Shown: piece after piece, positions 1 through 64,000 of the stretch
Position numbering within the stretch: the first letter of the stretch is position 1
How the letters are laid out: each line of letters begins with the position of its first letter
DNA from: Streptococcus toyakuensis
GTDB taxonomy: Bacteria > Bacillota > Bacilli > Lactobacillales > Streptococcaceae
NCBI RefSeq assembly: GCF_024346585.1
Contig: NZ_AP024523.1
Location: 1,001,001-1,065,000 of the forward strand
Length of the DNA: 64,000 bases
Direction: 5' to 3'
Program-made: the position numbers and the translations under genes
Notes under the pieces: generated by a model
What the model was told of the DNA's origin: nothing
Databases searched by the model: none
What the model saw: only the letters and a program-made list of their open reading frames with translations

Positions 1-1
1 G

Positions 2-250
2 AATAAGGCAGCTGCAGAATACAATGTTCCTGTGAAAGCAGCAGCAGGTGGCTATGGTGCTCACCGTGAAATGTTGCCAGAGTTTGATCTTGTTATCCTT
101 GCTCCTCAAGTGGCTTCAAACTTTGAAGATATGAAAGCAGAAACCGATAAACTCGGTATTAAACTTGCCAAGACAGAAGGCGCTCAATACATCAAATTAA
201 CCCGTGATGGAAAAGGTGCTCTTGCATTTGTACAAGCTCAATTCGATTAA
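2..250 (+). CDS. lacE: Lactose PTS EIICB component, C-terminal end (5' truncated by window)
   Basis: Partial gene. The reading frame is open from base 2 and ends in TAA at 248-250, giving about 82 residues. The sequence ([20 protein letters not shown], then an end in [10 protein letters not shown]) fits the end of the EIIB domain of a lactose/cellobiose-family PTS permease. LacE normally fuses a membrane EIIC domain to a cytoplasmic EIIB that passes phosphate from LacF (EIIA) to incoming lactose. The downstream 6-phospho-beta-galactosidase supports lactose over cellobiose. The phospho-cysteine of EIIB lies upstream of the window. The identification rests on recognition of the family and on synteny. 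Confidence 0.85.
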
Positions 251-375
251 CGATAGGGACTGTGAAACAGTCTCCTCTCGTTACGGAAATCGCTATGGCG
301 GATTTCCTAATCGCCTTGTTAATTCGTCGGTAAAAAGATATCGTTTTTACCTCCTCATGTCACAATTTGGTGACT
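251..375 (+). repeat. Structured repeat element (three hairpins) between lacE and lacG
   Basis: Three hairpins follow the lacE stop. H1 is 258-263/267-272 (GACTGT-GAA-ACAGTC). H2 is 285-307 (GGAAA outer stem with UUUCC, inner UCGC/GCGG, one bulged base on the 3' side). H3 is 329-336/344-351 (GGTAAAAA/TTTTTACC, loop GATATCG). CTCATGTCACAA follows at 354-365. The same order, spacing, loops and linkers recur on the minus strand at 21332-21472, with different but still paired stems. No coding function is evident. I do not recognise it as BOX, RUP or SPRITE. Confidence 0.7.
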
Positions 376-384
376 CGGTACAAG

Positions 385-437
385 AAGTGAGATGGAGAAG
401 GATGGCTCACTGACTCCTCTCCTCTCACTTTTACTTT
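385..437 (+). terminator. Terminator-like stem-loop ahead of lacG
   Basis: AAGTGAGA (385-392) pairs with TCTCACTT (423-430), with further GGAG/CTCC pairing inside, and a T-rich run TTTACTTTATTT follows. It lies about 30 bases before the lacG start. It could reduce lacG transcription relative to lacE or stabilise the 3' end of the upstream mRNA. The long, partly unpaired interior makes efficient termination uncertain. Confidence 0.45.
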
Positions 438-455
438 ATTTAAATCATGAAATAG

Positions 456-1871
<1,416 letters not shown>

Positions 1872-1912
1872 TAGAATGAGTAATTAGATATAGAATTCTA
1901 GTGAGGCAAAAG

Positions 1913-2170
1913 ATGTTCAAAGATTTTATCCAATCAATTTATGAAAAAGTTTATATTATCAATTTTGATAAATGTTCTCAAATACCTCGTTTGACTAATG
2001 AGGAGCTGAAAAATCTTGGGAAATGGTATATCTCTACCGGTAAAGAATGGATTTGCCATTCAGACTATGAGCTAGAAGAATTTAAAAATATCTTTTTAAG
2101 TTTTATCAGTCCTGAAGAACGGGATAATATCTCCTTTGATTCAGATTTTATGCCGTTTCAACAATCATAA
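1913..2170 (+). CDS. Small hypothetical protein downstream of lacG
   Basis: 85 residues. ATG 1913 is preceded by GAGG with a six-base spacer, better than the GTG at 1901. The protein is acidic, rich in aromatic residues (WYISTGKEWICHSDYELEEF) and soluble, with no signal peptide or membrane segment. It lies 41 bases after lacG on the same strand and is followed by a strong bidirectional terminator, so it probably belongs to the end of the lac transcript. I do not recognise a domain. A small ORF at this place also occurs in pneumococcal genomes as I remember them. Function unknown. Confidence 0.6.
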   Translation: MFKDFIQSIYEKVYIINFDKCSQIPRLTNEELKNLGKWYISTGKEWICHSDYELEEFKNIFLSFISPEERDNISFDSDFMPFQQS

Positions 2171-2210
2171 AGAATCTAGGAAACTCTTTGTAAAAATCTT
2201 CATCCAAAAA

Positions 2211-2260
2211 TGCGTCATATCAAGATTCTTATTTTCTTGATATGACGCATTTTATTTTTT
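2211..2260. terminator. Bidirectional intrinsic terminator between lac operon and lacR
   Basis: A perfect 15-bp stem, TGCGTCATATCAAGA (2211-2225) with its complement at 2235-2249, is followed on the plus strand by TTTTATTTTTT and preceded by AAAAA, which gives a U tract on the minus strand. It separates the plus-strand lac genes from the convergent lacR. Confidence 0.9.
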
Positions 2261-2274
2261 ATCAATCCTCAGTT

Positions 2275-3042
2275 TTATGGTTTAGAAAGAATAATTTTTG
2301 TTTGTTTTGAAAGTTGTTCAAACGTTTCTTTGCTCAGTTTAGAATCTGAAACGATGGTATCAATATCAGAGATATTGTAGAAGGTATAGAAATCAAATTT
2401 ATTGAACTTACTATGGTCAGCTAGTAAGTATTTTTTATTGGAATTATTGAGGGCGATGCGTTGAGATTCACCTTCCTCTTCACTAAAGGTCGCAATCGCA
2501 TTGTCTTTAATACCATTACAGCTAACGAAAGCTTTAGAAAATTGGAGATTGGCTAGGTTTTGCAAGGTTAGTGTTCCGACAAAGGCTCCAGTGATAGAGC
2601 GGTAGTTTCCACCAATTAAAATCAAATCTGTTAGTTTTCGTTCGTTTAGAATGAGAAAGACTGGTAAACTGTTTGTTACAACACGAATATTATCAATTGG
2701 AAGTTCACGAGCAAAAGATTCCAAGGTTGTCCCTGGCCCAATAAAAATGGTTTCACCCTCATCAATTAAATGGCCTGCAAAACGGCTGATTTCTTGTTTT
2801 TCTGCGATTTGTAAGCCTTGTTTTTCAATATTGGAACGCTCATTATTTAAAATAGAACCTGTGCGAATTTTCTCAGCTCCACCGTGAACTCGAACAAGTA
2901 AATCCTTGTCTGCCAACTCTTGCAAGTAGCGTCTAGCAGTCATATCTGACACATCCAAGCGAGTCATGATTTCTTTTACAGTAATAGTTCCCTTTGTATT
3001 TACCGTTTCTAGAATATTATCTAGTTTTTCCTGCTTTAACAT
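2275..3042 (-). CDS. lacR: DeoR-family lactose PTS repressor
   Basis: 255 residues. DeoR-family regulator with an N-terminal winged helix-turn-helix (about residues 3-57, KEIMTRLDVSDMTARRYLQEL) and a C-terminal DeoR sensor domain of phosphosugar-isomerase fold (GPGTTLESFARELP, then GTLTLQNL). In lactic streptococci LacR represses the tagatose-6-phosphate and lactose genes and is relieved by tagatose-6-phosphate. Its position beside lacE-lacG supports that role here. I chose ATG 3042 over GTG 3051 because AGAGG lies nine bases before the ATG. It is transcribed convergently with the lac genes and has its own promoter. Confidence 0.85.
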   Translation of the reverse strand: MLKQEKLDNILETVNTKGTITVKEIMTRLDVSDMTARRYLQELADKDLLVRVHGGAEKIRTGSILNNERSNIEKQGLQIAEKQEISRFAGHLIDEGETIFIGPGTTLESFARELPIDNIRVVTNSLPVFLILNERKLTDLILIGGNYRSITGAFVGTLTLQNLANLQFSKAFVSCNGIKDNAIATFSEEEGESQRIALNNSNKKYLLADHSKFNKFDFYTFYNISDIDTIVSDSKLSKETFEQLSKQTKIILSKP

Positions 3043-3067
3043 CGTTATCACCTCTATTTCTATTACT

Positions 3068-3096
3068 ATTTTATCATAAAGTATTCAATCAATCAA
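3068..3096 (-). promoter_or_regulatory. Putative promoter of lacR
   Basis: On the minus strand TTGATT (3096-3091) and TAAAAT (3073-3068) are separated by 17 bases, about 25 bases before the lacR ribosome-binding site. The AT-rich flank fits a sigma-A promoter. Tandem GATT repeats make the exact -35 uncertain. Confidence 0.55.
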
Positions 3097-3107
3097 TTTA
3101 AAAAACA

Positions 3108-3160
3108 AAAGAAAACAAAAACAAAAATATCATGGTTGTTTTAAACAAGCCATGATATTT
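3108..3160 (-). terminator. Intrinsic terminator of the nrdHEF operon
   Basis: AAATATCATGG (3125-3135) pairs perfectly with CCATGATATTT (3150-3160). On the minus strand the stem is followed by TTTTTGTTTTTGTTTTC. It lies 24 bases after the nrdF stop. Confidence 0.85.
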
Positions 3161-3184
3161 GTTATCAGTTCTGGGATAATTGAA

Positions 3185-4147
3185 TTAGTCTAAACCGTAG
3201 TTATAGTCATCGTCTTGCATGGCTTCAACTTCGCCAAGAAGGTAACCATTTCCGACTTGAGAGAAGAAGTCATGGTTGGAAGTTCCTGTTGAAATACCGT
3301 TCATAACGATTGGGTTGACATCTTCAGCTGAATCTGGGAAAAGTGGATCTTGTCCCATGTTCATGAGAGCTTTATTGGCATTGTAGCGAAGGAAGGTTTT
3401 AACCTCTTCAGTCCAACCAACACCGTCATAAAGACTCTCTGTGTAGCCTTCTTCATTTTCATAAAGAGTATAGAGTAGGTCGTACATCCATTCTTTGAGT
3501 TTTTCTTGCTCTTCTTCAGGCAATTCATTGAAACCAAGTTGGAATTTGTAACCAATGTAGGTTCCGTGAACAGACTCGTCACGAATAATCAATTTAATGA
3601 TTTCTGCAACGTTGGCTAGTTTGTTGTTACCGAGATAGTAGAGGGGAGTGAAGAAACCAGAGTAGAAGAGGAAGGTTTCGAGGAAGACGCTGGCAACTTT
3701 CTTTTCAAGTGGGCTGCCGTTTAGGTAGATTTCGTTGACAATCTCAGCCTTCTTTTGTAGGTAAGGATTGGTATTGGTCCATTCGAAAATTTCTTCAATC
3801 TCAGCCTTAGTATTTAAGGTAGAAAAGATTGATGAGTAAGATTTAGCGTGGACAGATTCCATAAATTGGATGTTATTGAAAACAGCTTCCTCATGTGGTG
3901 TACGGATGTCTGCGCGAAGGGCTTCAACCCCAGTTTCAGATTGCATAGTGTCAAGAAGGGTTAAACCACCAAAAACTTTTCCGACCAAGTCTTTCTCTTT
4001 GTTAGATAGCTTTCTCCAGTCATCCAAGTCGTTTGATAAGGGAATACGTGTATCGAGCCAAAATTGCTCCGTCAGTTTTTCCCAAGTTGATTTGTCGATG
4101 ACATCTTCGATGGCATTCCAGTTAATGGCTTTGTAGTAAGTTTCCAT
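3185..4147 (-). CDS. nrdF: Ribonucleotide reductase class Ib, beta (small) subunit
   Basis: 320 residues, typical for NrdF. It carries the dimanganese/diferric tyrosyl-radical cofactor that starts nucleotide reduction in NrdE. Metal-ligand segments are visible as QSETGVEALR, FMESVHAKSYSSIF, FLETFLFYSGF and IIRDESVHGTYIG. The shorter length and the QSET motif fit class Ib, not Ia. It is the last gene of nrdH-nrdE-nrdF, and a terminator-like hairpin in the nrdE-nrdF gap may lower its expression. NrdI, needed for manganese cofactor assembly, is not in the window. Confidence 0.95.
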   Translation of the reverse strand: METYYKAINWNAIEDVIDKSTWEKLTEQFWLDTRIPLSNDLDDWRKLSNKEKDLVGKVFGGLTLLDTMQSETGVEALRADIRTPHEEAVFNNIQFMESVHAKSYSSIFSTLNTKAEIEEIFEWTNTNPYLQKKAEIVNEIYLNGSPLEKKVASVFLETFLFYSGFFTPLYYLGNNKLANVAEIIKLIIRDESVHGTYIGYKFQLGFNELPEEEQEKLKEWMYDLLYTLYENEEGYTESLYDGVGWTEEVKTFLRYNANKALMNMGQDPLFPDSAEDVNPIVMNGISTGTSNHDFFSQVGNGYLLGEVEAMQDDDYNYGLD

Positions 4148-4225
4148 TTAAAATCTCTTTCTGTGTTTAGTATTGCGAACTCACAATTATTTCTACTTTA
4201 CCATAATTCTATAGGAGTATCGCAC

Positions 4226-4248
4226 AAAAAGTCGGAAGCCCGACTTTT
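4226..4248 (-). terminator. Hairpin terminator in the nrdE-nrdF gap
   Basis: AAAAGTCGG pairs with CCGACTTTT around an AAGC loop, and the minus strand reads into UUUUU. It lies about 90 bases after nrdE and 80 before nrdF, so it may attenuate nrdF or imply a separate nrdF promoter. No NrdR box was seen in this gap. Confidence 0.7.
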
Positions 4249-4335
4249 AAAATGTTACATAAATTATGTTATGACCTAGTAGATTTGATTTTATCAGTGC
4301 TGCTTAGGGGAAAAATAATGTTTCTATGCTAGAAA

Positions 4336-6495
4336 CTAAATCACACAGCTTTCACATTGGTTGGCGCCGACTTCTCCACCGTCATCAGTAAAGGTACGGA
4401 CGTAGTAGATAGACTTGATTCCCTTGTTAAAGGCATAGTTACGAAGGATGGACAAGTCACGTGTCGTTTGTTTATTTTCCCTCTTCCATTCGTAAAGGCC
4501 TTTTGGAATGTCACTACGCATGAAGAGGGTGAGTGAAAGTCCTTGATCCACGTGTTCAGTCGCAGCAGCGTAAACATCGATGACTTTACGCATATCCATA
4601 TCGTAGGCAGAAGTGTAGTAAGGAATGGTTTCTGTAGACAAGCCAGCAGCAGGGTAGTAGATTTTACCAATTTTCTTCTCTTGGCGTTCTTCGATACGTT
4701 GCGTAATCGGGTGGATAGAAGCAGAAACGTCGTTGATATAGCTGATAGAACCATTTGGTGCTACAGCAAGGCGGTTTTGGTGGTAAAGACCATCTGCTTG
4801 AACCTTGTCGCGAAGTTCAGCCCAGTCAGCAGCACTTGGGATAAAGACATCTTTGAAGAGTTCTTTAACATGTTCTGATTTTGGAACAAACTCGCCTGTA
4901 ATATACTTGTCGAAGTAGCTTCCGTTAGCATAGTCTGATTTTTCAAAATTGTGGAAGGTGATACCACGTTCACGCGCGATATTGTTTGACTCAACCAAAG
5001 TCCAGTAGTTCATAAGCATAAAGTAGATGCTTGTAAAGTCAACAGACTCAGGCGATCCATACTCAATCAGTTGTTGGGCAAGGTAGCTGTGAAGTCCCAT
5101 GGCACCAAGACCAAAAGTATGAGCTTGGCTATTTCCATGGTCAATCGTAGGTACAGCCACGATGTGCGAACTATCTGTAACGAAAGTAAGGGCACGAACC
5201 ATAGCACGGATTGAGCGACCAAAGTCAGGTGAAGTCATCATGTTGACTACGTTGGTTGAACCAAGGTTACATGAAACGTCCGTTCCCATTTGAAGGAATT
5301 CTTGAGCATCGTTGATCAAGCTTGGTTCTTGGACTTGAAGAATTTCAGAACACAAGTTACTCATGATAATCTTACCATCAACAGGATTTGCACGGTTAGC
5401 CGTATCAATGTTGACTACATAAGGGTAGCCAGACTCTTGTTGCAATTTAGAGATTTCAGTTTCCAAATCACGCGCCTTGATTTTTGTCTTGCGAATATTT
5501 GGATTTGCGACCAATTCATCGTATTTTTCAGTGATGTCGATGTAGTTGAATGGCACACCGTATTCTTTTTCTACAGAGTAAGGACTGAAGAGGTACATTT
5601 CTTCATTTTTACGAGCCAATTCGTAGAATTTATCTGGTACTACAACACCAAGTGATAGGGTTTTGACACGAACTTTTTCATCGGCATTTTCTTTCTTAGT
5701 TGAAAGGAAGGCGATGATGTCTGGGTGAAAGACATTGAGGTAAACCACCCCAGCACCTTGACGTTGACCCAATTGGTTAGAGTAAGAGAAACTGTCTTCG
5801 AAAAGCTTCATAACAGGAACGACACCTGAAGCAGCTCCTTCATAACCCTTGATAGGTGCACCAGCTTCACGAAGGTTGCTGAGGGTAATTCCCACACCAC
5901 CACCAATACGTGAAAGTTGAAGAGCTGAGTTGATAGAACGTCCGATAGAGTTCATATCATCCGTCACTTGGATTAGGAAGCAAGATACCAACTCCCCACG
6001 ACGAGCACGTCCAGCATTCAAGAAGGAAGGAGTAGCAGGTTGGTAGCGTTGGTGGATGATTTCATTGGCAATATCGATTGCAACAGCTTCATTCCCATCA
6101 GCGAAATAAAGGGCGTTAAAGAAGACACGGTCTTCCATATTTTCAAGATAGTATTCACCGTCATTAGTCTTTAAGGCATATTGATTGTAAAATTTATAAG
6201 CTGCCATGAATGACTTGAATTGGAAGTTTTGGTCTTTGATAAATTGAGCCAATTCTTCCAAGAACTCTGGACGGTATTTCTTGATAAAGGCTGTTTCGAT
6301 GTAGTTGTGTTCAATGAGGTAATTGATTTTGTCTTTGATTGAATCAAAAACCATAGTGTTTGGAACTACATTTTCTTTAAAGAAGGCATCCAAGGCTTCC
6401 TTATCTTTATGAAGCATGATTTGTCCATTAACAGGACGGTTAATTTCGTTATTAAGACGGAAGTAAGTCACGTCTTCAAGATGTTTTAATCCCAT
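4336..6495 (-). CDS. nrdE: Ribonucleotide reductase class Ib, alpha (large) subunit
   Basis: 719 residues, typical for NrdE. It reduces ribonucleoside diphosphates to deoxy forms with radical transfer from NrdF. Visible elements are the N-terminal NrdE extension, the first active-site cysteine in RRGELVSCFL, a second in SNLCSEI, the region LGSTNVVNMM, and the C-terminal redox pair ending QCESCVI, which is re-reduced by NrdH. There is no N-terminal ATP cone of the class Ia type. It lies 80 bases after nrdH, in the same operon. Confidence 0.96.
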   Translation of the reverse strand: MGLKHLEDVTYFRLNNEINRPVNGQIMLHKDKEALDAFFKENVVPNTMVFDSIKDKINYLIEHNYIETAFIKKYRPEFLEELAQFIKDQNFQFKSFMAAYKFYNQYALKTNDGEYYLENMEDRVFFNALYFADGNEAVAIDIANEIIHQRYQPATPSFLNAGRARRGELVSCFLIQVTDDMNSIGRSINSALQLSRIGGGVGITLSNLREAGAPIKGYEGAASGVVPVMKLFEDSFSYSNQLGQRQGAGVVYLNVFHPDIIAFLSTKKENADEKVRVKTLSLGVVVPDKFYELARKNEEMYLFSPYSVEKEYGVPFNYIDITEKYDELVANPNIRKTKIKARDLETEISKLQQESGYPYVVNIDTANRANPVDGKIIMSNLCSEILQVQEPSLINDAQEFLQMGTDVSCNLGSTNVVNMMTSPDFGRSIRAMVRALTFVTDSSHIVAVPTIDHGNSQAHTFGLGAMGLHSYLAQQLIEYGSPESVDFTSIYFMLMNYWTLVESNNIARERGITFHNFEKSDYANGSYFDKYITGEFVPKSEHVKELFKDVFIPSAADWAELRDKVQADGLYHQNRLAVAPNGSISYINDVSASIHPITQRIEERQEKKIGKIYYPAAGLSTETIPYYTSAYDMDMRKVIDVYAAATEHVDQGLSLTLFMRSDIPKGLYEWKRENKQTTRDLSILRNYAFNKGIKSIYYVRTFTDDGGEVGANQCESCVI

Positions 6496-6575
6496 AAAAT
6501 TTCCCTTATCTAATTACAAAAGAAAGGCTTCTAAGTTAGCCCTAAAAGCAGTTTCTTCTGGATGATGTACTAAGA

Positions 6576-6794
6576 TTATGCTAATTGTTTCAGTTTTCCT
6601 GGTTGGAAACCTGAAAAGACTTCAGTTGGTGTTTGAATAATAGGAGCTGCGCTAAAACCGAGTTCTTTGACTTGATCGATGTACTCAGGCTGCTCATCAA
6701 GATTGATTTCTTTATATTCAACGTTATTACTGTCCAAGAAACGCTTGGTCATTTTACATTGGACACAATTGTTTTTAGAATAAACGGTTACCAT
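6576..6794 (-). CDS. nrdH: Glutaredoxin-like NrdH-redoxin
   Basis: 72 residues. Thioredoxin-fold protein with the redox motif CVQC near the N-terminus (YSKNNCVQCKMTKRFL) and the NrdH-type region GFSAAPIIQT before the end. It hands electrons from thioredoxin reductase to the C-terminal cysteines of NrdE. First gene of nrdHEF, with a strong promoter and paired NrdR boxes directly upstream. ATG 6794 is preceded by GAGGAG at good spacing. Confidence 0.93.
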   Translation of the reverse strand: MVTVYSKNNCVQCKMTKRFLDSNNVEYKEINLDEQPEYIDQVKELGFSAAPIIQTPTEVFSGFQPGKLKQLA

Positions 6795-6828
6795 TGTGTA
6801 ACTCCTCTTTAAAATTTAATTCTATCCT

Positions 6829-6856
6829 AGTATATCAGAAAATAAAATTTTGTCAA
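6829..6856 (-). promoter_or_regulatory. Promoter of nrdHEF
   Basis: On the minus strand a consensus TTGACA (6856-6851) and TATACT (6834-6829) are separated by 16 bases, 35 bases before the nrdH start. The adjacent NrdR boxes lie just upstream of the -35. Confidence 0.8.
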
Positions 6857-6862
6857 TGATTT

Positions 6863-6920
6863 GAACTAAATATAGTGGTCTTTTTTTCTAGTCAAGCTCA
6901 CAAAACACAATATGTAGTGT
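6863..6920. promoter_or_regulatory. Paired NrdR boxes upstream of nrdH
   Basis: Box 1 (6905-6920), ACACAATATGTAGTGT, fits the 16-base NrdR consensus closely. Box 2 (6863-6878), GAACTAAATATAGTGG, matches most positions. Their starts are 42 bases apart, close to four helical turns, as expected for NrdR, which binds paired boxes. This implies ATP/dATP-dependent repression of nrdHEF. nrdR itself is not in the window. Confidence 0.75.
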
Positions 6921-7051
6921 TTGTTTTATAAAACAGCAATGATTATCCTAGAAGTAGTTTTTTGGAAAACTATATCCTGTGTTTTGTTATCTAGAATAGA
7001 AGATTTTCAGCAAGTTATCTGAAAGGAAATCGAATAAATCCCATAAAATGC

Positions 7052-7080
7052 TTGAAAAAAATCCTAGAAGATGGTATAAT
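7052..7080 (+). promoter_or_regulatory. Promoter of ptsHI
   Basis: TTGAAA (7052-7057) and a perfect TATAAT (7075-7080) are separated by 17 bases. The 5' leader is about 55 bases with AAGGAGAG before ptsH. The rest of the gap to nrdH (6921-7051) is AT-rich with no recognised site. Confidence 0.85.
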
Positions 7081-7142
7081 ACCAAATTGTAAGGGTTATC
7101 ACATATAACTCAAAAAAGAAAGAACAAAAGGAGAGTCAAACT

Positions 7143-7406
7143 ATGGCTTCTAAAGATTTCCACGTAGTGGCAGAAACAGGTATTCACGCACGTCCAGCAA
7201 CATTGTTGGTACAAACTGCAAGCAAATTTGCTTCAGATATCACTCTTGAGTACAAAGGTAAATCAGTTAACCTTAAATCAATCATGGGTGTTATGAGTCT
7301 TGGTGTTGGCCAAGGTGCTGATGTAACTATCTCAGCTGAAGGTGCAGATGCAGATGACGCTATCGCTGCAATCTCAGAAACAATGGAAAAAGAAGGATTG
7401 GCATAA
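7143..7406 (+). CDS. ptsH: Phosphocarrier protein HPr
   Basis: 87 residues. General PTS phosphocarrier. His15 in ETGIHARPA accepts phosphate from Enzyme I. Ser46 in LKSIMGVMS is the HPr-kinase site used for CcpA-dependent catabolite repression in Firmicutes. Length and both sites are canonical. Preceded by AAGGAGAG and followed five bases later by ptsI, so the two are cotranscribed. Partner proteins that depend on it in this window include LacE and DhaM. Confidence 0.98.
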
Positions 7407-7411
7407 GGAAA

Positions 7412-9145
7412 ATGACAGAAATGCTTAAAGGAATCGCAGCATCTGACGGTGTTGCAGTTGCAAAAGCATATCTACTCGTTCAACCGGATTTGTCATTCGA
7501 GACTGTTTCAGTCGAAGATACAAACGCAGAAGAGGCTCGTTTGGATGTAGCTCTTGAAGCTTCTCAAAACGAGCTTTCTCTTATCCGTGAGAAAGCTGTA
7601 GGTACGCTTGGTGAAGAAGCGGCTCAAGTTTTTGACGCTCATTTGATGGTTCTTGCTGACCCAGAATTGATTGGTCAGATTAAAGAAACAATCCGTGCTA
7701 AGAAAGTCAATGCAGAAGCAGGTCTTAAAGAAGTGACTGACATGTTCATCACTATCTTTGAAGGCATGGAAGATAACCCATATATGCAAGAACGTGCAGC
7801 GGATATCCGCGACGTGACAAAACGTGTATTGGCAAATCTTCTTGGTAAGAAATTGCCAAACCCAGCTTCTATCAATGAAGAAGTAATCGTGATTGCGCAT
7901 GACTTGACACCATCTGATACAGCTCAATTGGACAAAAACTTTGTAAAAGCTTTTGTAACAAATATCGGTGGACGTACAAGCCACTCAGCTATCATGGCAC
8001 GTACACTTGAAATTGCAGCTGTATTGGGAACAAATAACATCACTGAAGTGGTGAAAGACGGTGATATCCTTGCCGTTAACGGAATTACTGGTGAAGTGAT
8101 TATCAACCCAACAGATGAACAAGCGGCAGAATTTAAAGCAGCTGGTGAAGCTTATGCTAAACAAAAAGCTGAATGGGCACTTTTGAAAGATGCTCAAACA
8201 GTGACTGCTGACGGTAAATACTTCGAGTTGGCTGCTAACATCGGTACTCCAAAAGACGTGGAAGGTGTTAACAACAACGGTGCAGAAGCGGTTGGACTTT
8301 ACCGTACAGAGTTCTTGTACATGGATTCTCAAGATTTCCCAACTGAAGATGAGCAGTATGAAGCATACAAAGCTGTTCTTGAGGGAATGAATGGTAAACC
8401 AGTGGTTGTTCGTACAATGGATATCGGTGGAGATAAGGAACTTCCTTACTTCGATATGCCACATGAAATGAACCCATTCCTTGGATTCCGTGCCCTTCGT
8501 ATCTCTATTTCTGAAACTGGAGATGCAATGTTCCGTACACAAATCCGTGCCCTTCTTCGTGCTTCTGTTCATGGTCAATTGCGTATCATGTTCCCAATGG
8601 TTGCCCTTTTGAAAGAATTCCGTGCAGCCAAAGCAGTTTATGAAGAAGAAAAAGCAAACCTTCTTTCTGAAGGAGTTGCAGTTGCGGATGACATCCAAGT
8701 TGGTATCATGATTGAAATCCCTGCAGCAGCAATGCTTGCAGACCAATTTGCAAAAGAAGTAGACTTCATGTCAATTGGAACAAACGACTTGATCCAATAC
8801 TCAATGGCAGCAGACCGTATGAACGAGCAAGTTTCATACCTTTACCAACCATATAACCCATCAATCCTTCGCTTGATCAACAACGTTATCAAGGCAGCTC
8901 ACGCTGAAGGTAAATGGGCTGGTATGTGTGGTGAGATGGCTGGTGACCAAAAAGCTGTTCCACTTCTTGTCGGAATGGGCTTGGATGAGTTCTCTATGTC
9001 AGCAACATCAGTCCTTCGTACACGTAGCTTGATGAAGAAATTGGACACTGCTAAGATGGAAGAGTACGCTAACCGTGCCCTTACAGAGTGTTCAACAATG
9101 GAAGAAGTCCTTGAACTTCAAAAAGAATACGTTAACTTCGATTAA
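7412..9145 (+). CDS. ptsI: PTS Enzyme I (phosphoenolpyruvate-protein phosphotransferase)
   Basis: 577 residues. Transfers phosphate from PEP to HPr. The N-terminal phosphohistidine domain carries [12 protein letters not shown] with the active histidine at position 191. The C-terminal PEP-binding barrel contains [35 protein letters not shown] and the cysteine segment [10 protein letters not shown]. The codon use is that of a highly expressed gene. It lies five bases after ptsH and a weak hairpin follows the stop. The ATG at 7412 has only a modest ribosome-binding site (AAGGAAA), as is usual for coupled translation. Confidence 0.98.
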
Positions 9146-9153
9146 TGTCATTA

Positions 9154-9175
9154 ACCTAGTTGCAAGGTTTTTTGA
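9154..9175 (+). terminator. Possible short terminator after ptsI
   Basis: AACCT (9154-9158) pairs with AGGTT (9166-9170), followed by TTTT. The stem is only five pairs, so this is a weak candidate placed mainly by its position after the ptsI stop. Confidence 0.4.
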
Positions 9176-9269
9176 TACATTTGGGAATAGTATAGTCTTG
9201 TGAAGTCCACTTTTCAATGATGAAGAGGCATGATATAATAGGAGAAACAAATAGAATAAGAGAGAAATC

Positions 9270-9764
9270 ATGTCTAAAGAAATTGATATTGAGTATTACC
9301 ACCAGCTAGCCTTGCAAAAGCAAAAGGAGCACCGTAAAATTTTAGCCAATTTAAAGAAAAAACCACCAAAAAATCTGGATAAGATAGCCCAACAGATTCA
9401 CCAAGAAGTTTTTGCGGAGATTGATTGTACGGCCTGTGCTAACTGTTGCAAGACATTGGGGCCTGACTTTAAAGAAGCGGATATTACACGAATCGCCAAG
9501 TATTTTAAGATGAAATTACCTGCTTTTGAAGCGGAGTTTCTGCAGGTAGATGAAGATGGGGATAAGGTTTTTAAATCCATGCCTTGTCCCTTTCTAGGAG
9601 GAGATAATCTCTGTTCCATCTATGATGTTCGTCCAAAGGCGTGTCGTGAATTTCCCCATACAGACAGGAAAAAAATCCATCAAATCAACCATTTGACGAT
9701 TAAGAATACCTTGACCTGTCCAGCAGCCTATCTCTTTGTTGAGAAATTAAAGGATAAGTTATAG
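9270..9764 (+). CDS. YkgJ-family cysteine cluster protein
   Basis: 164 residues. Contains the CxxCxxCC motif (DCTACANCCKTLG, about residues 52-64), then CPFLGG-x3-CSIYDVRPKACREFP and a final cysteine in TLTCPAAYLF. This is the YkgJ/UPF0153 pattern, thought to bind zinc or an iron-sulfur cluster. The substrate is unknown. The charged lysine-rich N-terminus lacks a signal peptide, so it is cytoplasmic. It has its own extended -10 (TATAAT near 9232). Function cannot be assigned beyond the metal-binding family. Confidence 0.8.
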   Translation: MSKEIDIEYYHQLALQKQKEHRKILANLKKKPPKNLDKIAQQIHQEVFAEIDCTACANCCKTLGPDFKEADITRIAKYFKMKLPAFEAEFLQVDEDGDKVFKSMPCPFLGGDNLCSIYDVRPKACREFPHTDRKKIHQINHLTIKNTLTCPAAYLFVEKLKDKL

Positions 9765-9820
9765 AGATTTAAAGGATAAAAAATTTCTAATAATAACTAG
9801 TAATATGAAGGGAGAACTCT

Positions 9821-10360
9821 GTGCCTAGACCGAAAACAAAAGAGGAGCTAATGCTGGCCTCTAAGGAAAACTATGAAAAGCTCAATCGTTTCATCTCCCA
9901 ACTAAGTGAAGATGAGCTACAGATTCCATTTGATTTTTCAAGAGACCCAAAGAAAAAAGAAGCTCACTGGAAAAGGGATAAAAATCTACGGGATGTCTTG
10001 ATCCATCTTTATGAATGGCAGCAGTTACTTTTGACTTGGGTACATTCCAATCAAAAAGGTCACGAAAGACCTTTTCTCCCTGAATCTTATAATTGGAAAA
10101 CTTATGGAGAAATGAATGTCGCTTTTTGGAAGAAGCACCAGAAAACCTCCTTAGAAGAAGCGACTAGACTCCTAGAACAATCACATAGGAAGGTTTTAGA
10201 GTTGATAGAAGTTTTTAGCAATGACGAACTCTTTACCAAAGGTGTCTATAAGTGGACTGGCGGAACAAGTCTAGGTTCCTACTTTGTCAGTAGCACGTCA
10301 AGCCACTATGATTGGGCTATGAAAAAACTCAAAGCTCATCGGAAGAATTGTAAGGGATAG
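9821..10360 (+). CDS. ClbS/DfsB family four-helix-bundle protein
   Basis: 179 residues starting at GTG 9821 after GGGAGAA. The sequence (PRPKTKEELMLASKENYEKL, then DVLIHLYEWQQLLLTWV and the end SSTSSHYDWAMKKLK) fits the ClbS/DfsB (DUF1706) family. Members form a DinB-like four-helix bundle. ClbS itself is a cyclopropane hydrolase protecting against colibactin, but most members have no proven role and no colibactin genes are present here. It follows the YkgJ-family gene on the same strand and ends at a bidirectional terminator. Confidence 0.75.
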   Translation: MPRPKTKEELMLASKENYEKLNRFISQLSEDELQIPFDFSRDPKKKEAHWKRDKNLRDVLIHLYEWQQLLLTWVHSNQKGHERPFLPESYNWKTYGEMNVAFWKKHQKTSLEEATRLLEQSHRKVLELIEVFSNDELFTKGVYKWTGGTSLGSYFVSSTSSHYDWAMKKLKAHRKNCKG

Positions 10361-10412
10361 ATGGCCTATTTGAAATGGCAAGAATGAGTTCTTTTAAACG
10401 TAAGATAAAAGC

Positions 10413-10441
10413 AAAGGGCTATCAAGTGATGTAGCCCTTTT
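10413..10441. terminator. Bidirectional terminator between the ClbS-like gene and dhaQ
   Basis: AAAGGGCTA (10413-10421) pairs with TAGCCCTTT (10432-10440) around a ten-base loop. T/A runs on both sides serve the two convergent transcripts. Confidence 0.8.
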
Positions 10442-10457
10442 GAGTTATACAAGCAAA

Positions 10458-11447
10458 TTACCATGCAAAAGCTGTCGTTGGAGCATTGAGCGCTTCTAAC
10501 CACTGTTTATTTTTTACGGGGCAAAGAGTTACGGATATACCTGCCATATCTAGGCTGGTCATAAATGTTCCTGATTTTATAAAAGTAATAGTGACTCCTT
10601 CAATTTCTAAGAGTTGAAGGAGATCATTGATAAATATGCCCATTTCTAAGTTGCTGGTAGTGCCTAGATTATTTACAAGCAATATAAATTGATCACCCTT
10701 TTTCCAATGATAGTGCAATCTTAATTTACTTATAATTTCATTTGCAAGGATTTCCGATGATTGGAATAGGACGATACGATAGCCTTCTTCGCCATGTATC
10801 CCAATACCATAAGAAATATTTCCTTCTTCCAAGTTAAATAGTGGAAGGGTGGCTTGGGGGAGACTAGCAGCTTTCGTTGCAAAGCCAATTGTTGCGATTT
10901 CGGGAGCAAGTTCATGACCTAAATCAGTTAGTTGCTCTATGTCGGCATCATTTTGAGCTGCAAATCCTAGGATTTTATGAAGTAAGATAGTCCCTGCAAG
11001 TCCTCTCCCTCTAATTTGAAATCTATTGTGAGGTTCAATTGAAATATCGTCGTGCGCCAGACTATAGCCGACCTTAATTCCTTCTTTTCTAGCAGTATTA
11101 ATGGCCCAGCTAAATTCTTTGATGTCTGCTTCGAAATTTTTTACAATGATGAAGACACCGTGACCATTGTTTAAAAAACGAATGGACTCTAAGATTTCAG
11201 TTCTTGTAGGTGGAGTAAATAATTGGCCATAGATAGCAGCGGTAAGCATTCCTTCTCCCACATATCCAATATGAGCAGGTTCGTGTCCTGAACCTCCACC
11301 CGCCAATATTGGAATCTGATGAGGATTGCGTTTTTTTTGATAGACTAATGGTAAGGTAGGGTGTTTTTCTAATTCAGGATGACTGCTGACAGTTGCCGAA
11401 ATGTAACTTGAAATAATTTTCTGTTTATGATTTGAAATAAATGTCAT
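10458..11447 (-). CDS. dhaQ: DhaQ, DhaK-like coactivator of the dha operon
   Basis: 329 residues, a paralogue of the DhaK encoded nearby with equal length. In Lactococcus lactis DhaQ binds dihydroxyacetone and associates with DhaS to activate dhaKLM. The substrate-binding histidine is kept (H218 in GIGIHGEEGY, the same position as in DhaK), as is GGGSGHEPAH. It differs from DhaK around the Asp region (AHDDISIEP against VDDDIAVEN). Translation is coupled to dhaS by a 4-base overlap, and it diverges from dhaKLM. I prefer DhaQ over a second kinase because of this context and divergence. Confidence 0.85.
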   Translation of the reverse strand: MTFISNHKQKIISSYISATVSSHPELEKHPTLPLVYQKKRNPHQIPILAGGGSGHEPAHIGYVGEGMLTAAIYGQLFTPPTRTEILESIRFLNNGHGVFIIVKNFEADIKEFSWAINTARKEGIKVGYSLAHDDISIEPHNRFQIRGRGLAGTILLHKILGFAAQNDADIEQLTDLGHELAPEIATIGFATKAASLPQATLPLFNLEEGNISYGIGIHGEEGYRIVLFQSSEILANEIISKLRLHYHWKKGDQFILLVNNLGTTSNLEMGIFINDLLQLLEIEGVTITFIKSGTFMTSLDMAGISVTLCPVKNKQWLEALNAPTTAFAW

Positions 11448-11974
11448 TGTGGTCTCTTTCCAATAATGGTCATGATTAGAAAGTCTGGTTGTGGAACTGG
11501 ACTTTTTTTATTGACGTAAGCCTTCACGATTTCTGCTAGAGCATGTGAATGATAGTCTAACAAAAAACAAGTATAAGCAGATGAATCGATATCAATCTGA
11601 CCGTATTCACTTAAAATTTTTGATACAAGCAAGCGACAGTAGCTGATAAATTGGTCATAGAAGTTATTTTGCCCTTGAATATCAAAAAGTTGAATATAAA
11701 AGTCACGCTCTTGTTCGAAATAAAGAAATAATTCTTGTAATAGTTTTTGGCCTGAAATGAAGTCCAAGTTATTGGTGATATACTCGGTTAAGTCATTTTC
11801 AAATATCCAGTCTAGCAGTTCATATTTGTCAAGAAAGTGATTATAAAAAGTCTGTCTACGAATGCCAGCTGATTCCATGATCTCTACAATAGAGATTTTA
11901 TCAAATTCTCTAGTAGCTAATAGGTCTCTAAATGCCTTGGCAATCCGTTTTTTTGTAATAAGTGATGATGCCAT
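11444..11974 (-). CDS. dhaS: DhaS, TetR-like activator of the dha operon
   Basis: 176 residues. TetR-type N-terminal helix-turn-helix (about residues 8-55, KRIAKAFRDLLATREFDKIS then IRRQTFYNHFLDKYELL), with a divergent ligand domain ending IGKRPQ. In L. lactis DhaS is an unusual TetR member that activates dhaKLM together with DhaQ-dihydroxyacetone. A near-consensus DhaS site lies in the 153-base divergent region. It is the first gene of dhaS-dhaQ and overlaps dhaQ by 4 bases. Confidence 0.85.
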   Translation of the reverse strand: MASSLITKKRIAKAFRDLLATREFDKISIVEIMESAGIRRQTFYNHFLDKYELLDWIFENDLTEYITNNLDFISGQKLLQELFLYFEQERDFYIQLFDIQGQNNFYDQFISYCRLLVSKILSEYGQIDIDSSAYTCFLLDYHSHALAEIVKAYVNKKSPVPQPDFLIMTIIGKRPQ

Positions 11975-12016
11975 AGGAAGCCTTTCTGTTACTTACTTCA
12001 TTTTACCAAAAAAATG

Positions 12017-12034
12017 TTTTAAACGGGTTTAAAA
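12017..12034. promoter_or_regulatory. 18-bp palindrome beside the DhaS operator
   Basis: TTTTAAAC-GG-GTTTAAAA is a perfect inverted repeat in the dhaS-dhaK divergent region, three bases before the DhaS site. It may be a second operator affecting dhaS. No known regulator is recognised. Confidence 0.4.
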
Positions 12035-12036
12035 GG

Positions 12037-12058
12037 GGACAAATAATAGAATCTGTCC
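12037..12058. promoter_or_regulatory. DhaS operator
   Basis: GGACAAAT-N6-ATCTGTCC. The L. lactis DhaS site is reported as GGACACAT-N6-ATTTGTCC. The reverse complement of that consensus matches here at 15 of 16 specified bases with the same six-base spacer. It lies just upstream of the weak -35 of dhaK, as expected for an activator site. Confidence 0.8.
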
Positions 12059-12082
12059 CTTATCATCCAGCAATAAAAAATA

Positions 12083-12102
12083 TATAATGAAAGCGAAAAC
12101 AA
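12083..12102 (+). promoter_or_regulatory. dhaKLM -10 element overlapped by a cre site
   Basis: TATAAT (12083-12088) is the -10; the expected -35 position reads only TTATCA. ATGAAAGCGAAAACAA (12087-12102) matches the catabolite-responsive element WTGNAARCGNWWWCAW at every position and covers the start site. This predicts CcpA/HPr-Ser-P repression combined with DhaS activation. Confidence 0.8.
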
Positions 12103-12127
12103 AGGTAAATGCCGAAAGGAGTTTCTC

Positions 12128-13117
12128 ATGAAAAAAATTATAAATGAACCGACACAAGTTGTTGATGAAATGTTGCAGGGATTGTCATTCATGCATGATG
12201 ACTTGGTAGAACGCATAGATGGTTTTGATGTCATTGTTAGAAAGGCAGAAAAGACAGGAAAAGTTGGACTCATTTCAGGTGGAGGTTCAGGACATGAACC
12301 AAGTCATGCTGGATTTGTAGGAGATGGAATGTTGTCTGCTGCCATTTGTGGAGCAGTCTTCACTTCACCTACTCCGGACCAAATTTTAGAAGCCATCAAG
12401 GCGGCTGATGAAGGTGCTGGAGTTTTCATGGTCATCAAGAACTATTCTGGTGACATTATGAACTTTGAAATTGCACAAGAACTTGCTGAAATGGAAGGTA
12501 TTGATATAGCAAGTGTTGTAGTCGATGATGATATTGCGGTTGAAAATAGTCTCTATACCCAAGGTCGTCGAGGTGTCGCAGGTACTATATTAGTCCATAA
12601 AATTTTGGGTGCTGCAGCTCGTTCTGGTAAATCATTATCTGAAATAAAGGACTTGGCCGACAAACTTGTCTTAGAAATTAAAACAATTGGGCTAGCCTTG
12701 TCTGGAGCAACCGTTCCTGAAGTTGGGAAACCAGGTTTTGTTCTAGAAGATGATGAATTTGAATATGGAGTTGGTATCCACGGTGAGCCAGGATATAAGA
12801 AAGAGAAAATGCAACCTTCAGCACAATTGGCCTCAGAATTGATTGAAAAATTATCTGAAGGTTTCCAACTTAAGGCTGGAGAACGCTATGGCCTTCTCAT
12901 TAATGGTTTAGGAAGCACTCCTCTTATGGAACAATACGTATTTGCAAATGATGTGGCTAAATTACTCCATGAAAAAGGTGTTGACTTGGCGTTTAAGAAA
13001 ATTGGAAACTATATGACATCGATTGATATGGCTGGCTTGTCATTAACATTGATTCGATTGGCAGATGATGAATGGTTGGATGCTCTAAATGCACCTGTTA
13101 CTACCCCAGCTTGGTAA
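12128..13117 (+). CDS. dhaK: Dihydroxyacetone kinase subunit DhaK
   Basis: 329 residues. Binds dihydroxyacetone covalently through a histidine, H218 in GVGIHGEPGY. The phosphate comes from DhaL and in turn from the PTS through DhaM. Other conserved parts are SGGGSGHEPSHAGFVGDGML and VDDDIAVENS. First gene of dhaKLM, which makes dihydroxyacetone phosphate for glycolysis. The ribosome-binding site is AAAGGAG. Controlled by the adjacent DhaS site and cre. Its paralogue DhaQ is encoded divergently. Confidence 0.95.
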   Translation: MKKIINEPTQVVDEMLQGLSFMHDDLVERIDGFDVIVRKAEKTGKVGLISGGGSGHEPSHAGFVGDGMLSAAICGAVFTSPTPDQILEAIKAADEGAGVFMVIKNYSGDIMNFEIAQELAEMEGIDIASVVVDDDIAVENSLYTQGRRGVAGTILVHKILGAAARSGKSLSEIKDLADKLVLEIKTIGLALSGATVPEVGKPGFVLEDDEFEYGVGIHGEPGYKKEKMQPSAQLASELIEKLSEGFQLKAGERYGLLINGLGSTPLMEQYVFANDVAKLLHEKGVDLAFKKIGNYMTSIDMAGLSLTLIRLADDEWLDALNAPVTTPAW

Positions 13118-13138
13118 AACTCAAGGAGGAAATGTCGC

Positions 13139-13714
13139 ATGAATGCTGAACAAGCTCTTGAATGGATGAAGATTTTTAATGAAAAGATTCAAGAACAGAA
13201 AGATTACCTTAGTGAGCTAGACACTCCTATAGGAGATGGAGACCACGGTGGAAATATGGCGCGTGGCATGGCTGCAGTTATGGAGAACTTAGAAGGAAAG
13301 CAATTTGAGACCAGCAGTGATGTTTTTAAACTTGTCTCAATACAACTACTGAGTAAGGTAGGAGGTGCTTCTGGTCCCTTGTATGGCTCTGCTTTTATGG
13401 GCATGGCCAAGGCTGATTCTAATTCGAAAATAGAAGAAATCTTGCAAAGTGGTTTGGATATGATTGTCAAACGTGGGAAAGCAGAAGTTGGAGAAAAGAC
13501 AATGGTTGATGTTTGGACTCCTGTTATTGCGGCCTTGTCTGATGGCCAGTTGACTCAAGAGGTTATTGATAAGGTAGTGAATGCTACCAAAGATTTACTT
13601 GCAACTAAAGGAAGGGCATCTTATGTAGGAGAACGTTCTCTTGGACATATTGATCCTGGATCATTTTCATCAGGTTTACTCTTTACTGCTCTTTTAGAGA
13701 CTGGGGTGGTTTAA
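13139..13714 (+). CDS. dhaL: Dihydroxyacetone kinase subunit DhaL (ADP-binding)
   Basis: 191 residues. Holds ADP as a coenzyme that cycles with ATP and passes phosphate from DhaM to the substrate on DhaK. The magnesium-binding aspartates are in TPIGDGDHGGNMARG, and GGASGPLYGSAFMG and GRASYVGERSLGHIDPGS are family motifs. Ribosome-binding site AAGGAGG. The stop overlaps the dhaM start by one base. Confidence 0.95.
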   Translation: MNAEQALEWMKIFNEKIQEQKDYLSELDTPIGDGDHGGNMARGMAAVMENLEGKQFETSSDVFKLVSIQLLSKVGGASGPLYGSAFMGMAKADSNSKIEEILQSGLDMIVKRGKAEVGEKTMVDVWTPVIAALSDGQLTQEVIDKVVNATKDLLATKGRASYVGERSLGHIDPGSFSSGLLFTALLETGVV

Positions 13715-14088
13715 TGGGAAGTATTGGTCTTGTTATCGTTTCACATTCCAAACACATTGCAGAAGGTGTTGTTGAACTGATTAGTGAAGTAGCTAAAGAT
13801 GTTCCGATTACTTATGTAGGAGGAACCGAAGATGGAGGAATTGGAACAAGTTTTGATCAAGTAGATAGGGTTGTTTCCGAAAATCCAGCAGATACTTTAT
13901 TAGCCTTTTTTGACCTAGGTTCTGCTAAAATGAACTTAGAAATGGTGGCTGATTTCAGTGATAAAAGTATCGTCATCAATAGGGTTCCAATTGTAGAAGG
14001 TGCCTATACTGCAGCTGCTCTTCTTCAGGCTGGTGCAGAACTGTCAGTTATTCAAACACAGTTGTCGGAGATTGAAATCAATAAATAA
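13714..14088 (+). CDS. dhaM: PTS-dependent dihydroxyacetone phosphotransferase subunit DhaM
   Basis: 124 residues, a single mannose-type EIIA domain. The phosphorylated histidine is H11 in VIVSHSKHIAEG; GTEDGGIGTSFDQV and FFDLGSAKMNLE are also typical. It takes phosphate from HPr (ptsH in this window) and gives it to DhaL. It lacks the HPr and EI-like domains of the E. coli DhaM, as is usual in lactic bacteria. Translationally coupled to dhaL. Confidence 0.94.
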   Translation: MGSIGLVIVSHSKHIAEGVVELISEVAKDVPITYVGGTEDGGIGTSFDQVDRVVSENPADTLLAFFDLGSAKMNLEMVADFSDKSIVINRVPIVEGAYTAAALLQAGAELSVIQTQLSEIEINK

Positions 14089-14170
14089 GGAATCTTCCTA
14101 TCATTCCTTTTATAGGTGAGTTATTGATTATCTCAACTATCAAATTTTAAGTAAATGATTTCAAAATCAG

Positions 14171-14204
14171 AAAGGGATTGCTTGGGCAGTTCCTTTTTAT
14201 TTTA
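14171..14204 (+). terminator. Intrinsic terminator of dhaKLM
   Basis: AAAGGGATTGC (14171-14181) pairs over eleven positions, two of them G-U, with GCAGTTCCTTT (14186-14196) around a TTGG loop, followed by TTATTTT. Confidence 0.8.
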
Positions 14205-14538
14205 ACAGGAGTAAAGCTATAGTGTTTCTAAATTGTGAATCAATCAAAACTGATTGTGATGGGACTATTCTAGCTTTAGAATTCTTTAAAAATTAAAATT
14301 TAAGGCAATCAATGACTTAGAATAGTGAGAAAACATTTAGTTTATAGGAATTCTAGGCCTAGAATTGCATAAATATTTATGAAGTTAGGATGTTCGATAG
14401 ATAGAATTGTTCTATTCTGAAAGATTTTGACAATCAAAAGTCTAGAAGAGTGATTTATAAGTATACTTGTAGCCTTTAGTTGTGATAATTGTATGTCAAA
14501 TAGATGGAATAAATTGATATGGCTTTCTTACTTTATGC
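14205..14538. other. AT-rich non-coding stretch with an 18-bp palindrome
   Basis: No convincing ORF on either strand. It holds a perfect 18-bp palindrome AATTCTAGGCCTAGAATT (14349-14366), and an inverted pair ACTATTCTA / TAGAATAGT near 14263 and 14312. An extended -10 (TGC-TATAAT, 14536-14544) for the next gene overlaps its end. No similarity to the other repeats in the window was noticed. Confidence 0.5.
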
Positions 14539-14580
14539 TATAATATTCATAACGCTTTTTCAGAAAGGAAAACTCTCAAA

Positions 14581-15273
14581 TTGTCCTACAAATTTCTACT
14601 TTTCGATCTCGACCACACCTTGCTTGATTTTGATGCTGCTGAGGATGTGGCTTTAACGCAACTTCTAAAAGAAGAAGGAGTTGCAGATATTCAGGCTTAT
14701 AAAGACTATTATGTTCCGATGAACAAGGCTCTCTGGAAGGACTTAGAGCAAAAGAAAATCAGTAAACAAGAGCTGGTTAACACGCGCTTTTCTCGTTTAT
14801 TTTCTCATTTTGGACAGGAAAAAGACGGTAGTTTTCTAGCCCAGCGTTACCAATTTTACCTAGCACAACAGGGACAAACGATTTCAGGCGCTCATGAACT
14901 TTTGGACAGTCTCATCGATCGTGATTATGACTTGTATGCTGCGACAAATGGCATTATTGCCATTCAGACAGGTCGTTTGGGACAATCTGGTCTGGCTCCC
15001 TATTTCAACCAAGTCTTTATCTCTGAACAGTTGCAAACACAAAAGCCGGATGCTCTTTTTTATGAAAAAATTGGTCAACAGATTGCAGGTTTTAGCAAAG
15101 AAAAGACGCTGATGATTGGAGACTCTCTAACCGCCGACATTCAAGGTGGCAATAATGCTGGGATTGATACTATTTGGTACAATCCCCATCATCTGGAAAA
15201 TAAGACACAAGCCCAGCCAACCTACGAAGTTCATTCTTATCAAGACTTGCTGGATTATTTAGATAAACTGTAA
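14581..15273 (+). CDS. HAD-family hydrolase, YjjG-like 5'-nucleotidase
   Basis: 230 residues with a TTG start at 14581 preceded by AAAGGA. HAD motif I is [13 protein letters not shown], motif II AATNG, motif III around KPDALF and motif [15 protein letters not shown]. The pattern fits the YjjG/YfnB subfamily, which dephosphorylates pyrimidine nucleotides and helps with house-cleaning of non-canonical ones. The substrate cannot be proven from sequence. It has its own extended -10 promoter and ends in a terminator. Confidence 0.85.
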
Positions 15274-15299
15274 AAAGTGGTTTAGAAAGCCACTTTTTG
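15272..15299 (+). terminator. Intrinsic terminator after the HAD gene
   Basis: AAAAAGTGG (15272-15280) pairs with CCACTTTTT (15290-15298) around a nine-base loop. An extended -10 (TGC-TATAAT) for the ung operon starts right after it. Confidence 0.85.
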
Positions 15300-15334
15300 C
15301 TATAATAGAGGCAGTAAAAACGAAGGAGTCGGCT

Positions 15335-15988
15335 ATGGAACATTCGTCTTGGCATGCTTTGATTAAGGAGCAATTACCTGAGGGTTATTTCGGGAAAATC
15401 AATCAGTTTATGAATCAGGTCTATGCTCAGGGGACTATTTATCCACCCAAGGAAAAGATTTTTCAGGCTCTCTTGACCACACCCCTAGAAGACGTTAAGG
15501 TGGTGATTCTAGGGCAAGATCCCTATCACGGGCCAGGTCAAGCGCAGGGCTTGAGTTTTTCTGTACCGGACTCTATTCCAGCTCCGCCATCCCTGCAAAA
15601 TATCTTGAAGGAATTGTCAGACGATATCGGGGTTAAGAAATCTCATGATTTGACAGCTTGGGCTGAGCAAGGGGTCTTGCTTCTTAATGCTTGTTTGACT
15701 GTTCCTGCTGGACGGGCCAATGGTCATGCTGGTCAGATATGGGAGCCTTTTACGGATGCTGTAATTCAGGTGGTCAATCATCTAGATAGACCAGTCGTTT
15801 TTGTACTCTGGGGAGCTTATGCACGTAAGAAGAAGGCCTTGGTTACCAATCCTCATCACTTGATTATCGAATCAGCCCATCCAAGTCCTTTGTCAGTTTA
15901 TAGAGGATTTTGGGGTTCCAAGCCTTTTTCCAAGGCCAATGCATTCTTAAAAGAGACAGGACAAGAGCCAATCGATTGGCTTAGATAA
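15335..15988 (+). CDS. ung: Uracil-DNA glycosylase
   Basis: 217 residues, normal for family 1 UNG. Removes uracil from DNA at the start of base excision repair. The water-activating motif is [19 protein letters not shown] and the DNA-intercalation loop is [11 protein letters not shown]. Ribosome-binding site AAGGAG; the following Nudix gene starts ten bases after the stop, giving an ung-Nudix-pyrC-MATE gene run. Confidence 0.97.
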
Positions 15989-15997
15989 GGAGAAAAT

Positions 15998-16462
15998 ATG
16001 CCTCAGTTAGCGACGATTTGCTACATTGATAACGGGAAAGAACTGCTCATGCTCCATCGTAATAAGAAGCCAAATGATGTCCATGAAGGAAAATGGATTG
16101 GTGTGGGTGGTAAGCTAGAGCGAGGAGAGACGCCTCAGGAATGCGCGGCGCGTGAAATCCTTGAAGAAACAGGGCTCAAAGCCAAGCCAGTTCTAAAAGG
16201 TGTCATCACTTTTCCTGAATTCACACCAGATTTAGACTGGTACACCTATGTTTTTAAGGTGACGGAGTTCGAGGGTGACTTGGTTGACTGCAATGAGGGA
16301 ACGCTAGAATGGGTTCCCTATGATGAGGTTTTGAGTAAGCCGACTTGGGAAGGTGACCATACCTTTGTTGGGTGGCTTTTAGAAGATAAACCCTTCTTTT
16401 CAGCCAAGTTTGTTTATGATGGGGATAAATTGTTGGATACCCAAGTTGATTTCTATGAATAA
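15998..16462 (+). CDS. Nudix hydrolase (MutT/MutX-like)
   Basis: 154 residues. The full Nudix box is visible in GGKLERGETPQECAAREILEETG, here read as GGKLERGETP followed by REILEETG. It hydrolyses nucleoside diphosphate derivatives; pneumococcal MutX, encoded beside ung, removes 8-oxo-dGTP. Length and adjacency to ung favour MutX, but substrate specificity is an inference. It lies ten bases after ung and twelve before pyrC. Confidence 0.88.
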   Translation: MPQLATICYIDNGKELLMLHRNKKPNDVHEGKWIGVGGKLERGETPQECAAREILEETGLKAKPVLKGVITFPEFTPDLDWYTYVFKVTEFEGDLVDCNEGTLEWVPYDEVLSKPTWEGDHTFVGWLLEDKPFFSAKFVYDGDKLLDTQVDFYE

Positions 16463-16474
16463 AGGAGAAAGCAG

Positions 16475-17743
16475 ATGCTACTAATCAAAAACGGTCGTGT
16501 AATGGATCCCAAGTCTGGTTTGGATCAAGTGTGCGATGTCTTAGTCCAAGATGGGAAAATTGTCAAAATTGCAACTGAGATTACGGAAGAAGGAGCAGAA
16601 TCGATTGATGCTACTGGTCTTGTAGTTGCTCCTGGCTTGGTCGATATTCATGTTCATTTCCGTGAACCTGGTCAAACACATAAAGAAGACATTCATACCG
16701 GTGCCCTAGCAGCCGCTGCAGGTGGTTTTACAACTGTTGTCATGATGGCTAATACTAGTCCAACCATTTCAGACGTTGAGACTTTGAAAGATGTTCTTCA
16801 ATCTGCTGCCAAGGAAAAAATCAATGTTAAGACGGTTGCGACCATTACTAAGAATTTTAATGGGCAAGATTTGACTGACTTTAAAGCACTTTTAGAAGCT
16901 GGAGCTGTTGGTTTCTCAGACGACGGTATCCCGCTTGAAAGTAGTAAAGTTGTTAAGGAAGCCATGGAGGAAGCTAAAAAGCTTAATACCTTTATTAGTC
17001 TTCATGAGGAAGATCCAGGTTTGAACGGTATTCTTGGCTTTAATGAAAATATCGCTAAAGATCATTTCCATATCTGTGGTGCAACTGGGGTAGCTGAGTA
17101 TGCTATGATGGCGCGTGATGTCATGATTGCCTATGCAACTAAGGCCCATGTTCACATCCAGCATTTGTCTAAGGAAGAAAGTGTTAAAGTAGTTGAGTTT
17201 GCTCAGGGGCTAGGTGCACAAGTCACAGCAGAAGTAGCGCCACAGCATTTTTCTAAGACCGAAGCGCTCCTTTTGACACAAGGAAGCAATGCTAAGATGA
17301 ATCCGCCACTTCGTTTGGAATCAGACCGTCGTGCCGTTATCGAAGGTCTCAAGTCAGGTGTTATCACAGTTATCGCAACTGATCACGCGCCTCACCATGC
17401 GGATGAAAAAAATGTCGAGGATATTACCAAAGCGCCATCTGGTATGACTGGTTTGGAAACATCTCTTTCTCTCGGTTTAACTTATTTGGTAGAAGCTGGG
17501 GAATTGACCTTGATGGAATTGCTTGAAAAGATGACCTACAACCCAGCCAAACTTTACAACTTTGAAGCAGGTTACTTGGCTGAGAATGGTCCAGCAGATA
17601 TCACTATTTTTGATGCTAAGGCTGACCGCCTTGTGGACTCCCATTTTGCTTCGAAAGCAGCTAATTCACCATTCATCGGTGAAACCTTAAAAGGGCAGGT
17701 TAAATATACCATCTGTAAGGGACAAATCGTCTATCAAAACTAG
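16475..17743 (+). CDS. pyrC: Dihydroorotase
   Basis: 422 residues, class I dihydroorotase. Makes dihydroorotate from carbamoyl aspartate in pyrimidine synthesis. Metal-binding HVHFREPGQ is near residue 60, then VVMMANT, LHEEDPG, HIQHLS, EVAPQH and [11 protein letters not shown], all amidohydrolase metal or substrate segments. Ribosome-binding site AAAGGAG. It is placed with DNA-repair genes and away from other pyr genes, as in pneumococcus. Confidence 0.96.
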
Positions 17744-17783
17744 GGGGAGTCTGCTCTGTAAACAAAAAGAATAGAGAGCCTAT

Positions 17784-19145
17784 ATGTACCAAACCCATCA
17801 TTTCAAAGACAAGTTTATCTTATTTTTAAAGATATTTTTCCCTATCCTGATTTATCAATTTGCCAATTATTCTGCCTCCTTTGTTGATACGACTATGACA
17901 GGTCAATACAATACCATGGACTTGGCTGGTGTATCTATGGCAACCAGTATCTGGAATCCTTTCTTTACCTTCCTAACAGGGATTGTGTCAGCCTTGGTGC
18001 CCATCATTGGTCACCATCTTGGGAGAGGGAAAAAGGAAGAGGTTGCGTCTGATTTTTACCAATTCATCTATCTGGCCTTGGGGTTATCTGTGGTCTTGCT
18101 GGGACTGGTAGTTTTCCTGGCACCACCCGTTTTAAATCATATCGGACTAGAAGCACCAGTGGCAGCAGTAGCGGTTCGCTATCTCTGGTTTTTATCTATC
18201 GGGATTATCCCCTTGTTGCTCTTTAGTGTCATTCGTTCCTTGCTGGATTCGCTGGGGTTGACCAAACTGTCCATGTACCTCATGCTTTTGTTACTTCCTC
18301 TCAATAGTGGATTTAACTATCTCTTGATTTTCGGAGCCTTTGGTGTTCCAGAATTAGGGGGTGCGGGCTCTGGTTTAGGTACTTCATTGGCTTATTGGGT
18401 CTTGCTGGGAATTTCTGTTCTGGTTTTATTTAAACAGGAGAAGCTTAAAGCCTTGCATTTTGAGAAACGCATTCCGCTTAATATGGATAAAATCAGGGAA
18501 GGAGTTCGTTTAGGTCTGCCTATTGGGGGAACTGTCTTTGCGGAAGTGGCTATCTTTTCCGTGGTTGGTTTGATTATGGCTAAGTTCTCATCCTTGATTA
18601 TCGCTAGTCACCAGTCAGCTATGAATTTTTCAACTCTCATGTACGCCTTTCCTATGAGTATTTCATCGGCTATGGCTATTGTCGTTTCCTATGAAGTGGG
18701 AGCCAAGCGATTTGATGATGCGAAAACCTATATTGGTCTAGGAAGATGGACAGCTCTCATTTTTGCGGCCTTCACCTTAACCTTCCTTTACATTTTTAGG
18801 GGAAATGTGGCTAGTCTTTATGGTAACGATCCAGAATTTATCGATTTGACAGCGCGCTTTTTAACTTATAGTCTTTTCTTTCAGTTAGCAGATACCTTTG
18901 CGGCACCGCTCCAGGGAATTTTACGGGGCTATAAGGATACCGTTATTCCTTTTTACCTTGGTTTGCTTGGTTATTGGGGCGTAACAATCCCAGTGGCTAT
19001 GCTATTTGATTCCCTAACAGATTTTGGAGCTTATTCTTACTGGATCGGCTTGATTATTAGTTTGGTTGTGAGTGGAGTTCTCTACCGTTGGCGTTTAACT
19101 GTGATTATGAAGAGATTTGAATCTTTAGAAAAATATAAACACTAA
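17784..19145 (+). CDS. MATE-family efflux transporter (DinF-like)
   Basis: 453 residues with about twelve hydrophobic segments and two homologous halves, typical for MATE. FVDTTMTGQYN near the N-terminus and LGRGKKEEVASDFY in the first half are family-like. It probably exports cationic compounds with Na+ or H+ antiport. The DinF subfamily is likely, but the substrate is unknown. It lies 40 bases after pyrC and ends in a terminator. Confidence 0.88.
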   Translation: MYQTHHFKDKFILFLKIFFPILIYQFANYSASFVDTTMTGQYNTMDLAGVSMATSIWNPFFTFLTGIVSALVPIIGHHLGRGKKEEVASDFYQFIYLALGLSVVLLGLVVFLAPPVLNHIGLEAPVAAVAVRYLWFLSIGIIPLLLFSVIRSLLDSLGLTKLSMYLMLLLLPLNSGFNYLLIFGAFGVPELGGAGSGLGTSLAYWVLLGISVLVLFKQEKLKALHFEKRIPLNMDKIREGVRLGLPIGGTVFAEVAIFSVVGLIMAKFSSLIIASHQSAMNFSTLMYAFPMSISSAMAIVVSYEVGAKRFDDAKTYIGLGRWTALIFAAFTLTFLYIFRGNVASLYGNDPEFIDLTARFLTYSLFFQLADTFAAPLQGILRGYKDTVIPFYLGLLGYWGVTIPVAMLFDSLTDFGAYSYWIGLIISLVVSGVLYRWRLTVIMKRFESLEKYKH

Positions 19146-19171
19146 AAAGTTTGTGAAAAAATATTCTTGAT

Positions 19172-19212
19172 AAGGAAATCCCTTATTCCAATGGGGTTTT
19201 CTTTTTTATTTT
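19172..19212 (+). terminator. Intrinsic terminator after the MATE gene
   Basis: GAAATCCC pairs with GGGGTTTTC across TTATTCCAAT, followed by TTTTTTATTTT. The stem has one bulge. Confidence 0.75.
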
Positions 19213-19234
19213 GTGAAATTTTCTTTAGAAAAAC

Positions 19235-19264
19235 TTTGACAGTATTTGTCAAAAACGGTAAAAT
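19235..19264 (+). promoter_or_regulatory. Promoter of the aco/pdh operon with an overlapping inverted repeat
   Basis: TTGACA (19236-19241) and TAAAAT (19259-19264) are 17 bases apart. The -35 forms one arm of a perfect inverted repeat TTTGACA-GTATT-TGTCAAA (19235-19253), so a repressor binding there would block the promoter. The regulator is unknown. Confidence 0.75.
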
Positions 19265-19298
19265 AGTAAGGTAAGAAGAAACTTAGAAAGGCAAGAAG

Positions 19299-20267
19299 AT
19301 GTCAATTTTAGATAAAAATCTTTTGCTAGAGATGTTACGTAAGATGGAAGAAATCCGTCGTATTGACTTAAAAATTGCGCAATTAGTAAAGAAAGGGAAA
19401 GTGCCAGGAATGACGCACTTTTCTGTTGGAGAAGAGGCAGCTAACGTGGGTGCTATGTTGGCTCTCAACCCAGACGATTTGATCACATCAAACCACCGTG
19501 GTCACGGGCAAGCTATTGCCAAAGGAATTGACCTCAATGGAATGATGGCTGAAATCCTCGGTAAATATACTGGAACCTGTAAAGGTAAAGGTGGATCTAT
19601 GCATATTGCTGACCTTGATGCTGGTAACCTTGGTGCCAATGGTATCGTAGGTGGTGGTATGGGAATCGCTGTCGGTGCGGCCCTCAGTCAACAAATGCAA
19701 AATACTGGTAAAATCGTTGTCTGCTTCTTTGGAGATGGTGCGACCAACGAAGGTGTTTTCCACGAAGCAGTAAATATGGCTTCTATCTGGAACCTGCCAG
19801 TCATTTTCTATTGCATTAACAACGGTTACGGTATCTCTGCGGATATCAAGAAAATGACTAATGTAGAACATATCCATCAACGTAGCGCTGCTTATGGAAT
19901 TCCTGGAATGTTCATCGAAGACGGTAACAATGTCATCGACGTCTATGAAGGATTTAAGAAAGCCGTAGATCATGTTCGCAGTGGTAATGGTCCAGTCTTG
20001 ATTGAAAGTGTCACTTATCGTTGGCTCGGTCACTCATCATCTGACCCTGGTAAATATCGTACGCGTGAAGAAGTGGAGTTGTGGAAACAAAAAGACCCGA
20101 TCGAAAACCTTCGCAAGTACCTCATTGAAAACACTATTGCAAGTGCCGAAGAATTGGAAGAAATCCAAGCGCAAGTCAAGGAAGCAGTAGAAGCTTCTGT
20201 TAAATTTGCGGAAGAAAGTCCATTCCCACCACTTGAATCAGCATTTGAAGATATTTACGCAGACTAA
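19299..20267 (+). CDS. acoA: 2-oxoacid (pyruvate/acetoin) dehydrogenase E1 component, alpha subunit
   Basis: 322 residues. Thiamine-diphosphate-dependent decarboxylase subunit. The TPP motif runs from GDGATNEGVF through HEAVNMASIW to CINNGYG, and the phosphorylation-loop equivalent is YRWLGHSSSDPGKYRTREEV. Forms a heterotetramer with the E1 beta encoded next. The family cannot separate acetoin from pyruvate by sequence alone. In pneumococcus the equivalent locus acts as pyruvate dehydrogenase, and no acoR regulator is present, so pyruvate is more likely. Ribosome-binding site AGAAAGG. Confidence 0.92.
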   Translation: MSILDKNLLLEMLRKMEEIRRIDLKIAQLVKKGKVPGMTHFSVGEEAANVGAMLALNPDDLITSNHRGHGQAIAKGIDLNGMMAEILGKYTGTCKGKGGSMHIADLDAGNLGANGIVGGGMGIAVGAALSQQMQNTGKIVVCFFGDGATNEGVFHEAVNMASIWNLPVIFYCINNGYGISADIKKMTNVEHIHQRSAAYGIPGMFIEDGNNVIDVYEGFKKAVDHVRSGNGPVLIESVTYRWLGHSSSDPGKYRTREEVELWKQKDPIENLRKYLIENTIASAEELEEIQAQVKEAVEASVKFAEESPFPPLESAFEDIYAD

Positions 20268-20282
20268 GGAGAAAGAGATAAA

Positions 20283-21275
20283 ATGGAAACAAAAACAATG
20301 TCCTTCCGTGACACCATTATCCTTGCTATGTCTGAGGAAATGCGTCGCGATGAAAATGTGTTCTTGATGGGAGAAGACGTCGGTGTCTTCGGAGGAGACT
20401 TCGGAACTTCTGTTGGAATGCTTGAAGAATTTGGTCCAGAACGTGTCCGTGACTGTCCGATTTCTGAAGCTGCCATCTCTGGAGCAGCAGCAGGAGCAGC
20501 CATGACAGGCCTTCGTCCAATCGTTGATATGACCTTTATGGACTTCTCGGTCATTGCCATGGACAATATCGTCAACCAAGCTGCTAAAACACGCTATATG
20601 TTTGGTGGTAAGGGACAGGTTCCAATGACTGTTCGATGCGCTGCTGGTAATGGAGTTGGTTCTGCAGCCCAGCACTCGCAATCACTAGAGTCTTGGTTTA
20701 CTCACATTCCTGGTCTTAAGGTTGTGGCACCAGGTACACCTGCGGACATGAAAGGATTGCTTAAGTCTTCTATCCGTGATAATAACCCTGTTATCATTCT
20801 TGAGTACAAGTCAGAATTTAACCAAAAAGGGGAAGTACCAGTTGATCCAGACTATACGATTCCACTTGGAGTTGGGGAAATCAAACGTGAAGGTACGGAT
20901 GTAACAGTTGTTACTTATGGAAAAATGCTTCGCCGTGTGGTTCAAGCAGCTGAAGAATTAGCAGAAGAAGGAATTTCTGTTGAGATTGTTGACCCACGCA
21001 CCCTTGTTCCGCTTGATAAGGAGATTATCATTAACTCAGTTAAGAAGACTGGTAAAGTTGTTCTGGTTAACGATGCCCATAAAACAAGCGGCTATATCGG
21101 AGAGATTTCAGCTATTATTTCAGAATCGGAAGCATTTGACTATCTAGATGCACCAATCCGTCGTTGCGCAGGAGAAGATGTGCCAATGCCTTATGCACAA
21201 AACCTAGAAAATGCAATGATTCCAACCGTTGAAAGCATCAAAGATGCCATCCGTAAAACATATAATAAAGAATAG
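20283..21275 (+). CDS. acoB: 2-oxoacid dehydrogenase E1 component, beta subunit
   Basis: 330 residues. Transketolase pyrimidine-binding domain (GEDVGVFGGDFGTS, then RVRDCPISEAAISG) and C-terminal transketolase domain (VEIVDPRTLVPLD, then VLVNDAHKTSGYIGEI). Pairs with the alpha subunit to form E1. It lies fifteen bases after acoA. A 448-base tract of structured repeats separates it from the E2 gene, which is unusual inside such an operon. Confidence 0.93.
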   Translation: METKTMSFRDTIILAMSEEMRRDENVFLMGEDVGVFGGDFGTSVGMLEEFGPERVRDCPISEAAISGAAAGAAMTGLRPIVDMTFMDFSVIAMDNIVNQAAKTRYMFGGKGQVPMTVRCAAGNGVGSAAQHSQSLESWFTHIPGLKVVAPGTPADMKGLLKSSIRDNNPVIILEYKSEFNQKGEVPVDPDYTIPLGVGEIKREGTDVTVVTYGKMLRRVVQAAEELAEEGISVEIVDPRTLVPLDKEIIINSVKKTGKVVLVNDAHKTSGYIGEISAIISESEAFDYLDAPIRRCAGEDVPMPYAQNLENAMIPTVESIKDAIRKTYNKE

Positions 21276-21277
21276 AA

Positions 21278-21299
21278 TTACATAAATTGAATTATGTAA
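21278..21299. repeat. Inverted motif TTACATAA-N6-TTATGTAA after acoB
   Basis: A perfect 8-bp inverted repeat with a six-base spacer, starting three bases after the acoB stop. The same motif occurs at 27228-27249 (perfect) and 25616-25637 (one mismatch), in each case just after a stop codon. Confidence 0.6.
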
Positions 21300-21322
21300 A
21301 ACCTTTGCTGTTTTTAACTTTA

Positions 21323-21494
21323 GTAACTTGAGATACATTTTGTATCCAAATGATTTGAAGAGTTGCGACATGAGTGAGTCGAATCGATAATATTCGACGA
21401 ATGAATTAGTAAGTCTACAAGGTTGACCGCCAAATAGCGGCAACCGTAGTAACTTGAGACGCGTTTCGTGTCCAAGTTACTTGTAGAGTTGAAC
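21323..21494 (-). repeat. Structured repeat element between acoB and acoC (second copy of the lacE-lacG element)
   Basis: Read on the minus strand it has H1 (21472-21458, GACACG-AAA-CGCGTC), H2 (21445-21421, GGUUG/CAACC outer stem, CCGC/GCGG inner stem, one bulged base), H3 (21398-21378, GTCGAAT/ATTCGAC, loop ATTATCG) and then CACTCATGTCGCAA. Order, the 12-base H1-H2 spacing and loop sequences match 251-375, but stem sequences differ with pairing kept. A second H1-like unit follows at 21346-21332. On the plus strand the two H1 units are 126 bases apart and read GTAACTTGA-stem-CCAA. Confidence 0.7.
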
Positions 21495-21496
21495 AC

Positions 21497-21693
21497 GGGC
21501 TAAAAGCTCGGAAAAAAGATAAATCTCCTTGGCTTCATCGAATCCATCGTCGATTTCCTATTTTTCAGTCGCTTTTAACGCCCTTAGTATCATTTAATTG
21601 AATTCGGACGGAGGTCTTCGAAAAAAAGATAGATTTCCTTGTGTTCATCGAACACATCGTCAATCTCCTATTTTTTCATTGCCCTCTTCGTCC
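21497..21693. repeat. Two tandem long stem-loop repeats ahead of acoC
   Basis: Copy 1 (21497-21583) and copy 2 (21606-21693) are 87 and 88 bases. Each folds end to end: GGGC.../...GCCC in copy 1 and GGACG.../...CGTCC in copy 2. Both have A-rich/T-rich inner arms (GAAAAAAGAT with CTATTTTTC) and a small apical hairpin, GGCTTC-ATC-GAATCC in copy 1 and GTGTTC-ATC-GAACAC in copy 2. Stem changes are partly compensatory. The type is not recognised. Confidence 0.65.
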
Positions 21694-21723
21694 TTAATAT
21701 CTTAGTATAGAATTGGAGAGGTC

Positions 21724-22767
21724 ATGGCTGATGACAAGCTAAGAGCGACTCCTGCAGCTAGAAAGTTAGCGGATGATTTAGGGATCAACCTCTACGACGT
21801 TTCTGGCTCAGGTGCAAACGGTCGTGTCCACAAAGAAGACGTGGAAACTTATAAAGACACAAACGTGGTTCGCATTTCGCCACTTGCAAAACGAATTGCC
21901 CTCGAACATAATATTGCTTGGCAGGAAATCCAAGGAACCGGTCATCGTGGTAAAATCATGAAGAAGGATGTTTTGGCCTTGCTTCCTGAAAATATCGAAA
22001 ACGATACCATCAAGTCTCCTGCTCAGATTGAAAAAGTGGAAGAAGTTCCTGATAACGTAACACCATACGGTGAAATCGAGCGTATTCCAATGACACCAAT
22101 GCGTAAGGTTATTGCCCAACGTATGGTTGAATCTTACTTAACTGCGCCAACCTTCACCCTCAACTATGAAGTTGATATGACTGAAATGTTGGCTCTTCGT
22201 AAGAAGGTTCTTGAGCCAATCATGGAAGCAACTGGGAAGAAGACTACTGTAACAGACCTTCTTTCACTTGCAGTTGTTAAGACTCTTATGAAACACCCAT
22301 ACATCAACGCTTCATTGACAGAAGATGGCAAGACCATTATCACTCACAACTATGTCAATCTTGCCATGGCAGTTGGGATGGATAATGGATTGATGACACC
22401 TGTTGTTTACAATGCTGAGAAGATGAGTCTTTCAGAACTGGTTGTAGCCTTCAAGGATGTCATCGGTCGTACCTTGGATGGTAAATTGGCTCCAAGTGAA
22501 CTGCAAAATTCAACCTTCACAATCAGTAATTTGGGAATGTTTGGTGTTCAGTCCTTTGGTCCTATCATTAACCAACCAAACTCAGCTATCCTTGGTGTGA
22601 GTTCGACAATCGAGAAGCCAGTTGTAGTCAATGGTGAAATTGTGATTCGCCCAATCATGAGCCTTGGTTTAACAATTGACCACCGTGTCGTAGATGGTAT
22701 GGCTGGTGCTAAGTTTATGAAAGACTTGAAAGAATTGATTGAAAATCCAATCTCAATGTTGATTTAA
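21724..22767 (+). CDS. acoC: Dihydrolipoamide acetyltransferase E2, without lipoyl domain
   Basis: 347 residues. No N-terminal lipoyl domain (no DK-containing lipoylation motif). The protein begins directly with two peripheral subunit-binding domains in tandem, RATPAARKLADDLG...GRVHKEDV (about 6-40) and RISPLAKRIALEHN...GKIMKKDV (about 49-83). A linker follows, then the catalytic domain with FTISNLGMFG and active-site LTIDHRVVDG. The lipoyl group must therefore come from another protein, evidently the E3 encoded next. A pneumococcal homologue has the same length as I recall, so this is not a local truncation. The start is preceded by GGAGAGGTC. Confidence 0.92.
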   Translation: MADDKLRATPAARKLADDLGINLYDVSGSGANGRVHKEDVETYKDTNVVRISPLAKRIALEHNIAWQEIQGTGHRGKIMKKDVLALLPENIENDTIKSPAQIEKVEEVPDNVTPYGEIERIPMTPMRKVIAQRMVESYLTAPTFTLNYEVDMTEMLALRKKVLEPIMEATGKKTTVTDLLSLAVVKTLMKHPYINASLTEDGKTIITHNYVNLAMAVGMDNGLMTPVVYNAEKMSLSELVVAFKDVIGRTLDGKLAPSELQNSTFTISNLGMFGVQSFGPIINQPNSAILGVSSTIEKPVVVNGEIVIRPIMSLGLTIDHRVVDGMAGAKFMKDLKELIENPISMLI

Positions 22768-22812
22768 GTACAAGAGTATTCATTTTTAAGATATAGATAA
22801 AGGAAGGAAGAC

Positions 22813-24516
22813 ATGGCCTTAGAAGTAATTATGCCAAAAGCCGGCGTGGATATGACAGAAGGACAAATCGTCCAATGGAATAAAAAAGTCGGAGAATTTG
22901 TAAAAGAAGGAGAAATCCTTTTGGAAATCATGACTGATAAAGTCAGCATGGAATTGGAAGCCGAAGAAGATGGGTACTTGATTGCTATCCTCAAAGGGGA
23001 CGGTGAAACAGTCCCTGTAACGGAAGTTATCGGTTACCTTGGCGAAGAAGGGGAAAATATCCCAACAGCTGGAGCAGCAGCGCCAGAAGCTAGCCCTGTA
23101 CCTACAGCAAGTGCTTCAAACGATGATGGTAAGAGCGATGATGCTTTTGATATCGTTGTGATTGGTGGAGGTCCTGCTGGTTATGTTGCAGCCATTAAAG
23201 CTGCCCAACTCGGTGGGAAGGTTGCCCTTGTTGAGAAATCTGAACTCGGTGGAACCTGCTTGAACCGTGGATGTATCCCAACTAAAACCTACCTACATAA
23301 CGCTGAAATTATTGAAAATATCGGTCATGCTGCAAATCGTGGTATTGTGATTGAAAATCCTAACTTCACTGTTGATATGGACAAACTCCTTGAAACCAAG
23401 TCTAAGGTAGTCAATACTTTGGTTGGTGGAGTTGCTGGTCTTCTTCGTAGCTACGGAGTTACTGTTCATAAAGGAATTGGTACCATTACTAAAGACAAGA
23501 ACGTCTTGGTAAATGGCTCTGAATTACTTGAAACCAAGAAAATCATCCTTGCTGGTGGTTCAAAAGTCAGCAAGATCAACATCCCTGGTATGGAATCTCC
23601 ACTTGTCATGACCAGCGACGACATCCTTGAAATGAACGAAGTACCAGAAAGTCTTGTTATCATCGGTGGTGGTGTTGTCGGTATCGAGCTCGGTCAGGCC
23701 TTCATGACATTTGGTTCAAAAGTGACTGTTATCGAAATGATGGATCGTATCGTGCCAGCTATGGATTCAGAAGTTTCTAAGAACCTTCGCTTGATCCTTG
23801 AACGTAAAGGAATGACCATCTTGACTGGTACTAAACTGCAAGAAATCATCGAAGAAAATGGTCAACTTCGTATTAAAGTTGAAGGAAAAGACGATATCAT
23901 TGCAAATAAAGCTCTTCTTTCAATCGGTCGTGTGCCAGACCTTGAAGGTATTGGAGAGGTTGAGTTTGAATTGGATCGTGGTCGTATCAAGGTCAACGAA
24001 TACATGGAAACTTCTGTTCCAGGTATCTACGCACCAGGTGATATTAATGGTACTAAGATGTTGGCTCACGCAGCTTTCCGTATGGGTGAAGTTGCCGCTG
24101 AAAATGCCCTTAAAGGAAATCATGCTGTTGCCAAATTGAATTTGACTCCTGCAGCTATCTACACTCTTCCTGAAGTAGCAGCAGTAGGTTTGACAGAAGA
24201 ACAAGCCCGTGAGAAATACGATGTAGCCATCGGTAAGTTCAACTTTGCTGCTAACGGTCGTGCTATTGCATCGGATGCAGCTCAAGGTTTCGTTAAAGTT
24301 ATTGCGGATAAGAAATACGGAGAAATCCTTGGTGTTCATATCATCGGTCCTGCAGCTGCAGAATTGATCAATGAAGCATCGAGCATTATCGAAATGGAAA
24401 TTACTGTTGAAGAAATGCTGAAGACTATCCACGGACACCCAACCTACTCTGAAGTGATGTACGAAGCATTTGCGGATGTTTTAGGAATGGCCATCCATTC
24501 ACCTAAGAAAAAATAA
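22813..24516 (+). CDS. lpdA: Dihydrolipoamide dehydrogenase E3 with N-terminal lipoyl domain
   Basis: 567 residues. Lipoyl domain at about 1-76 with the lipoylated lysine K43 in EIMTDKVSMELEA. An Ala/Pro/Ser-rich flexible linker follows (about 90-110). The flavin disulfide reductase part has FAD motif VIGGGPAGYVAA, redox cysteines in GGTCLNRGCIPTK, NAD site IIGGGVVGIELG and catalytic HGHPTYSE. It reoxidises dihydrolipoamide and probably also supplies the swinging arm missing from E2. It lies 45 bases after acoC with AAAGGAAGG before the ATG. Confidence 0.95.
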   Translation: MALEVIMPKAGVDMTEGQIVQWNKKVGEFVKEGEILLEIMTDKVSMELEAEEDGYLIAILKGDGETVPVTEVIGYLGEEGENIPTAGAAAPEASPVPTASASNDDGKSDDAFDIVVIGGGPAGYVAAIKAAQLGGKVALVEKSELGGTCLNRGCIPTKTYLHNAEIIENIGHAANRGIVIENPNFTVDMDKLLETKSKVVNTLVGGVAGLLRSYGVTVHKGIGTITKDKNVLVNGSELLETKKIILAGGSKVSKINIPGMESPLVMTSDDILEMNEVPESLVIIGGGVVGIELGQAFMTFGSKVTVIEMMDRIVPAMDSEVSKNLRLILERKGMTILTGTKLQEIIEENGQLRIKVEGKDDIIANKALLSIGRVPDLEGIGEVEFELDRGRIKVNEYMETSVPGIYAPGDINGTKMLAHAAFRMGEVAAENALKGNHAVAKLNLTPAAIYTLPEVAAVGLTEEQAREKYDVAIGKFNFAANGRAIASDAAQGFVKVIADKKYGEILGVHIIGPAAAELINEASSIIEMEITVEEMLKTIHGHPTYSEVMYEAFADVLGMAIHSPKKK

Positions 24517-24530
24517 AAGAAAGATAGATT

Positions 24531-24555
24531 AGACTGGAAAGGTGTTTTCCAGTCT
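24531..24555 (+). other. Perfect stem-loop between lpdA and lplA without a T tract
   Basis: AGACTGGAAA (24531-24540) pairs perfectly with TTTCCAGTCT (24546-24555) around GGTGT. No T run follows, so it is probably not a terminator. It may be a processing or mRNA-stability site in the operon. Confidence 0.5.
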
Positions 24556-24575
24556 CTATCGTATAAAGGGATATC

Positions 24576-25565
24576 ATGAAATACATTATCAATCATTCAA
24601 ACGACACTGCCTTTAATATTGCCTTGGAAGAATACGCCTTTAAACACCTTTTGGATGAGGATCAAATTTTCCTACTTTGGATTAACAAGCCATCTATCAT
24701 TGTTGGTCGTCACCAGAATACCATCGAAGAAATCAACCGTGATTATGTTCGCGAAAATGGCATCGAGGTAGTTCGCCGTATCAGCGGTGGTGGAGCTGTT
24801 TACCACGATTTAAATAACCTCAACTACACGATCATCTCAAAAGAAGATGAAAACAAAGCTTTTGACTTCAAGAGTTTTTCAACTCCAGTTATCAATACTT
24901 TGGCTCAACTTGGGGTTAAAGCTGAGTTCACAGGCCGTAATGACCTTGAGATTGATGGAAAGAAATTCTGTGGCAATGCTCAAGCCTATATCAACGGTCG
25001 TATCATGCACCATGGTTGCTTGCTCTTTGACGTTGATTTGTCAGTCCTAGCAAATGCCCTTAAGGTTTCAAAAGATAAATTTGAATCAAAAGGTGTGAAA
25101 TCGGTTCGTGCTCGTGTAACCAATATTATCAATGAATTACCAGAAAAAATCACAGTCGAAGAATTCCGTGACTTACTCTTGGAATACATGAAAAAAGAGT
25201 ATCCAGAGATGACAGAATACGTTTTTTCTGAGGAAGAACTAGCTGAAATTAACCGTATCAAAGATACTAAGTTTGGAACTTGGGACTGGAACTATGGTAA
25301 ATCACCTGAATTTAACGTCCGTCGTGGAACAAAATTCACTAGTGGTAAGGTGGAAGTCTTTGCTAATGTTCTCGAATCAAAAATCCAAGACATCAAGATT
25401 TACGGTGACTTCTTTGGTATTGAAGATGTTGCTGCAGTAGAAGATGTCCTTCGTGGGGTGAAATACGAACGCGAAGATGTCCTTAAGGCGTTAGAAACCA
25501 TTGATATCACACGCTATTTCGCTGGTATTAGCCGTGAAGAAATCGCTGAAGCGGTAGTTGGATAA
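24576..25565 (+). CDS. lplA: Lipoate-protein ligase A
   Basis: 329 residues. Attaches lipoate to acceptor lysines through lipoyl-AMP. Conserved segments are VGRHQNTIEEIN, VVRRISGGGAVYHD, GRNDLEIDGKKFCGNAQ and the C-terminal accessory domain (GKSPEFNVRRGTKF). Last gene of the 2-oxoacid dehydrogenase operon, so its likely target is the lipoyl domain fused to E3. Followed by a terminator. Confidence 0.95.
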   Translation: MKYIINHSNDTAFNIALEEYAFKHLLDEDQIFLLWINKPSIIVGRHQNTIEEINRDYVRENGIEVVRRISGGGAVYHDLNNLNYTIISKEDENKAFDFKSFSTPVINTLAQLGVKAEFTGRNDLEIDGKKFCGNAQAYINGRIMHHGCLLFDVDLSVLANALKVSKDKFESKGVKSVRARVTNIINELPEKITVEEFRDLLLEYMKKEYPEMTEYVFSEEELAEINRIKDTKFGTWDWNYGKSPEFNVRRGTKFTSGKVEVFANVLESKIQDIKIYGDFFGIEDVAAVEDVLRGVKYEREDVLKALETIDITRYFAGISREEIAEAVVG

Positions 25566-25570
25566 ATCAA

Positions 25571-25604
25571 AAAGAAGTTGGTTGTAGGACCAGCTTCTTT
25601 TTTA
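25571..25604 (+). terminator. Intrinsic terminator after lplA
   Basis: AGAAGTTGGT pairs with ACCAGCTTCT (one G-U) around TGTAGG, then TTTTTT. It ends the aco-lplA transcript, which converges on xerS. Confidence 0.85.
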
Positions 25605-25615
25605 AAAACCATATA

Positions 25616-25637
25616 TTACATAATTTATTTTATGTAT
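25616..25637. repeat. Inverted motif TTACATAA-N6-TTATGTAT after xerS
   Basis: An inverted repeat with one mismatch that ends one base short of the xerS stop codon on the minus strand. It is a member of the motif set also found after acoB and clcA. Confidence 0.5.
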
Positions 25638-25638
25638 T

Positions 25639-26709
25639 TTATAAACTGTCTAGAGCATTCTTTTGTTCATCATTAACGATATGGGTATAGAGGTCAGTGA
25701 CTTGTGTGCTGGCATGTCCTAGCTGGTGACTGACCAAAACTTGCGATTTAGTGGCATCATAGAGCCTGGTTGCTAGGGTATGTCGTAGTTTATGGGGTGT
25801 TACACGGACTTTGAAGTCCTCAGAGTACTTAGCAACCATTTTCTCAACGCTGGAAGCATCGATACGATTAGGAACTCCTCTGTAGAGAGTCAAAAAAAGG
25901 GCTGTATCTGTTTTTTCTGTCTTATAGCGTTGATTACGAATGGCTAGATAATTCTCTAAATAAGGCTTAGCAAAAGCAGCGACATTGACCGAGTCACGTT
26001 TGCCCCCTTTTCGAGTGACATCGATAACCATCATTTTTAGATTGAGATCTCTTAGATCCAGATTAACAGCTTCAGATAAGCGGACACCAGACGCTAAGAG
26101 AAGGGCAATAATGGCCAAATCACGTTCTTTATTTTTGTTAAAAGATGAGAGAGCACGATTTGAGAGCTGTTGCGGGTACTCTTGGTCGATATAAGTTAGA
26201 AAACCTTCTGTTTCATCACCTAGAAAGAGTTTTTGCTTGATGTTTTCAGCTCTGGCAGCGAGCGTTTCTTTCTTTTTCTTTGTTGAAACTTTCTTCATTA
26301 CATTACGATAAAAATAAGGCTCTCCCTGATCGTTTTCAACCTCCTCGGTCAGATACTTGTAAAGACTAGAAAGTGCTGATAAGGTCCGATTTATAGTGGT
26401 CTGTGAAACTCCTTGTTTGGTTGTATTAGAATTCAGCAAAGGACGTTCACGTAGGTAAAGGATAAAGGATTCCATGTCTTTCTTAGACATATTTTCCAAG
26501 ACAGATAAAGGAATATCAGCCATTTTATCGGCGTTTGAAATACCAGACTCCAAAACCCAGTTAAAAAATCGATCGTATTCCTTGAGGTATTCGTACAGGG
26601 TTGTAAAACTGTAGGGCACAGCCAGCTTAGATTGGTAGTATTCCAGAACATACCAGGGCATGATTTGTTTTAATTTGTCGATTCGTTCTAGTAAAATCTC
26701 ACGTTTCAT
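25639..26709 (-). CDS. xerS: Tyrosine recombinase XerS
   Basis: 356 residues, the length of the single streptococcal chromosome-dimer recombinase. N-terminal SAM-like core-binding domain, then catalytic domain with arginine in [13 protein letters not shown], lysine in [22 protein letters not shown], and the tyrosine in [13 protein letters not shown]. It acts at dif-SL, found 52 bases upstream, with FtsK. This marks the chromosome terminus region. Confidence 0.97.
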
Positions 26710-26761
26710 GTGTTTTCTCCATTAATAAGTCTACTAGTAGTATAGCATAGACTCATATATT

Positions 26762-26792
26762 TTTCAAGAAAATTATAGTTTTTCGGAAAGAA
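26762..26792 (-). other. dif-SL chromosome-dimer resolution site
   Basis: A 31-base stretch upstream of xerS. On the minus strand its core reads TTTCCGAAAAACTATAATTT then TCTTGAAA, matching the streptococcal/lactococcal dif-SL as I remember it except at one end. Location beside xerS is diagnostic. The sequence differs from the classical dif used by XerC/XerD. Confidence 0.9.
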
Positions 26793-26836
26793 ATTATAGA
26801 GTTTTTAAAAAAGACTTAGATAAGTCTTCGGAGTTT

Positions 26837-27028
26837 CTATTGTGAATCATTAGCTAGTGCTTTTTCTAGTTTCCAAATACTAAACCAGAATGAAATAGTC
26901 AACAGAATAAAGAAAATAATAAAGAACTCACCCACTAAACTTCTGTTAATACTACACAACTGAAGAGCTATATAAGGAGCTATGAGATACAAAATACATT
27001 GTATAATTGCTATTGTTTTCTTTTTCAT
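26837..27028 (-). CDS. Small two-helix membrane protein, unknown
   Basis: 63 residues from ATG 27028 (MKKKTIAIIQCILYLIAPYI). An in-frame extension to 27091 would add a basic N-terminus, but neither start has a good ribosome-binding site. Two hydrophobic segments (about 5-26 and 33-50) are followed by a charged tail EKALANDSQ. Its location between dif-SL and clcA, AT-rich and poorly supported by translation signals, leaves open that it is not expressed. No family recognised. Confidence 0.45.
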   Translation of the reverse strand: MKKKTIAIIQCILYLIAPYIALQLCSINRSLVGEFFIIFFILLTISFWFSIWKLEKALANDSQ

Positions 27029-27157
27029 GATTTTAATCTTACTGTACAGATTTGATACAGTAAACTCCTTTCTATCTTTATGCATTATCATTTCTAACTT
27101 AATTATAATCTTATTTTTACCAAAGTTCAGTTACTTGTACGTGAGATATCTTGTAAG

Positions 27158-27192
27158 TAAAAAATAACCGATCTCATTGCTGAGAATCGGTT
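27158..27192 (-). terminator. Intrinsic terminator of the rbgA-rnhB-clcA transcript
   Basis: AACCGAT-CTC pairs with GAG-A-ATCGGTT (one bulge). On the minus strand TATTTTTTAC follows. It lies about 60 bases after the clcA stop. Confidence 0.75.
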
Positions 27193-27227
27193 TTCTAATA
27201 TATTTAATTAATTAAGAAGTTTATTTT

Positions 27228-27249
27228 TTACATAACATAAATTATGTAA
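27228..27249. repeat. Inverted motif TTACATAA-N6-TTATGTAA after clcA
   Basis: Perfect 8-bp arms with a six-base spacer, ending six bases from the clcA stop. Identical arms to the copy after acoB. Confidence 0.6.
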
Positions 27250-27255
27250 AAACTC

Positions 27256-28806
27256 CTACAACAACAAATCTTTGACTTTCCCAATTTCACTTTTTGGAAT
27301 AACTAGGTGAATCATATCTCCGAGATACATTCTGGTTGAACCGTTAACGGTTTGACTTTTACCGTTATGGACTTGGGTGGTGATGAGGATATTATGTGGT
27401 AGGTTGAGTTCATGAACCTGTTTTCCAGCGATTTTGTCAGAAACAGGGATTTCAATGAGAGTGACTTCTCCTTCATCTGTCGCTTCTTCTGGCAACATTT
27501 TTTCTAGCATGGCCTCATAGACTGGAGCACCCTTGAGTAAATCCATGATGATGTAGGCAACTAGGGTCACTAGTCCGAGTGGCATGAGATTGCGAATATC
27601 TCCTACCATTTCGGTTACCAGAATCATAGCAGTTAAGGGAGCCTTGGATATTGCTCCAAAATAACCACTCATTCCTAGAATGACAAATATAGGGAATTGC
27701 TCCTGACTGACAAGTCCAAGATTGACACAAATAACACCAACTAGAGCTCCAAGTAAGGAGCCAAGCGCCAAAATTGGTAGGAAAATACCTCCTGGAAGGC
27801 CACTTCCATAACTAATCATGCTCCAAACAAAGCGAATCAAAAAGTAAACTAATAGAACTTGGAAACTAAAATCTTGCTCAGTTAAGGAAAGAACCAGCTG
27901 ATTCCCACCACCAAGGATTTGTGGTAAGAAAATCCCCACTGGTATGATGAGAATGAAAGCCAGAATTGGATAATAAGCTCTATCCAAATGGATTTTTTGA
28001 CCAATCCAATCATAAACACTGCCAACATTAAGTACAGCTTTCTCATAGAGAAAACCAGATAGTCCAAGAAAAACTCCCATAAGGAGGTAAATCCAATACT
28101 GGTCTAGAGTCATGAGTGGGATATTGTCTGGCATATCCAGTACGGGTGTTAGGCCAAATATGAGTAAAGAAACAAAGTTTGCTACGAGACTAGCTGCGAG
28201 AGTAGATACCCAGAAAAAGCGAGAAAAGTGATGATAGACTTCTTCTACGACAAAGAGAAGACCTGCAATTGGTGCATTAAAGGCTGCAGCTAGACCAGCG
28301 GCAGCTCCACTCGCAATTAGGGAACGTTCCTCTACTGGACTGGATTTGAGCCATTTGGCAATTCCTTTACCGCCGACCGCTCCGAGTTGAATGCTTGGTC
28401 CTTCACGCCCCAGCATAAGACCGCTAGCAATAGCAAGAATTCCTAAAATATATTTTTTCCAAAGTACGCCCCACCAGTTGAGGGTCATGAGTCCCTTTAA
28501 TTCGGCTTCGACTTGAGGAATTCCTGAACCCTTGATATCTTTTTCTGATCGAGTTAATTTCGCACTGAGCCAACAAACTATTAAATAAAATAGACCAATG
28601 ATAAAAAGATTGCGCACTAAGTGCGCTTGTTCTTGATAAAGTCCTTGTATCAGGTGGAAGCCTTTTTCGATTGAAAACCGAAAGGATCCGACGATGAGCC
28701 CGACAACGAGTCCCACAATGATTCCTCGTCCAACTTGGGATAGTATGGTGCTTGAGGCAAAGGCAAATTCTTTCTTGGAACTGAGTGTTTCTGACTGTTC
28801 CTCCAT
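27256..28806 (-). CDS. ClC-family chloride channel/antiporter with RCK_C domain
   Basis: 516 residues. Membrane protein with the ClC signature segments GSGIPQVE, GREGPSIQLG and a later GLPGGIFLPIL. The glutamate in GREGP is the gating/proton glutamate, which suggests Cl-/H+ exchange. The C-terminal 70 residues form a TrkA-C/RCK_C-like domain (VHELNLPHNILITTQVHNG). I chose ATG 28806 over starts at 28812 and 28866 because AGAAGGA lies six bases before it. It follows rnhB by 16 bases and is probably cotranscribed. Confidence 0.9.
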   Translation of the reverse strand: MEEQSETLSSKKEFAFASSTILSQVGRGIIVGLVVGLIVGSFRFSIEKGFHLIQGLYQEQAHLVRNLFIIGLFYLIVCWLSAKLTRSEKDIKGSGIPQVEAELKGLMTLNWWGVLWKKYILGILAIASGLMLGREGPSIQLGAVGGKGIAKWLKSSPVEERSLIASGAAAGLAAAFNAPIAGLLFVVEEVYHHFSRFFWVSTLAASLVANFVSLLIFGLTPVLDMPDNIPLMTLDQYWIYLLMGVFLGLSGFLYEKAVLNVGSVYDWIGQKIHLDRAYYPILAFILIIPVGIFLPQILGGGNQLVLSLTEQDFSFQVLLVYFLIRFVWSMISYGSGLPGGIFLPILALGSLLGALVGVICVNLGLVSQEQFPIFVILGMSGYFGAISKAPLTAMILVTEMVGDIRNLMPLGLVTLVAYIIMDLLKGAPVYEAMLEKMLPEEATDEGEVTLIEIPVSDKIAGKQVHELNLPHNILITTQVHNGKSQTVNGSTRMYLGDMIHLVIPKSEIGKVKDLLL

Positions 28807-28822
28807 AATCATTCCTTCTAAC

Positions 28823-29602
28823 TTAACTTTCTTTTTCTCCTGAAACCAGTGATTTAACTGGTTCAAAACTGATTCGGTGAATCGGGGTAACTCCTAATTT
28901 TTCAAGTCCTTCTAGGTGTTTAGCAGTTCCATATCCTGCATTAGTAGCAAAATCATAGCCAGGGAACCGCTGGTCGTATTCCTTCATCAATTCATCACGT
29001 GTCACCTTGGCTACTATTGAAGCCGCTGCAATCGAGAGGGAATTGGCATCTCCTTTGATGATAGATGTTTGTGAAATGGGCAACTCCAGTTTCATGGCAT
29101 CAATTAAGAGGTGTTCAGGTTGCGGACTGAGCTGGGAGATTGCTTCCTGCATAGCCAGTTTGGTTGCTTCATAGATATTGACTTGGTCAATGACCTGATT
29201 ATCCATGATACCGATTCCGATTGACAAGGCTTGGTTTTGAACGGCTTGGAAAATTTCCAGATGTTTCTTTTTAGGAATTTTCTTGCTGTCGTTGAGACCT
29301 CTAATCTTACAATTTTTAGGTAAGATGACGGCTGCAGCAACTACAGGCCCAGCTAGAGGACCGCGGCCGACTTCATCAACACCTGCTATCAAGGTCAACC
29401 CTTGATTGAAAAGTTCTTTTTCGTAGGAAAGCATGGATTCCAAACGAAGATCCTCATCCAATTCTGCCTGAATGGCTTTTTTACGCTTGCTGATTTCCTT
29501 TTGAACTCCAGAGCGATTATCCTTTTCAAGTTCTAAAAAAATAGGGCTTTCTAACTCCTTGACTGTTGCAAGGAGTTCTTTGATTTCTTTAATCGTCGCC
29601 AT
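28823..29602 (-). CDS. rnhB: Ribonuclease HII
   Basis: 259 residues. Cleaves RNA in RNA-DNA hybrids and single ribonucleotides in DNA. The catalytic acidic motif is [20 protein letters not shown], with further acidic residues in [12 protein letters not shown] and [11 protein letters not shown]. The N-terminal 70 residues are the extension usual in Firmicutes. It overlaps the end of rbgA by 14 bases. Confidence 0.96.
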
Positions 29603-30440
29603 CGAGGTCTTCCAATGTATCTAAGGTATAGTTACCGAGTTTGCCATCGCGGACTTCCTTCACGAAGAGACTGTAAAAACGATCATAGTCGTCACGGAAA
29701 CCGAGAGCACGGGTCATATCCATAATAATAACAGGCGCTTCTTCTTCAATTTTCATTTGTTTGAAGCGTTCAGCCAGCTTTTCTGGATAATGTTCTTTGA
29801 AATAATTGATACCAAAAATGGTCACCTCATCCATAGGAAGCAACTGGTCTTTGATAGCTCCAGTCAAGGCCAGTTTCAGTGCAACAGTTTCATCCTCAAA
29901 TTTAGGCCAAAGAATCCCTGGCGTATCTAAGATTTCCAAGTCTTTGTTGGTTTTAAGCCATTGTTGCCCCTTGGTAACACCTGGTTTGTTGCCGACAACG
30001 GCAATCTTCTTACCAGCTAAACGGTTCATGAGAGTTGATTTACCAGCGTTTGGAATCCCAATAATCATGGTACGCAAGGTTTCAATCTTGATACCACGTT
30101 CCTTCTGACGAGCAATCTTATCAGCCATGAGCTTTTTAGCCGCGTCTGTTACAACTTTTACAGTCACTTGCTCTTTGGAGTTGATAGCCAGCGTCTGGAT
30201 TCCCTGTGATTCAAAATACTGACGCCATTCCTTGGTCATTGCTGGATCAGCCAAGTCCGCCTTGTTTAAAATCAAGAGTTTTGGTTTATCACCAACAATC
30301 TTTGTCAACATAGGATTTTGACTAGATAGAGGTAAACGAGCATCCACCAAAATCGTTACAAAATCAACAAATTTTAAATTTTCCTGCACCTGTCGACGCG
30401 CTTTAGACATGTGACCAGGAAACCATTGAATAGTAGCCAT
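29589..30440 (-). CDS. rbgA: Ribosome biogenesis GTPase RbgA (YlqF)
   Basis: 283 residues. Circularly permuted GTPase for late 50S assembly: G4 [10 protein letters not shown] comes before G1 [17 protein letters not shown] and G3 LDTPGILWP. The N-terminus [14 protein letters not shown] is typical, and a C-terminal ANTAR-like RNA-binding region follows. First gene of rbgA-rnhB-clcA. Ribosome-binding site AAGGAG, and an extended -10 (TGA-TAGAAT) lies about 60 bases upstream. Confidence 0.96.
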
Positions 30441-30806
30441 AATATATCTCCTTCGGGTTGAAAAAATTGTAAAAACGTTTTCTTTCTTGCCTTATATTCT
30501 ATCATAAATTACTCTTTTTTGCATAAGCTTTTGTCTAGAAAAGCTACTTTATTAAGAAAAATTGAATGCAATCTCATTTTTTGATATATTAACCTCCGAC
30601 AAATAGCCATCTCTAATCCATGAGATTATTAAATATAAACTTAGTTGTATTCCCTTGTAATTAAGTTAATTATTCTGCTGATAAAATAGCTTTTAGAAGT
30701 ACTATTAAAATAGCCTAGCCATAATTTTATTTATGAAACTAACGTGTGATAATCTGATAGAAATAAAATTAGAGAAGACATTCATGTCCTCTCCATCAAC
30801 TTTTAA
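30441..30806. other. Non-coding junction between the polysaccharide locus and rbgA
   Basis: 366 bases without an ORF. The rbgA side holds a minus-strand extended -10 (TAGAAT, 30501-30496). The other side holds the terminator of the polysaccharide locus. The middle is AT-rich with no recognised repeat, IS end or gene remnant. Confidence 0.5.
30758..30793 (-). terminator. Terminator of the polysaccharide locus
   Basis: GAGAGGACAT pairs with ATGTCTTCTC (one G-U) around GA on the minus strand, followed by TAATTTTATTTC, about 15 bases after the last glycosyltransferase. Confidence 0.75.
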
Positions 30807-31916
30807 TCACTCATCAAATAACTTTTCCAACTGTCTGGTTGCAGATTCGATCTCGTAGCCATTTTCATCTATTAGCTGTTTCACCTTTTCTGTATCAAGT
30901 TCCCGATTATTTCTGACTGACAAAATTTTATCCGCCCATTCTTCAAGAGAGTCTTTCAAAGACAGGCTGTTATCGTAGTTATCTAGTATTCTTGCATCTG
31001 GTAAATGATTTGCAGTTACAACAGGTAATCCATTTGCTTGTGCTTCAATGAGTACAATTGGCAATCCTTCAAAATTAGATGGGAAGAAGAACACATCTAA
31101 TAAATTTAGCATTTTTCCGACATTAGTGGTCAATCCTGTAAAAATGACTTTATCTTCTACACCATATTCTTTTGCCACATTTTCTAAAAATGCAGTATCA
31201 CCTCTTCCGATAAAAACTAAACGGGAATTTGGTTCTTTTTTGACGATTTCAGAAAAGACCTTAATACAGAAACTTTGATTTTTTTGTTTCTCATTTAAGC
31301 GGGAAACTTGCCCAATGACCAAACAATTTTCAGGGATCTGATACTCCTTTCGAAGTTGGGTTTGCATTTCTTGATCATATAAAAACTTCTCAACTTCAAT
31401 GGCATTATGAATAACCAAGGCTTTTTTTCTTTCTTGACCATGATAAAAATGATTCAATGCTTCTGTTCCACAGGCCCAAAAATCTGTTGCATATTTTCCG
31501 ACAAAAAGTCGATTAATTGGGTGAATAAAACGATAAAATTTATCTGCTGTCGCACAATGTCCATGAACGATTCTTTTTTCTATCCCATATTTCTTTGCTA
31601 ATTTTAAAAATTCTAGATGAGTCAGGCCGTTTTGATTGGACCATAAAATATCATAACGATGAGCATTCTTCTTAAAAAAATCATCCCATTCTTTTAAGGC
31701 TTGCTGGATATGAGGTCTTAACTTGGGGATTCTATGAACGACTAGAGGATTGCGACAAAGCTTTTTAAAATGATCACTAAATTCAACATCTTCAGGACCT
31801 TGTAGTAAAAATTCCAGTTCAAATTCAGAGGTATCAATATGGTTATAAAAATCTAGAACAATTTTTTCCAAGCCACCAACATCTGGAACCAGACCACAAA
31901 CCAATATTCTTTTCAT
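30807..31916 (-). CDS. Glycosyltransferase family 4
   Basis: 369 residues, GT-B fold. N-terminal LVCGLVPDVGGLEKIVLDFY with the GGLE loop, and C-terminal GT4 signature PSNFEGLPIVLIEAQANGLPV with the EX7E motif. It transfers a sugar to a growing lipid-linked repeat unit on the cytoplasmic face. Donor and acceptor cannot be told from sequence. Last gene of the locus, ten bases after wzx. Confidence 0.85.
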   Translation of the reverse strand: MKRILVCGLVPDVGGLEKIVLDFYNHIDTSEFELEFLLQGPEDVEFSDHFKKLCRNPLVVHRIPKLRPHIQQALKEWDDFFKKNAHRYDILWSNQNGLTHLEFLKLAKKYGIEKRIVHGHCATADKFYRFIHPINRLFVGKYATDFWACGTEALNHFYHGQERKKALVIHNAIEVEKFLYDQEMQTQLRKEYQIPENCLVIGQVSRLNEKQKNQSFCIKVFSEIVKKEPNSRLVFIGRGDTAFLENVAKEYGVEDKVIFTGLTTNVGKMLNLLDVFFFPSNFEGLPIVLIEAQANGLPVVTANHLPDARILDNYDNSLSLKDSLEEWADKILSVRNNRELDTEKVKQLIDENGYEIESATRQLEKLFDE

Positions 31917-31926
31917 TGATTTCTCC

Positions 31927-33477
31927 TTATTTTTTTAACTTTAATACTTTTTGAATCATCAGTATGATTTGTCTACCGCCTTCATGATTTCTAAATAGGA
32001 AAACGTAGACACCCAATACTATCAAATAAAGGACGATTTTGATGATCAAACCGAAAATGAAATCTAGCTGAGTTAAGAGGTAGTTATCCAGCAAACTCAA
32101 AAGTAGAAAGCTTATCCCTGCGACAGTGAAATCTTGTAACAATGTTTTAAAAAAATCCTTTGAGGAAGCTTTCAATCCATACTTAAAGGCGCTATAGGGT
32201 TCATACCATGTACAGGTCAAGACTGTTGAACAAATCGTACCCAATAAAATTCCAGATACCCCTAAATCTAAAATCACTAAAAAGTAGAGTGAAAGGGAAA
32301 TATTTAATAAAATCTCGACGATAACTTTTTTATTTTGCTCATAACTTAATCCATAAACTGAAATCAACGTTAGAATCGGTCTTCTATAAAAAGTTAGGAA
32401 AAAATGAAGGACGATCAAAATCTCAATCGTATAATTAAATGAAAAACTCTCACCTAACCAGATAGTCATAAATGGATGAATGAACATTAAATAACCTAAG
32501 CTAGCAAAATAAATCAGGCTAAAAGTAATAAACTGGAATTTTTTTAGGAATTTAACCATATCTGCTACTGTCGTAGACTCCGAATGGACTAAGTTACCTA
32601 CGGAAGAAACAACTGAATTAATCACAGTATTTAAAATCAGTGAAAGAAATCCTAAAACATAGGTATAATTCCCGTAAATACCTATAGCTGCTAAGCTGAC
32701 AAAACTTGCCATTAGAATACTATCTGTTTGAAAAACAATCGTTTCTCCAATACTACCGACTATATTTCCTTTGATATTTCGGATAAATTTTCCTTTTTCC
32801 TCCTGATTAATGGGTGTTATCTCATTCTTAAACAAGTAACCATACAATCTGTCTACAATCCGCGACATGATGATATTCCCTATAAAATTCATGATGATAC
32901 TGATCAATAGATAAAAGATATAATTTTTGGTAAAGAATAAAATTCCGATTTGCAAGCATACGCGAAGAGTATTTAATCCAAAGTCAATCAAAGTCATCAT
33001 ATAATTACGCTGATCGACATAAAGCAAGGTTCGTTTATAGGAGAAAAAATAGCTAGAAGCAGAATTAAAAACAAAGAGGAAAAAAATCAAATATACTTCA
33101 CTGTTTACCGTATAATCCTTTATCATATAAGGAAGAAATAAAGAAAGTATAGCGCCCAGTATAAAAATAGAAAAGCCAATGATTCTATATAATTTTTTGA
33201 AGAGAATCATAAAGGCATTGATTTTTCCATGTTCTTCTCTGTCTAAGGGTCCATATAGTGCATAGCTCATGGCTCCAGCAACCCCTAATTCTGCCAAAGA
33301 CAGAATGGAAACTAAGCTAGACAAATAATTGTTTAATCCTAGATAGGTTACCCCAAGTAAATTGATAAAAATAGTTCGATTGATAAAGCCAAGAAGGACT
33401 TGAAAAGGTTGCAATGCCAGAGCAATACTCGTATTTAAGGTGGCAAATTCGGTTCTACTTTTTTTCGTGTATTTCAT
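31927..33477 (-). CDS. wzx: Wzx-type repeat-unit flippase
   Basis: 516 residues with about 12-14 hydrophobic segments. Polysaccharide_synt/MATE-like fold of Wzx flippases, which move undecaprenyl-linked repeat units across the membrane. N-terminal FATLNTSIALALQPFQVLLGF and FINLLGVTYLGLNNY, with GVAGAMSYALYGPL next, resemble streptococcal Wzx. It is one base from the next gene upstream, in the same transcript. The gene is intact, so flipping could work if upstream lesions were bypassed. Confidence 0.85.
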   Translation of the reverse strand: MKYTKKSRTEFATLNTSIALALQPFQVLLGFINRTIFINLLGVTYLGLNNYLSSLVSILSLAELGVAGAMSYALYGPLDREEHGKINAFMILFKKLYRIIGFSIFILGAILSLFLPYMIKDYTVNSEVYLIFFLFVFNSASSYFFSYKRTLLYVDQRNYMMTLIDFGLNTLRVCLQIGILFFTKNYIFYLLISIIMNFIGNIIMSRIVDRLYGYLFKNEITPINQEEKGKFIRNIKGNIVGSIGETIVFQTDSILMASFVSLAAIGIYGNYTYVLGFLSLILNTVINSVVSSVGNLVHSESTTVADMVKFLKKFQFITFSLIYFASLGYLMFIHPFMTIWLGESFSFNYTIEILIVLHFFLTFYRRPILTLISVYGLSYEQNKKVIVEILLNISLSLYFLVILDLGVSGILLGTICSTVLTCTWYEPYSAFKYGLKASSKDFFKTLLQDFTVAGISFLLLSLLDNYLLTQLDFIFGLIIKIVLYLIVLGVYVFLFRNHEGGRQIILMIQKVLKLKK

Positions 33478-34413
33478 CTATTCCTTTAATTTTCCTTGTA
33501 AAAGTTGATCGAGATAACTTCCTGGAAGGACTTCTTCTTTCTTGATTTTATAAGTCGTTTTCAAAATCGGTGTTGTTTTTAACACTTCTTCCCATTCCTT
33601 TTCATCAAAAAGATCATGAGCATGGTCTCTTAAAAACCAAACACGCTCAGCTGGTGCTAGAATAGGTAATCTATCCACTAAGTTTTCAAAATAAGGACTG
33701 CACTTATATTCGGACAAAATAAAATAATCCATCATCAGGTAATGAATAAAAACTGGATATTTACGAACATAGTAAAGATATAAATCCCGAATATGTTTAA
33801 AATAAGGCTTGCCTTTTTTTCCTGCCAGAAAGAAACCTGCCCATTTAAAGTCACCAACAGTTCGTTCTATTTGTTCAGATCGTATAGGTGGATGATTCAA
33901 ACTAAAAAAGTCCCCTTCAAACATTTCTAAAGTTGCATAGGGAGATACAAATAAGGTTGTATCCATCCAAATGCCACCGTATTGGCATAAGAGACTAAAA
34001 CGAATAATATCTGAATAATGCGCAGCTGATAATTCTTTTTTCTTGTATTTTTCGGTGATGTCTGCTGGAATATTGATGAAATTCGCCAGATTTTCATCTG
34101 TCAACAAATAGAATTCACAATCATTTCTTTTGGCGAAGTCTTTTATGGTCTTTATTGAAGTCTGGACTGTCTCAGGCATTTGAGCTTCTCCCTGTTGCCA
34201 CATTGTCCAAATTATTTTCGGAAATTCTGTTGTTTCTTCTTCTTTTTCATTACTCGAATCAACTAGTTGTGCTTCTTTTCTTAATTTTAGTACAAAATCC
34301 AAAAGAATCTTTCTACGAAAATCATAAAACATCTTGTCAGATTTTTGTGCAAGAAAGTAAACACATGTTAGTTTAAGGCCATAATATTTTAAAATTTGAC
34401 GATAGCGAGCCAT
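33478..34413 (-). CDS. Capsular polysaccharide synthesis glycosyltransferase (DXD type)
   Basis: 311 residues from ATG 34413 (MARYRQILKYYGLK). Contains FPKIIWTMWQQG, HYSDIIRFSLLCQYGGIWMDT and the DXD-like metal motif, as in the Gly_transf_sug/Caps_synth families. The start is uncertain. A GTG at 34461 is in frame but has no ribosome-binding site. The better-placed ATG at 34436 is out of frame by one base across an A8 run at 34413-34420, so a start-proximal slip is possible. It lies directly before wzx. Confidence 0.75.
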   Translation of the reverse strand: MARYRQILKYYGLKLTCVYFLAQKSDKMFYDFRRKILLDFVLKLRKEAQLVDSSNEKEEETTEFPKIIWTMWQQGEAQMPETVQTSIKTIKDFAKRNDCEFYLLTDENLANFINIPADITEKYKKKELSAAHYSDIIRFSLLCQYGGIWMDTTLFVSPYATLEMFEGDFFSLNHPPIRSEQIERTVGDFKWAGFFLAGKKGKPYFKHIRDLYLYYVRKYPVFIHYLMMDYFILSEYKCSPYFENLVDRLPILAPAERVWFLRDHAHDLFDEKEWEEVLKTTPILKTTYKIKKEEVLPGSYLDQLLQGKLKE

Positions 34414-34444
34414 TTTTTTTGTAAGATTTGTAGTTTCATAAACT

Positions 34445-35440
34445 CTACAAATTCCTTTCACATTTTTCTAAAGCTGTTTTTAGAAAATATCCGTTACGAA
34501 GTTTCTCTCCTACTATTTTACTATTTTTAATCAGCTCTTGAAAATCTTCTTCATCAATCGAGTTTAAACAATCTGCAATTTCAAATAATGAATCAACAAG
34601 TATTCCACAATGGTTTTTTCGTACAAACTCAGCTAAAGCAGATTGTCTCCACACGATGATTGGAAAACCTGATGCTAAATATAAAGAGGCTTTATGTGGG
34701 TTATTCATCTTTAAATATTCTCCATACATCCCACTACAAGTATGGGGGCTATCTCCATCCCAGACTAAGCCAAAACCACCATGCAAGTGATTAGAAAGTT
34801 CATCAGGAGAAAAAGCACCTTGATAATGAACGTTGTGAGGAAGATTCTCCTCTTCAAAGTTAATGCCATAAATAGAAAAATCTGGTTTTTCGGGTAATTG
34901 TCTTGCGTATTTTGTTTTCCGAATATCGAAATTTCCAGCTAACAAAATAGTTTCTTTTTCATAAGCTTTCTTCTCTTCATAATTTGGAATTAAATAATCA
35001 AATATCTCTAAGGAAACAATCTTCTCTTCCGGTATTCCCAATCGAACAAGTTCACTTTTCATCTTTTCGTTATGAGCGATAATACCATCGACTTTTTCAA
35101 GGACTGTTTTATTCTGTAAAAAATGGATAATGGAATGTTTAAAATCTGTAAATGACCTGATTTTTTTGTTTCTCAAGGACTCGATATCGTGAATCAGCAA
35201 ATAAGCTTTGAATGTTCTATTTTTCAAAAATCTCGTTAAAATTTGTTTTTTTAAGGAATCCCATAATAACGGAAATTGAAGAACTAACACATCATTTTTT
35301 GTCAAAGTGATGGGATTTGAATCATTATTTAGGGAAAAAGGTTGATATCCTGCTTCTAGCATTATTTTTTCAGCATCTAATCTTGCTTTAGATCCTGCAT
35401 GTTTGGCTTCTGCGTAAAATTCTTTTAAGTAATAATTCAT
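34445..35440 (-). CDS. Glycosyltransferase, galactofuranosyltransferase-like
   Basis: 331 residues, GT-B type. N-terminal NYYLKEFYAEAKHAGSKARL and AYLLIHDIESLR, with C-terminal GLVWDGDSPHTCSGMYGEYL and NNPHKASLYLASGFPIIVW, resemble the beta-1,6-galactofuranosyltransferase family of streptococcal capsule loci. UDP-galactofuranose would need Glf, which is not in the window. The donor assignment is an inference. It starts one base after the end of the previous GT2 gene. Confidence 0.7.
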   Translation of the reverse strand: MNYYLKEFYAEAKHAGSKARLDAEKIMLEAGYQPFSLNNDSNPITLTKNDVLVLQFPLLWDSLKKQILTRFLKNRTFKAYLLIHDIESLRNKKIRSFTDFKHSIIHFLQNKTVLEKVDGIIAHNEKMKSELVRLGIPEEKIVSLEIFDYLIPNYEEKKAYEKETILLAGNFDIRKTKYARQLPEKPDFSIYGINFEEENLPHNVHYQGAFSPDELSNHLHGGFGLVWDGDSPHTCSGMYGEYLKMNNPHKASLYLASGFPIIVWRQSALAEFVRKNHCGILVDSLFEIADCLNSIDEEDFQELIKNSKIVGEKLRNGYFLKTALEKCERNL

Positions 35441-35441
35441 A

Positions 35442-36412
35442 CTACTTCAACCCTCTCCAAAATCTTTTTACAATATATTTTTCAAATCTCCATTGAATGG
35501 CTCCAACAACTCTTGAAATGAAGACAATCTTTTGAGGGAATAATCGATAGGCTCTCATTAAAAATGAGCGACTTGAACTTTTAGCGTAACGATTCAGGTA
35601 CTCGACATATTTTTCTTGATAGGGATTTCCCTCAAATATACGATAGTCGACAAGGTGCATCAAAACTAAATGGAATAAGCGACGTTGTACGTATGGGAGT
35701 GAGTCAGCATTTCCTTCATATAGTTGCTCCACTTTATCACAAATCGTAAACAAATCCAAATTTTTCAAACTAAATTCGCGATTCATAATACTACCAGAAC
35801 GCACGCGATAATAGTATCCTATATAATCAATTTTTACCATTTTATGTATCTGTTTTAAGATTCCCATTCCGCCATACACATCTTCATAAAATAAACCTTC
35901 TAAAAATGGAAAATTGACAATCACTTGTCTTCGAAAAAGTTTAGCAACTGCATTCAAACGGACAATATTATCTTTACATAAAGAGACTAAAGCTTCTTGG
36001 GCATTTCCTTGAAAAATAATTTTTACATTTTCTGGTGAAGGGATTGCTAATTCTTCTTGATCATTCGTATACCAACACTCTACAATATCAATATCATCTG
36101 AGGTAACCTGTTTTATCAATTGTTCCAACATATCTTCTTTAAGAACATCATCACTGTCTACAAAAGTGATCAATTCGCCTTTAGATTCAGTCATACCACG
36201 ATTACGAGCGCCACTTAATCCTTTATTTTCTTGATTGATTAAGTGAAAACGAGAATCTTGTTGACAATAGCGCTCACAAATTTCTTTTGAGCCATCTCTT
36301 GAACCATCATTGACTAGGATCACTTCTATATCGGTATAAGTTTGATGTTGATATTTAAACATTCTTCCAGATACTCTTCAACATTATAAACAGGTACAAT
36401 GACACTAATCAT
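35442..36412 (-). pseudogene. GT2 glycosyltransferase, frameshifted near its N-terminus
   Basis: The natural start ATG 36412 reads MISVIVPVYNVEEYLEECLN, then meets a stop. The rest of the protein is open in another frame from 36362 (KYQHQTYTDIEVILVNDGSRDGS). Compared with its paralogues, about four bases are missing near 36350-36357. Without the loss it would be a normal GT2 of about 324 residues with FVDSDDVLKEDM as the metal motif. Translation restarting at ATG 36362 would lack the first beta strand of the Rossmann-like fold, so activity is doubtful. Fourth of four tandem GT2 paralogues. Confidence 0.75.
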
Positions 36413-36425
36413 AAATAGGCTCCTA

Positions 36426-37385
36426 TTAAATTTTCCATTTTTTTCGAATGTCTAAATATCTTAAATACAGAGGATAATATAAACTAAAAAAATATTTTGA
36501 TGAATAACTATACCATCTTAATAGTTTACTAGAATTGAAAATATCTGATGATTTCTTAGCTATTTTGGCATATTTATTAATCTCATCAATATATAACTGA
36601 TAATATGGATGTCCAACTCTTATGTTATACTTTTTAAAATGTCCAATACCGACTAAAAATAACATATTCCCTACATAAGGTAACCAATTATCTTCTCTAA
36701 ATTCCTCTAATAATTTTTCGCCAACTTTAAAAATATCAAGATTCTTTTCTGAATATTTCTGATTCATCGTACTAGAAGTATGATATCGATAATAATAACC
36801 AATATAGTTAATTTTTCTCATTTTATGAATATATTTTAAAGAGACGATTCCAGTATAAAAATCTTCATAAATTAAATTTTCTAAAAACGGAACTTTCTCC
36901 ACTATTTCACGACGATAGAGTTTTGCGACTGGACTCCAACTTACTCCATGATTAAAACATTCATATAAGGCTTCATTTGAATCTAATTCTTTAACACCAA
37001 TTTCTTTTCCTTCGGAATTTAAACAATGAATATCCTCGGTTATATTACATTCTACAATATCAATTCCATCAGACATATACTTCATTAGTTGTTCTAACAG
37101 ACCAAGACTTACAACATCATCACTATCGACAAACATGATGTATTCGCCAAGGGATTCTTTCACACCACGATTTCTGGCTACGCTTTGACCTTGGTTTTTT
37201 TGATTGATCAATCGGAAACGCTTATCCATTTGGCAATAACGCTCACAAATCGCTTGTGAGCCATCTGTAGAACCATCATTGACTAAAATGACTTCTATAT
37301 CTTGATAGGTTTGCTTTCGAATACTTTCTAGACATTCTTCCAGATATTCTTCCACGTTATAAACTGGAACGATTATACTAATCAT
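36426..37385 (-). CDS. GT2 glycosyltransferase (third of four tandem paralogues)
   Basis: 319 residues. GT2 GT-A domain: SIIVPVYNVEEYLEECLESI, VILVNDGSTDGSQAICERYC and metal motif FVDSDDVVS. The C-terminal part LIYEDFYTGIVSLKYIHKMR and IGYYYRYHTSSTMNQKYSEKNLDIF is shared with its paralogues. The first 90 residues are almost identical to those of the next gene upstream, while the C-terminal halves differ, so acceptor or donor use may differ. Overlaps the previous gene by 8 bases. Confidence 0.85.
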   Translation of the reverse strand: MISIIVPVYNVEEYLEECLESIRKQTYQDIEVILVNDGSTDGSQAICERYCQMDKRFRLINQKNQGQSVARNRGVKESLGEYIMFVDSDDVVSLGLLEQLMKYMSDGIDIVECNITEDIHCLNSEGKEIGVKELDSNEALYECFNHGVSWSPVAKLYRREIVEKVPFLENLIYEDFYTGIVSLKYIHKMRKINYIGYYYRYHTSSTMNQKYSEKNLDIFKVGEKLLEEFREDNWLPYVGNMLFLVGIGHFKKYNIRVGHPYYQLYIDEINKYAKIAKKSSDIFNSSKLLRWYSYSSKYFFSLYYPLYLRYLDIRKKWKI

Positions 37386-38388
37386 TTTTGTTCATAAGCT
37401 CCTTCATTTGTCTTTTGTGAGTCAACTTTCTAAATTTACTCCATCCTTTATACAGAAACTGATACACTGGATGAGTAATCGTTAAAAAATATTTTGGCGC
37501 TATGAAATACATTCTTAGTAAACGGTATTTTCGAACAACTTCTTGAGATTGCTTCGCAATAAAAGCAGACTCCTTTATAAAATTCTCATACAAACTAACA
37601 CAAGGACTCTTCTTCGTAATGCCATCTCTGTAATAATGACTAACCCCTAGATAAAACATAAAGTATCCAATATACGGTAATAAATATGCATCATCTTGGA
37701 AGGATGCTATTAATTGATTTCCAACTTTAAAAATATCTAAATTTTTCTCATTAAAAGAAGTTGTCATAGTACTATTCGGACTAAATCGGTAATAATACCC
37801 AGTTAAATCAACAACTACCATTTTTCGAATATTTTTTAAAAAATTAATTCCTGTATAAACATCCTCGTAAATAACACCTTCTAAAAATGGAACTTTTTCA
37901 ATAATTTCTCTTCTATATAATTTTGCACATGGGGAATAATTCACTTCTTTAAGTGCTATACATTTAATAATGGTTGCCGTTGAATTACCTTCGAAAATAA
38001 CTCGAATCGGTTTATTTTTATGCAATTCTTCTTGATTGCGAACAAGACTACATTCTACTAAATCCACATCCGCCTTCATATAGGATAGTAATACGTCTAG
38101 TATATTTGCTTTAATGACATCATCACTATCGACAAACATGATATATTCACCAAGGGATTCTTTTACGCCATGATTTCTGGCTACACTTTGACCTTGATTT
38201 TTTTGATTGATCAATCGGAAACGCTTATCTGTTTGGCAAAAATACTCACAAATAGCTTGGGAGCCATCTGTTGAACCATCATTGACTAAAATGACTTCTA
38301 TATCTTGATAGGTTTGCTTTCGAATACTTTCTAGACATTCTTCCAGATATTCTTCCACGTTATAAACTGGAACGATTAAGCTAATCAT
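37378..38388 (-). CDS. GT2 glycosyltransferase (second of four tandem paralogues)
   Basis: 336 residues. Same architecture: SLIVPVYNVEEYLEECLESI, NDGSTDGSQAICEYF, FVDSDDVIKAN. The C-terminal half (VIYEDVYTGINFLKNIRKMV) is divergent. The 5' end shares 106 consecutive identical bases with the third paralogue, pointing to recent duplication or gene conversion. No lesion seen. It presumably adds a sugar of the repeat unit. Confidence 0.85.
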   Translation of the reverse strand: MISLIVPVYNVEEYLEECLESIRKQTYQDIEVILVNDGSTDGSQAICEYFCQTDKRFRLINQKNQGQSVARNHGVKESLGEYIMFVDSDDVIKANILDVLLSYMKADVDLVECSLVRNQEELHKNKPIRVIFEGNSTATIIKCIALKEVNYSPCAKLYRREIIEKVPFLEGVIYEDVYTGINFLKNIRKMVVVDLTGYYYRFSPNSTMTTSFNEKNLDIFKVGNQLIASFQDDAYLLPYIGYFMFYLGVSHYYRDGITKKSPCVSLYENFIKESAFIAKQSQEVVRKYRLLRMYFIAPKYFLTITHPVYQFLYKGWSKFRKLTHKRQMKELMNKND

Positions 38389-38427
38389 AAAACAGCTTCC
38401 TTCTCATTCATTTTTATTCATCTGAAT

Positions 38428-39393
38428 TTACTTTCTAATTCCATTTTTTAGTTTCCACAAAAAATGATAAACAGGGAAAATGATCGAATTATAATATTTT
38501 GGACAAATATTATAGAGGCGAATCATACGCGAACTTTTTGCAAGCTCAGGATTTTTCTTGGTGATAGTTACATAGTCGGCTAATTTCTGATTATAGACAT
38601 CTGCATATGGATTTCCTTTTTGGATATAGTCTTGATAATGCATGGTTGCTACATGAACTAGGAAGCTGCCAATGTAAGGAAGAAGTTCTTCCCTATCAGA
38701 ATATAAGTCTATTAATTGGTCACTGACTGTAAAGATATCTAAATTTTTAGGAGTAAAGGTTCGATGCATGATACTAGCTTGATGTTGTCGATAATAATAA
38801 CCTTTATAATCAATCTTAATGATTTTTCGAATATATTTTAACATTCCAATTCCACAATAAACATCTTCAAAAATCACCCCATCTATATAAGGAACAGCTT
38901 CAACAATTGATCTTCTATAAAGTTTTGTAACTGCATTAACATTTAAAACATGTTTAGGGAAAATTTTTACTGCTTCTTGAGAGTTCCCTTCGAATAGAAT
39001 ACTTGGTTCTTTAAAACTTTTAGCAAGAAATTCCTCGTTAGATACGGTAAACTGACTTTCCACAATATCTACGTCTTCACGCATATAGTGCATTAAGGTT
39101 TCTAAATAGTTCGCTAGAATCATGTCATCACTATCCACAAATACAATAAACTCTCCTCTTGAAGCTGCTACACCAGTATTTCGTGCAGCGCTCAATCCTT
39201 GATTTTCTTGATTCAACAAGTGAAAGCGACGATTCTCTTTACAATAACGTTCACAAATAGCTTTTGATCCATCTGTTGAACCATCATTGACTAAAAGGAC
39301 TTCAAAGTCTGTGTAGGTTTGGTTTTGAATGCTGTCTAAACATTCTTCCAGATAAGTTTCTACATTATAAACAGGTACGATTACACTAATCAT
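38428..39393 (-). CDS. GT2 glycosyltransferase (first of four tandem paralogues)
   Basis: 321 residues. SVIVPVYNVETYLEECLDSI, VLLVNDGSTDGSKAICERYC, FVDSDDMILANY and the shared GT2 C-terminal block VIFEDVYCGIGMLKYIRK, then YKGYYYRQHQASIMHRTF. The most divergent of the four in its N-terminal half. Lies 14 bases after the glycerophosphotransferase gene. Intact. Confidence 0.85.
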   Translation of the reverse strand: MISVIVPVYNVETYLEECLDSIQNQTYTDFEVLLVNDGSTDGSKAICERYCKENRRFHLLNQENQGLSAARNTGVAASRGEFIVFVDSDDMILANYLETLMHYMREDVDIVESQFTVSNEEFLAKSFKEPSILFEGNSQEAVKIFPKHVLNVNAVTKLYRRSIVEAVPYIDGVIFEDVYCGIGMLKYIRKIIKIDYKGYYYRQHQASIMHRTFTPKNLDIFTVSDQLIDLYSDREELLPYIGSFLVHVATMHYQDYIQKGNPYADVYNQKLADYVTITKKNPELAKSSRMIRLYNICPKYYNSIIFPVYHFLWKLKNGIRK

Positions 39394-39407
39394 TCTTTAT
39401 CCTAACC

Positions 39408-40517
39408 TTATTTCCTTAATCCAATTTCATCCAAAAGTGTCTTTGTAAAATCTTTTTGAATGGCATTTACCTTGTTATTGACTTTTTTTCGTTCGTCAAT
39501 ATAAGGATCTTCAGATTTCATGACATTCTCTAGAAAGTCTAATAAGTCATGCGAATCACGAATGACACTTCCCACCATTAAACTCTTCACATCTTCAAAC
39601 ACAAAGCCTCTTTTTTCCTTGTATTCCTCATAATCATTAATCGTAAATGCAACTGGCCTATTTAATAAATAATAATCTAAAAATACTGAAGAATAATCTG
39701 TAATCAATGCACTGGTTGTTCCTAAAAAGGTATATAAAGTCCCATATTGCTCACTAATGATATCTTCTGTCAATAGATGAATCGTCGAAGCATTCATTTC
39801 AAATTTCAACTGAGATTCCTCAAGAGGATGGAGTTTAATATAAAGTTGATAGCCATAGTTTGAGAGTAGTTCTTCAATGTTTTTAAAATCCTCTTCTTCT
39901 AATGAAAAAATCAATGCTGCTTGGCTATCATGATAGTTTTTAGAATTACGGTAGGTTGGCATCCAGATAATTTTCTTCTCTTCTTTCTCTTTAAAGAGTT
40001 CATCATTTCGAATATTACCAACAAGAAGCATCTGCTCGTCTTTAGCATTAAAGGCTGCTTTCATAATTGGAGTAAATAAATCTGAAGAAGAGACTAATTT
40101 TGTAAAGAAATTATAGTCAATCTTTTCCATGCCAACTTCAAGATTGCCAATTTTTTTCAAGGGCATTCCATGCCACAAGTTGACAACCATCTGCTTTGAA
40201 GCAGGCTTTACAGGATACTTGCCAAAAGAATAGAAAAAATATTTAGATGTTAAAAAATAAAAGAAACCTCGATAAATTGAAACATACTTTATATCATTCT
40301 CTTTTTCTAAATGATAAAAATCATTTGAAGCACAAACGATCTCATATGTTTCCTGATAGTCATTATCCACTAAATAGTGATAAAGTGTTCTAAGATTATC
40401 TCTGAACCCCCAATTAGAATAGAGAACAATTCTGTTCCTTTTCTTGGGAATCATTTTATTTATTTTATAAGTAAAATCACTTACTTTGAACAGTAAGGGT
40501 TTTAAATAGTTGATCAT
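39408..40517 (-). CDS. CDP-glycerol glycerophosphotransferase (TagB/TagF-like)
   Basis: 369 residues. Family motifs are VNLWHGMPLKKIG, MLLVGNIRNDELF and the C-terminal TDYSSVFLDYYLLNRPVAF with the catalytic SS/D region. It transfers glycerol phosphate from CDP-glycerol, here probably to a sugar of the repeat unit. The donor is made by the cytidylyltransferase encoded two genes upstream. The size suits a single-residue transferase better than a long TagF polymerase. Overlaps the preceding GT4 gene by 4 bases. Confidence 0.85.
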   Translation of the reverse strand: MINYLKPLLFKVSDFTYKINKMIPKKRNRIVLYSNWGFRDNLRTLYHYLVDNDYQETYEIVCASNDFYHLEKENDIKYVSIYRGFFYFLTSKYFFYSFGKYPVKPASKQMVVNLWHGMPLKKIGNLEVGMEKIDYNFFTKLVSSSDLFTPIMKAAFNAKDEQMLLVGNIRNDELFKEKEEKKIIWMPTYRNSKNYHDSQAALIFSLEEEDFKNIEELLSNYGYQLYIKLHPLEESQLKFEMNASTIHLLTEDIISEQYGTLYTFLGTTSALITDYSSVFLDYYLLNRPVAFTINDYEEYKEKRGFVFEDVKSLMVGSVIRDSHDLLDFLENVMKSEDPYIDERKKVNNKVNAIQKDFTKTLLDEIGLRK

Positions 40518-41593
40518 TCTCTTTTTAAACCTTGCTTATAAATTTCTTTTAAATTTTGAACATTTTCTTCAATATCAAACTGCTTTAGGTGTTCATTTAG
40601 CTGTCGTTGTTTCTTCTTGATAGGCGCCTTTTTTATGTAGTTTACCCATTTAGCCTTATCTAGAGGCATGGCTGTGCAAAGTTCACTAACGATCTGAGTT
40701 GTTGGATCAATCGTTTCATTCATGAGAATATCGACTCCAGAACACTGAGCCTCTACCAGCACGATTGGGAAACCTTCATACAAAGAAGGAAAGGCAAAGA
40801 TATCAAAGGCTGAATAAAACTTATGAACATCTTCTCTTTTTCCTGTAAAGATGATATTCTTCACTTCCTTACTTTTCTCTTCTAAAATGGCACGATCTGG
40901 ACCTTCACCAACAAAGACAAAGGTAACGTCAGGTAATTCTTTAGCAACTTCAATCAAAAAACTCTGATTCTTGAAAGGATTTAAAATACCAATCATCCCT
41001 ACTACTTTTTGATGTTCAGCTATATGAAACTCTTTGCGAATCTCTTCTCGAAAAGTCGGAGAAAAGCGATACTTATCGATGTCAATTGCATTTGGAAGGA
41101 TTTGAAAGGATTTCTTTCCAAATATCTTCAGTCCAGCTAATTGGCCACAAGAGACACGATGGGTCGCATTTTTCAAAGCCAAAAAGACCAAAAATCGATT
41201 GCGAATACTTTTCAACCAAGTATCTGAAAATTGGCTACTATGATTGTGGTAAATCCTAACTGGGACACCATTTTTTCGAGCATAGTAATTATGTATAAAA
41301 GCGGTTATAGGATTATGGACATGGAGAATGTCAATCTTATTCCTTTCATAAAATTGTCGGCACTCTCTCGCATAGGCAAATAGTTTAGAAATCTGTAGGG
41401 CAGGAAATACAATGCGTTTGATTTCTTTTTCATCTAGGTATTGATTAAATGGGAAATGAGCGTCGCCATTTGACTCGCCAACCATATATTCAAATTCTTG
41501 ATCATCAGTTGGGATATGATTCTTTATAAAACTTTGTACCCCGCTCATGGTATTCCTTACACCACCTGTTACATGTATGACTTGATATTTCAT
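40514..41593 (-). CDS. Glycosyltransferase family 4
   Basis: 359 residues, GT-B fold. N-terminal VIHVTGGVRNTMSGVQSFI and C-terminal IFAFPSLYEGFPIVLVEAQC with the EX7E motif; GEGPDRAILEE lies between. It resembles EpsF/CpsF-like enzymes of streptococcal polysaccharide loci. Located between the two glycerol-phosphate genes; both neighbours abut or overlap it, so it is cotranscribed. Sugar specificity unknown. Confidence 0.85.
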   Translation of the reverse strand: MKYQVIHVTGGVRNTMSGVQSFIKNHIPTDDQEFEYMVGESNGDAHFPFNQYLDEKEIKRIVFPALQISKLFAYARECRQFYERNKIDILHVHNPITAFIHNYYARKNGVPVRIYHNHSSQFSDTWLKSIRNRFLVFLALKNATHRVSCGQLAGLKIFGKKSFQILPNAIDIDKYRFSPTFREEIRKEFHIAEHQKVVGMIGILNPFKNQSFLIEVAKELPDVTFVFVGEGPDRAILEEKSKEVKNIIFTGKREDVHKFYSAFDIFAFPSLYEGFPIVLVEAQCSGVDILMNETIDPTTQIVSELCTAMPLDKAKWVNYIKKAPIKKKQRQLNEHLKQFDIEENVQNLKEIYKQGLKRE

Positions 41594-41594
41594 C

Positions 41595-41993
41595 CTAGTT
41601 TCCTTGATTCAAATCATTCTTTATCTTAGAGGTTGAAATTTCTTTTGTTCGTGGTAGGTAAACAACCTCTATCCCCATATCACTTAAATAATCAAACTTG
41701 CCCTGCCAATCATCTCCAATGACAAAGACATCAGCATGATACTTTTCGATGTCTGAGATTTTTTGATCCCAATTTTCTTCTGGTATGACAAGATCCACAT
41801 ATCTGATAGCCTCTAATAGCGATTTTCTTTTTTCGTAATCGAAATAACATTCTTTATTTTTTTCTAGTCTATTAAATTCATTGGTGGATAATCCTACAAT
41901 CAAATAATCTCCCAAAGCTTTTGCCCTTTTTAAGAGATTAATATGACCATAATGCAATAAATCAAATGTTCCGTATGTAATGACTCTCTTCAT
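41595..41993 (-). CDS. tagD: Glycerol-3-phosphate cytidylyltransferase
   Basis: 132 residues. Nucleotidyltransferase motifs YGTFDLLHYGHINLLKRAK (HxGH as HYGH) and ISTSKIK (RTEGISTT-like) are present. Makes CDP-glycerol from CTP and glycerol-3-phosphate, here for the glycerophosphotransferase at 39408-40517. Its start overlaps the end of the frameshifted GT2 gene by 4 bases, so its translation may be coupled to that gene. Confidence 0.93.
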   Translation of the reverse strand: MKRVITYGTFDLLHYGHINLLKRAKALGDYLIVGLSTNEFNRLEKNKECYFDYEKRKSLLEAIRYVDLVIPEENWDQKISDIEKYHADVFVIGDDWQGKFDYLSDMGIEVVYLPRTKEISTSKIKNDLNQGN

Positions 41994-42824
41994 ATCTTCC
42001 TAACCACCTCTACATCTTCTCTCATTTTTTTCCTATAGACCCATTTCCTAACTGAATTCGGAAGAATTCGAACCGCATTACGAAGGAAAATATTTCTAAG
42101 AAATTCTACTAGACTAATGTCTCTTCTACGATAAAAATCTAATTGGAGCATAAAGTCCGTCTTTACATACAAGAAACCGCCTCTACGCAGATAGCTAGAA
42201 TCGTTAGTCTGCATGACAACCAAGGGATCCTGGATATTCAAAAAATCCTTGGTTGGATTATCGTGTAACAATCTCATTGTGAGGTCATAATCCTCTAGAT
42301 AGCGGAACTTACGATAATTACCAGCCTTCAAGATATATTTTTTTTTCATCATACTCGATGGATTATTAAAGGGATTTCTCATTTTCGAATATTGACGAAT
42401 TTCGGCTGTAGTTTCTGGTACTTTCTTTAAGGCGGTAAACTCTGTATTTTTCTCTAGGATATTGGAACCAACCATGATGAGGTTGGGATTTTTTTCAAAG
42501 GCTACTGCTTGCTTTTCAAACCTTGTTTCTAGAGAATAATCATCACTGTCCATTCTAGCAATGAATTCTGTTTGGCATTGATTGACTCCAAAGAGAGAGG
42601 CTGGTCCTGAGCCTAAATTTTCAGGTAAATGAAAAACTTTTAAAATCGGAATCTCTCTCTGCAACTTTTGGATTTCTATTTCTAACTCTTCAGTCAATTC
42701 GCCATCACAAACTAAAATGATTTCTGTCGGTTTAAGGGTCTGCTGATAAGAACTTAGTAAACTTTTCCTTAAATTGCTAGGAGTCTCTTTTTTTATAGAC
42801 TGTCGTTAGAACTGAAAATTTCAT
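41990..42824 (-). pseudogene. GT2 glycosyltransferase with an A7-tract frameshift at its start
   Basis: ATG 42824 follows GGAG and reads MKFSVLTTVYKK, then stops soon after an A7 run (42788-42794). With six A it would continue ETPSNLRKSLLSSYQQTLKP and join the long open frame (NLGSGPASLFGVNQC, then ARMDSDDYSLETRF and RYLEDYDLTMRLL). The intact form would have about 277 residues, a normal GT2. Slippage on the A7 tract could restore some product. A truncated start inside the second frame would miss the nucleotide-binding strand. Confidence 0.8.
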
Positions 42825-42840
42825 TTTATAACTCCTAAAC

Positions 42841-43941
42841 CTAATTTCCAAATAACCAATCTACAATAACTGAACGGTAGGTAACGACATGGTACCAGTC
42901 AGCTTTAAAATAAACAATGACTAGAAAGATTGAAGCGTAAACCAATATCATCAAATAAAATAAAATCCATTGAACTTTTTTGTCACCTATTTTAGATAAA
43001 ATCATAGGGATATATAGGCAAATAAAGGGGGTAAAATAGTGTGCGAATCTGCCAAAAAGACTTGTTTGCAAAGTTGACGCAGTAAATAAAAAGGAGATAA
43101 AGAACAAAGTTCTTATAAATTCTTCTTCAGTCGATAACTTCTGTTTTCTAATCACTAATTCACCAAAGATCAGAACGATACCATACCAAATTGTTAAAAA
43201 TACAGGTGCCCATTTATTGCTTTCCAAAAACCATGATGACTCCAGATAGGAAGTATACTGGGGAAAGAAAGAAATAAAGATAGTTGCAATTTGTTTGATA
43301 AAAGGTAAGATGATTAGAAATACAAGAAACACAAATTGATATATTCTTTTGTTTAAAACGATTTTTTTAAGAGGGAAAAACAAGAGGCAGACGATACCAG
43401 ATGTATGAAATAAGGGAGTTAGTAAGATAAATACCCATGCTAAAATCTTCTTGTTTTTTACTACGTAGTGAAACCCTAAAAAACTTAAAGCGATTGCTAG
43501 ACCTTGCCTGATATTTGATAAAGAATAAAAAAAGAGTCCTAACGAGCTGAAGTAAATCAGTAAACTCATGTAAACATTTTTAGAATGCTTATAAAGCACA
43601 AGAAACCAGGCAATTAAAGTTATAAAGGCATAAGAAAATAATAAAAATGGATAGTGCTCACTAAAGTTTCTTAGAAAAATATTACTTACTAAATAACCAA
43701 GTTCAAATCGAGAACGAAATAGATTTGATAAATCCGGAAGTTGTAAATGATTCGATTCAAAAATATGGATATAAGTTCCTAAGTCTCCTCCGACGCTAGA
43801 AGTACGAAAACCCGCAATGATTAAAAAAAAGAAAAAAGTCGGAAGAACAAGGAAACCTAATTCTTTTGCTTTATCCTCATATTTCAATGAGAAAAAGGCA
43901 AGAAAAGAGACATAGACGAACATTAAAAGATAGATTGTCAT
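42841..43941 (-). CDS. wzy: Wzy-type polysaccharide polymerase (EpsG family)
   Basis: 366 residues with about ten hydrophobic segments and short charged loops, including a periplasmic loop after FRTSSVGGDLGTYIHIFE. This layout and the segment SNIRQGLAIALSFLGFH fit the EpsG-like polymerase family. It joins flipped repeat units outside the membrane. I chose ATG 43941 because AGGAG lies seven bases upstream. It lies 30 bases after wze. Sequence is not diagnostic for the linkage. Confidence 0.8.
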   Translation of the reverse strand: MTIYLLMFVYVSFLAFFSLKYEDKAKELGFLVLPTFFFFLIIAGFRTSSVGGDLGTYIHIFESNHLQLPDLSNLFRSRFELGYLVSNIFLRNFSEHYPFLLFSYAFITLIAWFLVLYKHSKNVYMSLLIYFSSLGLFFYSLSNIRQGLAIALSFLGFHYVVKNKKILAWVFILLTPLFHTSGIVCLLFFPLKKIVLNKRIYQFVFLVFLIILPFIKQIATIFISFFPQYTSYLESSWFLESNKWAPVFLTIWYGIVLIFGELVIRKQKLSTEEEFIRTLFFISFLFTASTLQTSLFGRFAHYFTPFICLYIPMILSKIGDKKVQWILFYLMILVYASIFLVIVYFKADWYHVVTYRSVIVDWLFGN

Positions 43942-43971
43942 TTTTTCTCTCCTGCCTTTCAAATAGTTAGT

Positions 43972-44625
43972 TTAATAATAGTAATAATAGGTGTCTTTAT
44001 GTGAATCCATTTTATTCATTATCACACCAAGTAGTCTAGCTCCAACATGGTCTAATCTTCTTTTTGCTTCTATTATTTGTCGTCGTTTTGATTTTTTGAT
44101 ATCTACTACCAGAAGGGTAGCATCCGAAATACTGGCTAAAACTTGGGCATCAGTTGCTGCTAGCAAGGGAGGTGTATCGATAATGACATAGTCATAAAAA
44201 TCTTCAAATGCTTTAAGTGTTTCATCCATCGAAGAACTAGCTAACATCTCAGAAGGATTAGGCGGAACAGGTCCTGAAGTCAGTACATCTAAATTCACAT
44301 CATTTATCGTTAGATGATTAATGGAATCTACACCAGATCTTTTTAATAAGAAGGTGCTGAGACCCTCGGTATTACTTACCTCTGTTAATTTATGTTGGGT
44401 TGGTTTACGCATATCTGCGTCTATGATAATCACTTTTTTCCCTTGTTGAGCCAATGAGGCAGCAAGATTGATACTGACTTCACTCTTTCCTTCATTTGGG
44501 TTGGCACTTGTAACGACAATGATTTTAATATTTTTTCCAAATTCTGAGAACTGAAGATTACTCCTTAAAGTTCTAAAGGACTCAGCTACGATGGATTTAC
44601 TGTTATGAATAACTTCGATATGCAT
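43972..44625 (-). CDS. wze: Bacterial tyrosine kinase Wze (CpsD)
   Basis: 217 residues from ATG 44625, chosen over GTG 44634 for its GAGG at eight bases. BY-kinase: Walker A as SANPNEGKSEVSINLA, Walker A' VIIIDADMRKP, Walker B YVIIDTPPL, and a C-terminal tyrosine cluster YYYYY that is autophosphorylated. It controls chain length and export with Wzd and is dephosphorylated by Wzh. Its activator Wzd is interrupted here, so kinase activity may be lost. Confidence 0.93.
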   Translation of the reverse strand: MHIEVIHNSKSIVAESFRTLRSNLQFSEFGKNIKIIVVTSANPNEGKSEVSINLAASLAQQGKKVIIIDADMRKPTQHKLTEVSNTEGLSTFLLKRSGVDSINHLTINDVNLDVLTSGPVPPNPSEMLASSSMDETLKAFEDFYDYVIIDTPPLLAATDAQVLASISDATLLVVDIKKSKRRQIIEAKRRLDHVGARLLGVIMNKMDSHKDTYYYYY

Positions 44626-44626
44626 G

Positions 44627-45331
44627 TCACTCACCTCTTCTCTTTCTCTCTATAGTCGGAATCATCCCGAGAACAGGTGTTCCCACTAACTCTTCCAAGT
44701 CTTCGTAAGAATCAATCGAATCACTCAGTACATATTTGATGAAAATAACATTAAATCCTACAAAAGAAAATACTAGAATAGATACAAGAAGATTCTTCCA
44801 TAGAACGGGATAAACTGGAGAATCACTTCCCAGTGCTTCTGTAACAACTGACAAGTTGTCGCGCCCTAATCTATCTGCTGTAAATTTCTTGTACTGAGAC
44901 ACATACTCTTTAATATAACGTTCAGCTAAATTTCGATCTAGTCCTCTCACTGTTATTGTGACCAACTGAGAACCTGAGTCATTTGTTAATTTAACAGACT
45001 TGATTTTTGAAATTTCATCTGGTGATAAGCTTAATGCTTTATTGGTCTCATCTTTTACAGGGGGAAGATCTGCTATCTCTAAATAAGTCTTAGCTTGTCT
45101 TTGAAAGAGGTTTATAGCTTCAATCGTTTGCGCATCATTATTTTACCCATTTGTTTGACTTGAAGTGTTCTTCATTATGAGCTTAGAGGATACACTGTAT
45201 ATAGGAGAAATGATAAAAACAGTATATAGACCAACTGCTGTCGTCCCTACTATAGTAAATAGAAGTAAAAATAGTAGTTTGCTTTTTATCAAAGAAAAAA
45301 CTCTATTAATATTTTTATTAAAAATAGTCAT
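44627..45331 (-). pseudogene. wzd: Wzd (CpsC) chain-length regulator with an internal stop codon
   Basis: A 234-residue frame from ATG 45331 to 44627 is interrupted by TAA at 45145-45143 (codon 63, after SSQTNG). The frame continues unbroken afterwards (NNDAQTIEAINLFQRQAKTY and so on). The first transmembrane helix (LLFLLLFTIVGTTAVGLY) is before the stop and the second (LVSILVFSFVGFNVIFI) after it. A single A-to-T change of AAA to TAA would explain it. Wzd is the membrane partner of Wze. Confidence 0.85.
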
Positions 45332-45373
45332 ATTATTGTTTGTTTCCTTTTATTTATTTTTTCTTTCTTAGAA

Positions 45374-45948
45374 CTACCTAGATCCGTTCCCGGTAACCAT
45401 CACTTTAATTGTTTTTAATAGTATAAGAAAATCTAACTTGATACTTTCGTGATTGATATAGAATAGATCGTAGACTAATTTATCTTTAGGAGTTAATTCA
45501 TAACCACCATTTACTTGAGCCATCCTGTGATTCCTGGGCGGACAGCTAAACGTTCATTAAAATTAGGGATATCTTTCAAAAATTCATTGATAAACTCTGG
45601 TCGTTCTGGTCGTGGTCCAATAATGGACATCTCACCTTTAATTACATTAATGATTTGTGGTAATTCATCAATTCGTGTTTTACGAATAAAACGTCCAACT
45701 TTTGTAATGCGTGTATCATTTTTGCTCGCCCATTTATGACCATTCTTTTCAGCATCTTGATACATGGATCGGAGTTTATAAATTGAAAAACTTTGTCCAT
45801 TTAAACCAATTCGTTCTTGTATATAAATAGGATTACCACTTGATTCGATTACAATAAAGATACATGCTATTAAACAAATCGGGATAATTAATAGTAATGA
45901 GGGTATAGAAATTAGAAGACCTATAATTCTCTTAATTCTCCTATACAT
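45374..45948 (-). pseudogene. Short priming sugar-phosphate transferase, frameshifted near the C-terminus
   Basis: PglC/EpsE-like short phosphoglycosyl transferase. From ATG 45948 (MYRRIKRIIG), a membrane helix is followed by KLRSMYQDAEKNGHKWA, TRIDELPQIINVIKGEMS and IGPRPERPEF, then AVRPGITGW. One C is missing near 45520-45521 on the plus strand, so the frame ends GWLK. With it, the protein reads GWAQVNGGYELTPKDKLVYD and runs to a stop at 45374. It would transfer the first sugar phosphate to undecaprenyl phosphate. The catalytic core is before the break, so partial activity cannot be excluded. An upstream in-frame ATG at 46020 lies inside the attenuator leader. Confidence 0.8.
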
Positions 45949-45965
45949 AAGCATCATTCTCCTAG

Positions 45966-46001
45966 AAAAAACTAAGGCGCACACATATATATGCGTGCGC
46001 C
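45966..46001 (-). terminator. Attenuator-like terminator in the leader of the priming transferase
   Basis: A 26-base near-palindrome (45976-46001) with arms GGCGCACGCATAT / ATATGTGTGCGCC on the minus strand. It pairs fully with one G-U, then TTAGTTTTTT follows, ending just before the AGGAG of the gene. The plus strand would have an A-C mismatch instead, so the structure suits minus-strand RNA. An upstream TATATATATATGC can pair with its 5' arm as an antiterminator. Confidence 0.7.
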
Positions 46002-46097
46002 ACTCACTACGTTGATGCATATATATATAGTCCTGAGTATAAAAAGCTAGAACTAATAAAAATATGTATATTTACCAAGAATTAAATCATACAGTTC

Positions 46098-46126
46098 AAT
46101 ATAACATAAAAAAATAAGATTTTCAA
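46098..46126 (-). promoter_or_regulatory. Promoter ahead of the priming transferase leader
   Basis: On the minus strand TTGAAA (46126-46121) and TATATT (46103-46098) are separated by 17 bases, with a TG one base before the -10. It predicts a leader of about 140 bases and separate control of the locus downstream of wzh. Confidence 0.65.
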
Positions 46127-46171
46127 GCTTACGTGATTAAAATACAGGAAATATACCTAAATTAAATGTTG

Positions 46172-46903
46172 CTAAATATTTTTGTTCGATATAATCAACT
46201 GAGGATTTACTAAAAATAATTCTTCTGCTCTTTCCTTTCCATACTGATGACTAATTGCGTCAAATGCTTGCTTCATATATGGTGGTCTTGAGCTTAGATT
46301 ATGCATATCGCTAGCCACACAGTGAACTAGATTATGGGATAGAAAATACTGAGCTCTTTTTTTGAGTAAGCGATACTTATCCCCGAATATTTTAGGCTTA
46401 AGAACACTCGAGCTATTTATTTGAGTATAACATCCCATATTTATCAATTCTTTAACTCGTTTTTCATTATTTTCTAATTCGGCATAGCGCTCAATATGCG
46501 CAATGACGGGTCTAATACCTAACATTAAAACTTTACTTACTGCATTACGGATTTCCCAATAGGGGGTAAGAGAACTGAATTCAATTAAAGCATATTGTGT
46601 ATCATTTAGAGTAGGAATCTCTTTATTATTTAATTTTTCAAGAGCATCTTGAGTGAAGTATATTTCAGCTCCATATAGAATTTTTAACTCTGGTAATGCT
46701 CTTTTAGCGAGATCCTGAACTTCTTTAAAGTTTTTCATTATACAATCTTCTGGAGTTTCAAACATATTTTTACGACGATGTGAAGTGGATACAATCGTAC
46801 GAACTCCCTGTGAAAAAGCTTCTTTCAGAAGAGTTAGGCTTTCTTCTTTTGTGCTTGGTCCATCATCTACACCAAAAACAATGTGAGAGTGGATATCAAT
46901 CAT
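46172..46903 (-). CDS. wzh: PHP-type protein-tyrosine phosphatase Wzh (CpsB)
   Basis: 243 residues. Manganese-dependent PHP phosphatase: MIDIHSHIVFGVDDGPS at the N-terminus, STSHRR, EIYFTQ, ALIEFSS, VIAHIERYAEL and CVASDMHNLSSRPP carry the metal ligands. It dephosphorylates the Wze tyrosine tail. I chose ATG 46903, with AAGGA seven bases upstream, over a longer frame to 46957, because homologues begin MIDIHSH. First gene of the locus. Wzg (LytR-type) is absent upstream, unlike standard cps loci. Confidence 0.92.
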   Translation of the reverse strand: MIDIHSHIVFGVDDGPSTKEESLTLLKEAFSQGVRTIVSTSHRRKNMFETPEDCIMKNFKEVQDLAKRALPELKILYGAEIYFTQDALEKLNNKEIPTLNDTQYALIEFSSLTPYWEIRNAVSKVLMLGIRPVIAHIERYAELENNEKRVKELINMGCYTQINSSSVLKPKIFGDKYRLLKKRAQYFLSHNLVHCVASDMHNLSSRPPYMKQAFDAISHQYGKERAEELFLVNPQLIISNKNI

Positions 46904-47199
46904 GTAATATTTCCTTATATAATAGAGTTTTAGGCGCTGTAATAAATAATTTAACACATATATATAAGCGTTTTGAATAACCTATAAATATTGGTTTATA
47001 CAGTTTGTTTTCCTAGTGTTATTATACTACGAAATATTAAAATAATCTAGTTATTCTTATAAGATTTTAAAAGTTATCTAGTTTAATAAAGCGTATATAA
47101 ATAAGCGGATTTTTGTTTTCTAATAAATCTATAGAGAATGATAATGACACTGACTATTCAAACTAACACCTACCATGGAATTTCCACGGTAGGTGTTAC
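46904..47199 (-). promoter_or_regulatory. Leader region upstream of wzh
   Basis: About 296 AT-rich bases without an ORF. A minus-strand TATAAT is present at 47026-47021, roughly 120 bases before wzh, with no clear -35. The far end holds the hairpin that follows the 47200-48378 gene. No wzg-like remnant and no IS end was seen. Confidence 0.4.
47166..47198 (-). terminator. Hairpin after the 47200-48378 gene
   Basis: AACACCTACC pairs with GGTAGGTGTT, extended inside to 15 pairs with one G-U on the minus strand. It lies one base after the stop codon. The T run is weak (TTAGTTTG), so termination may be incomplete. Confidence 0.55.
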
Positions 47200-48378
47200 T
47201 CATATCAATAATCGTTCTAAAAATGGTTTAATACAGTTGATGAGGATTCCTTCTATCCAGCTTTCCTGTGCTGAGGAGAGATGCTCTGCTTGAAGGCTTT
47301 CTTTTAGAAAATCTCGAACTTGTTCTGGTGCGATTTCAAACTCAAAAGCTTTCATTTTATAGAAAAAGTCGAGCAGATGATTTGAGAGATATTGGGTTGA
47401 AAATGGCACTTCTCCACTTTTTCGATATTCTAATAAGAGCCGAGCAAATCTGGATTTTTCTTCAGGAAGCTCACGAAAATAGGAATTGAGAAGCCAGGTC
47501 TGCTTCTGCTTTCTTTCAATTGGGTCTTGAGTAGCAATTCGTTGGTCTTTTTCCAGCTCTTTTTGATATTGTTTGGCCTTGATGGCCCGTTCTGTTCTAT
47601 TTTTACCAAAAAGAATTTTCTCCCATTTGCGTTCTTCTTGAGTCAGGGTTTCTGTAAAACCAAAATAATCTTGATAAGCCCGCTCTGCTGGGCCCATGGC
47701 TAGAACTAGATTGTCTGCATACTGCTTGGCTATTTTATCCCTCTTCTTGCGCTCTTTCTCTGCCTGAATACGGAGTTCTTGTTCGTAGTCAATTTTCTCC
47801 TTACCTAGCTTGACAAGGTAGAGTTGGTCATCTGGTTTTCCAAGTAAAAAGGGTTTGATACACTTTTCAAGGACTTCTTCCATCCGAGCCTTTTTCTTGG
47901 GCTCTGCCTTAGTCCAACTTCCTCCCTGAAAGACTTCTAAGAAAAGCTGGTAGTCACTCTCAGGCGCAAATTGATTGCCACGATTGGGTTTGAAAACACC
48001 TTTTTCCCAGAGCCATTTTAGAAGTCGCTCGTCAAAGTCACTTTTATTGACCTTGATTTTTTCCTTTTTCTGGGCTTTTCTGGTCAGATTTTCAACCTTT
48101 CTGAGCAGTTTTTCTTCCTCTTCCAGTTGCTGGTCAAGGGTCAATCGATGAAAATGACGAACACAGTCGCTACCAATCGGAAAGAGGCGTTGACCTGTGA
48201 CACCGTTAAAGAGTTCGTAGGCGTACTTGATGGCATTTCCACAGACACAATTGCTACGGCCGATACCGTTAAAAATCAAGGAAACTTCATTCCATTCCTT
48301 GGTAGCTTGTTCCCAAGTATCAGCTTTTGAAGCCTGTAAAACCGCATCATGCAGGGATTTTCTAACTGGAAGTGTCAT
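47200..48378 (-). CDS. Conserved hypothetical protein with an N-terminal cysteine motif, downstream of rexA
   Basis: 392 residues. The N-terminal part has CVCGNAIKYAYELFNGVTGQ and IGSDCVRHF, which looks like a small zinc-binding site (CxCG and a later C/H). The rest is highly charged and helical with long Lys/Glu-rich stretches (about 85-105 and 195-225, likely coiled coil). No membrane segment. Ribosome-binding site AAAGGAG. It follows rexA on the same strand, separated by a BOX element, so it may be part of the rexBA transcript. I do not recognise a named family; a nucleic-acid role is only a guess. Confidence 0.7.
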   Translation of the reverse strand: MTLPVRKSLHDAVLQASKADTWEQATKEWNEVSLIFNGIGRSNCVCGNAIKYAYELFNGVTGQRLFPIGSDCVRHFHRLTLDQQLEEEEKLLRKVENLTRKAQKKEKIKVNKSDFDERLLKWLWEKGVFKPNRGNQFAPESDYQLFLEVFQGGSWTKAEPKKKARMEEVLEKCIKPFLLGKPDDQLYLVKLGKEKIDYEQELRIQAEKERKKRDKIAKQYADNLVLAMGPAERAYQDYFGFTETLTQEERKWEKILFGKNRTERAIKAKQYQKELEKDQRIATQDPIERKQKQTWLLNSYFRELPEEKSRFARLLLEYRKSGEVPFSTQYLSNHLLDFFYKMKAFEFEIAPEQVRDFLKESLQAEHLSSAQESWIEGILINCIKPFLERLLI

Positions 48379-48393
48379 GAGGTCTCCTTTCTA

Positions 48394-48589
48394 ATACTCA
48401 ATGAAAATCAAAGAGCAAACTAGGAAGCTAGCCACAGGTTGCTCAAAACACAGTTTTGAGGTTGTAGATAAGACTGACGAAGTCAGCTCAAAACACAGTT
48501 TTGAGGTTGTGGATAGAACTGACGAAGTCAGTAACCATATCTACAGCAAGCTGAAGCTGACGTGGTTTGAAGAGATTTTCGAAGAGTAT
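48394..48589 (-). repeat. BOX element (boxA-boxB-boxB-boxC)
   Basis: On the minus strand it begins ATACTCTTCGAAAATCTCTT (boxA) and ends CAAAGAG...TTTTCATTGAGTAT (boxC). Two 45-base boxB units lie between (48486-48530 and 48441-48485), differing at two or three positions. BOX elements are short stem-loop repeats of pneumococcus and close relatives. It fills the gap between the rexA stop and the next gene, ending three bases from the rexA stop. Confidence 0.95.
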
Positions 48590-48592
48590 AAA

Positions 48593-51500
48593 TTATACTT
48601 TTACAACTTGAACCTCGTCTTTACCGAGTAAAATCAAGTATTTTTCAATATTTTCAATCGAATAGGATCGTGATAAAGCTTCTCCGTATAGGGATAACTG
48701 ACCACGATAGCGGTCTACGAGTTGACTCGGTTCATCATAGCGGTCTGTCTTATAGTCAAACAGAACAATTTTATCTTCGTAAAGTAGATAGCCATCAAGG
48801 ATACCACGGACAACGAAGTCTTCCTGACTCTTTTGGTCTCGTTTGAGCATGGAAAAAGGTTGCTCGCGATAAAGATGGTTGGTATTAGCGAGAATTTCCT
48901 GACCGAGTGCTGTGTCAAAGAATGCAAGAATTTTAGCAAGATTGATCTTGTCTCTGACAGCTTGGCTAGTTTGAACTTGTTTGAGAGTTTCTGTCAGGCT
49001 AGCAAGAGTTGGTCGCTGACTGAGATCCATTCTCTGCATGAGTTCGTGGGTGGCACTACCAATCTCAGCTCCTGTTACCTTTTCTTTGGTTGAAAAATCT
49101 GGCAAATCAAAGTTGATTTTCTTGTCTACTGACTGTCCTTGACTTGCAATCTCAACACCTTCCATATCCATAACAGGTTCGTAGAATTTCTTGATTTGAC
49201 TTGGGGTTTGAACACTAGGAAGTTCAATGGCTGCGCGGTGAAGAGTATTATAAACTTCAACTTCTTTCAGCATTTCAAGAGCTTCTTTAATGGTATTTGA
49301 CTGACGATTGTCTGCTTGGGAGCTATCTTGGAGAGGACTTTTGTTTTCCAACTCTCCGATAGATTCTCTAGTCAGCTGATCTTCACCAACAAAACGATAG
49401 CTAAAATTGAGATGATCCTTTGCAAACACTTTGCTGATAGCCCAAATCCAATCTTGGAAATTCCTTGCTTGAAGTCTAGTGTTGCTGTTTAGTTTTCCAT
49501 TTTTAGCTGCTGGGTATTCCTTAGCTTCCAGCTTTTCACGAGAACCTTTACCGACAAGATAGAGCTTTTTCTCAGCCCTTGTCATAGCAACATAAAGAAG
49601 GCGCATCTGTTCTGAATAGCTTGCTAGCTGTAATTCCTCTTCATTCTGTCTATAAGTCAGACTAGGAATGGAGAGTTTGATGGTTTTAGGATAGTAGTCT
49701 TCTACTGCCCCTGTCTCCATTTTGGCAATATATTTGACACCAAGACCATTCTGACGGCTGAGAATGACTTCTGACATAGAGTCTTGCTTGTTGAAATCTT
49801 GATCCATATTGAGAATAAAGACGTAAGGAAACTCTAGCCCTTTACTCTTGTGAATAGTCATAAGTTCTACAGCATCCTTGGGCGGTGCGACAGCCACGCT
49901 TGCCAAATCGTGCTGAGCTTCTAAAACTTGGTTAATCATACCAATAAAACGCGACAAGCCTTTGAAATTGCTCTTTTCAAATTGATCAGCACGCAGAGCT
50001 AGTGCATAGAGATTAGCCTGTCTAGCAAGACCATTTGGTAAAGCCCCCACATAATCATAATAAAAACGGTCGTTATAAATCTTCCAAATCAAGTCATATA
50101 GGGAGTGGGTTTTGGCATACAGGCGCCAAGAAACCAAGATATCCATGAATTGCTTTAGTTTCTCAGCTAGAGCTGAGTGAATCAAGACTTTTTGGCTACT
50201 TACCATTTTTTGTGCATTGACCAGTTTCTCATAGAGATTTTCTTGGACTTTATCCTCCGCTTTCTGAAGAGATAAACGTGCTAACTCGTCCTCATCAAAG
50301 CCAAACATTGGAGACTTCATAAGGGCAACCAAGGCATAGTCTTGCAGGGGATTATGAATGACACGAAGAGTGTCTAGCATGACTTGCACTTCTAGGGATT
50401 GGAGATAATTGTTTTGCTCTCCGTCAGTTTTGACAGGAATTCCATACTCAGACAGGGCGAGAAGAATCTGGTCATTACGACTGCGACTTGAGGTCAGAAG
50501 GGCAATTTCTTTAAAGGTAACACCTTGTTCCTTATGGAGTTTCAGAATCTCCTTGATGACTAAGCGCATTTCGCCTGTTAGTTTCGTTTCTGCCTGCCCC
50601 TCTTCTTCCTCATCTGTGTCGTCCTTGTCATAGAGGAGAAATTCTGCCTTGTTGTCTGTATTGGGAGTCAGTTTGGTATTGGCAAAGACAAGCTGGTGCA
50701 TGTTATCATAGTTGATTTCGCCGACTTCTTGGTCCATAAGACGCTCAAAAACATCATTGGTTGCTGACAGCACTTCTGAACCGCTACGGAAATTTTCCTT
50801 GAGGAGAATGAGCTTGCCCTCTTTTGGATTTTGCACATAGCGTTGGAATTTCTCATTGAAAATCTGCGGGTCTGCCTGACGGAAACGATAGATAGATTGC
50901 TTGATATCTCCCACCATAAAGCGATTGTGGCTATTAGACAACAATTCCAGCATCCGTTCTTGAATGTGATTGGTATCCTGATACTCATCGACCATGACTT
51001 CGTGGAAACGTTCCTGATAAGCTTCACGAACTTGCGGGAATTTCTCTAAAATCTCAATGGTGTAATGGCTGATATCAGCGAATTCAAAGGCATTTTCCTG
51101 ACGTTTACGCTGACGATAAGATTCTACAAAATCACTCATGAAGGCTTGGAAGGTTTTAGCTAGTTCCCAGGAGTCTTCATGGTAACGTTCTTGATAGTCG
51201 AGAATCGTTATCTGGTCTGCTAGTTGTCCTAGTTTAGCAAACTGGGTCTTTCTCTCTTCGTTATAGGCATCAGCTAGTGGCTTCAAATCAGCCTTACGAC
51301 TGGCATTGGTCAGAGCTCGGCCGTTTTTCTCTTTTGAAATGGCGACAACACGTGCAAGTACTGCCTGATATGCCTGATTATCGGACTCCTGATTCAATGA
51401 GCCAATTTCATCCAGAACTAACTGAACATTTTCTAAATAGGCAGCCTTGGGAAACTCCTTGGCATCGTTATCCAAATGGTAACGGAAAAAGCTTTCCAAA

Positions 51501-52243
51501 TCCCAAAGGGCTTGCTGGATTTGCTCAGTCAGTTTTTCTTTTACACTGCTAAAATCAGCTTTCTCAAAGCCTTTGAGGAAAGATTCACTTAACCATTTCT
51601 GAGGATTGCTGGTGGATTGGAGGAAGTCATAGATTTTATAGACTTGCTGACGTAGCCCCCGTTCGTCCTTGCCACGCCCTGCAAAATTTTTCAGCAAATG
51701 ACTAAAGGTCTCTTTCTGTTTTCCTTGGTAATGGGCTTCAAAGACCTCATGAAAGACTTCGTTTTTTAGAAGGAGTTGCTCGCTCTGGTTTTGTAAAATA
51801 CGGAAATTAGGCGCAATATCAATCAGATAGCCATGTTTGCCAAGGAATTTTTGTGTGAAAGAGTCCATGGTTCCGATGGCTGCGTTGGGTAGGTCTGCCA
51901 ACTGGCGGCCCAAGTGTTGTTTGAGCTCGACATCATCCGTTTCTTGGATTTGTTGGCTGATTTTTTTCTCTAAACGTTCCTTAAGCTCAGTCGCAGCCTT
52001 GACGGTAAAGGTTGAGATAAAGAGTTGAGAAATTTCGACACCACGCGCCAATTGGTCCAGAATACGCTCGGCCATGACAAAAGTCTTCCCAGAACCAGCA
52101 GACGCTGAAACGAGGATATTCTGACCAGAAGTATAGATAGCTTCAATTTGCTCGGCAGTTTTCTTTTGTTCCTTGCTCGAATTTGCTTCTGCTTCTTGCA
52201 TTTTTTGAATTTCTTCCTCAGTTAAAAAGGGAATAGGCTTCAT
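48593..52243 (-). CDS. rexA: ATP-dependent exonuclease subunit A (AddA/RexA)
   Basis: 1216 residues. UvrD-like helicase-nuclease of the RecBCD-equivalent complex. Walker [17 protein letters not shown], Walker B VDEYQDTN, later helicase motifs [31 protein letters not shown] and [14 protein letters not shown], and a C-terminal nuclease motif [12 protein letters not shown]. It processes double-strand breaks for RecA. Translation is coupled to rexB by a 4-base overlap. Confidence 0.97.
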
Positions 52244-55200
52244 CGATTCAACTCCTCTCTTATTTTTTCAAACCAAGCTTGCTTGAGTTTTTCTCCGACC
52301 AGACGTTTACCGTCAGCTAAGTCCAACTTTTCTAGGAAACGAGCTTGGCCTAAGTGGTAATTGGCTTCAAATCCTGTGATGGCTTGATGTTGCTGAACAT
52401 ACGGTGCAATACTTCTGCCATTTTCAGTATAAGGGTTAATGGCGAACTGACCTTCTAAAATTTTCTCAGCTGCTTGCTTGTAAAGATGGGCATTGTAGTC
52501 CAGTAGGAGCTGGAATTCCTCATCCGTCAGCTGATTGGTCTTGTTTTTATTGTAAAATTCACCCAAATGACTGCTTTCTTTTTCTAAAAAGAGCCCTTGG
52601 TATTTCATTGACTTGCTGGCTTCTACTACTGCTCCTGCCATACTTTTAACGGTCAACAGAGATTGGACAGGCTCAGCCATTTCCAAGTACATAGCGCCGA
52701 AAAAGTTCTGCTCCCCTTCTCTTTTTAAGGCAGCTAGATAGGTTGGCAGCTGGGAATTGAGCCCATTAAAGAAATGAGGAAATTGAAACTGAGTCAAACT
52801 GGATTTGTAGTCTACAACTCCGATCGCCCCATCAGCTTTCAAACGGTCAATCCGGTCAACCTTACCTCGTACAAAGACACTGCGACCATTACCCAATTGA
52901 ACAAATGCCTGCTCTTTCCCACCGAAATTCGCCTCTTCTTTGATGGTTTCAATGGCTGGATTGTGACGGAGAATATGGCCAGTCGTCCTCGCCACATCAA
53001 GTAGAACTTCCTTGGTAAACTGGGCTTCTAAACTTTCCTGATAAATAGCCTCAAATTCGCGTTCTTGACTGGTTTCTTGAATAGCTTGTTCTAGACGTTG
53101 GTCAAAGGAATCTTCGTCAGGCAACTGCAAGGCGCGTTCAAAAATGCGGTGTAAGAAATTCCCATGACTACGAGCATCTGGACGCAGGCGCAATTCTTCC
53201 TGCAAGCCTAGAACATAACGGAGGAAATAACTGTATTGGTTACGGTAAAACTCCGTCAAACCAGAGGTAGACAGGTAAAATTCCTTGTCAGCTGGATAGA
53301 GAGCCTGTAAGGTATCCTTGGTCAACTGCTTACTGCTTGGACTGGTTGGGAGGGCTGGATTTTCCAGACCTTGCTGTTCTAGTTTTTTACCCATGACACG
53401 CGCCAGAACCTTGACAAAAGTCAAATCTTGCTCAGTATCACTCGTCTCGCTCTGCTGGTGATAGGCAACTAGACTGGACAAAAGACTGTGATATGACCCC
53501 ATATCTTCCTTAGACAGCCCTTTGTGATTCATCCTCTTCTCTTTTCGACTAAATCCAAAATGGACCAACTCTTGAAGATAGGCAGACTCCTTGCTTTCAC
53601 TTTCGTTAAAAAGGCTTGGAGCCGACAAGACCAACTCTTTACGAGCAGAATTGACCAAGGAAAGCATGGTATAGCGATTTTTCTTGAGATTTTCACTGCT
53701 GGCAATCAGCAATTGCGCCCCATCTTCTGTCGCTTTGTTTAGGTTTTGCCTTTCTTCATCTGTCAAAAGACTGGTGTTTTGCGCAATTTTTGGTAAATTG
53801 TCCTGGGTCATACCAATGGCGTAGACAAAGTCAGCTGTCAGAGGGGCAATCAAATCGTAACTCTGCACCAGAACAGTGTTCACTGTCGCTGGAATGGTAC
53901 GGTATTGAGATAGACTCATACCGGAATGAAGCAAGGCTAAGAAGTCCTCCAGACTAACTTGTGAACCAGCAAAAACGGTCGCAAATTGTTCTAAAACATG
54001 GCAGAAGGCTTTCCAAACTTCTACTTGTCTTTCCTGCTCTACAGCTTCCATAGTGGCTGTCAAATCTTGTAACTGCTTGGTCACAGCTCCTTCTTTTAGA
54101 AAAGAGATCCACTTTTTTAAGAGATTTTCAGCCTTTTGTTTTCGACTGGCAAAGAGGGTTTCAAGAGGGGTTATAATACGCAAACGAAGGGCATTTAAAC
54201 GAACCAAATCAAATTTTCCGTGGTGGGATTTGGTAAATGTTTGCTGAAAGGCTGGCAAGCCATTGATACCAAGATAGCGGAGATATTGCTCAAAAGTATC
54301 GATATCAGCCTGACTAAGGTCGGTATAGAGACCTGTTCTAAGAAGGTTAATCAAATCCTCCTGACGGAAACGATAGCGTTTTAAAGCCAAAATAGACTCA
54401 ACAAACTGAGTTAAAGGGTGGTGCGCCATGGACTCGCTTCTACCAAGATAGAAAGGAATCTGATACTGGTCAAAAATCGTTTTTAGAGATAATTGATAAG
54501 ACGCTACATCCCCCAAAAGAATACGGAAATGCTTGTAGCTCAGGTCTGAGTTCTCATGCAATTTCTGACGGATGCTACGGGCTACCAACTCTAACTCTTC
54601 TTTTTGCGTCAAGCAAGACCAGATTTGTAAGTTTTCACGGTCTTTCTCATCGACATCCAAAGCGAGTTCTGAAAAGTCATAAGAAGACTCCAACAAACGA
54701 GATGCCTTGTCAAAACTATCCATCTGCTCATGAGTTTGAGAACAATCCAGAGCAGGAGTTTGATATTTAGCAGCTAAATGATGGAGAAACTCTACACTAG
54801 CTTGGTAGAGATTACCCTCAGCGAATGGACTGGTATAAGCTTTCTTACTAGCATAAGCCCCAATGACAATCTCAACACCCTTGCCATGAAGTAAGTCCAC
54901 AATCCGCTCTTCCTCAGCAGAAAAACGGGTAAATCCATCAATAACCAAGGCGATTTGAGTAAAATCACTACTTACCTTGTCATTCTCAATAGCTTCAATC
55001 AAATGGGATAACTGACTTCCTTGAGACAACTGACCCTGATTGAGATAAGCCGTTACTTTCTCAAAAATCAAGAGCAAGTCTGCTCGCTTGTCCTCATCTG
55101 CCAAACTCTCCAAGTCTAAAAAGCTCATCTGAGCAGTCGTCATCTCGTGATACAGTTCAATCAACTGCTGAATAAATTGAGGATCCTGCTTAATCGCACC

Positions 55201-55515
55201 ATAAACACGCAAGTCCTTGGGGTCAAGTTCCGCAAGGCATTTATAAAAGGCCATCCCAAGACCGATATCATCAAGACTGGTCTTGGCAGGCAGGTCATTC
55301 AAGACCAGATAACGAGCCATTTGAGCAAAGCGCGTAACGGTAATCGCAAAAGAAGCCTTCTGGGACAAGCATTCCAGCACGGCGCGTTCCTTTTCAAAAG
55401 AAAGAGAGTTGGGGGCGATGTAGAAGACCCGCTTGCCCACAGCAACTAGCTCCTCCGCCTCTCTGGTTAGAGTTTCAGTCAAAGAAGTCCGAATATCAGT
55501 ATAAAGTAATTTCAT
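52240..55515 (-). CDS. rexB: ATP-dependent nuclease subunit B (RexB)
   Basis: 1091 residues from ATG 55515 ([16 protein letters not shown]), preceded by GAGG at five bases; an upstream ATG at 55539 has a poorer site. The C-terminal nuclease domain has [12 protein letters not shown]. The helicase-like part lacks a clear Walker A. The C-terminal cysteine cluster that holds an Fe-S centre in Bacillus AddB is not seen, as reported for the Rex type. It forms the RexAB enzyme with RexA, for recombination repair. Confidence 0.95.
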
Positions 55516-55632
55516 CTCAGCCTCGTTGGAATTTTTCATTACCCTTTATTATACCATGATTAGCCCGAAGATTCCTCCTCCTTTCCTCTAAAATATGCTA
55601 TAATAATACCAAAAGATAAAGAAGGAAGTCTT

Positions 55633-56442
55633 ATGATTAAACTACTAGCCTTGGATATGGACGGAACCCTCCTCAATGAAGCCAAGGAAATCCCACAAGC
55701 TCATATTACTGCTATTCACCAAGCTATTGAAAAAGGTGTCAAACTGGTTCTCTGTACGGGTCGCCCCCTTTTCGGTGTTCTCCCCTACTATCAAAAACTG
55801 GGGCTTGATCTCCAGAATGAGTATGTGATTGTTAACAACGGTTGTTCAACTCACCAGACAAGTGACTGGGGACTAGTTGACTGGCAAGAACTTAGTCCAG
55901 CTGATATCGAATACCTCTATGACCTAGCAGAAAAAAGCGATGTCCAGTTGACCCTTTTTGATGAGGAACATTATTTTGTCCTCGGTGGCAAGCCCAATCA
56001 AGTCATCCAAAATGATGCCGACCTAGTCTTTTCAGACCTGACTGAAATTTCCCTTGAGGAAGCGACTAGTGGCAAGTACCGTATGTTCCAAGGTATGTTT
56101 TTGGGTACAAAAGAGCAAACAGATGATTTTGAAGAGCGTTTTTCTGAAGAGCTTTGCCAACGTTTTAGTGGAGTTCGTTCGCAGCCTGTCATTTATGAAG
56201 CTATGCCACTTGGAACGACAAAGGCTACTGCTCTTTCACGACTAGCTGAGATTTTGAAGATTGATTCCTCAGAAATTATGGCCATGGGCGATGCTAATAA
56301 TGATATCGAAATGCTCCAGTTTGCAGGACTTGGCATTGCAATGGGAAATGCCAGCGATTATGTCAAATCCCTTGCGGATGCCGTTACAGCCAGCAACGAA
56401 GAAGACGGTGTTGCGCGTGCGATTGAGAAATATATTTTATAA
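55633..56442 (+). CDS. Cof-type HAD-IIB phosphatase
   Basis: 269 residues. Motif I LLALDMDGTLLNEAKEIP, motif II VLCTGRPLFGV, motif III lysine in LGTTKATALSRLAE and motif IV MAMGDANNDIEMLQFAGLGIAMGNA. The C2B cap and the sequence resemble YidA-like sugar phosphatases. Specificity is unknown. Divergent from rexB, with AAGGAAG before ATG 55633. Confidence 0.88.
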   Translation: MIKLLALDMDGTLLNEAKEIPQAHITAIHQAIEKGVKLVLCTGRPLFGVLPYYQKLGLDLQNEYVIVNNGCSTHQTSDWGLVDWQELSPADIEYLYDLAEKSDVQLTLFDEEHYFVLGGKPNQVIQNDADLVFSDLTEISLEEATSGKYRMFQGMFLGTKEQTDDFEERFSEELCQRFSGVRSQPVIYEAMPLGTTKATALSRLAEILKIDSSEIMAMGDANNDIEMLQFAGLGIAMGNASDYVKSLADAVTASNEEDGVARAIEKYIL

Positions 56443-56447
56443 TTAAG

Positions 56448-56476
56448 AAGCCCAGTTCATATCAACTGGGTTTTGA
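56448..56476 (+). terminator. Terminator after the Cof-type phosphatase
   Basis: CCCAGTT pairs with AACTGGG around CATATC, followed by TTTTG. Stem of seven pairs. Confidence 0.7.
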
Positions 56477-56583
56477 TATTTAAGAATTCCTAAAACTTTA
56501 GAAACTCTTTAGAAATGCTTGAGCTTTCTTTGATTTCTATGCTTTATACTAAAATTATCAAAATCAATCAAAAGGAGAGAATC

Positions 56584-57492
56584 ATGAAAACAGTACTTGA
56601 CATTCATGGATTGTCCAAAAACTTTGACAAACAAGCTATCCTTCAGGATCTTCATCTAACGATAAGAGAGGGAGATATTTATGGACTTATCGGAAAGAAC
56701 GGAGCTGGGAAGACCACCTTAATAAAAATTATTACGCAACTACTGTTTGCGGATAAAGGGACTGTTTCCCTCTTCTCTAGCCAAACGGAAAATGAGTGGA
56801 CCAAGGCTCTATCTCGAGTAGGTTCAGTGATAGAATCACCTGTAGCTCATAATCACTTAACAGCCTATCAAAACCTGAAATATTACTGTATGATTCGTCA
56901 TATTCCAAATGCTGATCAAGTCATTCGAGAAACCCTGGATTATGTAGGTTTGCCAGATACAGGTAAGAAAGTCTTTCGTGATTTCTCGCTAGGAATGAAA
57001 CAAAGACTTGGTATCGCCATTGCCCTCCTATCCAAACCAGACTTCCTTATTTTAGATGAACCTATCAACGGTCTCGACCCAATTGGTATCAAAGAATTTC
57101 GTCTGATGATTCAACGACTCAATCAAGAAAAAGGAATCACCATTCTCATCTCTAGCCATATCTTGTCAGAACTCTATCTCGTAGCAAATCGCTTTGGTAT
57201 TTTAGATCAAGGCAAGATTATCCGTGAAATCAGCAAAGCTGAATTTGAAACACTAAGTGAGGATTATATTGTCCTTAAGACAGCTGACCAAGAGAAAGCT
57301 TGTCAAGTATTAAAAGAACAAATCCAGCTCCAGTTCAAGGTTGTTAATCCAGAAAATGAAATTCACATCTTTGGTCAGGAACAAGATGTCAAACAGATTC
57401 TTAAGGAATTAATCTTGGCAGATGTTGCCATTGACGAGATTTACTATGCCCGTCAAAACCTAGAAGAATACTTCACTCAATTGGTCCAATAG
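56584..57492 (+). CDS. ABC transporter ATP-binding protein
   Basis: 302 residues from ATG 56584, preceded by AAGGAGAG. Walker A LIGKNGAGKTTLIKI, signature FSLGMKQRLGIA and Walker B FLILDEPINGLDPIG are present. The C-terminal 80 residues resemble the extension of ABC-2 type exporter ATPases (bacitracin/lantibiotic resistance-like). It works with the permease encoded eleven bases downstream. A convergent two-component system probably controls it. Substrate unknown. Confidence 0.9.
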   Translation: MKTVLDIHGLSKNFDKQAILQDLHLTIREGDIYGLIGKNGAGKTTLIKIITQLLFADKGTVSLFSSQTENEWTKALSRVGSVIESPVAHNHLTAYQNLKYYCMIRHIPNADQVIRETLDYVGLPDTGKKVFRDFSLGMKQRLGIAIALLSKPDFLILDEPINGLDPIGIKEFRLMIQRLNQEKGITILISSHILSELYLVANRFGILDQGKIIREISKAEFETLSEDYIVLKTADQEKACQVLKEQIQLQFKVVNPENEIHIFGQEQDVKQILKELILADVAIDEIYYARQNLEEYFTQLVQ

Positions 57493-57502
57493 GAGGAAAA
57501 TC

Positions 57503-58255
57503 ATGATACATACCATTCAAGCAGACTTTTACCGTCTTTTCCGCTCCAAAGGATTCTGGATTACAGAATTCATTCTCTTTGTCCTCTTGCTACTGGGTGC
57601 CACTATCGGGGCTACTGGCCATCTGATGGCAATCCAGACAGAAGAACCAGAAATTCCAACCCATGGTTGGGACGGTATTCAAGCTCTTATCAATGCGTCT
57701 AGCAATGATTCAAACCTTGTTTTTCTCTGCATTATTCTAACATGTTTAGTTCTTGGGGTCGATCTAATCGGCAAGCTTTATAAAAATAGTTTGACAGTTG
57801 GCGTTTCTCGTACAGAGTTTTTCTTCGCTAAATCCTTTGTACTAGCAAGCATCGCTCTCTTGCAACTCATCGCCAGCCTTGTGATTGCTTTTGTTCCCTC
57901 AACTCTACTGAACGGACTTGGTACGATGCCTGATGGTTTTATTGCCAATCTCCTCTTAATGATTTTCCTTCAATTTCTATGCCTACTCGCTTGGCTTTCC
58001 ATTATTTCCTTTATTCTCTACCTGACTCATTCTTATCTTGCCGTATTTATTGGTTATCTGATTAGCTCTATCATCCTTTCTATGCCAATGATCATTTTTC
58101 CAAATATCAAATTTTTACCATATTTGTCCTTGCATTTTTCCTATGCTATGACTGCTAATAGTGAATCCATTTTCTATACCCTTATAGTTACTTTAGTTGT
58201 TATTGTAATCTTTAATCTAAGTGGACTGGCAGTTTTCAAAAAGAAAAGTCTATAA
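57503..58255 (+). CDS. ABC-2 type transporter permease
   Basis: 250 residues with about six membrane helices (first at 18-38, last at 225-245). The opening MIHTIQADFYRLFRSKGFWI is typical of ABC-2 permeases that pair with a CcmA-type ATPase. It has a large loop between helices 1 and 2 (QTEEPEIPTHGWDGIQALIN). Probable role: export of a peptide or drug, or bacteriocin self-protection. Inference only. Confidence 0.82.
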   Translation: MIHTIQADFYRLFRSKGFWITEFILFVLLLLGATIGATGHLMAIQTEEPEIPTHGWDGIQALINASSNDSNLVFLCIILTCLVLGVDLIGKLYKNSLTVGVSRTEFFFAKSFVLASIALLQLIASLVIAFVPSTLLNGLGTMPDGFIANLLLMIFLQFLCLLAWLSIISFILYLTHSYLAVFIGYLISSIILSMPMIIFPNIKFLPYLSLHFSYAMTANSESIFYTLIVTLVVIVIFNLSGLAVFKKKSL

Positions 58256-58261
58256 AAAAAT

Positions 58262-58293
58262 GATCTCCTCTAGCTACAGAGGAGGTTTCTTTT
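58262..58293. terminator. Bidirectional terminator between ABC operon and histidine kinase
   Basis: CTCCTCT pairs with AGAGGAG around AGCTAC. TTTCTTTTG follows on the plus strand and TCATTTTTTT on the minus strand. Confidence 0.75.
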
Positions 58294-58294
58294 G

Positions 58295-59173
58295 TTAAAA
58301 GTAAATAAAAACTGATAACCACTGTCCATCTGTGCTTAGTTTCATCTCTGCACCGAGAAGATGGCATAATTCCTCAGTGATATAAAGTCCTAAACCAGAG
58401 GATTCTTCAGTATCTGATAGATTTTCAGAATAAAAACGGTTGCTGAGCTTTTCTATTCTTTTGATGGGCTGTTTGACAAGGTTTGCAATCTCTAAGACAA
58501 GCTGTCCCTTTTCCTTCCTAAAAGATAGCCGCGCTTCCTCCTTGCCATGCTTGAGGACATTTCCAAGCAAATTTTGTAAAATCCGATCCAGCAAGTTTTC
58601 ATCAGTCCTCATTTTTAAATCATCTTCAACCTTAAAATCAAGCGTGATATTTGCTGCCTGAAAAACATCATAATAAGCCAGAGTTTTTTTGGTGATAAAA
58701 GTTGAAAAATCCACTTCTTCCAGTTTCGGTTTGACAGCTCCTTCCATCAAACGACGGTATTCTAGGAGTGCCTCCAAACGTTTGGAAACTAAATCAAGAT
58801 GCTGGGCTATTTTTTGTAAGGTTTCTGCTTTGTTTTCAGGAGTTTTTATCAATTGTTGGGTGTAGCCTGAAGCGATAGTCAGAGGCGTCCGAATATCATG
58901 GGCGATATTGCTGATGGCCATATCCAGAGTCTGCTTTTCTCTTTTCATCACCAATCGAGATTGTTCTACTTCCTGAAATAGATTCTCAATCTGCTGGTAG
59001 AGATGTAAAAAATGTTTGGAAAAAATGCTGACTCCGACTCTTTTTATACTACCTGTGAGAATCTTGTCTTCAATCTGTTGACTCAAGTTTTTAAGTGCTA
59101 GATGGTAGCGAATCAATGCAATCGATAAAATAATTAGGAGTACCAGTAGGACAACGATTATCATGTAGGTCAT
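58295..59173 (-). CDS. Two-component sensor histidine kinase
   Basis: 292 residues. One N-terminal membrane helix (VVLLVLLIILSIALI) with almost no extracellular part, then a coiled linker and DHp domain with phospho-histidine in AHDIRTPLTIASGY. The HATPase domain has N box NLLGNVLKHG and G box SGLGLYITEEL. The lack of a sensor loop suggests intramembrane sensing or sensing through the adjacent ABC transporter. It overlaps the regulator gene by 4 bases. Confidence 0.88.
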   Translation of the reverse strand: MTYMIIVVLLVLLIILSIALIRYHLALKNLSQQIEDKILTGSIKRVGVSIFSKHFLHLYQQIENLFQEVEQSRLVMKREKQTLDMAISNIAHDIRTPLTIASGYTQQLIKTPENKAETLQKIAQHLDLVSKRLEALLEYRRLMEGAVKPKLEEVDFSTFITKKTLAYYDVFQAANITLDFKVEDDLKMRTDENLLDRILQNLLGNVLKHGKEEARLSFRKEKGQLVLEIANLVKQPIKRIEKLSNRFYSENLSDTEESSGLGLYITEELCHLLGAEMKLSTDGQWLSVFIYF

Positions 59174-59871
59174 TGCTTATCTCCTTTTAATCTTACCCCA
59201 ACTCCCCAAATGGTTTCAATATATTCTTGATTTGGGTCAAGCTGGTTTAATTTTTTACGAAGATTACTCAAATGCGTATTGAGAGTGTTATCTCCAGGTA
59301 GGTAGTTCTCCTCCCAGACAAATTCATAAAGTTCTTCCTTGGTAAAAATTTTCTTAGGGTGTTTAAGGAGAGTTTGGAGAATCAAGCATTCTTTCTTAGC
59401 AAGACGAATCGTTTCCTGACTATTTTTGATTTCAAAACTTTCGGCATCAAACTGGATATTTTTCAATTTTTGTGGCAGATTTTCAGTTTTTTCTATTTCC
59501 ATAGGCTGTTTTTCTACGCTTTGACGTAATTGAACAGTAACTCTGGCAAAGACTTCGTCCAAATCAAAAGGCTTGACTATGTAATCATTGGCACCGTCTA
59601 AGAGGTATTGACTGATTAGCTTCTTATCGCTCAAAGCCGTTAGCATAATGACTGGAATTTGACTTTGTTCCCTTATGGCTTTTAAAACCTGATCCCCATT
59701 TTTCCCAGGAAGCATGATATCTAGCAAAACGAGGTCAATCCCACCTTGGTCAAAACGCATGATTCCTTCTGTACCAGAAAAGGCTTGAACCACCTCATGC
59801 TCCTCAGTAAGAAGTGCTCGTAAAATCTCTTGAATGTCACTATTGTCTTCAATAACCAATATCCTAGCCAT
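59170..59871 (-). CDS. OmpR-family response regulator
   Basis: 233 residues from ATG 59871 (MARILVIEDNSDIQ). Receiver domain with phospho-aspartate D51 in VLLDIMLPGKNG, and an OmpR-type winged helix at the C-terminus (FTKEELYEFVWEENYLPGDN, then THLSNLRKKL). A TTG start at 59880 is possible. An extended -10 (TGC-TATAAT) lies about 25 bases upstream. Likely controls the neighbouring ABC genes. Confidence 0.88.
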   Translation of the reverse strand: MARILVIEDNSDIQEILRALLTEEHEVVQAFSGTEGIMRFDQGGIDLVLLDIMLPGKNGDQVLKAIREQSQIPVIMLTALSDKKLISQYLLDGANDYIVKPFDLDEVFARVTVQLRQSVEKQPMEIEKTENLPQKLKNIQFDAESFEIKNSQETIRLAKKECLILQTLLKHPKKIFTKEELYEFVWEENYLPGDNTLNTHLSNLRKKLNQLDPNQEYIETIWGVGVRLKGDKQ

Positions 59872-60061
59872 AAATACCAACCTTTCTGCAACTATTATAG
59901 CATGTTTTATTGATAAAGCTTAAACAGAAAAGCTCCTCGCATAAAAGCGCAAGAAAGCCTTTGAGGGTTAAAATATAAAATCCACTTGTTAGATGACCTA
60001 GTACCTTATAGTTGCTAATAAGAAGTTAGTCTAGCAGAATAGATCTCTCATTTCTCCCCTA

Positions 60062-60937
60062 CTAGTCCGTAATTCGTTGATACATTTCGGGTCTTCTATC
60101 TCGAAACAAGCCCCAGTTTAGGCGTTCGCTTGCTCCCTTGTCTAGGTCATAAGTAGCTAACAGAACAGCTTCAGCTTGTCTTTCAGCTTGCTCTAGAATA
60201 GCTCCTGTTTCATCCGTCATAAAGGATGAACCGTAAAAGTCAAGACTGGAACTCTGTCCACCATTTTCCTCACTTGGAGTGACTTCCTCTAATCCATAAC
60301 GATTGGCTGCGATGACTGGAACAATATTTGCTGCTGCGTGTCCTTGCATGGTACGTTGCCAGTGACCACAACTATCTGTATCCAAAATTGGCTCTGAACC
60401 GATGGCTGTAGGATAAAAGAGCAATTCAGCACCATTCAATGCAAGACAGCGCGCTGTTTCAGGGAACCATTGATCCCAACAGATACCGATCCCAATCTTG
60501 GCATAGCGAGTATCCCAGACCTTGAAACCTGTGTTGCCAGGTGTGAAATAGAATTTCTCTTGATAGTAATGGTCATCTGGTATGTGGGTCTTTCGATAAA
60601 CACCCAGCACTTCCCCATCTGCATCAATAACGGCAATAGAGTTATACAAGACATTGCAATCTTTTTCATAGAAACTGATTGGTAAAACGACCTTTAGCTC
60701 CTTGGCAATGGTTTTAAAATGCTGAATAGCTGTATTGTCTGTCACCGATTGGGCATGCTGATAGTAGTCATACTGACGTTCCTGACAGAAATAGGGACGT
60801 TCAAACAACTCGGGTAAGAGAATGATTTGTGCACCTTGTTCTGCAGCCTGACGTACTAAACGCTCTGCGGTTTGGATATTTGTTGCCACATCCTTGGCAC
60901 ATTGCATCTGAATGGCTGCAACTCTTACATTTCTCAT
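60062..60937 (-). CDS. aguB: N-carbamoylputrescine amidase
   Basis: 291 residues, nitrilase superfamily. The catalytic triad is E in LLPELFERPYF, K in YRKTHIPDDH and C in GIGICWDQWFPE. Converts N-carbamoylputrescine to putrescine. Context with aguA nine bases upstream makes this specific assignment reliable. Last gene of the polyamine operon. Confidence 0.95.
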   Translation of the reverse strand: MRNVRVAAIQMQCAKDVATNIQTAERLVRQAAEQGAQIILLPELFERPYFCQERQYDYYQHAQSVTDNTAIQHFKTIAKELKVVLPISFYEKDCNVLYNSIAVIDADGEVLGVYRKTHIPDDHYYQEKFYFTPGNTGFKVWDTRYAKIGIGICWDQWFPETARCLALNGAELLFYPTAIGSEPILDTDSCGHWQRTMQGHAAANIVPVIAANRYGLEEVTPSEENGGQSSSLDFYGSSFMTDETGAILEQAERQAEAVLLATYDLDKGASERLNWGLFRDRRPEMYQRITD

Positions 60938-60946
60938 CTTTTTCTC

Positions 60947-62032
60947 CTATTCTGGGATTTGTTGGGTGATACAGTGAATATTGCCACCACCTAAGAGAAT
61001 ATCTCTGGCTGGTATTCCGATAACTTTACGGTCTGGAAAACGCTTGCTGAGGATATCTAAGGCCACTTGGTCGTTTTTATCCTGAAACTGAGGAACTAGG
61101 ACAGCCTTGTTGGCGATATAAAAGTTTACGTAGGAAGCTGCTAGTCGTTCACCTGCGTATCGCTCTTCTTCTCCTTCTTCATAGATGTAGCCTGGCAAAT
61201 CCTCTTTGGTTACAACTTGATGAAGAGCTGGGACAGGAAGTTTATGAATGGTGAAGGGACGACCTTTTGCATCTGTCTCTTGCTCTAAGAGTTCGAGATC
61301 TGCTTTTGACATGGCATACTGAGCATCACTTTCGTCGTCCGTCCAAGCTAAGACAAGCTCTGCAGGACCAACAAAGGCAGCAACATTATCAACGTGTTCA
61401 TTGGTTTCATCCTGATAAATACCATAAGGAAGCCAAATAACTTTTTCAGCGCCAAGGCTCTCTAATAAGGTATTCTTAATTTCCTCTTTAGTCAGATGAG
61501 GATTACGACCCGGACTGAGCAAGCAACTTTCAGTTACGAGAATGGTTCCTTGACCATCGCTATGGATTGCGCCGCCTTCTAGGACAAAAGGTTTGGCATC
61601 ATAAACAGGCATTTCCAAGGCCTCGGCGAAATGACTAGCTACTTGGTCATCATCTTCATAATCTTGATAAAGACCATCAACAGCACCACCCCAAGCATTG
61701 AAAGACCAATCCACGGCTAATTTCTGGAGTTTATCATTGACAAGAATAGTCGGACCTGTATCACGGGCCCAGGCATCATTGGTGGGAATGTCTAAATAAA
61801 CAACGCTATCTCCAAGGTAGTCTTGGGCTTCAGATAGATAATCTTGCTCCACCAAAAGATAGACTCTCTCCCCTTCTGCTATGGTCTTAATAATCTGGCT
61901 GAAAGCTCTTTTGGCAGCCTTTCCTTGAAAGGGCCATGAACCTGGTCGAGTCGGCCATATCATGAGGGTACCATGATGGGGTTCGTACTCTGCTGGCATG
62001 CGATAGCCTAATTTTTTGGGACTGTCCATCAT
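60947..62032 (-). CDS. aguA: Agmatine deiminase
   Basis: 361 residues, agmatine deiminase of the peptidyl-arginine deiminase superfamily. Turns agmatine into N-carbamoylputrescine. N-terminal [18 protein letters not shown]-motif [17 protein letters not shown], and catalytic cysteine in [12 protein letters not shown]. It is coupled by a 4-base overlap to nspC. The putrescine made here can feed spermidine synthesis. Confidence 0.95.
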
Positions 62033-63156
62033 GATAATCTCCCTTTAAAATCTTGATAGCCAAAGGCTTTGACTAAGCTACAGTCACCCTGATCGTCCAT
62101 GAGATAAAGACTTGGTAATCCAATACCGTTAAAGGTATTATTTTTGACAAATGAGTAAATAGCCATATCTTCGAAATAGAGTCTATCTCCGGTTTGGACT
62201 GGATTTTCAAAACTATAATCACCAATCACATCACCCGTCAGACAGGTATTGGAAGAAAGTCTATAAGTATGGGCTTTTTCCTGAGCGGCAAATCCATTTC
62301 TCAAAGGTGGACGATAGGGCATCTCAAGTACATCAGGCATATGGCAGGTCGCAGAGGCGTCTAAAACCAAGATTTCCATACCGTTTTCGACAATATCCAA
62401 TACTTCAGTTGCTAGATAACCTGCATTGAGCGCAATGGCTTCACCAGGCTCGATATAGATTTCAAGATTGTAAGTTTCTCGGATACGCTTGATCTCAGAA
62501 ATCAGCAAATCTACATCATAGTCCTCTCTTGTGATGTGGTGTCCGCCCCCCATATTGAGCCATTTGACCTGATGCAAATAGGCTCCAAATTGCTCTTCTA
62601 CTGCTTTCAAAGTTGTCTCTAAATCATCTGCTCCCTGCTCGCAAAGGGTGTGAAAATGAAGACCATCCACCAAATCCAGCAAATCACTCGGTATCTTGTC
62701 TGAAGTTACTCCAAAACGGGAGCCAGGTGCACAAGGGTCATAGAGCGCGTGGTCACCTTGAGTTGAACACTGAGGGTTAAGTCGCAAACCCACGCTTACA
62801 CCAGCATCCCGACAACGGGCCCCATGTTTACGCAACTGTCTCTCTGAGTTAAAGACGATATGATTTGTTATCTCCAGCAATTCCTCCAAGTCCGCATCCT
62901 TAAAGGCTGGCGCAAATACATGGACTTCTCCTGGAAATTCTTCCCTAGCTAGCTTAGCTTCATAGAGTCCACTGGCTGTCGTACCTGATAGATACTGGCT
63001 AATCAAGGGATAGGTTTTGTAGAGGGAATAAGCCTTCTGGGCAAGCAAAACCTTGCAACCAGCCTCTTCTTGTACATATTGTAGAATGCGGCAGTTTGCT
63101 TCTAACTTGGCCAAGTCAATGACATAGGCTGGCGTTGGTACTTGTTCTAACTTCAT
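62029..63156 (-). CDS. nspC: Carboxynorspermidine decarboxylase
   Basis: 375 residues, fold III PLP decarboxylase. The PLP lysine is in [10 protein letters not shown]. Other segments are [51 protein letters not shown] and [12 protein letters not shown]. It decarboxylates carboxyspermidine or carboxynorspermidine. With the dehydrogenase next to it, this is the alternative spermidine route that uses aspartate semialdehyde in place of decarboxy-SAM. Confidence 0.93.
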
Positions 63157-64000
63157 CAGTCCACCATTTGTGGATTTTCAACCACAATCCAAGGCAAACC
63201 ATACTCATTCAAAGCTTCCATGAATGGATCTGGATCCAACTCTTCAAGGTTGTAAACTCCAGCTTGTTTCCAAGTACCGTTCATAACCAATTTTGTACCA
63301 ATCATGGCTGGAACTCCTGTTGTATATGAAATAGCTTGTGAACCAACTTCTGCATAACATTCCTGATGGTCGCAGACATTGTAGATGTAGATGGTCTTTT
63401 CAACGCCATCTTTGACACCTGTAAAGATACATCCAATATTGGTTTTACCTACAGTGCGTGGCCCAAGGCTTGCTGGATCTGGAAGCAAGGCTTTCAAAAA
63501 TTGAATCGGAACGATGTCTTGTCCATTGAAGTTAATGGTATCCGTACGAAGGAGTCCAACATTTTCCAAGCATTTCATATGCGTTAGATAAGATTGACCA
63601 AAGGTCATAAAGAAGCGAATACGTTTAACACCTGGAATGTTCTTGGCCAATGATTCGATTTCTTCATGGTGAAGGAGATACATGTCTTTTTGTCCAACTT
63701 GAGGGAAATCGTACTCGCGCTTGATAGACATGGCTTCAACTTCGACCCATTTTCCATCTTCCCAGTAAGAACCTGGAGCAGAAACCTCACGGAGATTAAT
63801 TTCTGGGTTAAAGTTGGTTGCAAATGGATAACCGTGGTCACCACCATTACAGTCTAAAATGTCGATATAATGGATTTCATCAAAATAGTGTTTGAGGGCA
63901 TAGGCTGAAAAGACACTAGTCACACCTGGGTCAAAACCAGAACCAAGAAGAGCGGTCAAGCCAGCCTCTTTGAATTTCTCCTGATAAGCCCATTGCCATG
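63156..64000 (-). CDS. Carboxynorspermidine (saccharopine-like) dehydrogenase, 5' truncated by window
   Basis: Partial, with 281 residues visible and an open frame to the window edge (WAYQEKFKEAGLTALLGSG). Saccharopine-dehydrogenase fold; GFDPGVTSVFSAYALKHYFD and YPFATNFNPEINLREVSAPG are typical of the Lys1-like carboxynorspermidine dehydrogenase. It joins putrescine and aspartate semialdehyde. The NAD(P)-binding N-terminus lies outside the window. It shares one base with nspC, so the genes are coupled. Confidence 0.9.
   Translation of the reverse strand, partial: WQWAYQEKFKEAGLTALLGSGFDPGVTSVFSAYALKHYFDEIHYIDILDCNGGDHGYPFATNFNPEINLREVSAPGSYWEDGKWVEVEAMSIKREYDFPQVGQKDMYLLHHEEIESLAKNIPGVKRIRFFMTFGQSYLTHMKCLENVGLLRTDTINFNGQDIVPIQFLKALLPDPASLGPRTVGKTNIGCIFTGVKDGVEKTIYIYNVCDHQECYAEVGSQAISYTTGVPAMIGTKLVMNGTWKQAGVYNLEELDPDPFMEALNEYGLPWIVVENPQMVD

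Follow-up and report, generated by a model that had tools for sequence, protein, structure and literature searches.

A three-hairpin element in lac and aco gene gaps of Streptococcus toyakuensis belongs to a genus-wide family of small interspersed non-coding elements

The three-hairpin element found in a lac and an aco gene gap of S. toyakuensis is a member of a genus-wide family of small interspersed non-coding elements of about 117 bp. Its architecture is H1-AC-H2-linker-H3-GTCR, in which the loops and linkers are conserved and the stems vary by compensating changes. Like miniature transposable elements of the MITE type, it is short, non-coding and interspersed over many loci. On balance, we lean towards reading it as a non-autonomous insertion element of the genus, the folded DNA of which is seen by the mobilising machinery. 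The features of the window, that is, the whole stretch of 64,000 nucleotides that was analysed, are listed in Table 1.

Table 1. Positions of the three-hairpin elements, their parts and the adjoining H0 repeats in the window
Feature	Position	Strand	Remarks
Three-hairpin element, lac copy	246..362	+	lacE-lacG gap, sense; covariance score 146 bits
H1 hairpin, lac copy	249..282	+	14 pairs, bulged T, one T.C mismatch
H2 hairpin, lac copy	285..307	+	single 3' bulge, CGCTA motif
H3 hairpin, lac copy	329..351	+	loop of 7 bases, GATATCG
Left 7-bp direct repeat, lac	239..245	+	CAATTCG, the final lacE codons
Right 7-bp repeat, lac	363..369	+	CAATTTG; CAATTCG in several relatives
Three-hairpin element, aco copy	21366..21484	-	antisense to E1 beta and E2 genes
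H1 hairpin, aco copy	21448..21481	-	shuffle-tested fold and alignment to lac
H2 hairpin, aco copy	21421..21445	-	shuffle-tested fold and alignment to lac
H3 hairpin, aco copy	21378..21398	-	loop ATTATCG
Left 7-bp direct repeat, aco	21485..21491	-	CAACTCT, the 3' end of the preceding repeat; within the region's least variable ten-base window (0.014)
Right 7-bp repeat, aco	21359..21365	-	CAACTCT
Remnant of a further H1 hairpin	21322..21355	-	diverges among orthologues at roughly the rate of four-fold sites
H0 structured repeat, copy 1	21484..21597	-	ends in GTTCAACTC
H0 structured repeat, copy 2	21593..21707	-	G000 1022593-1022707

The initial annotation described the same series of hairpins in both gaps. 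Direct reading and alignment of the two copies (lac, 249-376 on the plus strand; aco, 21481-21363 on the minus strand) bore this out, including H2 with its 3' bulge, H3, the 7-base loop ending in TATCG and the sequence CTCATGTC-R-CAA. Most of the 12-base linker described between H1 and H2 turned out to belong to the 3' arm of a longer H1, and the real linker is AC. The pairs proposed for H1 exist, but the hairpin extends outwards beyond them to 14 pairs and has a conserved bulged T; the outer arms (AACGA.AGG/CCT.TCGTT in lac, AGTAACTTG/CAAGTTACT in aco) contain five further compensatory pairs. Of the 117 positions aligned between the beginning of H1 and the end of CTCATGTCRCAA, 69 are identical in the two copies, and many of the remainder fall in complementary arms. 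Both copies fold better than their shuffled versions (z of -3.47 for lac and -5.05 for aco), with none of 200 shuffles equalling either of them. According to NCBIfam, the lac copy lies downstream of lacE (lactose-PTS IIB end), whose stop codon TAA is at 248-250 on the plus strand, and upstream of lacG; the genes flanking the aco copy encode E1 beta and E2 of a pyruvate-dehydrogenase-type (aco) complex. By its lacG gene (99%), the window falls near S. pseudopneumoniae and S. mitis among named loci. In some relatives (L082, L100 and L106), a compensatory change in H1 also converts the lacE stop codon from TAA to TGA (window 246-251).

The initial annotation further proposed a covarying element under selection for a folded nucleic acid, which a lack of further copies or of compensation in the stems would have contradicted. 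Neither was the case. A covariance model made from the two sequences matched the own genome seven times at E <= 0.003; two of these matches are the training copies and five are additional. The number ranged from 7 to 9 across searches. In an alignment of 134 matches with 127 distinct rows (A6), 94.4% of the stem cells pair and 28 of the 30 pairs change on both sides. Its covariation score was 0.806, against 0.189 in shuffled alignments (0/500) and 0.06 to 0.11 with slid partners. Alignment A6 came from 96 loci, and alignment A4 from 49, hand-picked to thin the lac and aco duplicates. Because A6 had been fitted to the structure, a second count was made on 61 copies with mutual identities below 80% that MAFFT had aligned blind to the structure, and here 87.1% of the cells were Watson-Crick pairs, compared with 20 to 31% for slid partners. 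Compensation was also visible within a single locus: among 26 haplotypes of the aco locus, pair (2,31) was T-A in 16 and C-G in 9, and pair (11,21) was C-G in 12 and T-A in 12. One candidate pairing, that of TTAC with the right-end GYAA, failed across copies upon inspection.

Selection for RNA folding is expected to tolerate G.U pairs and not A.C pairs. The numbers of G.T and A.C were 38 and 53 in the first set of 84 matches, 35 and 30 among 1766 cells of the 61 representatives, and 43 and 46 in the structure-blind alignment. The share of G.T in the sum of both was thus 0.54 (0.41-0.66) for the representatives and 0.48 (0.38-0.59) for the blind alignment, with 95% ranges that are optimistic because neither stem cells nor rows are independent. 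G.T made up 2.1% of the canonical cells in the element, versus 7.4% in 24 distinct tRNAs of the own genome, a one-sided comparison in that the ARAGORN brackets hold accepted pairs only and A.C goes unscored. The tolerance of G.U above A.C in helices, a trait of cis-regulatory RNAs, was therefore not found, and the constraint looks strand-symmetric, unlike that on an RNA helix. In addition, one lac copy (L093, 2214-2341) carries H1 as the exact reverse complement of that in its sister copies but is otherwise unchanged, the one such case among 180 copies compared. The lack of a G.T excess and this inversion point to DNA hairpins or cruciforms, or to copying from arm to arm, rather than to ordinary RNA selection. 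The choice between an RNA and a DNA hairpin, which the initial annotation had left undecided, thus shifts towards DNA or a strand-symmetric constraint, also in view of the conservation of the aco copy in antisense orientation (see below). The element therefore offers a test case of whether compensatory stem evolution always means RNA, as pairing is kept here without an RNA-like G.U excess.

The family is spread throughout the genus. The two-sequence model found matches in 29 of 36 genomes of the same genus and in 0 of 23 genomes of other genera, and with a model from 84 aligned matches and a cut-off of E <= 1e-4, the element was detected in 258 of the 284 genomes of Streptococcus species. In a sample of 295 genomes of the order, 42 genomes of the genus and one other genome matched; copy numbers per genome from this search and from that of the 284 genomes are to be read as "at least". 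The one other genome (G422), which is 1.4 Mb in size and belongs to another family, had a single match (E of 2.3e-6), by chance or by transfer. Both operon gaps given in the initial annotation are real, but the element is not confined to two metabolic operons, being an interspersed repeat found in about two dozen gene gaps of the sample. Despite the presence of matches in more than nine-tenths of the species genomes, between housekeeping genes at the loci inspected, no family of Rfam 15 matched, either for the window at gathering scores or for the lac and aco regions at permissive E-values. The lac query gave no match in phages, the aco copy had no match in plasmids, and a strict query of IMG/VR with the exact pattern returned 0 matches. 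In the own genome, a composite array at 1636972-1637193 (L005) reads, upon inspection, H1-H2-H3, H2-H3 and H3 alone; since the later units have no H1, units can shrink from the 5' side.

We then considered the ends of the element. The 3' end is GTCR, mostly followed by YAAY, and at some loci an equal 7-mer lies three bases 5' of H1 (CAATTCG at lac, CAACTCT at aco, TAACTGG at L031 and TAATCTG at L051). After comparison of the end 7-mers in 54 rows, 12 rows agreed at 6 or 7 of the 7 bases, against 6.5% in shuffled pairings, and 42 rows had no good end repeat. The 12 good rows comprise aco (3), lac (2), the 5' side of metK (4), obg (1), and L196 and L052, both out of register; the groEL locus in L051 is one additional good case outside these rows. 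A target-site duplication is not secure because the good repeats come from few independent loci (about six). Hence, the 7-bp YAAYNNN repeat exists at a few loci, and most loci lack it or have it in a decayed form. Inspection of the 54 rows revealed no terminal inverted repeats, the 5' end (YA-H1) and the 3' end (..GTCR) being non-complementary. Head-to-tail arrays of [7-mer-element] with three units each were found in L037, L038, L039 and L047, and the junctions in L037 and L038 read GTCA|CAATTCG|ATTAACG.

Empty sites were examined at the lac locus. Of 70 lacG loci from named Streptococcus, 41 contained the element in the gap preceding the gene, 13 of them with at least two matches, and at 12 other lacG loci with a recognisable lacE end the gap was only 82 to 90 nt. 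Empty alleles read CTCAATTTGAAGAATAAG and occupied ones CTCAATTCG-element-CACAATTTGG. An extra hairpin at 385-431 of the window, between the element and lacG, is present in element-free loci as well; therefore, a structured spacer probably stood between lacE and lacG already before the insertion. As for the enzyme, a Y1 transposase (PF01797) was the sole candidate tested, and its distribution did not track the copy number of the element. It was rejected as a partner, as it is absent from G019, G024, G025, G029, G031 and G032, all of which have copies of the element.

A second structured repeat, H0, adjoins the upstream side of the aco copy and of two other copies in the own genome (L004 and L007), 2 to 16 nt away. 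H0 is about 115 nt long (..AAAATAGGAAA..TTTATCTTTTT..GTTCAAYTC) and shows compensatory change at 20 of 34 predicted pairs in 12 copies. It has 19 matches in the own genome, is present in 34 of 36 genomes of the same genus and matched in 6 of 19 genera sampled, more weakly in the five other genera. Genomes without a match to the two-sequence three-hairpin model had H0 counts of 0, 0, 1, 2, 3, 10 and 11, versus 7 to 61 in the others (p 1e-4). A phage query with the aco region matched by its H0 repeat only, in 11 phage records, for which the hosts listed include S. agalactiae and S. canis. H0 copies also occur at L057-L068, and at L259 an S. agalactiae prophage has one in the gap between two genes of its tail region.

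The placement of the element relative to genes was determined at 47 loci, corresponding to the 54 end-repeat rows minus 13 (second units and aco or lac duplicates) plus 6. Relative to the element, the flanking ORFs were ++ at 31 loci, +- at 8, -- at 4 and -+ at 3, and one locus had no upstream ORF; hence, at 39 of the 46 loci with an upstream gene the element has the same sense as that gene. H1 begins exactly 7 nt past a stop codon in 15 of the 46 rows with an upstream ORF (10 genes), and at these loci the stop codon is the first three bases of the left boundary. When same-strand gaps were grouped by gene, in our own grouping into 19 groups (obg, whose downstream neighbour varies, and prfC are outside it), 17 of 19 were in the sense orientation (expected 54%, p 0.001) and 8 of 19 were at a stop codon, compared with 5% expected (p 2e-6). 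The expectation was derived from 107 gaps in the window and 17 further loci, with mechanically called ORFs and any YAAY site counted as usable. The two antisense cases include the conserved aco copy. The excess at stop codons over the available YAAY sites indicates targeting or strong selection, and this boundary makes it testable how small repeats enter operons without damage. The upstream genes identified with NCBIfam included grpE, groEL, ruvA, pheS, prfC, argS, nrdE, parE, obgE, pyrF, pyrB, carA and dnaK, and, below the curated cut-off, genes for a mannose-type PTS IIAB and PDH E1 alpha; downstream partners, metK among them, were assigned by eye. In the pyrB-carA and carA-carB gaps (L054 and L036), the element stands beside repeated GTCG..CAGAGAGGCGAC..AATAGAAAGG-like motifs, which we take to resemble PyrR-binding sites.

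Conservation at a fixed locus was measured at aco in ten-base windows, using 29 species and 189 pairs with an acoB four-fold divergence above 0.4. The thirteen windows of the element diverged by 0.01 to 0.27, ten of them by less than 0.2, versus 0.34 to 0.59, the level of four-fold sites, in the six windows directly downstream (60 bases, the H1 remnant included), the last two of which cover less than half of the pairs. The 26 bases beyond diverged by 0.21 to 0.36. The least divergent ten bases of the region are the left boundary CAACTCTACA (0.014). On the upstream side the flank is the H0 repeat, which is itself partly conserved and so provides no neutral control. Neutral decay alone was rejected at aco because of the drifting downstream flank. 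The conservation of this copy in antisense orientation implies a role at the level of the host for which the sense RNA is not required. At lac, the element diverged by 0.069 versus 0.396 at the four-fold sites of lacG (37 loci), and the spacer was also low; these analyses were made without L111, L118, L121, L131 and L146, and one of them without all multi-unit loci as well. The lac locus is therefore a weak test, as the whole gap is conserved. Element and gene divergence correlated weakly (0.37 and 0.25), and some close relatives differed mostly in H1, with clustered changes. Copies at the same locus seem to exchange H1 variants with neighbouring H1 copies, and divergence at one locus is thus no simple clock.

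For the insertion element that we favour, the following course may be envisaged. The element would have spread as DNA through an enzyme supplied in trans, which would recognise the folded palindromes and join them to YAAY targets. Stop codons (TAAY) could then be safe and frequent landing sites on the sense strand, and strand-symmetric pairing would reflect DNA hairpins or cruciforms. The spread of the family, its strand-symmetric covariation, the empty lac gaps, the arrays, the end repeats, the placement in sense and at stop codons and the conservation at aco are counted in favour, as is the exact inversion of H1 in L093, which is what a DNA hairpin event would do. At some loci, the inserted copy would later have been retained for a host role in the gene gap. 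The conservation at fixed loci speaks against this interpretation, in that it is not expected of a purely selfish element. Also weighing against it are the small number of loci with good end repeats, the absence of terminal inverted repeats in the rows inspected, the misfit of the Y1 transposase distribution and the apparent exchange of H1 variants. A related proposal, which we consider quite improbable, is a genus-wide DNA-hairpin recombination system. Here, an unrecognised streptococcal recombinase would insert, excise and stack folded three-hairpin modules at YAAYNNN with gene stop codons within operons as docking points, would also mobilise H0, which has the same CAAYTC end and is co-distributed, and copies would be domesticated as operon spacers. 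In either case, the mobilising enzyme is a defined target.

The main rival to the insertion element is action in cis as RNA. The hairpins would then work within the mRNA that joins co-transcribed genes, by affecting its processing or stability, by attenuation, or through coupling to termination at the adjacent upstream stop codon, and copies would have spread by old duplication. The predominance of the sense orientation, the fixed distance of H1 from stop codons, the conservation and compensatory changes within one locus, and the position of the gaps in housekeeping operons all agree with it. We nevertheless find it unlikely, because G.T is not commoner than A.C, the aco copy is conserved while antisense to both genes, and the flanking genes share no common function. 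Regulatory signals were not clearly in excess of shuffles: promoter-like sites numbered 2 at aco versus 2.0 in shuffles and 4 at lac versus 1.8 (sd 1.5), and terminator-like sites 0 versus 0.7 and 1 versus 0.6, respectively. A reverse-strand promoter reading of the conserved loop and tail (TTGCGA-17-GATAAT) was dropped, with 2 sites against a shuffled mean of 2.0. Structure could also persist without selection, if template switching between arms during replication maintained the palindromes and covariation arose by mutation. Covariation without a G.T excess, the exact H1 inversion and the clustered H1 changes between close relatives would all follow from this. However, template switching would not protect the loops and linkers CGCTA, CTTACTA, TATCG and GTCG, which are conserved across copies less than 80% alike, and the unit is conserved at aco while the adjoining H1 remnant drifts. 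Moreover, the clustered changes can be explained by exchange with the neighbouring H1 remnant, and a single inversion was found. We regard this explanation as highly improbable.

The motif could already have been described, as the ScRE or sanguinis-hairpin of Weinberg 2010 or as the S. suis modules boxE and boxF, which seems doubtful to us. ScRE and sanguinis-hairpin are listed for Streptococcus in a table of PMC2864571, with no Rfam accession and a "?" in the first column; ScRE may be the same motif. According to PMC3049150, the mean sizes of boxE and boxF are 115 and 133 nt, near those of H0 and the three-hairpin element, but both are said to enclose boxB modules, and the authors note that they did not search other species thoroughly de novo. 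Literature searches gave no paper that we recognised as describing the element, the comparison with ScRE, sanguinis-hairpin and boxE/boxF being by description only, and its novelty is conditional on these being different.

Among known repeats, BOX of S. pneumoniae and S. mitis and the S. suis BOX-type modules are likewise small, modular, structured intergenic repeats (PMC3049150, PMC2828477) with tandem modules, retained at many loci, but BOX differs by boxA and boxC ends with terminal inverted repeats. The GTAG and CGTC REPs and their RAYTs are comparable in that they are short palindromes following genes, for the most part where the neighbouring ORFs are unidirectional or convergent, and the GTAG type is thought to move as folded single-stranded DNA, while for the CGTC type no transposase is known (PMC3733652). 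REPs are single hairpins of 20 to 40 bp with a tetranucleotide tag, mostly in head-to-head dimers, whereas the present element combines three different hairpins, forms head-to-tail arrays and is bounded by YAAY; on inspection, its 3' tail CTCA(C/T)GTCG contains CGTC in part of the copies only. The string "Firmicut" is absent from the text of that article, and "streptococc" occurs twice. The repeats bcr1 to bcr3 of the Bacillus cereus group are also group-specific and MITE-like, lie in UTRs and operon gaps and are partly transcribed (PMC3446304). SPRITE, an 18-bp duplex with a long U-tract, does not by its description fit the three-hairpin element, which has no T-tract, and RUP is a 107-bp sequence. 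Integron attC sites and the ends of IS200/IS605 work as folded DNA with conserved bulges and variable complementary arms, and arrays arise from repeated insertion. The present element differs from them in that no cassette genes were seen at it and the presence of Y1 does not follow its copies. That the element is not BOX, as the initial annotation held, is supported: a BOX consensus had at least 60 matches in the own genome, where 40 of 92 candidates were scored, and among the matches listed none was at the eight three-hairpin places. One of its matches, at 48394-48590 on the minus strand of the window, is presumably a BOX element in two pieces.
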